A stretch of DNA of 33,066 nucleotides. Source: Archaeoglobaceae archaeon. Lineage in GTDB: Archaea > Halobacteriota > Archaeoglobi > Archaeoglobales > Archaeoglobaceae. This document shows, piece after piece, positions 1 to 33,066 of this stretch; the first letter of the stretch is position 1, and each line of letters begins with the position of its first letter. The DNA lies in NCBI GenBank assembly GCA_026985525.1, contig JALSQI010000052.1:1-33066 (forward strand). Direction: 5' to 3'. The translations under genes were made by a program, and so were the position numbers. The notes under the pieces were generated by a model. That model was given only the letters and a program-made list of their open reading frames with translations. It did no database searches and was not told the DNA's origin.

Positions 1-269
1 TAAGCAAGCTTGAGGATTGGAATCTTAGAGATGTAAAACGGCTTAGAGACGATGAATCATTTAAGAAACTCGTAGAAAACTCTATAAAGGATGTGCCTCT
101 GAGACTGGAAATCATTGACGGAGAAACTCGCAAAGGTAAGATTTCAAGAGAAGATTTTGAATTTTTGAAAATATCCATTTTAACGGGCATATTTTTCGAT
201 TTTGTCGATTTGTGGCATACAATTTTAAAATTTAAATTTGAAAAAGGTGGTGAAAATGAAAGCATTTGA
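1..269 (+). CDS. C-terminal end of an upstream CRISPR-operon gene (partial)
   Basis: An open frame enters from the left edge (first whole codon at base 3) and stops with TGA at 267-269, giving 88 residues. The fragment is charged and then helical and hydrophobic near the end. I recognise no motif in it. Its stop lies 14 bases inside the following Cmr4-like gene, and that gene's SD site (GGTGGTG, 246-252) sits within this frame, so the two are translationally coupled and surely one operon. By position it could be the C-terminus of Cas10/Cmr2 or of a RAMP such as Cmr3. That is inference from gene order only; the preceding sequence is needed to name it. Confidence 0.6.
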   Translation, partial: SKLEDWNLRDVKRLRDDESFKKLVENSIKDVPLRLEIIDGETRKGKISREDFEFLKISILTGIFFDFVDLWHTILKFKFEKGGENESI

Positions 270-1410
270 GTTGAAAAGATATTATGCAATAGCTCTAGAT
301 CCAATACACATTGGTACTGGTGGATATAGGATCGGTAGAGTAGATAACACGATAGTGAGAGAACCAGCAACGGGAATTCCAAAGATTCCCGGCACAACAA
401 TAGAGGGAGTTTGTAGGAGTTATGCGTTTTTAAAGGCAATGGAAGAGGGCAAATCAATCAATCCCGTTTGTGCTAAAGGAAAAGTAAAAAGTGAGTCAGA
501 ACAACCTTGTGGTAAGTGTGAAATCTGTGTAACGTTCGGCTTTTCGAGAAAGGATAGGTCTATGCAAGCCATGGCTTTATTTTCGGATACAAGGATTCTG
601 TTTTTCCCAGTAGCCACTATGATAGGACCAGTTTGGGTAACATGTCCAATGGTTCTTAAAGATGCTGGAATAAAAGAAATTAAGGGTAGTTCAAAAGAAG
701 ATATTCCAAAGCCAAATAACAACACTTTTATTGTTCCTGAAAGCTCTAAAATTAATCCGCCAGAAGAAAAACTTAACTTTGGCTGGTTACTTCTGACGCA
801 AGATAAGGATAATTCTAAGAAAACAGATACAAGTAAATGGGTTTACTATGAAAATAGCAAACAAGAAATGTTAAAAGATAAAATTCCAGATGAAATACTG
901 AGCAGGATTGTTATAGTTCCAGACAATCTATTCTCAACAATCGTAAACTCAAACCTCGAAGTTAGAACATCTGTTGCAATAGATCCAGAAAGGGGTGCTG
1001 CTGAGGAGGGAGCGTTATTCACTTACGAGGCAATTCCAAGAGGGACGGTTTTCTGGTTTGATGTAACTTACCAGAACCCCAAGCATTTTGGATTAAACGA
1101 TTGGGAAACGAATTTGATCATAAAAACGGTTGAAGACGGGCTCAGATACTTTGAGTTCTTAGGAGTTGGAGGCATGGGATCGAGAGGTTTTGGAAGACTG
1201 GAAGTGATTGGTAATTTCCTACCTTTTGAAGAATACATAGATGCTCTTGAGAGGAGATTAGAGACCTTACAAAAGGAAACTAAAAAAGAAGAAATTGAAA
1301 AGATTTGTGAATATTTAAGAGGAGTTAAATCAAAAATGGAGAAAGATGTTAAAGATATCCAAAGCCTAATCGATAAAGTTAACAAAATTTTTCCAAAATT
1401 TTGTAGGTGA
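256..1410 (+). CDS. cmr4: Cmr4-like Cas7 backbone subunit of a type III CRISPR effector
   Basis: RAMP-superfamily protein of about 384 residues. Cmr4 forms the repeated backbone of type III-B complexes and cuts target RNA at 6-nt spacing. Visible signatures are the N-terminal HIGTGG loop (about 18-23), the segment around D30 followed by a TGxPxIPGTTxxG run (about 39-51) that matches the Cas7 nuclease-Asp region, the Cmr4-type segment FSDTRILFFP...WVTCP (about 110-140), and a C-terminal Gly-rich GVGGMGSRGFGRL loop. An unusual insertion carries Cys72, Cys85, Cys88 and Cys91, a likely Zn site similar to those in Csm3/Csx7-type proteins. ATG 256 is preferred over the TTG at 238 because GGTGGTG lies just upstream of it. 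The next gene follows 6 bases downstream. Confidence 0.85.
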   Translation: MKAFELKRYYAIALDPIHIGTGGYRIGRVDNTIVREPATGIPKIPGTTIEGVCRSYAFLKAMEEGKSINPVCAKGKVKSESEQPCGKCEICVTFGFSRKDRSMQAMALFSDTRILFFPVATMIGPVWVTCPMVLKDAGIKEIKGSSKEDIPKPNNNTFIVPESSKINPPEEKLNFGWLLLTQDKDNSKKTDTSKWVYYENSKQEMLKDKIPDEILSRIVIVPDNLFSTIVNSNLEVRTSVAIDPERGAAEEGALFTYEAIPRGTVFWFDVTYQNPKHFGLNDWETNLIIKTVEDGLRYFEFLGVGGMGSRGFGRLEVIGNFLPFEEYIDALERRLETLQKETKKEEIEKICEYLRGVKSKMEKDVKDIQSLIDKVNKIFPKFCR

Positions 1411-1416
1411 TATAAG

Positions 1417-1794
1417 ATGACTGAAGAGAACCTTGATAAAATTGCTGCTGAAGTCGGATTTGAATTGGCAGATAACAAAAAAGACTCAGCTAAAGAATTT
1501 GAAAGAACGGTAACAAAAGCCTTAGGTATTTTAATTGAAGATGGCTTATTTGCATATGCTATCTGGTTGGAAAGTGAAGATGAAAAGGAGATAATAGACA
1601 AGAGTTTTGAACTATTAAGAGATAAAACAAAGTTAATCAAAGGGGATTATAACAAAAACAAAGAAAAGTTGAGAGAAGCCACTCTAAAAGAGATCTCACC
1701 CTCTATCGAAAAAACGCTCCTCGCAAGACAACTACTCGAAAGAATGCTTGTCTATGCAAGATATAGAGCTAAAGCTCTGCAAAAAGGTGATTAA
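1417..1794 (+). CDS. cmr5: Cmr5-like small subunit of type III-B CRISPR complex
   Basis: A 125-residue, all-helical, charged protein with the C-terminal pattern ARQLLERMLVYARYRAKAL, which is typical of Cmr5 (helical small subunit that lines the target RNA in the filament opposite Cmr4). Position directly between a Cmr4-like gene and a RAMP gene supports this. AGGTGAT (1405-1411) overlaps the Cmr4 stop and places the ATG at 1417. No catalytic residues are expected in this family. A Csm2/Cas11-type small subunit of another type III variant is the main alternative, but the C-terminal signature favours Cmr5. Confidence 0.8.
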   Translation: MTEENLDKIAAEVGFELADNKKDSAKEFERTVTKALGILIEDGLFAYAIWLESEDEKEIIDKSFELLRDKTKLIKGDYNKNKEKLREATLKEISPSIEKTLLARQLLERMLVYARYRAKALQKGD

Positions 1795-1796
1795 TA

Positions 1797-2810
1797 ATGG
1801 CTTGGAACTGCTATCTCGCAATCTTTAAAGCTGAAGTTCCAGTACACATAGGATACAAGCAGATTGGCATTCTGAAAACAACTCGCTACTACATCACAGG
1901 CAGGGTAATGTGGGGGGCGATAACAGCCAATTTAACAAGAGCGTTATTCAGCAGTCCAGATGCGCAAGACTATCAGGCGGTTGGAAATTTCGTCAGAGAA
2001 AATATAAAAACGACTTACTTTTACCCAGCCATAAATAAAAACGAAGTGTGTAATCCGGAGAAGTGGAGCAAATGTGAAGTTGGCAACTATCTCGTTTTTC
2101 TTCCAGAATACACTACTGAAGGAATAAAATTTGGTGAAAAAACTAAGGAAGAATTTGAACAGATGTTCATTGATTCCTTTGCCTCCACTGCCCTCGAACC
2201 GCAAACAAAAATTGCTGAAGAAGGTAGTTTGCACGAAATCGAATATATTAAGAATAAGACCGACGTAAATGGAAATGCTGTTCAAGTTTATTGGATTGGT
2301 TACATCTTCATTAATATGGATGCAAATAAGGCGAGGGATAATAGTGGAGAACGAGTTTACGATGTAGAGTTAAATGAAAAAAACAATGATGATATCGAGA
2401 TAAAATTCAAGAGCAAAGACAAGAATTACGAAACTACCCTAAAAGATTGTCTGTACATTTTACTCGTAGGAGGGGAAAGAAATTACGGATTTGGAAGATT
2501 GAAGCTTCTTGAAAATGACTTGCGAAAATCCAAAGATAAAATATTTGGGAAATTTGATTTTGAGCTTAAAGATAAAATTATTTTCAAAAATCTGAATGTA
2601 GCAATATCCCACATAAAATTGTCAAATAATAAACTTAAATTGGGGGAGATAGAACCACTCGTAGGTTTGGAGTGGTCTGAAAAAGGAGCGGGGCAAAAAA
2701 TCAGTGAAGCGATAGTATGTGCAACACCGGGGAGCAAAATAGAAGCTGAGGATATCGTTTTAAATAGTTATGCAATACTAAATTCAATACTAAATCGCGT
2801 GCAAGATTAA
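1797..2810 (+). CDS. Unclassified RAMP (Cas5/Cas7-like) protein of the type III operon
   Basis: 337-residue RAMP-fold protein. The N-terminus has a beta strand followed by VHIGYKQIGILKTTRYY and a GRVMWGA segment, in the position where RAMPs carry their PGSSLKGA loop. A second RAMP mark is the Gly-rich loop GGERNYGFGRLKL (about 223-235). Between them is a TALEPQTKIAEEGSLHEIEYI segment that I associate with non-canonical archaeal and thermophile type III RAMPs. It does not match ordinary Cmr6 (no N-terminal GGG/DPxxG pattern) or Cmr1. It probably fills the Cmr6, Cmr3 or Csx10 position in a variant complex. GGTGATT (about 1786-1792) is its SD site, 2 bases separate it from the previous stop, and it is the last gene of the operon. 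Confidence 0.7.
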   Translation: MAWNCYLAIFKAEVPVHIGYKQIGILKTTRYYITGRVMWGAITANLTRALFSSPDAQDYQAVGNFVRENIKTTYFYPAINKNEVCNPEKWSKCEVGNYLVFLPEYTTEGIKFGEKTKEEFEQMFIDSFASTALEPQTKIAEEGSLHEIEYIKNKTDVNGNAVQVYWIGYIFINMDANKARDNSGERVYDVELNEKNNDDIEIKFKSKDKNYETTLKDCLYILLVGGERNYGFGRLKLLENDLRKSKDKIFGKFDFELKDKIIFKNLNVAISHIKLSNNKLKLGEIEPLVGLEWSEKGAGQKISEAIVCATPGSKIEAEDIVLNSYAILNSILNRVQD

Positions 2811-2897
2811 AATAACGAACTTTTATATTTCAATATATTTTATTTTACATTAAAAAAATTCTAAAAATATTAAAGATTTATATACAAACACAAAAAA
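2811..2897. terminator. AT-rich intergenic stretch between convergent genes, probable T-rich terminators
   Basis: 87 bases, almost all A/T, between the end of the CRISPR operon and the end of the gene on the opposite strand. The + strand has T-rich runs around 2820-2850 and the - strand has them around 2852-2895. Archaeal termination is driven by oligo-T on the non-template strand, so both operons can terminate here. No repeat or RNA gene is seen. Confidence 0.45.
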
Positions 2898-3428
2898 TTA
2901 ACTTTCGTACAACTCCTTAAGCGTTTCGGACCTCAAACCAGCAATGTTGCCAGATACTCCGCTAATCACGACGTATCTATCTACTTTTCCCCTAAGCTTT
3001 CCGACGTAAAAAGGATAAAGCACTTCTTCAACTTCTACCACTCTTAACTCCGATGCGTTGGCAGAAATACCAAAAGCCGCAAATTTCACGTGGTCTTTAA
3101 ACACGTTAAGTCCTTCCAGCAACTTTATGAGTTTATCTATTTCGACTCTCTTTTCCACAGCCTCAACTTCCAGTTCCTCAACCTCAGGAGGGTATGAAAA
3201 AGATAAACCCGTCCACAATCCGTCTATAAGCTCGTAAACGTTTATCAGTTCCACGATTTTTGCCCCTGAAATTTTATCTTTTTCAACTACTTCAAGCTTT
3301 ACAATCGCAACCGGTAGCCAGAGTAGTTTGATATCTTCAAGATTTTCTTTTCTTATAAAACCTTTTCTCAAATTTAGAATCGTTTTCCTCGCTTTTTCTT
3401 CCTCAACTCTTAACGGTACTGCTTTCAT
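2898..3428 (-). CDS. Conserved-looking hypothetical protein, 176 aa
   Basis: I do not recognise a named family. The protein is rich in Val, Glu and Lys, has no membrane segment and no Cys/His cluster, and alternates beta strands and helices. The middle holds a WLPVAIVKLEV strand, an aromatic LWTGLSFSYPPE stretch, and a C-terminal segment VDRYVVISGVSGNIAGLRSE. The upstream DNA has an A-box-like TTATAATTATTT (3447-3458) about 25 bases before ATG 3428, with GGGG close to the start, so it probably has its own promoter. The gene lies about 90 bases downstream of the tRNA on the same strand. Confidence 0.6.
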   Translation of the reverse strand: MKAVPLRVEEEKARKTILNLRKGFIRKENLEDIKLLWLPVAIVKLEVVEKDKISGAKIVELINVYELIDGLWTGLSFSYPPEVEELEVEAVEKRVEIDKLIKLLEGLNVFKDHVKFAAFGISANASELRVVEVEEVLYPFYVGKLRGKVDRYVVISGVSGNIAGLRSETLKELYES

Positions 3429-3445
3429 CGTTCCCCTATTCTCCA

Positions 3446-3461
3446 GCTAAATAAATAATTA
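3446..3461 (-). promoter_or_regulatory. A-box (TATA) upstream of the 176-aa protein gene
   Basis: On the - strand TTATAATTATTTATTT centres about 26 bases upstream of ATG 3428, the spacing expected for an archaeal TATA box driving a leaderless or nearly leaderless transcript. Confidence 0.4.
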
Positions 3462-3516
3462 TAACTATGTCCAGATCTAATCTTAAAAGTAAATGGTATC
3501 TCAAAGTGTATCTTAA

Positions 3517-3588
3517 CGGACCCGCCGGGATTTGAACCCGGGTCGAGGGGTCCGAAGCCCCTCAGGATTTCCCCTACCCTACGGGCCC
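3517..3588 (-). tRNA. tRNA-Arg (anticodon TCG)
   Basis: On the - strand the sequence folds as a complete cloverleaf. The acceptor stem is GGGCCCG / CGGGTCC with discriminator G. The anticodon stem AGGGG / CCCCT encloses loop CTTCGGA, giving anticodon TCG (reads CGA). The T arm is CCGGG-TTCAAAT-CCCGG. No intron and no encoded CCA. The very G+C-rich stems fit a hyperthermophile. The mature 5' end lies only 3 bases after the thioredoxin stop codon, and no A-box is evident inside the end of that gene, so the tRNA may be processed from the thioredoxin transcript. Confidence 0.95.
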
Positions 3589-3591
3589 CAA

Positions 3592-3993
3592 TTACAGATT
3601 TCTCTCTATCCAAGCCTTTATCTCACTTTTCGGATATGCCCCCACAAGAACGTCAACCGCTTTTCCTTTTTTGAAGAACATTAAAGCAGGTATAGCCGAA
3701 ATTGCAAAACTTGCCGCTATTTGCTCATTTTCATCGACGTTCAGCTTACCAAAAACAACTCTTCCTGCGTATTCATAAGCGAGTTCAGCTATTACTGGAG
3801 AGATCATCTTACACGGACCGCACCAATCAGCGTAAAAGTCAACAACTGCGTTTTCGTTCATTACAAAGCTCTCAAAGTTTGATTGATTTAGACTAACAAC
3901 TTCAGCCTTCTTTTTACTTTCACTAACTCCGGAAAATTTAGACATTAGTTTTTTCAACTTGTTCATTCTTATTCTCTCAAGCTCATCGTCCAT
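3592..3993 (-). CDS. trx: Thioredoxin
   Basis: 133-residue thioredoxin-fold disulfide reductase. The active site WCGPC is at about 57-61 (Cys58, Cys61), preceded by VVDFYADW and followed later by the cis-Pro segment ISAIPALMFFKKGK, so the catalytic machinery is intact. The first 30 or so residues are a charged, Lys-rich extension absent from minimal thioredoxins. The internal Met10 or Met17 could be alternative starts, but an A-box-like ATTTTAAAC (about 4015-4023) sits at leaderless distance from ATG 3993 and supports the longer form. Cytosolic thiol reductant; the partner reductase is not in the window. tRNA-Arg begins 3 bases after the stop. Confidence 0.92.
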   Translation of the reverse strand: MDDELERIRMNKLKKLMSKFSGVSESKKKAEVVSLNQSNFESFVMNENAVVDFYADWCGPCKMISPVIAELAYEYAGRVVFGKLNVDENEQIAASFAISAIPALMFFKKGKAVDVLVGAYPKSEIKAWIERNL

Positions 3994-4036
3994 ATTAGAT
4001 GTATTTCAGGATTTGTTTAAAATTTTTCGATTTTTA

Positions 4037-4444
4037 TCACTTAAATTCAGATTTAGCTACAACTTTACTCGCCGTTAGTTTTCCGAGTTTTGAAGACCCA
4101 TCAACAGTAACTACTCCTTCAGCCTCTACAACGTCTATTATCGAGCTATAAATTCTAACGTCGCCTTTTGCTCTAATTTTCTTTCCAACACACATGGGCT
4201 GTATTAGTGCATTGTTACACCTTATCTCGTTAAACTTTGACTTCGCTCCGAGAACCACTCTATCCGCTTCAATAATTCCGTTTATCAGACACCCAATTCC
4301 AAATATCGCTTCTTCAGCTTTAACGTTTCCCAGAAAACTAACGTTTCTACCGGCGATAAGCTTTCCGTCTAACCTAACGTTCTTAACTACGACTCCACCA
4401 CTTCTAACGACGAAAACTTTCTTTTTCGGATCGTACAGTAGCAT
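4037..4444 (-). CDS. Beta-helix (bactofilin-like) protein, unknown function
   Basis: 135 residues built of short Gly/Val-rich repeats of about 14-18 residues (xVxxxGxVxAxxxVxxGxxV pattern), such as KNVRLDGKLIAGRNVSFLGN, GIIEADRVVLGAKSKFNEI and GKKIRAKGDVRIYSS. This pattern suggests a small right- or left-handed beta-helix of the bactofilin / polymer-forming type, or the pectate-lyase-like scaffolds found as DUF-class archaeal proteins. There are no membrane segments and no catalytic motif. It overlaps the PUA gene by one base (TAATG), so the two are translationally coupled. Function is unknown: a structural scaffold is plausible, but a solitary hexapeptide-repeat enzyme domain cannot be excluded. 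Confidence 0.55.
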   Translation of the reverse strand: MLLYDPKKKVFVVRSGGVVVKNVRLDGKLIAGRNVSFLGNVKAEEAIFGIGCLINGIIEADRVVLGAKSKFNEIRCNNALIQPMCVGKKIRAKGDVRIYSSIIDVVEAEGVVTVDGSSKLGKLTASKVVAKSEFK

Positions 4445-4908
4445 TAGGCATCAACTCCTTGCCTTACCTCGACGGCAACACCTCTTTCGAAGTCCAGCAT
4501 TTCTTCTGCCGAAAGAACGGCTCTACCAGTAGCGAGTAAAACGTCTTCCTCGTTTACGACTAAAACTTCCTCCCCTGGCCTTATAGATTCGTCAACATCT
4601 ACGACGTGCTTCGAAAACACGCTTTTTCCAGCCGCTATAAATTCTGAAACTTCATTTAAAACGCACACTCTAAGCTTTGGATAGTCAAAAAATTCGTGCA
4701 ACCTCTTTGCCCCCTCTATGCTTAGAGTTAACAATCCAGTGTCAGCTTTCAGAGTGGCTATTCTAACTCCACGATCTAATACCTGTCTTATTCTACCAGT
4801 ACTGGATAGCAAAAACTCACAGCTTTGTGGAAATAGAGCTTTCCCCGCTCCCGGACCAAATTGATAATCAGCTATTACCCTAACAGTCCTCAACATTTCA
4901 TCTACCAT
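4444..4908 (-). CDS. Stand-alone PUA-domain RNA-binding protein
   Basis: 154 residues. The N-terminal half (VRVIADYQFGPGAGKALFP ... STGRIRQVLD) resembles the C-terminal domains of archaeosine tRNA-guanine transglycosylase. The C-terminal half (about 75-150) is a PUA domain, with the typical IRPGEEVLVVNEEDVLLATGRAVLS core and a terminal RGVAVEVR strand. Such proteins (COG1370-like) are common in Archaea as separate genes and are thought to bind tRNA or rRNA; no catalytic residues are visible. It overlaps the upstream cis-prenyltransferase-like gene by 11 bases and the downstream gene by one base. An alternative start is the ATG four codons later. Confidence 0.8.
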   Translation of the reverse strand: MVDEMLRTVRVIADYQFGPGAGKALFPQSCEFLLSSTGRIRQVLDRGVRIATLKADTGLLTLSIEGAKRLHEFFDYPKLRVCVLNEVSEFIAAGKSVFSKHVVDVDESIRPGEEVLVVNEEDVLLATGRAVLSAEEMLDFERGVAVEVRQGVDA

Positions 4909-5404
4909 ACCTTCTCTCCCTCCTCTGGTAATCTCTCAGGCATCTAAGAAAGTCCACGTATCTAAACCTTTTCAAGTCTATATCTGCAAAGTAAAGTTCG
5001 CTGTATATGCTCTGCCATATTAAGAAGTCGGGGATTTCGTTTCCAACTCTGACTATGAGGTCTGGGGGGTTTTTAACTTCGAGAAAACTTTCAAACAACT
5101 TCTCGTTAACTTCTTCTGGTTCAATTTCACCTTTTTCAACCAGTTCAGCCAACTTTTTTACTGCCAGCAGAACTTCCTCTCTACCTTTCACCCTAACAAC
5201 GTTAACTTTCATCTTTTCTCTCGACTTTAAATCCACTTTTCCCGAACAGACAGTCACCTCTTTTACACCAAACTTCTCACACCACTCCAAAAAAGTTTCT
5301 GGCAATTCTTCTGCAACTACCATCAAGTGAGAAGGTATTCTACCCCTCTTTACTTTTTTTTCGAGCATTTTAATGTAGATTGGCATTAAAATTTCTTCAA
5401 GCAT
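4898..5404 (-). CDS. Short cis-prenyltransferase homologue, NgBR/Nus1-like non-catalytic subunit
   Basis: The C-terminal half clearly matches undecaprenyl/dehydrodolichyl diphosphate synthases: PDLIVRVGNEIPDFLIWQS, SELYF, and DYQRRERRYGR at the very end. The N-terminal half lacks the catalytic DGNxRW segment. IPSHLMVVAEELPETFLEWC stands where it should be, close to the HMGLVI... form of eukaryotic NgBR/Nus1. At 168 residues it is well short of the usual 230-260. I therefore infer a non-catalytic partner of a heteromeric cis-prenyltransferase, of the kind reported in eukaryotes and in methanogens. ATG 5404 is chosen because the longer frame runs into the divergent gene and an A-box-like CTTTTTAATTT (5426-5436) is about 26 bases upstream. 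It heads a unit with the PUA and beta-helix genes. Confidence 0.72.
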   Translation of the reverse strand: MLEEILMPIYIKMLEKKVKRGRIPSHLMVVAEELPETFLEWCEKFGVKEVTVCSGKVDLKSREKMKVNVVRVKGREEVLLAVKKLAELVEKGEIEPEEVNEKLFESFLEVKNPPDLIVRVGNEIPDFLIWQSIYSELYFADIDLKRFRYVDFLRCLRDYQRRERRYGR

Positions 5405-5444
5405 CAGTAAACTTTTTAACACACCTAAATTAAAAAGCTTCTCA
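5405..5444. promoter_or_regulatory. Compact divergent promoter region, cis-prenyltransferase-like gene / DUF92 gene
   Basis: Only 40 bases separate the two divergent start codons (5404 on -, 5445 on +). It contains ACTTTTTAAC (about 5410-5419) about 30 bases upstream of the + start and AAATTAAAAAG (5426-5436) about 26 bases upstream of the - start. Each could serve as an A-box for a leaderless transcript, so the two genes probably share regulation. Confidence 0.4.
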
Positions 5445-6629
5445 ATGCTACTAACCCTAATAGCTATCGTTCTATCGCTGTTCCCTCCAAAGATTGCAGA
5501 TGGATTTGCTGTCTTTTTAACGCTTTCAAGTGCCATAGTTTACGGAAACTTGACATATGAAAACTTGAAAGAATCGAAGACTTTTGAAAATTACCTTAAA
5601 TCTATGATAATAGCCTCTATAATTTCTTTTGGAAACTTTTTTGGCGTCAAAAGCTACGTAATTGCGGCATCTCTTATACTATGCGACGTTCACTTTGTAC
5701 TGAAAAATCTTAAATTTAAGAAAAATGCTTTATTTTACATATTAGTTTATACACTGACCGGAGCTATTTACTTCTCGTTTCAACACTTATCGACGCCATA
5801 CTTACTCTTTTTATCGTTAATGGGAGGTATATCAGCATCCCTTGTAGAATACGTTAGTGCTGAGGGTGGAGCTGTAATAGTCGTTTCCGCAACTACGTAC
5901 TTGATATTCACGATGTACGCTATACACACGACCATAGTTTACTTAGCTGAAGCTTTTACGATATCTTTCCTCTTAGCTTTAATTTCGATGAAAGCTGGAG
6001 TTGCTGACGAAAGTGGCTTGCTGAGTGCAACTCTCATCGGTACAGTAATAATAATTTTTACCGATATAAGATTCTTTTTAGTGTTGCTTACGTTCTACAT
6101 ATTGGGAAGCGTTGCGACAAAATACAAGTACAGAGATAAGTACGAAAGAGGGGTTGCAGAACCAGCTGGAGGAGCAAGAGGATATGTAAACGTTTTTTCT
6201 AACAGCTTAGCTCCACTTTTTTTCGCAATAAACTATGGATTTTACGGAATGAACGTTTTCAAATTGGCATTCGTAGCAGCTGTCGCAACAGCCTTAGGAG
6301 ATACTATGGCGAGCGAGATAGGAAAGACTTCTGAAAGAGTTTACTTAATAACAAACTTAAAAAGAGTTGAGCCGGGAACGAATGGGGGTATTTCTCTAAG
6401 AGGAGAGTTAGCAGCTGTATTGGGATGTTTGCTTGTTTGCTTTGTGGCTTTAGCCCTCAAGATGATAAACAACGTAGTCCCGGTTTTCTTAGCATCTTTT
6501 GTTGGAGTTCACATAGATAGCCTACTCGGAGCAACTTTGGAGGAGAGGGGTTTGTTGACGAATGCAGGAGTTAACTTCTTAGCTACTCTATCGGGAGGAT
6601 TGTTGCTTTTGTTGTTCAACGTTTATTAA
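5445..6629 (+). CDS. DUF92 (VTE6/TMEM19-like) multi-spanning membrane protein
   Basis: 394 residues with about ten or more hydrophobic segments. The C-terminal half (about 185-394) is a DUF92 domain, with GSVATKYKYRDKYERGVAE, GGARGYVNVFSNSLAPLF, ATALGDTMASEIGKTS and RVEPGTNGGISLRGELAA. DUF92 includes plant VTE6, a phytyl-phosphate kinase, so a prenyl-phosphate kinase role is plausible. The N-terminal half (about 1-180) is a separate block of membrane helices without motifs I recognise. The gene is divergent from the cis-prenyltransferase-like gene with 40 bases between starts, which fits a shared role in polyprenol or prenyl-phosphate metabolism. Substrate and direction are inference. The start at ATG 5445 gives an immediate hydrophobic helix. 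Confidence 0.75.
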   Translation: MLLTLIAIVLSLFPPKIADGFAVFLTLSSAIVYGNLTYENLKESKTFENYLKSMIIASIISFGNFFGVKSYVIAASLILCDVHFVLKNLKFKKNALFYILVYTLTGAIYFSFQHLSTPYLLFLSLMGGISASLVEYVSAEGGAVIVVSATTYLIFTMYAIHTTIVYLAEAFTISFLLALISMKAGVADESGLLSATLIGTVIIIFTDIRFFLVLLTFYILGSVATKYKYRDKYERGVAEPAGGARGYVNVFSNSLAPLFFAINYGFYGMNVFKLAFVAAVATALGDTMASEIGKTSERVYLITNLKRVEPGTNGGISLRGELAAVLGCLLVCFVALALKMINNVVPVFLASFVGVHIDSLLGATLEERGLLTNAGVNFLATLSGGLLLLLFNVY

Positions 6630-6666
6630 TTTAGTAACGAGAACTTTAACAAGTTTAACAGAAACA

Positions 6667-6677
6667 GTTTTTATTCC
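6667..6677 (+). promoter_or_regulatory. A-box upstream of gatB
   Basis: GTTTTTATTCC lies about 23-28 bases before ATG 6695 and there is no SD site, so gatB is probably read from a leaderless mRNA. Two TTTAACA direct repeats (6646-6661) lie just upstream. Confidence 0.4.
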
Positions 6678-6694
6678 CACCTCGTCCTCAATTC

Positions 6695-8110
6695 ATGGAC
6701 GTAATAATAGGACTTGAAGTTCACGTTCAGTTGAACAAGTTAAAAACAAAGATGTTTTGTCCGTGCAGCATAAACTACCATGGAGATGAGCCAAACACTC
6801 ACGTTTGTCCTGTTTGTCTTGGAATGCCGGGAGCTATGCCAGTTTTAAACAAAGAAGCGGTAAAAGCAGGAATAAAAGTAGCTTTAGCTTTAAACGCTGA
6901 CGTTCAACCTTTTATGGTTTTCGATAGAAAGAATTACTTCTACCCAGACTTACCAAAAGGATTTCAGATAAGCCAATACGACCATCCATTGGCGTGGGGT
7001 GGTTACGTAACAATAGAAACGGAGGAAGGAGAGAAAAAGATTACCCTAAGGAGAATACACATGGAAGAGGATCCGGGAAAATTGACTTACAAAGGTTCGA
7101 TTACGACTGCAAGTTATTCTTTGATTGATTACAACCGTTCTGGAGTACCACTATTAGAAATAGTTACAGAACCAGTAATGAAATCTCCAAAAGAAGCGAG
7201 GCTATTTTTGAACAAGTTGAGAATAATACTTGAGTACTTAGACGTTTTCGACGGGAACTTAGAGGGAGCTATGAGAGTTGACGCCAACGTATCTGTCGAA
7301 GGAGGAGGGAGGGTTGAGATAAAGAACATCTCTTCCTTCAAAGGAGTTGAAAAAGCTCTCACTTACGAAATAACACGACAGAAAAACCTGATAAGAATGG
7401 GTAGAACTGTTAAAAGGGAAACGAGACATTTTGACGAAGCTAACAACATAACGGTATCTCTGAGAAGTAAGGAAGAGGAGCAGGACTACAGATACTTTCC
7501 GGAGCCGGACTTAGTTCCCGTTTACGCTGAAGAGCTTATAGAAGAAGTAAAGCAAACTTTGCCAGAAATGCCTGAGGAGAAAAGAGAGAGGTTCAGAAAA
7601 CAGTATGGTTTGAGCGATGCTTTTGCTAAAGTGCTTGTAATGGATATAAAAATGGCAAATTATTTCGAAGACGTGGCAAAAACAGTAAATCCAAAGTTAG
7701 CTGCGAGCTGGATAGTTGACGTCTTGAGGGGAGAGTTAAACTATAGAAGTAAAGACTTTACGTTCGCTTACGAGAAGTTAAAGCCTGAGGAGATGTCAAA
7801 ACTCCTGAAGTACTTTGAAAACGGGGAGATAACGGAAAAAGGCGTTGTCGAAGTTATAAGAACGAAACTTGACATAGGAGGCAGAGTAGAGGAAATAATT
7901 AAAGAGAAAGGTCTTTTCGCTATACCCACGAAAGAAATAGAAAAGTTATGTAGAGAAGTCGTAGAAAAGAATAGAAAAGCTGTAGAAGATTACTATGCTG
8001 GAAAGAAGCAGGCTTTGAATTACTTGGTTGGCCAAGTTATGAAAGCTACGAGGGGTAGAGCCGATCCGGGAGAGACTGCAAAAATAATAAAATCAATTCT
8101 TGACAAATAA
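6695..8110 (+). CDS. gatB: Aspartyl/glutamyl-tRNA amidotransferase subunit B
   Basis: 471 residues. GatB is the tRNA-binding and kinase subunit of GatCAB, which turns Asp-tRNA(Asn) (or Glu-tRNA(Gln)) into the amidated form. The N-terminal signature [19 protein letters not shown] and CPVCLGMPG supply the zinc Cys set (two in CPC, two in CPVC). [43 protein letters not shown] and [10 protein letters not shown] follow in order, and the C-terminal YqeY-like tail ends around [13 protein letters not shown]. Full length for GatB and too short for archaeal GatE (about 620, with an AspRS-like insertion). In Archaea GatCAB normally serves Asn-tRNA because GatDE makes Gln-tRNA. gatA and gatC are not adjacent. 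It converges on the next gene with 3 bases between stops. Confidence 0.96.
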
Positions 8111-8113
8111 TTT

Positions 8114-8749
8114 TTAAATTTCATATAAATCACTTTCGTCCATTCTGTAAAGCGGTACGTGTTCTAAGGTTGGAACTACGCTGTGCTCGACGTAAACGTT
8201 GTAGATGTTCCCAAGTATCTCCAATTTTTCTATCCTTATAACCACGTCAAACAAGTTCGCAATTAAGTCGAGGTGTTTCGTACCAGTTATAACGAAGAAT
8301 GTTGTCTTGTCAAACCTGCTCAGCAATTCGTCCATCGCCCTAACGACTTCGTTTGTTTTAAAGCTCAATATTCCAACGTTAAGTCCGAAGATAAACGTAG
8401 TTTTTCCAAGCTCTCTTATTACTCTTCCAGCTTCAACAGCCATATCTACGAGGTTTCCTCTGTCTTCAATAAAGGCGACTAATTTTCCAAAGTCTATTCT
8501 GTTGTTTTTTCCAATTTTAACGACTGAAACGCTGTCGATCAAAGCTTTAACGCATGGATTTGATTTAAGATACCTGAGTATCTTTCCGAGTTTATTCGAG
8601 ACTGTTTCGCTGTAAACGACGAAAGTAACTTCCTCTTCACACATGGCAGATATCAAGTAATTGACGAATAGTATTGATCCGTAGGCATCATCAGCCATTA
8701 TTGCAGTGTTGCAATCCTTCAAAACTTCAACCAATTCCTCCAACATCAT
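8114..8749 (-). CDS. Unknown protein, second copy of a tandem paralogous pair
   Basis: 211 residues, clearly homologous to the gene just upstream: shared NTAIxADDxY start, FxVYSE, VVKIGK...FGKLVAxxExxGxLVD, an FDxVIRI strand, and a VYVEHSxV...PLYRxD end. The alternating hydrophobic strands and helices look like a RecA/KaiC-type fold, but the place where a Walker A loop would be (after the first strand) reads ADDAYGS with no GxxxxGKT, and no clear Walker B or catalytic Glu is seen. I think it is an inactivated RecA-like or DUF257-like domain; the family name is a guess. It begins 6 bases after its paralogue ends, so the pair is an operon. Confidence 0.6.
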   Translation of the reverse strand: MMLEELVEVLKDCNTAIMADDAYGSILFVNYLISAMCEEEVTFVVYSETVSNKLGKILRYLKSNPCVKALIDSVSVVKIGKNNRIDFGKLVAFIEDRGNLVDMAVEAGRVIRELGKTTFIFGLNVGILSFKTNEVVRAMDELLSRFDKTTFFVITGTKHLDLIANLFDVVIRIEKLEILGNIYNVYVEHSVVPTLEHVPLYRMDESDLYEI

Positions 8750-8755
8750 AACTCA

Positions 8756-9415
8756 TCACACTATGCTTATAACCCTCCCTCCATCTATTCTGTAGAGAGG
8801 TATTGGCGGTAATTCCTTGATTATGCTGTGTTCGACGTAAACGTCGTAAACTCTGCTGTAAGCCATTATGTCGTATCCCTTAGACTTCTTTATCCTTATA
8901 ACTATGTCAAAAAGGGCTGTAACTATTGGTACGCACTCCTTACTAAGCCTCGTAAGAACGAATAACTTAGTAGCGTTTGGTAGTTGAGCCAATAGCTCTT
9001 CCATTGCCTGAATTACTTCTGGTGGCGAGTACAGGTAAGAAATCAAGTCGAATCCAAGAAATATGGCGAACTTGTTTTCTAACTTCCTTAGTATGGAACC
9101 TAACTCCTTGCTTATGTCCACCAAATCTCCGTTTTCCTCTACGTACGCAACAAGCTTTCCAAAACCTAATTTACTCGTCTTTCCAATTTTAATAACTGGT
9201 ACGCTCTCTGCAACACTTTTAAGTTCTTCGCATTCAATTTTTTTATTTATAATTTTCTCTACTTTTCTGCACTTTATCTCTGAATAGATAACTAAAACTA
9301 CATTTTTCAACAAATCAGTATTTGCAAAGTTGCAAACAAAAGTGCTCGCACTGTACTCATCGTCAGCAACAATAGCGGTATTATTTCCCTCCAGCACTCC
9401 AACTAAGTCTCTCAT
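8756..9415 (-). CDS. Unknown protein, first copy of a tandem paralogous pair
   Basis: 219 residues, paralogue of the downstream gene along its whole length, with perhaps one third identity by eye. Same architecture: NTAIVADDEYSAS in place of a P-loop, VVLVIYSE, VPVIKIGKTSKLGFGKLVAY, DLVDISKELG, IFLGFD, FVLTRLS, FDIVIRIKKS and VYDVYVEHSI...PIPLYRIDGG. It differs by a KGYDIMAYS insertion before the last strand. No catalytic motif is visible. A probable A-box (AGTATTAATC on the - strand, about 9442-9451) at leaderless distance makes it the first gene of the pair. The two proteins could form a heterodimer; that is inference. Confidence 0.6.
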   Translation of the reverse strand: MRDLVGVLEGNNTAIVADDEYSASTFVCNFANTDLLKNVVLVIYSEIKCRKVEKIINKKIECEELKSVAESVPVIKIGKTSKLGFGKLVAYVEENGDLVDISKELGSILRKLENKFAIFLGFDLISYLYSPPEVIQAMEELLAQLPNATKLFVLTRLSKECVPIVTALFDIVIRIKKSKGYDIMAYSRVYDVYVEHSIIKELPPIPLYRIDGGRVISIV

Positions 9416-9439
9416 GAGAATTAAGATGATTACAATGAG

Positions 9440-9452
9440 ATTAATACTTTTC
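9440..9452 (-). promoter_or_regulatory. A-box upstream of the tandem paralogue pair
   Basis: AAGTATTAATCTC on the - strand is centred about 28-30 bases upstream of ATG 9415. Just upstream are two near-identical 8-mers (TTAAACGG, TTGAACGA), possibly part of the BRE or a regulator site. The motif GTATTAAT recurs in the promoter of the HydF-like gene. Confidence 0.35.
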
Positions 9453-9487
9453 GTTCAACCGTTTAACTAAAACGAACTTGACGTAAA

Positions 9488-10174
9488 CTAAACTTTAAAC
9501 TCTCCTTCGCCACACCTGACAGTGTTATAGCCGTACTTTAAAGCGAGAGCTCTTAACTCCTTAACTGATGGAGGTTGAATTTTTTTAAGATTGCTGTCCA
9601 AAACTTTTTCATTTCTGAATTGCTGAAGTACTAACTTGGTTTTTACGTTTAAATCGTTTAAAACTTCTCTTATTCTCTTAAGCTCTTCCTCCCAAACAAT
9701 TCCGGGAATAGCGGTAGTTCTAATTTCCCATTCGACTTCAGAGTTAGAGAGAACTTCAATTGACTTCTCAACTCTATCCCACGAATCTCCCCTACCAGTT
9801 AGTTCAGAATACTTTTCAGGAGAAGTCTTTAAGTCTATTGCTACGTAATCTATAAAGTTCAGAGCTTTTTTCAATCTTTCGGGATAATATCCGTTCGTAT
9901 CGACTTTTACTGCTTTGACTTCTTTCAATTTTTCAAGTAATTTTAAAACATCTTGGTGGAAAGGTTCACCTCCAGTAACGCAAACTCCGTCAACTAAGTA
10001 ATTCTTCTCAACAGCTTTAACGATTTCTTCGACGCTAACTTCTTTCCAGTTAAACAAGAGCTCGTAGTTGTGGCAGTAAGGACACCTGAAAGGACAGGTA
10101 GAAAGAAAAACGACAGAGCAAAGCTTTCCGGGAAAGTCTATGGTGGATATGTCCAATATCCCCCCTATCCTCAT
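9488..10174 (-). CDS. nrdG: Radical SAM activase, anaerobic ribonucleotide reductase (NrdG) type
   Basis: 228 residues. The N-terminal GGILDISTIDFPGKL is typical of the small COG1180 activases, followed by the radical-SAM cluster motif C27-x3-C31-x2-C34 (CPFRCPYC). The SAM-binding VTGGEPF is near 70-76, and DTNGYYPERL and VAIDLKTSPEKY follow as in NrdG/PflA enzymes. Such enzymes install a glycyl radical on a partner, most often NrdD, the class III ribonucleotide reductase. No glycyl-radical enzyme is in the window, so the partner is inferred. It overlaps the upstream redoxin gene by 4 bases (ATGA). It is not HydE or HydG: it lacks their C-terminal regions and is too short. Confidence 0.85.
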   Translation of the reverse strand: MRIGGILDISTIDFPGKLCSVVFLSTCPFRCPYCHNYELLFNWKEVSVEEIVKAVEKNYLVDGVCVTGGEPFHQDVLKLLEKLKEVKAVKVDTNGYYPERLKKALNFIDYVAIDLKTSPEKYSELTGRGDSWDRVEKSIEVLSNSEVEWEIRTTAIPGIVWEEELKRIREVLNDLNVKTKLVLQQFRNEKVLDSNLKKIQPPSVKELRALALKYGYNTVRCGEGEFKV

Positions 10175-10428
10175 TTTAACTCCCTCAAAGCGGCTATCAG
10201 CTCTTTTCTATCCGGTACTTCGCTTCTAAACAAAACTTCACACCCACTATCAGTTTCAACGACTATTGAAGGGGTAGATGCCACTCCACTCTGCAAAGCC
10301 CTTATCATATCACTTTCCACGTCAACTACTTCGAGATCTATTCCCAACTCTTTGGATACTTCTTCACACACTTTTTTTGCAAGAGGGCAGTTTGGACAAT
10401 CTTTCTTTGTAAAGACGATTAACTTCAT
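10171..10428 (-). CDS. Small thioredoxin/glutaredoxin-like protein with CPNC site
   Basis: 85 residues with the fold of NrdH/glutaredoxin-like mini-thioredoxins: strand MKLIVFTKKD, redox site C11-P-N-C14, helix, strand IDLEVVDVE, and cis-Pro in VASTPSIVVE. It is intact and lacks a signal peptide. The 4-base overlap with the nrdG-type gene implies coupled translation, and a role as electron donor to the class III ribonucleotide reductase, or reductant for its activase, is a reasonable inference; class III enzymes that take electrons from redoxins are known. The ATG at 10428 is the only sensible start. Confidence 0.85.
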   Translation of the reverse strand: MKLIVFTKKDCPNCPLAKKVCEEVSKELGIDLEVVDVESDMIRALQSGVASTPSIVVETDSGCEVLFRSEVPDRKELIAALRELK

Positions 10429-10479
10429 GTACGCAAGTTTGGGGAGGGAAATTAAAGATGTATAGATGAAGCTGAGGAA

Positions 10480-10776
10480 TTACAGGAAAAGCTTCTCCTG
10501 AACGGACTTCACTTTGTACTCCATGTTAGTTGCCTTTTTTCTCCAGTCAACTTTTACCGTGAAGTAAATTCTTGGAACTCCTGTTTTTTCCAGCCTTTCT
10601 TTTATTTCATCCAGAATTTCTCCCAACTCTAAGAAAGAGTTTACTTCAACAACCGTTCCCATTGGATTTAGCTCGTGCTTAACGTTTTTCTCCTTAATGA
10701 CCTTAATTGCTTCGCTGATGTATTTGCTAAGAGATTCGCCAACTCCTATCGGAACTACGGATATTTCCACTATCAT
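10480..10776 (-). CDS. MTH1187/YkoF-like small protein (UPF0045, thiamine-binding-like)
   Basis: 98 residues counted from ATG 10776. A longer open frame reaching 10989 is rejected because it runs antisense through the well-conserved MBL gene. The sequence MIVEISVVPIGVGESLSKYI, HELNPMGTVVEV, and the end RIYFTVKVDWRKK match the MTH1187 family: ferredoxin-like fold, tetrameric, related to the thiamine-binding YkoF domain. The ligand in Archaea is not settled. The gene has a TATA-like element about 22-26 bases upstream in the 43-base divergent spacer it shares with the MBL-fold gene. Confidence 0.85.
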   Translation of the reverse strand: MIVEISVVPIGVGESLSKYISEAIKVIKEKNVKHELNPMGTVVEVNSFLELGEILDEIKERLEKTGVPRIYFTVKVDWRKKATNMEYKVKSVQEKLFL

Positions 10777-10819
10777 AAATGAACAGTAAACGTTATAGTT
10801 ATTACGAATTACGGATTTC
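10777..10819. promoter_or_regulatory. Bidirectional promoter between the MTH1187-like and MBL-fold genes
   Basis: The 43-base spacer has a single AT-rich core, CGTTATAGTTATTACG (10791-10806). It puts a TATA-like box about 25 bases upstream of ATG 10820 on + and one about 22-26 bases upstream of ATG 10776 on -. Neither gene shows an SD site, so both look leaderless. Confidence 0.45.
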
Positions 10820-11605
10820 ATGCATGTTGTAAAAATTCTTTCAGACAACACAGTTGCAAACCTGAGACCGAAGGGTTTACTCGCTGAATGGGGTTTTTCT
10901 GCTCTAATAGACGATGTGCTTTTTGATACTGGACAGAAAGTTGTTTTGGAGAATATGAGGTTGTTGGGCGTAGAAGACTTCTCTTGCATAGTGCTTAGCC
11001 ACGGACATTACGATCACACGGGCTCGCTATTGCCGGTACTGGAAGTTTACGGGAAGAAAAAAGTTTTCGCACATCCAGATTCTTGGCTAACGAGAGTTTA
11101 CAAGAACACACCCATAGGAATTCCGTGGAGTAGAGATGTAATAGACGAGGTTGGAGAAGTAATTGAGCATAAAGACCCAGTAAAAGTCTCAAAAGATATT
11201 ATAGCTCTTGGAGAGATACCAAGAAAGGAAAAAGATATGAGAATAGGTAAAATACTAAAAAACGGAGTGTGGCAGGAAGATTTAATACTCGACGATCAAT
11301 CCTTAGCCGTTAAAACGAAAAACGGAATTCTTTTGGTTCTTGGATGCTGTCACTCTGGCTTAAGAAATACGGTAAGCTATACAGAAGAAGTTTGTAGCGA
11401 TGAAGTGAAATACATAGTAGGTGGAACTCACCTCGTCTCCGCCAATAGTAGAGAATTGCTTGAAATAGCTGAGTGGTTAAAAGAAAAAGTAGAACTCATA
11501 GCTCCGTGCCACTGCACGGGATTTAAAGCTCAAGCAGTACTTTCAGAAAAACTCAAGGATAAGTTCGTTTTTACAGGAGTAGGGAGCGTCTTAAGCTTTG
11601 ATTAG
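10820..11605 (+). CDS. MBL-fold metallohydrolase, COG1237 (dihydropterin/RFAP-synthase-like family)
   Basis: 261 residues of metallo-beta-lactamase fold. The metal motif HGHYDH is at 61-66 (His61, His63, Asp65, His66), with FDTG at 35-38 before it. The family-specific LDDQSLAVKTKNGILLVLGCCHSG (about 155-178), the GGTH near 197-200 and APCHCTG near the C-terminus complete the metal site. These proteins are often annotated as 7,8-dihydropterin-6-methyl-4-(ribofuranosyl)aminobenzene-5'-phosphate synthase, a name resting on thin evidence; a general metal-dependent hydrolase is safer. Length and all metal ligands are normal. Followed after 62 bases by ppsA on the same strand, which has its own promoter. 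Confidence 0.85.
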   Translation: MHVVKILSDNTVANLRPKGLLAEWGFSALIDDVLFDTGQKVVLENMRLLGVEDFSCIVLSHGHYDHTGSLLPVLEVYGKKKVFAHPDSWLTRVYKNTPIGIPWSRDVIDEVGEVIEHKDPVKVSKDIIALGEIPRKEKDMRIGKILKNGVWQEDLILDDQSLAVKTKNGILLVLGCCHSGLRNTVSYTEEVCSDEVKYIVGGTHLVSANSRELLEIAEWLKEKVELIAPCHCTGFKAQAVLSEKLKDKFVFTGVGSVLSFD

Positions 11606-11610
11606 CCTAA

Positions 11611-11663
11611 TTCAAAAATATTCAAAAATCTTTTTAAGAACTCAGCAGAATTAATAACGGTGA
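11611..11663 (+). promoter_or_regulatory. ppsA promoter with paired direct repeats, A-box and SD site
   Basis: TTCAAAAAT occurs at 11611-11619 and again at 11621-11629, ten bases apart (one helical turn). The A-box-like CTTTTTAAG (11630-11638) follows immediately, and GGTGAT (11658-11663) is the SD site before ATG 11668. The duplicated element sits in the BRE/upstream position and could be a regulator site. Confidence 0.4.
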
Positions 11664-11667
11664 TTTT

Positions 11668-13923
11668 ATGGGAGTAGTATGGCTTAGTGAAGTGGGTAAA
11701 GAGGATGTACCTCTTGTAGGTGGAAAGGGTGCCAACTTGGGGGAACTTTACAGAAATGAAATTCCCGTGCCAAATGGTTTTATTGTGGATGGAAAGACTT
11801 TTATTGATTTTATAGAGAGAACTGGAATAAAAGACAAAATAATTTCTATTCTTGAGGGGCTTGACGTAGAGGATACAGACGAATTAATGAAAGCCTCTCA
11901 AAAAGTCAGAGAACTCATCGAATCTACGCCAATACCAGAAGATATAGCAGAAGAGATAAAGAAAGCGTACAGACAGCTTTGCGAGGAGGAAGGAGAAGAA
12001 GTCTATGTAGCGGTTAGGAGTTCAGCAACGGCAGAGGATTTGCCAGATGCAAGCTTTGCCGGACAGCAAGAAACTTACCTAAACGTAAAAGGAGAAGACA
12101 GCGTAGTAGAGCACGTAAGGAAGTGCTGGAGCTCTCTTTACACGCCAAGAGCTATTTACTACAGAGTGAGGCAGGGATTTAGGCATGAAGACGTTAGCAT
12201 AGCGGTAGTAGTGCAAAAAATGGTTAACAGTGAAAAATCTGGAGTTATGTTTTCCTCTCACCCAGTAACTGGAGACAAAGTCGTGATAATAGAGGCCGTA
12301 TGGGGGCTTGGGGAAGCAATAGTAAGCGGAATGGTCTCTCCAGATCACTACGAGTTTGACAGAATAAAGAGAAAGATAACTGTCGTAAAGGTTTCTAAGA
12401 AAGACAAAGCTATAATTAGAGAAGGAGATGAAACAAAAGTTATAGACTTGCCTCCAGAAAAAGCAAATGCGAGAGTTTTGAGTGACGAAGAGATACTAAA
12501 ATTGGTGGAACTTGCTGAAATTATAGAAGAGCATTACGGCACTCCGCAAGACATAGAGTGGGCAGTCGAGAAAGGAAAGATGTACATCGTTCAGTCGAGG
12601 CCAATAACGACGATAAAAGGCAAGAAAGAAGAGGAGAAAGAAGAAGTAGGAGAAGCTGAAGTACTCGTCAAAGGTTTAGGTGCTTCTCCCGGAATTGGCG
12701 TTGGAAAAGTGAAAATAATACTGAGCGAAAAAGAAATAGGCAGAGTTGAGGAAGGAGATGTGCTTGTAACAACGATGACTACGCCAGACATGGTTCCAGC
12801 TATGAGGAGAGCATCAGCCATAGTAACTGACGAAGGAGGGATGACTTGCCACGCAGCTATAGTTTCGAGAGAACTCGGCGTGCCAGCAGTAGTAGGAACT
12901 GGTAACGCCACAAAGGTATTGAAAGATGGAATGCTCGTAACTGTCGATGGAGATAAAGGTGTCGTTTACAAGGGAGCTGTGAAGAAGAAGGAGAAGGAGG
13001 AGGCAAAAGTAGTCGTTTCCACCGCACCCATAATAACCGCAACTGAAGTTAAAGTGAACATTTCAATACCAGACGCAGCAGAAAAAGCTGCTGCAACGGG
13101 TGCTGACGGCGTAGGGCTTTTCAGAATAGAACACATGGTACTTGGATTGAAGAAACACCCGATGAAGTACATAAGAGATGGAGAGATAGACAAATACGTA
13201 GAAGAGCTTTACAACGGAATGCTCAAAGTAGTAAAGGCGTTCTATCCAAAAGTCGTTTGGATAAGAACTCTTGACGCACCAACAGACGAATTCAGAACTA
13301 TGGAAGGAGGGGAGGACGAGCCAGTAGAGGCAAATCCAATGTTAGGGTTCAGAGGAATAAGAAGAGATTTGAAGGAGAAAGAACACTTCAGAGCGGAGAT
13401 GAAAGCGATAAAGAAGTTGATAGACGAGGGTTACACCAACATTGGAATAATGCTACCCCTAATAACGAGGCCCGAAGAAGTTAGAGAAGCTAAGAAAATA
13501 GCTATTGAAGAAGGAATTCCACTGGACAAAATAGAATTCGGAATAATGGTGGAAACGCCCGCAGCAGCTCTGATAATTGAAGACATAATAAAAGAAGGGA
13601 TAGACTTTATCAGCTTTGGAACTAACGATTTAACTCAGTACACTATAGCCGTTGATAGGAATAACGAGCACGTAGCTTACCTGTACGACGAAACACATCC
13701 AGCAGTTATGAAACTCATAGAGAGAGTTATAAAGATATGCAAGGAGAACGGAGTTAAAACTTCGATATGCGGTCAGGCTGGCAGTTATCCGCACGTAGTA
13801 CAAAAGCTCGTGGAAATGGGAATAGACAGCGTTTCTGCTAACATAGACGCTGTTCAAAGAATTAGAGAAACTGTAGCGAGAGCTGAGAAGAAGTTAATTT
13901 TGGAAAAACTTAGAAAACTTTAA
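11668..13923 (+). CDS. ppsA: Phosphoenolpyruvate synthase (pyruvate, water dikinase)
   Basis: 751 residues, full length. Converts pyruvate, ATP and water to PEP, AMP and phosphate, the entry to gluconeogenesis in autotrophic and peptide- or lactate-using archaea. Domains in order: ATP-grasp (about 5-325; VGGKGANLGEL, AVRSSATAEDLPDASFAGQQET), phosphohistidine domain (about 330-440) with catalytic His395 in GGMTCHAAIVSREL, and a C-terminal PEP-binding TIM barrel (about 460-750) with GLFRIEHM, MVETPAAAL, SFGTNDLTQ and catalytic Cys701 in CGQAGS. The domain linker has a Lys/Glu-rich run near 315-325 and another near 440. Start ATG 11668 is set by GGTGAT upstream. Convergent with radB, 6 bases between stops. 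Confidence 0.97.
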   Translation: MGVVWLSEVGKEDVPLVGGKGANLGELYRNEIPVPNGFIVDGKTFIDFIERTGIKDKIISILEGLDVEDTDELMKASQKVRELIESTPIPEDIAEEIKKAYRQLCEEEGEEVYVAVRSSATAEDLPDASFAGQQETYLNVKGEDSVVEHVRKCWSSLYTPRAIYYRVRQGFRHEDVSIAVVVQKMVNSEKSGVMFSSHPVTGDKVVIIEAVWGLGEAIVSGMVSPDHYEFDRIKRKITVVKVSKKDKAIIREGDETKVIDLPPEKANARVLSDEEILKLVELAEIIEEHYGTPQDIEWAVEKGKMYIVQSRPITTIKGKKEEEKEEVGEAEVLVKGLGASPGIGVGKVKIILSEKEIGRVEEGDVLVTTMTTPDMVPAMRRASAIVTDEGGMTCHAAIVSRELGVPAVVGTGNATKVLKDGMLVTVDGDKGVVYKGAVKKKEKEEAKVVVSTAPIITATEVKVNISIPDAAEKAAATGADGVGLFRIEHMVLGLKKHPMKYIRDGEIDKYVEELYNGMLKVVKAFYPKVVWIRTLDAPTDEFRTMEGGEDEPVEANPMLGFRGIRRDLKEKEHFRAEMKAIKKLIDEGYTNIGIMLPLITRPEEVREAKKIAIEEGIPLDKIEFGIMVETPAAALIIEDIIKEGIDFISFGTNDLTQYTIAVDRNNEHVAYLYDETHPAVMKLIERVIKICKENGVKTSICGQAGSYPHVVQKLVEMGIDSVSANIDAVQRIRETVARAEKKLILEKLRKL

Positions 13924-13929
13924 TTTTTT

Positions 13930-14583
13930 TTAAGGTTCTATTCCTTTACCCGTAATTTTGTAATAGCACTCTTCTCCTTCAGCTTTCCACCTGTGCTTAA
14001 CGAGCTTTGCTTTCCTAAGTTCTCCTTCCTTAGACAATTCTAATATTACTTTTGAAAGGTGGTCGATGCTTGGCCCACCTAAGGGTTTATCCACTCCAGA
14101 GCTAACGTCAGTAAACATCTGATTTGTTATAACGACTGCCAAGTCGAGTTTTCTCGCAAGACCTAAGAGAAAAGTGAGTTGTTTAATTAGCTCTCTTTTA
14201 AGTTTTACAGCCTTGTTCTCTTCAAGCTCGCTTCTGTATAGAGCGGTGAAAGAGTCAATTACGACAAGTCTAACTTCTTTTTCTCTGCAAAATTTGGAAA
14301 GCTTTTTTATCGCCGAACTCTGTTGTCTGAAGTCGAAGACTTCGTGAATGTAAACGTTTTTCAGTAAATCTTTTTTCTCAAAAATCTGAGCTACTCTTTC
14401 GCCAGAAAGGCCTTCTGTATCGATGTAAGCTGAACAAGCGAATTCAGCAACTGTTTTACAAAGCATCAAGCAGAGTGTTGTTTTTCCCGTACCGCTTTCC
14501 CCATATATCTGAGTTACAGTTCCGGTTTCCACCCCTCCTCCAAGCAGGGAGTCTATGCACTTACTTCCAGTCGGTATTAACAT
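13930..14583 (-). CDS. radB: RadB, archaeal RecA-family recombination mediator
   Basis: 217 residues, the normal RadB length, lacking the N-terminal helix-hairpin-helix domain of RadA. The start IPTGSKCIDSLLGGGVETGTVTQ is the family hallmark. Walker A is GESGTGKT (28-35), Walker B LVVIDSFTAL (about 107-116), and ITNQMFTD and PLGGPSIDHLSK resemble the L2 region. RadB is a euryarchaeal RadA paralogue with weak ATPase activity that assists homologous recombination. It lies 4 bases downstream of the LarC-like gene and is therefore probably in its operon; no functional link is obvious. Confidence 0.95.
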   Translation of the reverse strand: MLIPTGSKCIDSLLGGGVETGTVTQIYGESGTGKTTLCLMLCKTVAEFACSAYIDTEGLSGERVAQIFEKKDLLKNVYIHEVFDFRQQSSAIKKLSKFCREKEVRLVVIDSFTALYRSELEENKAVKLKRELIKQLTFLLGLARKLDLAVVITNQMFTDVSSGVDKPLGGPSIDHLSKVILELSKEGELRKAKLVKHRWKAEGEECYYKITGKGIEP

Positions 14584-14587
14584 GAGT

Positions 14588-15343
14588 TCACCCTATTTGA
14601 GAGTAAACGAGCCTGTAAGCTTCAACTATCGACAACCTCTCGTTTTCAGCTATTCTTTTAACGTCTTCAAATTCAGGCTTGAAGTTAACTCCCGAAACTT
14701 TTACTCTCACGTTATATATCCTGTCACCGATTTTAATTTTAATTTCTTTAACACACCTCGAAGATTTTACTCTGAGCAGAGGAATTATTCTTACGCCTAT
14801 ACTGCCCGTCTCCCTCATCATAACTTCAGCCACTTCGTTAGCTGCGTTTAAAGTAGCAATAGCTCTTATCAAAAAACACGGTCTGTTTTTCTTTCCAAAA
14901 GCCGGAATTACTTCCACATCTAAGGCTTTCTCCAAAACCCTTTCGATTGCATAAGACATGACTTCCCCGCTTACGTCATCTACCTTAGTCTCCAAAACGG
15001 CAACGCAATCTCTATCCTCAACTCTACCAACAACAACACAGTTAAAAACTCTCTCCACTTTTATTGGATATATTAACTCTCCTTCGACGAATTCAGAAAT
15101 TTCCTCGAGTAACTTTCTATCAACTCCTCTCTCTGCAATCACTACTCTAAGCTTCGAACCTTCAACCACTTTTAAGTCATTAGCTGTAACGAGGAGGGGG
15201 ATGGAGTAGAGTATGTAACCTTTTTTCACCAAACACTTAACGGCATCTCTCAAGCTTTCGAATTTACAGCCTGCAATATCGTTTAAGCATGACAAAAGCT
15301 CAGAATACGAGGGGTTAGAGCTCGTTATTAAAAGAACTTTCAT
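14588..15343 (-). CDS. larC: LarC-like nickel-insertion protein, short form
   Basis: About 251 residues. The C-terminal two thirds match LarC (DUF111): KVDDVSGEVMSYAIERVLEKALDVEVIPAFGKKNRPCFLIRAIA, MRETGSIGVRIIPLLR, and VKVSGVNFKPEFEDVKRIAEN. LarC inserts Ni into the pyridinium-bisthiocarboxylate mononucleotide cofactor of lactate racemase-type enzymes, using CTP. Normal LarC is about 400 residues and begins with an NxxxGxSGDM segment. That portion is replaced here by about 110 unrelated-looking residues, so this resembles a separate LarC2-type polypeptide. No larB, larE or larA is in the window. The start at Met 15343 (MKVLLIT) is preferred; an in-frame ATG at 15358 is possible. Neither has a good SD site. 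Confidence 0.75.
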   Translation of the reverse strand: MKVLLITSSNPSYSELLSCLNDIAGCKFESLRDAVKCLVKKGYILYSIPLLVTANDLKVVEGSKLRVVIAERGVDRKLLEEISEFVEGELIYPIKVERVFNCVVVGRVEDRDCVAVLETKVDDVSGEVMSYAIERVLEKALDVEVIPAFGKKNRPCFLIRAIATLNAANEVAEVMMRETGSIGVRIIPLLRVKSSRCVKEIKIKIGDRIYNVRVKVSGVNFKPEFEDVKRIAENERLSIVEAYRLVYSQIG

Positions 15344-15398
15344 GTCCTTAGAAGGCATTTTCCGGTTAACTTTTTTTTCGATTGACTACTTTTCAAAC

Positions 15399-16646
15399 AT
15401 GCTTGCGATAGTCAACGGTCTCTGCGTCTTTGGCGAAGAATTCGTAAAAGCCAACGTTTTAATTGAAGAAGGAAAAATAGTAGATGTAACAAAAAGAGAT
15501 GTAAAAGCTGAGGAAATCATAGATGCGAGAAACTGCGTAGTAATTCCCGGTTTTATGAACGCTCACACTCACTCAGCTATGACTTTGTTGAGGTGTCTCG
15601 CTGAGGATATGCCTTTAATGGAGTGGCTAAATAAGGTCTGGAAAGTGGAAAAGTCGATGAGTGAAAAAGACGTTTACTACGGAGCTAAATTAGCTATAGC
15701 CGAGATGATAAAATCCGGAACTACGTGCTTTTCAGACCAGTACTTTCACATGAACGGTGTAGCTAAGGCAGTTGAAGAAACGGGCATTAGGGCAGTACTC
15801 GGCTACGGCATGATAGACATGGAAGATCCTGAGAAGATGGAAAGAGAAATTAAGGAAGCAAAAAAATTTATAGAAAATTGGAAAAATAAAAACGAAAGAA
15901 TAAACATTAGCGTTGATCCTCACGCTCCGTACACTTGTTCCGAGGAGCTTTTAAAGTGGTCTGTAGAAGTTGCGAAGTCGTTGGAATTAACAGTACACAT
16001 TCACGTAGCTGAAACTGAAAGAGAAGTAAAGACGGTTAAAGAAAAAACTGGTAAAACTCCAGTCGAATACTTAAACGAAATAGGTCTTTTCGACTGTAGA
16101 ACTGTAGCAGCCCATTGCGTGTGGCTAAGCGATAAAGACATGAAAATTCTTAGAGATAAAGGAGTTAGCGTAGCACACTGTCCAATTAGCAACGCAAAAC
16201 TCGGTTCAGGAATTGCTAGGGTTAAAGACATGGTAGAGCTGGGAATAAACGTCTGCATAGGAACAGATGGTGCGGCGAGCAACAACTCTTTAAACATGCT
16301 GGAGGAAATGAAGTTTTCCGCTTTAATGCAGAGGGTTAACTTTGGAACTTTCAAGGCAATTGACGTTTTTAAATCAGCAACAGAAAACGGGTATAGAGCT
16401 TACGGAATTAAAGGTGGTATGCTTAAAAAAGGAAACTTAGCCGATGTAGTTGTACTGGAAAAAGGAGTTAGCTACTCTCCTATGTACAACCCAGTTTACA
16501 GCATAGTTTACTCAAGCTACGGATTTGAAGTAAGAGATGTAGTAGTCAACGGAAAAGTTCTCATGAGAGAAAGAGAACTTACAACCATAGACGAAGAAAA
16601 GTTAATAGAAAAAGTCGAAAAAATAGCTTCAAGGTTTAGACAATGA
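15399..16646 (+). CDS. dadD: Amidohydrolase: 5'-deoxyadenosine / methylthioadenosine / S-adenosylhomocysteine deaminase
   Basis: 415 residues of the TRZ/ATZ-like amidohydrolase family. The metal site is intact: His56 and His58 in AHTHSA, HVAETE, AHCVWLS, and GTDGAASNN. The lid motif EDMPLMEWL and HCPISNAKLGSG are shared with MtaD/DadD. In archaea this enzyme deaminates 5'-deoxyadenosine, S-adenosylhomocysteine and methylthioadenosine, salvaging products of radical SAM and methylation reactions; which is preferred cannot be told from sequence. The in-frame ATG at 15342 is rejected because it would overlap the LarC-like gene and precede the family's normal N-terminus. It overlaps the MutS-like gene by 4 bases. 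Confidence 0.88.
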   Translation: MLAIVNGLCVFGEEFVKANVLIEEGKIVDVTKRDVKAEEIIDARNCVVIPGFMNAHTHSAMTLLRCLAEDMPLMEWLNKVWKVEKSMSEKDVYYGAKLAIAEMIKSGTTCFSDQYFHMNGVAKAVEETGIRAVLGYGMIDMEDPEKMEREIKEAKKFIENWKNKNERINISVDPHAPYTCSEELLKWSVEVAKSLELTVHIHVAETEREVKTVKEKTGKTPVEYLNEIGLFDCRTVAAHCVWLSDKDMKILRDKGVSVAHCPISNAKLGSGIARVKDMVELGINVCIGTDGAASNNSLNMLEEMKFSALMQRVNFGTFKAIDVFKSATENGYRAYGIKGGMLKKGNLADVVVLEKGVSYSPMYNPVYSIVYSSYGFEVRDVVVNGKVLMRERELTTIDEEKLIEKVEKIASRFRQ

Positions 16647-18268
16647 AGTTGGGTGGAGATAGTAAATCGATATATAGAAAAATTATCGGATTAATTGGGC
16701 TGGAGAGAGCTAAGGAACTAAAAATACACGACACCCCCGTAGATATACTGAAAACTCAAGAGTGGATTAAAAGCTACCCATTTTGCGACAAAAAATTGGA
16801 AAAAGTAAATGTAAAAGTAAGAGCTGAACCGAGAACGATTTACTTCGAAAGAAAAGAGCTTGAAAAATTTGGATTTTTCGTAAAAACTGGAAACGTAAAT
16901 GGTATAAAAATTGGAAATGCATTCGTTAAACTTAGCGAAAGAGAGGAGGAATTGCTAATAGAAGCGTTGAAAAATGATAACGAACTAATAGTTTACAGCA
17001 TCGTCTGTCCAGAGAGCTTAGTTAGCTCGTTTTTTAAAGCCCTCCCTTCGATAAAAAAACTGATATCTTATCTAAGCGAGTGTGGAATAGATGCAAGAAA
17101 TTCTAAGAAGATAGTAGAGCTTGTTGAAAGAACTAAGAGTTCGTTTGAAAGAGTTGAAAAAGCAAAAATGGTCGAAGAAATCGTTGTTGAAGAGCTTTTA
17201 AAGTTAAATGAAAGAATAGAGAGAAGGATTTCAGAACTCGAAGTGGTTCTAAGGGGAAAGAGAATAATAGATGTCTTGCAGGGTAGCACTCTTGAAGAGG
17301 TAGAAGAGGTCGTTTTAGAAGAAGTGATTAAGAGCGAAAAAGAAGTTGGAGAAAAATTGGAAGTCGAAGTTTCTGAGCTCTTCTCTCGTACATACCCAGT
17401 CGAAGTTGACGAGCGTAAACTTGGAATGTTAAAGGAAGAAGTGGAAGGGAACGCTAAGGTCGAACTCTTTAAAGAGTGTAAGGATGTTGCAATGAAAATA
17501 GTTGAAAGTTACGAAGGGTTCGTAAAAGAGTTAGATCTGGCGAAGAATATAGAATTGACATCTACTTTGAAAAAACTGGGTGAAACTTTTCCGGAGATAG
17601 CTGAGTACACTGCTTTTTTGGAGGGAAAACACCTATTCATAAAAGATCCTCAGCCGATAACGTACAGCATCGGCAATTCTAACATTGCTAAGGGCAGAAT
17701 TGCAATCCTGACTGGAGCTAACAGCGGTGGGAAGACTTCTCTTCTGGAATTGCTAACTCAAATTCAAATAATGGGGCAAATGGGTTTGCCTGTTAAAGCA
17801 AAAAAAGCTTGGATAAACGTCTTCGACGGTATATACTTCTTTAGGAAAAAGAGAGGAGTTGCTGGAGCGGGAGCTTTCGAGAGTGCCGTAAAATCATTCG
17901 TCAAAGCAGTTTCCTCGAACGGGAAAAACCTAATACTCGTGGATGAATTCGAAGCTATAACGGAACCGGGAGCTGCCGTTTCAATACTGGCTGAACTATT
18001 GAAGATTGCTTACGAGAGGGGGCATTACGTAGTGATAGTTAGCCACTTGGGAAGAGAGTTAAAAGAACTTTTACCTTTTGCGAGAGTTGATGGAATAGAA
18101 GCTAAGGGGTTAGATGACGAATTCAACCTTATAGTTGACAGACAACCTGTTTTCGGAAAGCTCGGTAGAAGTACGCCAGAACTGATACTGGAGAGAATTT
18201 ATAGAAAAGCTAAGAGTGAGCTCGAAAAGAGAATCGTCAAAAGAATCTTAGACAACATGAACTATTAA
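16643..18268 (+). CDS. Archaeal MutS-like ATPase (MutS core and ATPase domains only)
   Basis: 541 residues. The C-terminal third is a MutS-family ABC-type ATPase: Walker A TGANSGGKTS (about 357-366), AGAGAFESAVKSF as the signature-like region, Walker B LILVDEFEAIT (about 430-440), and VIVSHLGREL as the H-loop. Upstream are long charged helices (about 150-320) corresponding to the MutS lever/clamp. There is no mismatch-recognition domain I (no FxE motif) and no Smr nuclease domain, so it is closer to the archaeal COG1193-like group than to MutS1 or bacterial MutS2. A DNA-structure or ribosome-collision role, as for MutS2, is possible but unproven. ATGA overlap with the deaminase implies co-translation. 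It converges with zpr1 with a 4-base overlap of stops. Confidence 0.82.
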   Translation: MKLGGDSKSIYRKIIGLIGLERAKELKIHDTPVDILKTQEWIKSYPFCDKKLEKVNVKVRAEPRTIYFERKELEKFGFFVKTGNVNGIKIGNAFVKLSEREEELLIEALKNDNELIVYSIVCPESLVSSFFKALPSIKKLISYLSECGIDARNSKKIVELVERTKSSFERVEKAKMVEEIVVEELLKLNERIERRISELEVVLRGKRIIDVLQGSTLEEVEEVVLEEVIKSEKEVGEKLEVEVSELFSRTYPVEVDERKLGMLKEEVEGNAKVELFKECKDVAMKIVESYEGFVKELDLAKNIELTSTLKKLGETFPEIAEYTAFLEGKHLFIKDPQPITYSIGNSNIAKGRIAILTGANSGGKTSLLELLTQIQIMGQMGLPVKAKKAWINVFDGIYFFRKKRGVAGAGAFESAVKSFVKAVSSNGKNLILVDEFEAITEPGAAVSILAELLKIAYERGHYVVIVSHLGRELKELLPFARVDGIEAKGLDDEFNLIVDRQPVFGKLGRSTPELILERIYRKAKSELEKRIVKRILDNMNY

Positions 18269-18852
18269 CTTTGTATTTCGTCCTCACTCAATCCAGATAG
18301 CTCGAGAACCGTTAAACCAGTTTTCAACTTTCTAACCTCTTCAGGAGTTAGATTAGTCTTTTCTGCCTCTTCAGATGCTATTAAGCTGTTACCAAAAGGA
18401 TCCTCAAGTACAAGCGTTAGCTCCTTTTTGCCCTCTATTACATCGTCTATCGTTTTCAGTATATATTCGCACCTCTCCACAGCTGAGCTATCGCCTTCCT
18501 CAGCCCTCCACCTCATAGCCATTAAAACGATATCTCTAACCCTTTCGAGCACACCTTCAACATTTGTAACGAAAGCTTGAGAAGCTGGACCAGGTTCTAT
18601 TTCAACTCCCAGCTCTGGAATCTTTATAGTACCAGAAGTTGACCTAATTACTTTCGTGAAGAGTTTGTTACTGCTAATGCTCATTTTATACCTAACCGGC
18701 TCTTTAACTCCAAGAACTATGCAGTCGTTGTGCTTAAATCCACACCCGCAATTAATAGAAGTGAGTAAAATCTTTCCGAAGTACGGTATCTCGTACTCTA
18801 AGGCTATAAGTTCCGTTTTTCTACCGCAAGAAGGGCAAGTTATTTCCACCAT
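18265..18852 (-). CDS. zpr1: ZPR1-type zinc-finger protein
   Basis: 195 residues, a single ZPR1 module. The zinc finger uses Cys6/Cys9 (CPSC) and Cys35/Cys37 (NCGCGFKHND), followed by the beta-rich A domain with YKMSISSNKLFTKVIRSTSGTIKIPELGVEIEPG and the DGF-like helix region LEDPFGNS LI. Archaeal ZPR1 proteins have one copy where eukaryotes have two; the eukaryotic protein is a chaperone for EF1A folding, and a similar task on archaeal aEF1A is a reasonable inference. The start codon overlaps the sepF stop by one base (TAATG), so the two are coupled. Confidence 0.9.
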   Translation of the reverse strand: MVEITCPSCGRKTELIALEYEIPYFGKILLTSINCGCGFKHNDCIVLGVKEPVRYKMSISSNKLFTKVIRSTSGTIKIPELGVEIEPGPASQAFVTNVEGVLERVRDIVLMAMRWRAEEGDSSAVERCEYILKTIDDVIEGKKELTLVLEDPFGNSLIASEEAEKTNLTPEEVRKLKTGLTVLELSGLSEDEIQS

Positions 18853-19223
18853 TACTTCCTTACACCTTTTATCTTGTTTCTATCTATCTTGATTCCCGTA
18901 GGCGTAACTATTAGGTATTCCTCTCCAAGCCACACTACATCTCCTTTAACGTCGTCCGCGAGCTGTTTCAAGTCTTTAACTATCCTGTCGAGAGTTAATT
19001 GGTCGTGTCTCAGCAAAGACACATCAGCTATTACTATGTTTCCTTCATAAACCTGTCTTCTTATTTCTGCAATTTCCGATAAACCCGTAACTTCAGCTAC
19101 TCTAACAAAAGTTTCTGCTTCACCTTCAATTTCAGTTTCATATTCCGAAAGGTCGAGTTCTTCATATTCTGGAGGAGAGTATTTCTGAGATTTACCACCT
19201 ATCAGCTTTTCCATTATGCCCAA
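18852..19223 (-). CDS. sepF: SepF, archaeal FtsZ membrane anchor
   Basis: About 123 residues. The C-terminal SepF core (DUF552) is clear: FVRVAEVTGLSEIAEIRRQV, GNIVIADVSLLRHD, ADDVKGDVVWLGEEYLIVTPTGIKI. The N-terminus MGIMEKLIGGK can form the membrane-binding amphipathic helix, followed by an acidic linker. SepF anchors FtsZ1 at the archaeal division site. The start is decided by an extended SD site, GGGGGTGATC (19227-19236): the TTG at 19223 lies at the right distance, while GTG 19232 is inside the SD site. ATG 19214 is the alternative. An A-box-like CTTTAAATAG (about 19259-19268) lies upstream. Confidence 0.88.
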   Translation of the reverse strand: MGIMEKLIGGKSQKYSPPEYEELDLSEYETEIEGEAETFVRVAEVTGLSEIAEIRRQVYEGNIVIADVSLLRHDQLTLDRIVKDLKQLADDVKGDVVWLGEEYLIVTPTGIKIDRNKIKGVRK

Positions 19224-19323
19224 AGGGATCACCCCCTATGACTAATTGAATTTAAGCACTATTTAAAGTTTGACGATGCGTAGGGCGATAGATAATAATA
19301 GCAGATGTAGCAAGTGCTAATCA
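19224..19323. promoter_or_regulatory. Divergent promoter region sepF / rqcH
   Basis: On the - strand are CTTTAAATAG (about 19259-19268), CTTAAATTC closer in, and the SD site GGGGGTGATC. On the + strand AGATAATAATAG (about 19290-19301) lies 23-34 bases before ATG 19324, with no SD site, which suggests a leaderless rqcH mRNA. No inverted repeat stands out. Confidence 0.4.
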
Positions 19324-21264
19324 ATGCCAAAAGAGTCGATGAGTGCAGCGGACATAAGAGCTTGCGTTTTAGAGTTAAGGGAAATAGAAGGTGCAAGAGT
19401 CGAGAAAGTTTACCACCACCTACCTTGGGAAGTCAGGTTCAAACTTAGAAAAGGCGGTAGAATTGACTTGGTAATTGAAGCTGGGAGGAGGATACACAGA
19501 ACAAAATTTCCTAAGGAAGCACCTCGCCTGCCATCAAGCTTTGCTATGTTGATGAGAAAACACCTCGAAGGCTTGAAAGTCGAAAGCGTGGAACAACACG
19601 ACTTCGACAGAGTCGTAATTATAAATTTTGCGAGAGATGAGAAAAAGTACAGAGTTATAGCAGAAGTATTCTCTAAGGGAAACGTGATTTTATGCGATGA
19701 GGATTACAAAATAATAATGCCCCTTAGAGCTGGAATTTTCAAAGCCGGCGAAGAGTACGAGTTTCCAAAGCCAAGAATAACCCCCTTAGAGTTAACTCCA
19801 GAAAAACTGGAAGAGATATTCAAAAGCGAGAGGGAAAGAAAAAGAGAAGTCGTAAGAGTTCTCGCAATGAACGGACTCGGTGGTCTTTACGCAGAAGAGG
19901 TCTGCTTGAGAGCTGAAATAGATAAGAAAAAAATAGCAGAAGAGTTGAGTAAAGAAGAAATAGAAACCATAGCTGAAAAAATAAGAGAGGTTTTCGATAG
20001 CCTTTTCAAAGGTGAGTTCAAACCCCACATAGTTGTTAAGGACGGAGAGTACATCGACGTATTGCCGTTAGAGCTCAAGTATTACGAACAATACGAAAAA
20101 AAGTACTTCGATAGTTTTAACGAGGCACTTGACGAATACTACGCTAAAATGCTTGCCAAAGAAGTGGAAAAGGAGGAAGTAAATCCCGAAATTGAAAAGC
20201 TAAAAGCGAGGTTAAACAGTCAATTAGAAAAGCTAAGTGAATTTGAAAAAGAGGCTGAAAAGCTTAGAAGGACGGGAGATTTCATTTACGAGAATTGGAA
20301 AAAAGTAGAGACTGTTCATTCCGCTTTCGTAAAAGCGAGAGAAGAGAAAAGTTGGAAGGAAATAGAAGAAATAGTAAAGAATTCAAAACTTTCAAAAGTT
20401 GTAAAAAGTATAAATCCCGAAAAAAACAGCGTAACTGTAGTAATTGACGGAGTTGAGCTGGAGCTAATGCTCGACTACTCTTTACCACAAATAGCAGACG
20501 TTTACTACGAGAAAGCAAAAAAAATCAGAGCAAAAATTGAGGGAATTAAGAAAGCCATAGAGAAAACCAAGGAAGAAATGAAGAAAGCTAAGGAACTGGA
20601 AGCTAAGAGGATAGCAAAAAGCATAAGGGTCGTTAGAAAAAGAGAGTGGTACGAGCAGTACAGGTGGTTTATAACGAGCGACGGCTTTCTCGCAATTGGA
20701 GGAAGAAATGCAAAGATGAACGAGGAGATAGTTTCTAAGTACATGGAAAACGGAGATTTGTTCTTTCACACCCAAACTCCCGGTGCACCAGTAGTAATAC
20801 TAAAGAAGGGGCAAGACGCTCCGGAAAGGAGCATAAAAGAGACAGCAGAGTTTGCAGCAACTTATTCATCTCTATGGAAAGAAGGAAAGTATAGCGGAGA
20901 AGTTTACTACGTGAAACCCGAACAAGTGAAAAAAGCGGCGAAGCACGGAGAGTATTTGGCGAGAGGAAGTTTCTACATAGAGGGTAAGAGAAACTACCTA
21001 ACCGTAACTCTTAACTGTGCAGTTGGAATTGAACTTTCAAAACTTAGGTTGTTTGGAGGACCAGTAAGTGCAGTCAAAAAGTATTGCGATTACTGGGTCG
21101 AAGTTGAGATAGGTGAGTTACCTCAAAGCGAAGTTGCTTTGTTAGTTGCTAAAAAGCTAATAGAGATGTCTAACAACGACTACATAGTTAGAGGTATAGC
21201 CACACCAGACGAAGTCGCTAAGTTCTTACCTCCCGGAAATTCAAGAATTAAAGAAGTTAATTAG
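19324..21264 (+). CDS. rqcH: NEMF/Rqc2/RqcH homologue, ribosome quality control
   Basis: 646 residues. Order: NFACT-N domain (about 1-190; MSAADIRACVLELREIEGARVEKVY, with the conserved HDFDR, Asp95-Arg96, that in Rqc2/RqcH is needed for tailing), a HhH-like region, a long coiled coil (about 275-440, Lys/Glu-rich), and NFACT-R (DUF814; about 445-560) with RWFITSDGFLAIGGRNAKMNEE and DLFFHTQTPGAPVVILKKG. It binds obstructed 50S subunits carrying peptidyl-tRNA, and the bacterial and eukaryotic relatives add Ala or Ala/Thr tails. The DR motif suggests activity is retained. ATG 19324 is used; Met6 is possible. It converges on the ADP-ribosylglycohydrolase gene with 2 bases between stops. Confidence 0.93.
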   Translation: MPKESMSAADIRACVLELREIEGARVEKVYHHLPWEVRFKLRKGGRIDLVIEAGRRIHRTKFPKEAPRLPSSFAMLMRKHLEGLKVESVEQHDFDRVVIINFARDEKKYRVIAEVFSKGNVILCDEDYKIIMPLRAGIFKAGEEYEFPKPRITPLELTPEKLEEIFKSERERKREVVRVLAMNGLGGLYAEEVCLRAEIDKKKIAEELSKEEIETIAEKIREVFDSLFKGEFKPHIVVKDGEYIDVLPLELKYYEQYEKKYFDSFNEALDEYYAKMLAKEVEKEEVNPEIEKLKARLNSQLEKLSEFEKEAEKLRRTGDFIYENWKKVETVHSAFVKAREEKSWKEIEEIVKNSKLSKVVKSINPEKNSVTVVIDGVELELMLDYSLPQIADVYYEKAKKIRAKIEGIKKAIEKTKEEMKKAKELEAKRIAKSIRVVRKREWYEQYRWFITSDGFLAIGGRNAKMNEEIVSKYMENGDLFFHTQTPGAPVVILKKGQDAPERSIKETAEFAATYSSLWKEGKYSGEVYYVKPEQVKKAAKHGEYLARGSFYIEGKRNYLTVTLNCAVGIELSKLRLFGGPVSAVKKYCDYWVEVEIGELPQSEVALLVAKKLIEMSNNDYIVRGIATPDEVAKFLPPGNSRIKEVN

Positions 21265-21266
21265 TT

Positions 21267-22136
21267 TTAACGACTTATAAACTCGTAAACTCTCCATAGT
21301 TTTTCAGTTACGCGTACGATTTCCTCCTTTACGCTGTCTTTTATTTCTACTAAGGGGAATTTAACTTCTTTATCTTCAACTTCAATGGCTTTCAATCCAC
21401 CCGCTATTGCAGCGACTGTATCAGTATCACCTCCAGCCATTACAGAGTTGAGCAAGCAATCTGGATAGCTTTCAGAGTAGAGATAACACTGAATTGCAAA
21501 AGATACTACATCGAAAGCGAGAATCGTCCCTCTGTACTCGTAATTTCCTTCAAAAGCTTTTTCGATAGATATAGAGGTATAGACATCGTAACTTCTAACT
21601 CTTTCTACTATTTCCTTAGCTCTCTTTTCCAGCTCTCCTCTAAAAACGCAGGCGTAAGTTAAAGCTAAGGCAACGCTTGAAGCTATTGCTTCTCTGTTGG
21701 TGTGAGTTACTACGCTTTGAAGAGCTGAGTACTTTTCCACCAAGTTTAAGTCGAAAGAATACAGTAAAGCGAGAGGCATGACTCTCATAGCAGAACCGCA
21801 GGTATTGGAATTTACTCCAGACTCTCTCCAAGAACAACCGAGTTTTAGCTTTTCTACAGCCTTAGATGTAGTAGGACCGATCTTAGGAATTTTTCCGCTT
21901 TCGTAAGCTAATTTTAGTCTTTCAGAGAAGTCTTGTGGGGAAAAGTGTATCGTACTTGCAAGAGATTCTGCCAGAATTAAAACTTGAATTGTATCGTCTG
22001 TTACATCAGAAACTACTTTACCTCTCCTTTTAAAGTACCTCAACCTTCTACTAACTTCATCTCTCGTTAAACCTTCGAACATGGAACCAAAAGCGTCTCC
22101 AAGAGCAAAGCCCATAAAAGGTTTTACGAATGACAT
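21267..22136 (-). CDS. ADP-ribosylglycohydrolase (DraG/ARH family)
   Basis: 289 residues, the standard all-helical ARH length. Metal-binding motifs: GDAFGSMFEG (13-22), VTDDTIQ (about 45-51), TCGSAMRVMPLAL in the middle, and AGGDTDTVAAIAGGL near 236-250, so the di-Mg site looks complete. The family removes ADP-ribose from protein Arg or Ser or from small molecules; the substrate cannot be read from sequence. It starts 3 bases after the CofE-like stop and is the last gene of the HydF-like/AspA/CofE-like unit, which implies a shared process. No ADP-ribosyltransferase gene is in the window. Confidence 0.9.
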   Translation of the reverse strand: MSFVKPFMGFALGDAFGSMFEGLTRDEVSRRLRYFKRRGKVVSDVTDDTIQVLILAESLASTIHFSPQDFSERLKLAYESGKIPKIGPTTSKAVEKLKLGCSWRESGVNSNTCGSAMRVMPLALLYSFDLNLVEKYSALQSVVTHTNREAIASSVALALTYACVFRGELEKRAKEIVERVRSYDVYTSISIEKAFEGNYEYRGTILAFDVVSFAIQCYLYSESYPDCLLNSVMAGGDTDTVAAIAGGLKAIEVEDKEVKFPLVEIKDSVKEEIVRVTEKLWRVYEFISR

Positions 22137-22139
22137 AGT

Positions 22140-22886
22140 CTAAGGATAACCAGATTTGTTAATTAACTTTCCACAGTTTATTAACTTTCCGTAAAGACAC
22201 TCATCAGCTTTAACGGAAATGTTCAGCTCGTCGTTCCCAAGCTTTACGGGATGATCTTTAAACACAACTGCAGGAGTCATCTCGTCCGCTTCACCCATCA
22301 AAAGGTTTGCAGCAGAAGCTAACATGTCAGCCACGTTTCTAAAAGTCTTTTTGAGTTCTTTGCCGTACAAATCTCTCCTGCCCCTCAAATCTTCTACTCC
22401 ACAAATTCCAGAATAAGCGAGAGCTACGCCCACGACACCTCTCCTCAAAGGAAGTATTCTGCTATCTGTAATCACTACTCCAGTTTTCAAAATTTTTTTC
22501 AAGTATTTAGCGGAATTAAGTGGATTTTCTGGATAGAGAACGGCAAATCCTTCTGGAGCGTTAGACGTGTCAATACCAGCATTAGGACATAGAATCCCGA
22601 ATTTCAGCGTTAAAACAAATCCTTCCACTCCTCCAAGTATCTTCTCAGCCTCCATTAAAATTAGTTCTGCGATTTCTGGAATCAAGGAGTACTTCTCAGC
22701 CAAAGCTCTTCCTCGCTTAGAAACTTCTACTTCCGATAATTTTACCAACCTACCTTCAGCGAAAGATATAGCTTTGCTCGAAACCGCTAAAATATCTCCT
22801 TCTTCAACGTACTCTCTAACTTTTTCAGCTAAATAGCTTAAGCCTGAGTTTGGAGGAACGTAAAACCTGATGGGGTTGACTATCAT
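22140..22886 (-). CDS. CofE-family (F420-0:glutamate ligase-like) protein, probable paralogue
   Basis: 248 residues. CofE adds glutamate to coenzyme F420-0 using GTP. Family marks: GDILAVSSKAISFAEGRLVKL (about 33-53), CPNAGIDTSNAPEG, and RGRRDLYGKELKKTFRNVADMLASAANLLMGEADEMTPAVV. The metal/nucleotide segment reads VVITDSRILPLRRGVVGVALAYSG where true CofE normally has ITDTxGRxxRxGxxxxAIG, so it belongs to the divergent SDSRxxPLRxG branch, whose substrate is unknown to me. It could still be the F420 enzyme. Its ATGA overlap with the AspA-like gene ties it to the HydF-like operon rather than to other F420 genes, none of which is in the window. Confidence 0.72.
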   Translation of the reverse strand: MIVNPIRFYVPPNSGLSYLAEKVREYVEEGDILAVSSKAISFAEGRLVKLSEVEVSKRGRALAEKYSLIPEIAELILMEAEKILGGVEGFVLTLKFGILCPNAGIDTSNAPEGFAVLYPENPLNSAKYLKKILKTGVVITDSRILPLRRGVVGVALAYSGICGVEDLRGRRDLYGKELKKTFRNVADMLASAANLLMGEADEMTPAVVFKDHPVKLGNDELNISVKADECLYGKLINCGKLINKSGYP

Positions 22887-24289
22887 TCCTTATAACTCCT
22901 GCTGACGATTTTTCTATCCACTTTCCCTTCTCCAGCAATTCCGGGTTTAACCAATTCTTTACAAGATAGAATTTTGTCCAGTTCTTCTCTGCTAAAGCCT
23001 TTCTCTAACAGAACTTCTTTAACCGAAACGTTTCTTTTAACCGCCTCTTTCGCAATTTCAGCTGCTGCATCGTAACCTATGTACGGTGCTATAGCCGTTA
23101 CTATAGCAGGACTTTTTTCGAGATAACTCATACACACATCTGGATTTGCCTTTATACCTCTAATGCATTTTTCAATCATAACTTCAACTGCATTACTTAG
23201 GATTTCAAGAGACTCAAGCATTGTGTGAACCATAAGTGGTGCAAGTGCGTTTAATTCAAGTTGTCCGTGAGAAGCTGAGAAGTTTATAGCTACGTCGTTT
23301 GAAATAACTCTAATCGCTACCTGTTTTACACACTCTAAAATCACCGGATTAACTTTTCCCGGCATTATAGAAGAGCCTGCTTGTACGGGAGGTAAGCTAA
23401 TTTCTTTGAAAGAACTCATGAGTATTAAGTCGTTAGAAATCTTGTAAAGGTTCGTAGCCAAGGCTTTTAGTAAACCGTGCACTTCAGCAAAGACGTCCCA
23501 ATTCTGTGTTGGGTCTATCAAGTTATCCGCTTTTGCCAAGTTTAGTCCCGTTATCTCCCTAAGCACTCTCACGGCTAAGTGTATGTACTTCAAATCAGCA
23601 TTTATTCCCGTTCCAACTGCAGTACCTCCAAGATTTACCTGTCTAAGCCTCTCCTCAACTTTGTACAACCTCCACCTATCTCTCGCTATAGCTTCAGCGT
23701 AAGCGCTGAACTCTTGGCCAAGAGTTATTGGCACGGCATCTTGCATTTCCGTCCTTCCCAGCTTAAGTACTCCCGAAAACTCTCTCTCCTTATCCTCTAA
23801 CGCCTGTTGCAACTCTCCAACAACAGCTGTCAGCTGTCTTAACAAATAAATAGCTGCGACTCTCGAAGCGGTAGGAAATACGTCATTCGTCGATTGCATC
23901 CTGTTAACGTCATCGAGTGGGTGCACTTTTTTACCGAGTATTTCGCTCGCTCTATTCGCTATAACTTCATTTACGTTCATGTTTAGGGAAGTTCCAGCTC
24001 CTCCCTGAAATGGGTCAACTATTACGTGGTCGTTAAGTTTTCCCTCAATTAGCTCGTCGCAAGCCTTAATTATGGCACTCGCCTTATCTTCTTCCATAAA
24101 TCCAAGCTTTAATAAAGCTATTGCACAAGACTTCTTTACCATTCCAAAAGCCCTTATGAGTTCGGGATGAATTCTGTAACCAAGCTTTGACGATATAGGA
24201 AAGTTTTCCTTCGCTCTAAGCGTGTGTATTCCGTAGTAAACACCATCTGGTACAATCAATTCACCCAAAAAATCTCTTTCAACTCTCAT
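22883..24289 (-). CDS. aspA: Aspartate ammonia-lyase-like enzyme (aspartase/fumarase superfamily)
   Basis: 468 residues. Full aspartase/fumarase architecture: ERDFLGELIVPDGVYYGIHTLRA at the start, GGAGTSLNMNVNEVIANRA, HPLDDVNRMQSTNDVFPTA (STND rather than the SSND usual in fumarase C), LGGTAVGTG, and the superfamily signature GSSIMPGKVNPVI, with the C-terminal domain present. Expected reaction is aspartate to fumarate plus ammonia; class II fumarase is less likely but cannot be excluded. ATG 24289 is chosen because it comes one base after the HydF-like stop and starts the conserved N-terminus; an in-frame upstream start at 24313 would lie inside that gene. In bacteria an aspA-like gene often travels with hydE, hydF and hydG. 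Confidence 0.85.
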   Translation of the reverse strand: MRVERDFLGELIVPDGVYYGIHTLRAKENFPISSKLGYRIHPELIRAFGMVKKSCAIALLKLGFMEEDKASAIIKACDELIEGKLNDHVIVDPFQGGAGTSLNMNVNEVIANRASEILGKKVHPLDDVNRMQSTNDVFPTASRVAAIYLLRQLTAVVGELQQALEDKEREFSGVLKLGRTEMQDAVPITLGQEFSAYAEAIARDRWRLYKVEERLRQVNLGGTAVGTGINADLKYIHLAVRVLREITGLNLAKADNLIDPTQNWDVFAEVHGLLKALATNLYKISNDLILMSSFKEISLPPVQAGSSIMPGKVNPVILECVKQVAIRVISNDVAINFSASHGQLELNALAPLMVHTMLESLEILSNAVEVMIEKCIRGIKANPDVCMSYLEKSPAIVTAIAPYIGYDAAAEIAKEAVKRNVSVKEVLLEKGFSREELDKILSCKELVKPGIAGEGKVDRKIVSRSYKE

Positions 24290-24290
24290 T

Positions 24291-25421
24291 TTACCACTTC
24301 CACACGTTAGCACTTAAAGAACTCCCAGCCTCAACAACTTCTCCAAATCCCATTTTAGCGAGTGGAAATGGGTCCAACAACCTATCTAAAAACCCTCTCA
24401 GCTCAAGTAGCAATAGACCGGCTGTCGTTGAATTTTTGGGATTTTTCGGCTCACAAGACTCAGGTAAAACTTCAATTTCTCCCTTCTCTATTCCCCCTTC
24501 CCTAATTTCTTTTTTCAATTCTTCTATTATTTTCTTTTCTCTTTCGTCCTTAGTGTCTTCCACTAATTGCACGCCTCTACTCTCAGCCTCTCTCGCGTTT
24601 TTCACGAATACTTCCAAATATTTCCTCGCCTCCAATGCCGCAAAACTCGTAAACTGTAGTGAGTCGTAAAAGTCGAAGCACTTCACCATATCTCTAACGC
24701 TTAGAAGCGTGTCCAGAACGACTAATTTTAATACAGGTGATCTGAGAAGTTTCGAAGGAGTTGTAACTATGCAGTAAGCGTCGCAGTCTATTACTTCTCT
24801 CATAGCTCTAACGTAACACAGAGGTAATCTTCCCCTTGGATATCTAAGTTCCGGGATTACAAAAGCAACAGCATCTCCTCCAGAAACGAGGTCTCCTATT
24901 ACAAGGTAGTCGAAAACAGTTCTGGATGAGCGAACTATTTCCCTTTTTAAAGCTATTATTCCTTCACCTGTTTTAGCGCTAACTGGAATAAATTTTACTC
25001 CCGACTCCGCTGATAACTTTTCTACAATAGGTCGGAAATCTACAGTGTCCGATTTGTTCAGTACGCCTATTACCTTTACCCCTTTCTCCTTCGCCCTTTC
25101 TAATACTGCTCTCTCGTAATCTCCAAATGGTTTTTCAGGACTGGCAACGAGTAAAGCTATATCCACTTCCTCAAGCGTTTTCATCGCAACTTCAACTCTC
25201 TTGCTACCTATTTCAGAAGTGTCGTCTATTCCGGGAGTGTCAATTATTTTTACTGGGCCTAAGGGCAAAAGCTCCATTGCCTTAGAAACCCTATCTGTAG
25301 TAGTTCCCGACTTATCAGAAACTATAGCGATGTTTTGGTTCGTCAACGCATTGAGCAAACTCGACTTACCAACATTCGTCTTACCAAACAAACCAATTTT
25401 TACCCTGAAGTCTTTCATCAT
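24291..25421 (-). CDS. HydF-like GTPase lacking the iron-sulfur domain
   Basis: 376 residues. The N-terminal GTPase (about 1-165) has G1 GKTNVGKS (13-20), the IAIVSDKSGTTTDRVSKAMELLPLGPV stretch closely matching HydF, G3 DTPG (61-64), G4 NKSD and G5 SAKTG. The next region (about 170-285) follows the HydF dimerisation domain: GGDAVAFVIPELRYPRGRLPLCYVRAMRE, VVLD, LQFTSFAALEARKYL. HydF's C-terminal domain, with its His and HCxxC ligands for the [4Fe-4S] cluster, is absent; about 90 residues of Lys/Glu-rich and then hydrophobic sequence with a single Cys stand there. It is therefore probably not a [FeFe]-hydrogenase scaffold. First gene of the four-gene unit, one base before aspA; the promoter has an inverted repeat. 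Confidence 0.82.
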   Translation of the reverse strand: MMKDFRVKIGLFGKTNVGKSSLLNALTNQNIAIVSDKSGTTTDRVSKAMELLPLGPVKIIDTPGIDDTSEIGSKRVEVAMKTLEEVDIALLVASPEKPFGDYERAVLERAKEKGVKVIGVLNKSDTVDFRPIVEKLSAESGVKFIPVSAKTGEGIIALKREIVRSSRTVFDYLVIGDLVSGGDAVAFVIPELRYPRGRLPLCYVRAMREVIDCDAYCIVTTPSKLLRSPVLKLVVLDTLLSVRDMVKCFDFYDSLQFTSFAALEARKYLEVFVKNAREAESRGVQLVEDTKDEREKKIIEELKKEIREGGIEKGEIEVLPESCEPKNPKNSTTAGLLLLELRGFLDRLLDPFPLAKMGFGEVVEAGSSLSANVWKW

Positions 25422-25430
25422 TTTTCGATT

Positions 25431-25449
25431 AGTATTAAGAATTAATACT
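25431..25449. promoter_or_regulatory. Perfect inverted repeat in the promoter of the HydF-like operon
   Basis: AGTATTAA-gaa-TTAATACT: 8-base perfect arms with a 3-base spacer, 10-28 bases upstream of ATG 25421. It overlaps the best A-box candidate (GTATTAAT on the - strand, centred about 25 bases upstream), so a bound repressor would block TBP. It could also be a chance AT-rich palindrome. Confidence 0.5.
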
Positions 25450-25458
25450 TTTTCGAAA

Positions 25459-25479
25459 TTATTTCTGATTAAGAAATAA
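25459..25479. repeat. Second inverted repeat, just after the ABC permease stop
   Basis: TTATTTCT-gatta-AGAAATAA, 8-base perfect arms, 5-base spacer, ending 4 bases from the permease stop. It may act in termination or RNA 3'-end stability of the ABC operon, or as a further part of the HydF-like promoter region. Confidence 0.4.
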
Positions 25480-25483
25480 AAGC

Positions 25484-26212
25484 TCAGATTCTTTCAAAAG
25501 CCCTCGCAGCTACGAGCACCGTAATTACTGAGAAAAACAGACTTATTAGCAAGTAAGCTGGACTTAGGCAATTGGAAATAAGAGCTAACCTCATACCAGA
25601 AACACCGTAAAACATTGGATTAGCGTAAGCAAAAATTCTGATAAAAGATGGGAGCTTAGATATTGGAAACATAGCACCGGAAAGAAAGAAAAGAGGGAAT
25701 ATAACGAAGTTCATAACCATTCCAAATCCGTGAAAGTCCTTGATTACGGATGCGAATACCAAACCCATTCCCGTAAAAGTTACAGCCATTAGCACTACAA
25801 AAAAGAAGGACGTTAAAACGCCGTATAAAGTCGTCGAAAAGCCAATAGGTATGGATAGAATTACGATTGCCATTGCCTGAAGAGTGGAAGTGGTCGCACT
25901 TCCCGCTATCCTACCGCAAACTACTGCCGTGTTGCTAACAGGAGCAACGGAAATTTCTTTGAGAAAACCGAACTCCCTGTCCCAAAGAACCGATAAACCC
26001 GCAAAAGTGGAGGAAAAAACTACTGCCATCGCTGCTATTCCGGGCGTTAGATACTCCGTGTAGTTTTCAATTCCCTGAAATTTTACTCCGCTAAATCCAC
26101 TGCTTAGAAAAAGTAGAAACATGAGGGGCATAAAAAGTGAACTGAAAAACCTCGACTTTGACCTTACGAGTCTTTTCATTTCTCTTAACCAGAGGACGTA
26201 AACCTGTATCAC
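25484..26212 (-). CDS. ABC-2 type exporter permease
   Basis: 242 residues with six predicted membrane helices in the ABC-2 pattern: a charged N-terminal coupling helix (VLWLREMKRLVRSKSRFFSSLFMPL), the WDREFGFLKEISVAPVSN cytoplasmic loop typical of DrrB/NodJ-type permeases, and LFFLSGAMFPISKLPSF followed by ANPMFYGVSGMR before the last helix. It partners with the ATPase upstream (ATGA overlap at 26209-26212) to form an exporter of the daunorubicin/polysaccharide/lipid type. The substrate is unknown. Confidence 0.92.
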   Translation of the reverse strand: MIQVYVLWLREMKRLVRSKSRFFSSLFMPLMFLLFLSSGFSGVKFQGIENYTEYLTPGIAAMAVVFSSTFAGLSVLWDREFGFLKEISVAPVSNTAVVCGRIAGSATTSTLQAMAIVILSIPIGFSTTLYGVLTSFFFVVLMAVTFTGMGLVFASVIKDFHGFGMVMNFVIFPLFFLSGAMFPISKLPSFIRIFAYANPMFYGVSGMRLALISNCLSPAYLLISLFFSVITVLVAARAFERI

Positions 26213-27111
26213 TCAAACCTCCTCCCAGTTAATTTGAGAAAGACGTCCTCCAGATCTGGATTCTTAACTTTAACTGATTTTATCCCGTCCAACAGTTTGA
26301 ACAATTTTGGAAGTAACAGTTCAACGTTAGTGCAGTTTATCTGAACAACGTTTCCACTAAGGATTACGTCTATTACTCCTTCTAAGCTCTTCAGCTTCGA
26401 AACGTCTGCTTTTTCAAGTTCTATGTAAACAGTTCCTTCTCCAAGCTCTTTTTTCAGCTCATCTACTTTACCTATTTTAACAATTCTTCCCCTATCCATT
26501 ATTGCCACTGTATCGCACAAGTTTTCAGCTTCGTCTATGTAGTGAGTGGTCATGAAAATCGTAACTCCTCTATCCCTGAGAGAAGTTATGTAATCCCAGA
26601 TATTTCTTCTCGTCTGAACGTCAAGCCCCAAAGTTGGTTCGTCGAGGAAGAGTACTTCGGGTTCGTGAACGAACGCTCTCGCAATTTCCAACTTCCTCTT
26701 CATTCCACCCGAGAACTTTTCAACTAACACGTTCTCCCACTTCTCCAGCCCCACGAGTTTTAGTGCTGAAGGTATTCTCTCTTCCCTTTCTTTTCTCTTC
26801 ATTCCGTAGAGCATTGCGTGAAACTCTAAATTTTCTTTCGCTGTAAGCTTCGTATCCAGAGCCGGTTCCTGAAAAACTACGCCTATTCTTTTCCTAACTT
26901 CCATTTTCTCTCCTATGCTAAAACCCGCAACTTCAGCGTATCCTGAATCCGGCTTTATTAGCGTAGTAAGAATTCCCGTTAAAGTAGTTTTTCCAGCTCC
27001 ATTTGGACCCAGTAATGCGAATATACTACCTTTTTTTACTTTAAAGCTAACGCAGTCAACCGCCTTTACATCGAAATTTTTCTCTAAGCATTCTGCTACT
27101 ATTGCATGCAT
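26209..27111 (-). CDS. ABC exporter ATP-binding protein (DrrA type)
   Basis: 300 residues from ATG 27111. Walker A GPNGAGKTT, Q-loop FQEPALD, signature SGGMKRKLEIARA, Walker B VLFLDEPTLGLD, and H-loop TTHYIDEAE are all present, followed by the short C-terminal domain of the DrrA/CcmA group. An in-frame ATG at 27147 would add 12 residues but would run into the divergent gene. ATG 27111 has an A-box-like TTTTTTAACC about 25 bases upstream and matches the usual family start. The start codon shares a CATG with the ATG of the divergent winged-helix gene, so initiation at the two promoters probably interferes. Confidence 0.9.
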   Translation of the reverse strand: MHAIVAECLEKNFDVKAVDCVSFKVKKGSIFALLGPNGAGKTTLTGILTTLIKPDSGYAEVAGFSIGEKMEVRKRIGVVFQEPALDTKLTAKENLEFHAMLYGMKRKEREERIPSALKLVGLEKWENVLVEKFSGGMKRKLEIARAFVHEPEVLFLDEPTLGLDVQTRRNIWDYITSLRDRGVTIFMTTHYIDEAENLCDTVAIMDRGRIVKIGKVDELKKELGEGTVYIELEKADVSKLKSLEGVIDVILSGNVVQINCTNVELLLPKLFKLLDGIKSVKVKNPDLEDVFLKLTGRRFE

Positions 27112-27601
27112 GGAGAAAGGTGGAGAGTTGGTTAAAAAACTCAACATAGTTGACGTTTACGTGCTACTACATCTCAAGAAAGCTGGAGTGGATTACGCTA
27201 AGATGATGGCAAAAGTAACGGGTTTACCCATTGAAAAAATAAACGAAAGCGTAGAGAAACTAATGAAAGAGGGGTTGATTGAAAGAGATGAAGGATCAGC
27301 TATAAAGAGAAGTAAAGCCAGATTCAAAAAAGCTCACGAAGTGCACAAACACCACACTTACTATAGGCTTTCGAGGCTTGGAGAGCTAACAGTTAGAAAA
27401 ATGGATAAGAAGTGGGCTAAAAATTTCTTCGAGGAGCTGGGGTTAAACTATCGAGAAATCGCTAAGAAGAAAGTTTTGTCAGACGAATTGATTTCAGTTG
27501 GGTTAATTTCAATTGGGTTCGTTACAAAAAAGGGAAAAAAGACTAAGTTTTTCGAAGCGTTCTCTTACGTTTCAGGATTTTTTGATAACGAAAAGAACTA
27601 A
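27110..27601 (+). CDS. Winged-helix DNA-binding protein (DUF2250-like), probable regulator
   Basis: 163 residues from ATG 27110. Residues about 10-60 form a winged helix (VDVYVLLHLKKAGVDYAKMMAKVTGLPIEKINESVEKLMKEGLIERDEG), followed by AIKRSKARFKKAHEVHKHHTYYRLSRLGE, which I associate with the archaeal DUF2250/COG3388 group, and a C-terminal helical segment. Its place divergent to the ABC exporter suggests local regulation of that exporter. Start choice is uncertain: ATG 27110 overlaps the divergent ATG within one CATG, while TTG 27128 has GGTGG (27118-27122) upstream, at good SD spacing, and would shorten the protein by 6 residues. Confidence 0.75.
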   Translation: MEKGGELVKKLNIVDVYVLLHLKKAGVDYAKMMAKVTGLPIEKINESVEKLMKEGLIERDEGSAIKRSKARFKKAHEVHKHHTYYRLSRLGELTVRKMDKKWAKNFFEELGLNYREIAKKKVLSDELISVGLISIGFVTKKGKKTKFFEAFSYVSGFFDNEKN

Positions 27602-27606
27602 ATATT
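27599..27606 (+). promoter_or_regulatory. A-box upstream of the TPR gene
   Basis: TAAATATT, at the end of the winged-helix gene, is centred about 25 bases before ATG 27628, and there is no SD site. This predicts a leaderless mRNA and rejects the in-frame TTG at 27619 as start. Confidence 0.4.
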
Positions 27607-27627
27607 TGTTTCACTAAATTGCCTAAA

Positions 27628-28533
27628 ATGTCAGACAAGCTAAGGATAATTTCATCAAAGATTCTCGACCTTCTCTGGTTTTTGAACGAAGTCAGGTGCG
27701 AAGCTGAAGTTGAGAAGAGGAAGAATACCTTAGAATACTACTTGCCAAAGATAAAAGACGAGCACGAAAAAGCTGAGACTTTACTTGAGATAGGAAAGCT
27801 TGAGTGTATCTCAGGTAAAAGTGTAGAGGCGACGAGCAGGTTTTACGAGTGTTTGAGATTGTTTAGAAAAACTGGGGATAGGTTGGGAGTGGGAAAAACG
27901 CTTTACAACATAGCTTTACTGCACGCTGAGAGAGATAAAGTTGAGAAAGCTGAAGAGACTTTAAAGGAGTGCATGCAATTTGCTGAAGAGTGTGAGAGTT
28001 CCTGGCTCAAAGCTTGTTGTTATGAGCTACTATCTAAGATCCTGATAAAAAAGGGTAAAAACGATGAGGCTGTTGAGAACGCTTTAAAAGCTTTCGAGCT
28101 TTTCAGCTTAGTTGGAGACGCAGAAGGCATGAGCAAGTCTTTGCAAATCGCTTGCATAGCTTTGCTTAAAAAAGGTGAAATAAACAGAGCTATAGAACTC
28201 ATGGAAAACATAAGGGAAGTTTGGAGAGAAGAAGACAGCTGTAACTTTCTTTTAACGACCCTCCAGTTATCAGCACTTTTGCTTTCTATTGGAAGAATTG
28301 GAGATGCAGAAGAGATAATTTCAGAACTGAACGATTCATGCAAAAACAAAAGGCTAATAGCTTTTAAAAAGCTCATAGAAGCGTTAATTCTATCAGCCTG
28401 CGGTAGGAAAAAAGAGGCTGTCTTAGTTGCAGAGGAGGGTAAAAAGATGTTGGAAAAACTGTATCCAAAAAAAGATGTGAGGTATCAAATTGCTGGAGAA
28501 GTCGTGAATGCTGTAAAGCTACTAAGGATTTAA
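27628..28533 (+). CDS. Tetratricopeptide-repeat protein
   Basis: 301 residues, all-helical, with about six TPR-like units of about 40 residues, for instance [60 protein letters not shown] and [31 protein letters not shown]. No membrane segment, signal peptide or enzymatic domain. TPR solenoids bind peptides or partner proteins. The N-terminal 30 residues ([17 protein letters not shown]) may be a capping helix. The relation to the upstream regulator and ABC transporter is unclear. Its 3' end overlaps the end of the convergent purM by 12 bases. Confidence 0.85.
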
Positions 28534-29520
28534 CTTCAAGTCTTTTACATAAATTTCTCCGTACTCAGATTCTTCAACTCTTCCAACAATCCTGCCTTCG
28601 ATCATACCACTTTTTTCTAGCTTTTTAGCTTCACTTCTATCCATTATCAGAGCGAAACCCATGCCCATGTTGAAGGTCTTGTACATCTCCTCCTCTTCAA
28701 CGTTGCCGAGCTCCTGAACAACTCTGAATATTTTATGAGGTTCAAGCGGTTTATCGATCACGAACTTGAGCTTTTTCAGCCTGAGTAAGTTTAGCAATCC
28801 ACCACCAGTTATGTGAGCCATCCCTTTAATCTCAAATTTCTTCAAAACGTCTAAAACTTCTACGTATATCCTCGTTGGTTTGAGTATCTCTTCACCGTAA
28901 CTAACTCCTTTTTCGAATTCGTCGCTATAAGAAATTCCAGCTTTCTCTAAAACTTTCCTTACGAGAGTTAATCCGTTACTGTGAACTCCACTGCTTGGAA
29001 TGCCAAATATAACGTCTCCCGGCTGTATATTCTCACCAGTAATCAATTTCTTTGCCACGCCAATTGCAGTCCCCGCGAGGTCGAATCCCTTAACCATGTC
29101 TGGTAGAGTGGCTGTCTCTCCTCCAACGAGAGTTATGTTCGCAATTCTGCAACCTTCCTCCAACCCCTTAGCTATTTCTCTCATTATCCTTTCATCTGGC
29201 TTTTCTATTGCTATGTAGTCAACCATAGCAACCGGTTCAGAGCCAACGGCAATCAGGTCGTTTACGTTCATAGCAACGCAGTCAATCCCAATAGTGTCGA
29301 ATCTGTTCATCTTTTCTGCAACGAGTATTTTACTGCCAACTCCATCAGTAGTAATAGTTACCATCAAGTCGCAAATAGGTTGTAGAGAAATTGCACTTGC
29401 GTAGTGATTTGTTAAGCAAGGTTTTCCAATTCCTTCTCTGACGTGTTTTATAACTGAAGTCAATGCTTTTATCGCTTCTTCCTCTTTTTTTATGTCAACT
29501 CCCGCGTCGGCGTACCTCAT
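28522..29520 (-). CDS. purM: Phosphoribosylformylglycinamidine cyclo-ligase (AIR synthetase)
   Basis: 332 residues. Fifth step of purine synthesis: FGAM plus ATP to AIR. The start [86 protein letters not shown] and [15 protein letters not shown] are all standard PurM motifs in the normal order and length. GAGGT about 5 bases before ATG 29520 is the SD site. It starts one base after the ilvH stop, so it is the third gene of an ilvB-ilvH-purM operon and would come under any control acting at the ilv leader. Confidence 0.97.
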
Positions 29521-29521
29521 G

Positions 29522-30013
29522 TTACCTCACTTCTACAACTTTACTTCCCCTCGCCATAGAGATAATGCCCGTTCTAACAAACTCCTTTATTCCGTACTGT
29601 CTCATCAAGTTAGTAAAGGCGTTTATCTTTTCCTCATCACCAGTTATCTCTATTATAAGGCTATCTCTCGCAACGTCAACTATTCTCGCTCTAAATATGT
29701 TCGCTATTTCTATTATCTCGCCCCTATTTTCGGTAGTAGCAGAAACTTTTATCAGAGCGAGTATTCTACTAACACTGTTCTCGCTAAGGTCGCTTACTTT
29801 TATAACTTCAATCAACTTGTTGAGTTGCTTTATCACTTGTTCTACTGTTTTCTCATCCCCTCTAACGACTATTGTCATTCTCGAAACGTCCTCTCTATCA
29901 GTAGTCCCAACAGCCAAGCTGTCTATGTTGAAACCCCTTCTCCTGAAGAGTGAAGAAACTCTTGCAAGAACTCCGGGCTTGTTTTCAACCAAAACGGCGA
30001 TAACTTTCTTCAA
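29522..30013 (-). CDS. ilvH: Acetolactate synthase regulatory (small) subunit
   Basis: 163 residues from TTG 30013. N-terminal ACT domain (about 4-75; [40 protein letters not shown]) that binds valine as feedback inhibitor, then the C-terminal activation domain ([42 protein letters not shown]). The start is fixed by the SD site GAGGTGATC, 3 bases before the TTG: the GTG at 30022 lies inside that SD site and is rejected, and the resulting [14 protein letters not shown] start is the family norm. Coupled with ilvB (ilvB stop at 30024). Confidence 0.94.
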
Positions 30014-30023
30014 TTCGATCACC

Positions 30024-31691
30024 TCAATATTCCTCGTCTATAATCTCTCTCAGAGATGCTCCAGCCGGAACCATCGGGTAAACGTTTTCAAGCCTTTCAA
30101 CTCTGAAATCTATTACCACAGGTGCATCTATTTCAAAAGCTTCTTTTAGTGCATCCTCTACTTCAGATGGCTTCTCAACCGTCATTCCAACAGCTCCAAA
30201 TCCCTTAGCTATCCTTTCAAAACTCATCTCTTTACACCTCAGGCAAGTTTCGGAGTACCTTTCATCGTAGAATAGTTCCTGCCACTGCCTGACCATTCCA
30301 AGGAACATGTTGTTCAGTATGCAAACTTTTACTGGAATTCCGTAGTCAACGCAAGTTGCGAGCTCTTGTATGTTCATCATAAAGCTCCCGTCTCCAGCTA
30401 TATCCACCACAGTTTTATCGGGAAAAGCAACTTGAGCACCCATCGCAGCTGGAAAACCGAAACCCATAGTTCCAAGACCCCCACTGGATATGAACTGCCT
30501 AGCTCTCTCTACTTTGAAAAACTGTGCCGCCCACATCTGGTTCTGTCCAACCTCGGTTGCAACTATAGCGTCTGGCTTTAACTCGTATATTTTTTCGATT
30601 ACGTACTGGGGTTTTATTACATCTCCTTCCTGCTTGTATTTGAGGGGGTACTTTTCTCTCCAAGAGTTGACTTTTTCCTCCCACTCCTTTCTCTGCTTAT
30701 ACTTAACGTACTTTACGAGCTCAGATAGAACGAGCTTAGCATCCCCAACAATTGGAACGTCAACCCTAACGTTTTTCCCTATTTCAGCTGGATCAACGTC
30801 TATGTGTATTATCTTAGCCTCCGGTGCGAATTCAGAAACTTTTCCAGTCGTTCTATCGCTAAACCTACATCCAACAGCTATTATTAAATCAGAGTCCATA
30901 ACAGCGTAATTTGCGTACTTTGAACCGTGCATACCTATGAATCCAAGAGATAGAGGATGGGTTTCAGGAATTGAACCTTTTCCCATTAAAGTCGTAACGA
31001 CGAAAGCAGGAATAGCTTCAGCCAGCTTTCTAAGTTCCTCGCAAGCGTTGGACAGTATCACTCCTCCTCCAGCTAAGATTATCGGTCTTTCGCTTTTGAC
31101 TATAAGTTCAGCTGCTTTTCTTATCTGCTTCGGATGTCCTTTAAGTTTTGGCTTGTAACCGGGAAGCTCTATTTCAACGGGATAGTTGAATTCCACATCG
31201 GCAACTGTAACGTCCTTAGGCAAGTCTATTAAAACCGGTCCAGGCCTGCCAGTAGAAGCTATGTGAAAAGCCTCTCTAACAGTTTTTAGCAACTCTTTCT
31301 CGTCAGTAACTAAGTAGTTGTGCTTAGTTATAGGCATAGTTATTCCAGTAGTATCCGCTTCCTGAAAAGCGTCGTTTCCTATCATCGAGCGTGGAACTTG
31401 TCCAGTCATAACGACTAAGGGAGAGGAGTCCATGTAAGCTGTCGCTATTCCCGTAACAGTATTCGTTGCTCCCGGACCAGACGTCGCAAAAGCAACTCCT
31501 GTTTTTCCAGTAGCTCTTGCATATCCATCTGCTGCGTGAACAGCTGCTTGCTCGTGTCTCGTAAGAATGTGTTCTATGTTGGAGTCGTATAACGCGTCGT
31601 AAACTTCTATTATTGCTCCTCCCGGTATGCCAAATATGTGTTCAACGCCCTCATACTCTAAAGCTTTAACGATAGCGTCTGCAGCCCTCAT
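30024..31691 (-). CDS. ilvB: Acetolactate synthase catalytic (large) subunit
   Basis: 555 residues. ThDP enzyme that condenses two pyruvates (or pyruvate and 2-ketobutyrate), the first common step of Val, Leu and Ile synthesis. Motifs: [11 protein letters not shown] and the catalytic Glu in [28 protein letters not shown], the FAD/ThDP middle domain with [11 protein letters not shown], and the ThDP-Mg motif [29 protein letters not shown]. Start ATG 31691 is decided by AAAGGTGG 6-13 bases upstream; the in-frame TTG at 31709 is rejected. Between this ATG and the stop of the proposed leader peptide are 29 T-rich bases. The sequence upstream strongly suggests amino-acid-responsive control. Confidence 0.97.
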
Positions 31692-31720
31692 AAAACCACC
31701 TTTATACAAAGAATAAAATT
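31692..31720 (-). promoter_or_regulatory. Leader-ilvB spacer: T-rich tract and SD site
   Basis: 29 bases between the leader stop codon and the ilvB ATG. The - strand reads a T-rich AATTTTATTCTTTG and then AAAGGTGG, the ilvB SD site. The T-rich tract directly after a strong hairpin could serve as a conditional terminator, since archaeal RNA polymerase stops at oligo-T. The SD site could also be masked or exposed by leader translation. Confidence 0.45.
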
Positions 31721-31786
31721 TTAGTGTACTACAATAATGGCTACTGGTACTGGCAAAAAAACAGGCAAACCCAGACCAGTAGCCAT
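31721..31786 (-). CDS. Putative branched-chain amino-acid leader peptide upstream of ilvB
   Basis: A 21-codon frame, ATG at 31786 to TAA at 31721, ending 29 bases before the ilvB start on the same strand. Residues 5-20 read [16 protein letters not shown]: three Leu, five Val, two Ile, 10 of 21 in total, ending in consecutive Ile-Ile-Val-Val codons (ATT ATT GTA GTA) and then His-stop. This matches the logic of bacterial ilv leader peptides such as IvbL and IlvL, although the sequence is different. An A-box-like TTTAAAAC (31806-31813) is about 24 bases upstream and there is no SD site, so the transcript should begin at or near the ATG. The frame coincides with a long inverted repeat. Function is inference; composition and position are seen directly. 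Confidence 0.72.
31737..31786. repeat. Inverted repeat (RNA hairpin) within the ilv leader frame
   Basis: Perfect 12-base arms ATGGCTACTGGT (31737-31748) and ACCAGTAGCCAT (31775-31786). Inner arms CTGG (31750-31753) and CCAG (31771-31774) extend the stem by 4 pairs past a one-base bulge. In the ilvB-sense RNA the leader start codon forms the 5' base of the stem, the Pro-Val-Ala-Ile codons form the 3' arm, and the loop holds a run of seven U. A stem of 16 pairs in AT-rich DNA is unlikely to be chance. Confidence 0.8.
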
Positions 31787-31803
31787 GCTAAGCGGGCTGA
31801 ATA

Positions 31804-31820
31804 AAGTTTTAAATAATTTT
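31804..31820 (-). promoter_or_regulatory. A-box for the ilv leader / ilvBH-purM operon
   Basis: On the - strand ATTATTTAAAACTTTAT contains TTTAAAAC, centred about 24 bases upstream of the leader ATG at 31786. The A-rich AAAAATTA before it could be the BRE. The spacing predicts a transcript starting at the leader start codon. Confidence 0.5.
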
Positions 31821-31865
31821 TGGTTTTAGTTTTTTTGTTGCAATAGTTATAATTCAAGTTTATTT

Positions 31866-32081
31866 ATGAAATCTTTATAAAAATTGTTAAACACTTTCAA
31901 CGTTGACAACTTGGATCGTGTCAAAATATAGGATTTACTATATAAGCTTAAGAAAGTTCTAAAGCAACCAAGAAAGAAGTCAAGAAGGTTAATAGCAATA
32001 GATGAAACAAAATTAAAGCTTGAGAAAAGGTTAATCTTCGTATGGGCTGCAATAGATGTTGATACCAAAGATCGAGTTTAA
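31866..32081 (+). pseudogene. Broken DDE transposase remnant
   Basis: Reading + from 31866 gives one frame with in-frame stops at 31878 (TAA), 31929 (TAG) and finally 32079 (TAA). The last 49 codons (31932-32078) encode KKSRRLIAIDETKLKLEKR followed by LIFVWAAIDVDTKD, the catalytic-core pattern (IDET...WAAID) of archaeal IS-type DDE transposases. Only about 70 codons survive of a protein normally several times longer; both ends are missing, and I find no terminal inverted repeats or target duplication. A duplicated ATCGAGTTT (32071-32079 and 32083-32091) follows the break. The frame on the opposite strand is a shadow. The piece sits between the ilv leader promoter and the thermosome terminator. 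Confidence 0.78.
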
Positions 32082-32155
32082 AATCGAGTTTCTAAAAAAC
32101 CAAAACTTTAAAACAGACCTAAAACTTTAAATCAAAAAATAAATCTTAAAAAAGG
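32082..32155 (-). terminator. T-rich terminator region after the thermosome gene
   Basis: Directly after the thermosome stop the - strand has CCTTTTTTAAG, ATTTATTTTTTG and further T-runs within 75 bases. Multiple oligo-T tracts are the usual archaeal factor-independent terminator. The same DNA holds two AAAACTTTAAA-like copies. Confidence 0.5.
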
Positions 32156-33066
32156 TTAGAATTCACTTTCGGATTCTTCTTCTCCTCCTTCTTTCTCTCC
32201 TTCTTTCTCACTCTCTATGCCCTTTGCAGCTATGACGTCGTCGATTCTGAGTATCATTATTGCAACCTCAGTAGCACTGCTTATAGCCTGCTTCTTTACC
32301 CTTAGAGGCTCTAAAACGCCCATGTCCTTCATGTTCTCAACTTTTCCAGTAAAGACGTTTACTCCAGCGTACTTCTCGCCATTCTCGTGAGCTTTCCTAA
32401 GTTCAACCAATATGTCAATTGGATCGAGTCCAGCGTTCTCAGCTAAGCTTCTCGGTATCACTTCTAAGGAGTTAGCAAAAGCCTCTGCAGCTAACTGCTC
32501 TCTTCCTCCAAGAGTTGGAGCCCACTGCCTTAGTCTTAGGCTGATTTCGACTTCTGGAGCGCCGCCACCAGCTACTACTTTTCCACTCTCTAGTGCGGCT
32601 TTGACTACCTTTATAGAGTCAGTTAGAGACCTCTCCACTTCGTCAACTATGTGCTCCGTTCCACCTCTTATCAGTATAGTTACGGCTTTCGGATTCTTGC
32701 ATCCAGTAACGAACACCATCTTTTCGTCTCCGACTTTCCTCTCCTCTACCAACTGAGCCTCTCCAAGGTCTTCTGGCTTAACGTCTCTCAAGTCGGTCAG
32801 TATCTTAGCTCCAGTAGCCTTAGCCAACTTTTCTATGTCACTCTGCTTGACTCTTCTTACTGCAAGCACTCCAGCCTTAGCCAAGTAGTACTGAGCCAAG
32901 TCGTCAATTCCTTTCTGGCAGAACACAACGTTAGCTCCGGCGTTGACTATTCTGTCAACCATTTCTTTAAGCATCTTCTCCTCCTGCTCTATGAACTTCT
33001 GGAGCATTTCTGGGTCAGTTATTCTTATTTCTGCATCCGTTTCAGTCTCTTTAACTTCTAAAGCAG
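32156..33066 (-). CDS. thsA: Thermosome (group II chaperonin) subunit, C-terminal part
   Basis: About 302 residues up to the right edge; the N-terminal 240 or so, including most of the equatorial ATP site, lie outside. The frame is open through 33066 (...[24 protein letters not shown]), so the Met at 33007 is internal. Present are the apical domain with the helical-protrusion region ([34 protein letters not shown]), [26 protein letters not shown], the equatorial signature [34 protein letters not shown], and the end [12 protein letters not shown]. The tail is acidic ([17 protein letters not shown]) rather than the GGM repeats of some paralogues. ATP-driven protein folding in the cytosol. Confidence 0.96.

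Follow-up and report, generated by a model that had tools for sequence, protein, structure and literature searches.

The window, by which we mean the whole 33,066-nucleotide stretch of DNA analyzed here, comes from a genome (G000) placed in the Archaeoglobaceae and carries, on its reverse strand, ilvB (30024–31691), which encodes the large subunit of acetolactate synthase (AHAS; Pfam TPP_enzyme_N/M/C), and, in the same operon, ilvH/ilvN (29522–30022), which encodes the small subunit (Pfam ALS_ss_C and ACT_AHAS_ss). Before ilvB, the presumed regulated gene, translation reveals a leader ORF of 21 codons on the same strand (31721–31786), with its ATG at 31786 and its stop codon at 31723–31721. 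Ten of the 21 codons specify Leu, Val or Ile, and the frame closes with ATT ATT GTA GTA (Ile-Ile-Val-Val, 31727–31738; reverse strand), which on the grounds of GTA bias are the putative sensing codons, followed by a final His. The 29 nt between the leader stop and the ilvB ATG hold a T-rich stretch, TTTTATTCTTT (31708–31718, reverse strand), a candidate U-rich termination or FttA site, and the Shine-Dalgarno sequence of ilvB, GGTGG (31696–31700, reverse strand), which is conserved within the Archaeoglobaceae. Upstream of the leader lie a BRE-like ACCAAAA and an A-box (ATTATTTAAAA; 31807–31824, reverse strand; the BRE/A-box stretch reads ACCAAAAATTATTTAAAA), and the TATA-like TTTAAA of the A-box (31813–31808) ends 21 nt before the leader ATG. 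A preliminary description of this DNA had singled out the Leu/Val/Ile-rich short frame before ilvB; its coordinates and counts for the ORF were all right, and the frame, the Ile-Ile-Val-Val block and the 29-nt gap are confirmed here. Taken alone, the Leu/Val/Ile content of the window leader is borderline, because 99 of 1695 stop-free dinucleotide shuffles reach at least 10 such codons. The window holds four leaderless-type short ORFs on its two strands, and the leader is the only one with more than 40% Leu/Val/Ile. It is the comparison across the Archaeoglobaceae that places the leader far beyond chance.

For this comparison, we read the region upstream of ilvB in all 50 Archaeoglobaceae genomes that have an orthologue of this gene, which gave 51 loci from 13 genera. 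At 49 of the 51 loci, and in all 13 genera, ilvB is directly preceded by an intact short ORF of 13–46 codons that closes with a Val/Ile/Leu run; examples are MAAGLSVGTILLLPVAVFVVVQ from the genus of the window and MLANCGIRNLELFSVIIVVVQ, MRKCSRIAELCNLFLLVVVH, MPKFIPIPAILVSLLVLVE, MKKFSGKEFIVVQLLLLF and MSATLELNNFGVVLGVVLIVVVVLLL from other genera, and the longest, with 46 codons, is MHKIHRVRKKFEKSPNSLILELLKLSIKNFSKINRSKILESFLVVH. The N-terminal half of the leader varies freely and cannot be aligned between genera, and the C-terminal half is hydrophobic in all members. At one of the two remaining loci, L124 (G045; also L011), VPVVVLF stands in another frame than the leader ATG, which reflects either true decay or a frameshift, or else a sequencing or assembly error. 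The other, L132, has no leader and is a second, fragmentary copy of ilvB in a genome whose other copy has one. The preliminary description had proposed looking in relatives for a frame conserved with synonymous changes, and this is what we found in all 13 genera; relatives that keep the hairpin and lose the frame, which it would have counted against the leader, are the opposite of what we found, because the frame is kept everywhere and a 5′ hairpin occurs in two genera only.

Several measures identify the leader as coding. Within the sense codons of the leader ORFs, 155 of 162 GTA triplets are in frame and 7 are out of frame, and of the 18 distinct distances that separate the ATG from the last GTA, 16 are divisible by three (p = 1.7e-6 at a chance of 1/3 each). 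Leu, Val and Ile make up 49% of the leader frame compared with 19 and 13% of the other two frames (genus-level Stouffer z of 9.0 for leader Leu/Val/Ile against dinucleotide shuffles), T occupies 56% of second codon positions, and the last ten residues of the 49 leaders sum to 162 Val, 130 Leu and 52 Ile. The distance from the leader stop to the ilvB start is 12–40 nt across the family and is free modulo 3 (20/16/14); thus, the leader does not extend the IlvB reading frame. Judged by these comparisons of sequence, the conserved element is a reading frame rather than a nucleotide motif.

The leaders also share a codon signature. GTA accounts for 78% of their Val codons (n = 195) compared with 7% in ilvB (n = 1517; p = 9e-105) and 15% in a set of other Archaeoglobaceae genes (n = 4270), and the bias holds for each genus that has sufficient codons. 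In the window genome GTA is less rare, at 30% of the Val codons of window genes compared with 4 of 5 in its leader. Similarly, ATT makes up 75% of leader Ile codons compared with 28% in ilvB, and TTG 38% of leader Leu codons compared with 13% in ilvB. Little-used codons are a feature of some bacterial leaders. A GTA bias would be expected of a sensor of a particular charged tRNA and would serve no purpose in a peptide that acts in its own right, although it could also stem from sequence coupling, that is, from pairing with the ilvB start, and not from codon rarity as such. The conserved frame rich in Val codons suggests that ribosomes sense amino-acid supply in these archaea. Of the ribosome-sensed branched-chain amino-acid control proposed in the preliminary description, the leader peptide is thus well supported by sequence evolution, and the sensing is strongly suggested by the GTA bias.

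The position of the leader relative to the promoter is equally constrained. The spacing from the end of the A-box to the leader ATG is 21–23 nt in 48 of 50 Archaeoglobaceae leaders, a figure that is slightly favored by our taking, where a locus has several in-frame ATGs, the one nearest the expected spacing. In the same genomes, the spacing is 21–22 nt in 11 of the 12 scorable ilvC genes. Because this spacing resembles that of leaderless ilvC, the leader occupies the place of a leaderless gene, unlike ilvB itself, which has a Shine-Dalgarno site. From the A-box spacing, the leader is predicted to lie within the ilvB transcript; the start at the leader ATG, which had been predicted from the A-box of the window alone, falls at a position conserved in all 13 genera.

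We also asked what RNA structure accompanies the leader. In the window, the 5′ half of the ORF is predicted by folding to pair with its middle in a hairpin (31737–31786, reverse strand; −26.5 kcal/mol, z of −3.6) in which the arm 31786–31775 pairs with 31748–31737, extended by pairing of 31774–31771 with 31753–31750. All 60 pair cells are standard in five genomes of the same genus, and pairs 9-42 and 12-39 show two-sided changes within that genus. The change at pair 9-42, ACT to ACC with CCA to CCG, leaves the encoded residue unchanged in each arm, which indicates that RNA pairing and peptide are maintained together. Genus g3 (L109, L110, L112, L115, L117 and L131) has a different hairpin, GCTACCC with GGGTAGT, in which 5′ leader codons pair with the GTA codons themselves and 96% of cells are paired. 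Such 5′ hairpins were seen only in g1 and, in this different form, g3; they lie around or next to the leader start, where they may restrict the number of ribosomes that load. Folding of the 49 leaders gave no conserved pair of mutually exclusive terminator and antiterminator hairpins. A terminator-like hairpin with a T-run occurs in g12 and part of g3 and is absent from the window, and g6 has a similar hairpin without a following T-run. Because no mutually exclusive pair was found, the leaders do not have the classical bacterial attenuator design, and bacterial-type attenuation in the terminator/antiterminator sense is not supported by the RNA structures. Rfam covariance models gave no match in 31600–31900 up to an E-value of 1 (riboswitch, T-box or other); a search of the whole window gave only a tRNA (3517–3588). 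Across the Archaeoglobaceae, the last Val codon ends 27–49 nt before the ilvB ATG, and the region from there to the Shine-Dalgarno sequence is 45% T. Its excess of T-runs is modest (mean longest run of 4.4 compared with 3.4 in shuffles; best 8-mer with 5.7 compared with 5.3 T) and is weak in some members (L005, L006 and L089).

Archaeal transcription terminates at U-tracts and by the action of U-binding FttA (PMC8116511, PMC11616081). FttA (aCPSF1), a ribonuclease, binds U-rich RNA (PMC11616081) at a distance of ∼30–36 nt from the 3′ end of the transcript; the same reports put forward, as a hypothesis only, that RNA polymerase accommodates either a ribosome or FttA but not both (PMC8116511, PMC11616081). 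We posit that transcription would start at the leader ATG or close beside it; the first ribosome would then load on the leaderless 5′ end and meet, 27–49 nt before the ilvB start, a Val/Ile/Leu run in which Val is written with the otherwise little-used GTA. If charged tRNA were scarce, the ribosome would stall on the Val/Ile/Leu codons, most likely covering the downstream U-rich RNA and shielding RNA polymerase; intrinsic (U-tract) or FttA-dependent termination would then be blocked, and ilvBH would be transcribed. If amino acids were plentiful, the ribosome would finish and leave, the U-rich RNA would be exposed, and termination would follow before or early in ilvB. That the leader is translated, that ribosomes stall on it, which way expression responds and that termination is the step controlled are all inferred. 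Overall, we put at roughly 70% the probability that the leader is translated, senses the supply of branched-chain amino acids (above all of Val-tRNA) and sets ilvBH expression, most likely via termination. The narrower proposal, that these archaea have an attenuation of their own kind in which the first ribosome reads a leaderless leader with rare GTA codons as the sensor and the switch is the access of FttA, or of the U-tract response of RNA polymerase, to unstructured U-rich RNA without terminator/antiterminator folding, is tentative, and we rate it somewhat below even odds.

The alternatives differ in what they make of the frame and of its codons. If the conserved element were a DNA or RNA motif (the GTAGTA run or the dyad), such as the operator of a regulator, the ORF would be a by-product; GTAGTA is indeed nearly invariant as nucleotides, and a 12-bp dyad is present in the window, but across the 13 genera the run lies at 16 different distances from the leaderless ATG, each of them in frame and free of intervening stops, the 46-codon leader included, and the dyad is confined to g1 and, in different form, g3, which makes this reading very improbable. 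The slimmest chance of all is that the leader peptide is a functional small hydrophobic protein: a C-terminal half that is hydrophobic in all members would fit, but not the unalignable N-terminal half, the range of lengths (13–46), the conservation of codon choice and not of residues alone, or the location, always directly before ilvB. Alternatively, the leader could be translated but merely couple or boost ilvB translation, through reinitiation from a leaderless start, with no sensing of amino acids. The short distance of 12–40 nt from the leader stop to the ilvB start would favor such coupling, and reinitiation by ribosomes at leader ORFs has been proposed for bacteria (PMC4833913), but the richness in Val/Ile/Leu, the choice of GTA and the restriction to the pathway's own gene would all be left unexplained, and we regard coupling without sensing as highly unlikely.

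A weightier alternative, still an unlikely one in our estimation, keeps the same sensor and changes the output. In such translational attenuation, the Val-codon run would pair with ilvB codons 2–5 (GCUGC-like) and hide the Shine-Dalgarno sequence and ATG, and stalling of a ribosome at the Val codons would open this pairing and allow ilvB to be translated, a logic that the actinobacterial LEU element shares (PMC1262725). At 46 of 49 loci the third codon of ilvB ends in T, and pairing of GUAGUA with GCUGC is feasible; the complementarity between leader tail and ilvB start is −18.0 kcal/mol compared with −15.6 kcal/mol for shuffled tails; the pairing is present in the minimum-energy folds of several g1, g2 and g13 members; and synonymous variants pair less well in g2, g9, g12 and g13, which is suggestive in these genera only. 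However, exchanging partners between genera weakens the pairing only slightly (−17.2 kcal/mol compared with −18.0 kcal/mol for a leader with its own partner), 37% of synonymous variants on genus average pair at least as well, and placing a ribosome on the Val codons lowers the opening energy of the ilvB start no more than it does for shuffled leaders. As a separate observation, the third base of ilvB codon 3 is T at those 46 loci despite a varying residue (Ala, Gly, Val or Ser), and GCT makes up about a third of the Ala codons elsewhere in ilvB.

Control of termination by a leader that senses Val-tRNA, the reading that we prefer, may be set beside known systems. Leader peptides are a textbook means by which bacteria control amino-acid operons, and we took the bacterial ilv leaders (those of ilvB in Corynebacterium, Mycobacterium and Streptomyces and of ilvGMEDA and ilvBN in E. 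coli) as the comparison set. Like these, the Archaeoglobaceae leader is a short ORF that directly precedes an acetolactate synthase gene and has Ile/Val/Leu codons clustered in runs close to its end; unlike them, it has an archaeal host, an A-box promoter and a predicted leaderless start, Val (as GTA) dominates, and it shows no conserved terminator/antiterminator hairpins. Judged from its sequence, it thus has two marks of a ribosome-mediated attenuator, a short ORF with its own start and stop and a run of codons for the products of the pathway, and may be likened to a bacterial amino-acid leader while falling outside the terminator/antiterminator class. In Actinobacteria, ilvB genes have similar leaders and polyU terminators (PMC1262725), and these terminator hairpins have counterparts in some Archaeoglobaceae genera only. 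Such a leader need not work as expected because mutated regulatory codons made no difference to a similar-looking ilvB leader in Streptomyces coelicolor (PMC1262725). As in the LEU element upstream of leuA, the codon run of the leader may base-pair around the ribosome-binding site of the gene that it would regulate, but we identified no pseudoknot in the Archaeoglobaceae leaders and the pairing statistics are weak. Finally, as proposed here, a stalled or moving ribosome would decide the access of a termination factor to unstructured RNA, as it does in bacterial Rho-dependent leader control; here, FttA (aCPSF1), a ribonuclease with affinity for U-rich RNA (PMC11616081), would take the place of Rho.

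Among the genes checked, the device is restricted to ilvB. In the same genomes, ilvC and the leuA/cimA paralogues have plain leaderless starts and no comparable leader. We saw no Trp-rich short ORF near trpE, which is operon-internal (operon starts were covered in part), and near hisG, itself probably operon-internal, there is one His-containing short ORF in one genome. Outside the Archaeoglobaceae, the ilvB loci parsed in the sister Archaeoglobales family and in the Methanosarcinales and related lineages have no leader; leuA lies directly upstream of ilvB in these groups. So far, the leader is thus known from sequence comparison for one operon, ilvBH, in one family.

The statement in the preliminary description that attenuation of ilv genes is not established in Archaea agrees with the open-access literature that we searched, in which we found nothing relevant on archaeal leader-peptide attenuation, although an earlier report elsewhere is possible; a review of archaeal transcription-translation coupling mentions neither attenuation nor leader peptides. 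Archaeoglobus fulgidus is a culturable model and a member of the Archaeoglobaceae. With a leader in 13 genera, a codon signature and this organism at hand, regulatory coupling of ribosome and transcription in archaea becomes directly testable, and the ilvB leader likewise makes testable the hypothesis of mutual exclusion between ribosome and FttA (PMC8116511, PMC11616081).

Elsewhere in the window, a degenerate remnant resembling an insertion-sequence transposase (31900–32110, forward strand), which reads RRLIAIDETKLKLEKRLIFVWAAIDVDTKDR between stops, sits between a thermosome gene and the ilvB promoter, and a 74-nt segment there matches G000:C6:1489-1562 at 72%. Two adjacent and apparently paralogous proteins of 211 and 219 amino acids, without a Pfam match, are encoded at 8114–9415 (reverse strand). 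At 3–2810 (forward strand) lie genes for two RAMP-superfamily proteins that flank one for a small protein; they probably belong to a type III CRISPR effector operon extending beyond the window.
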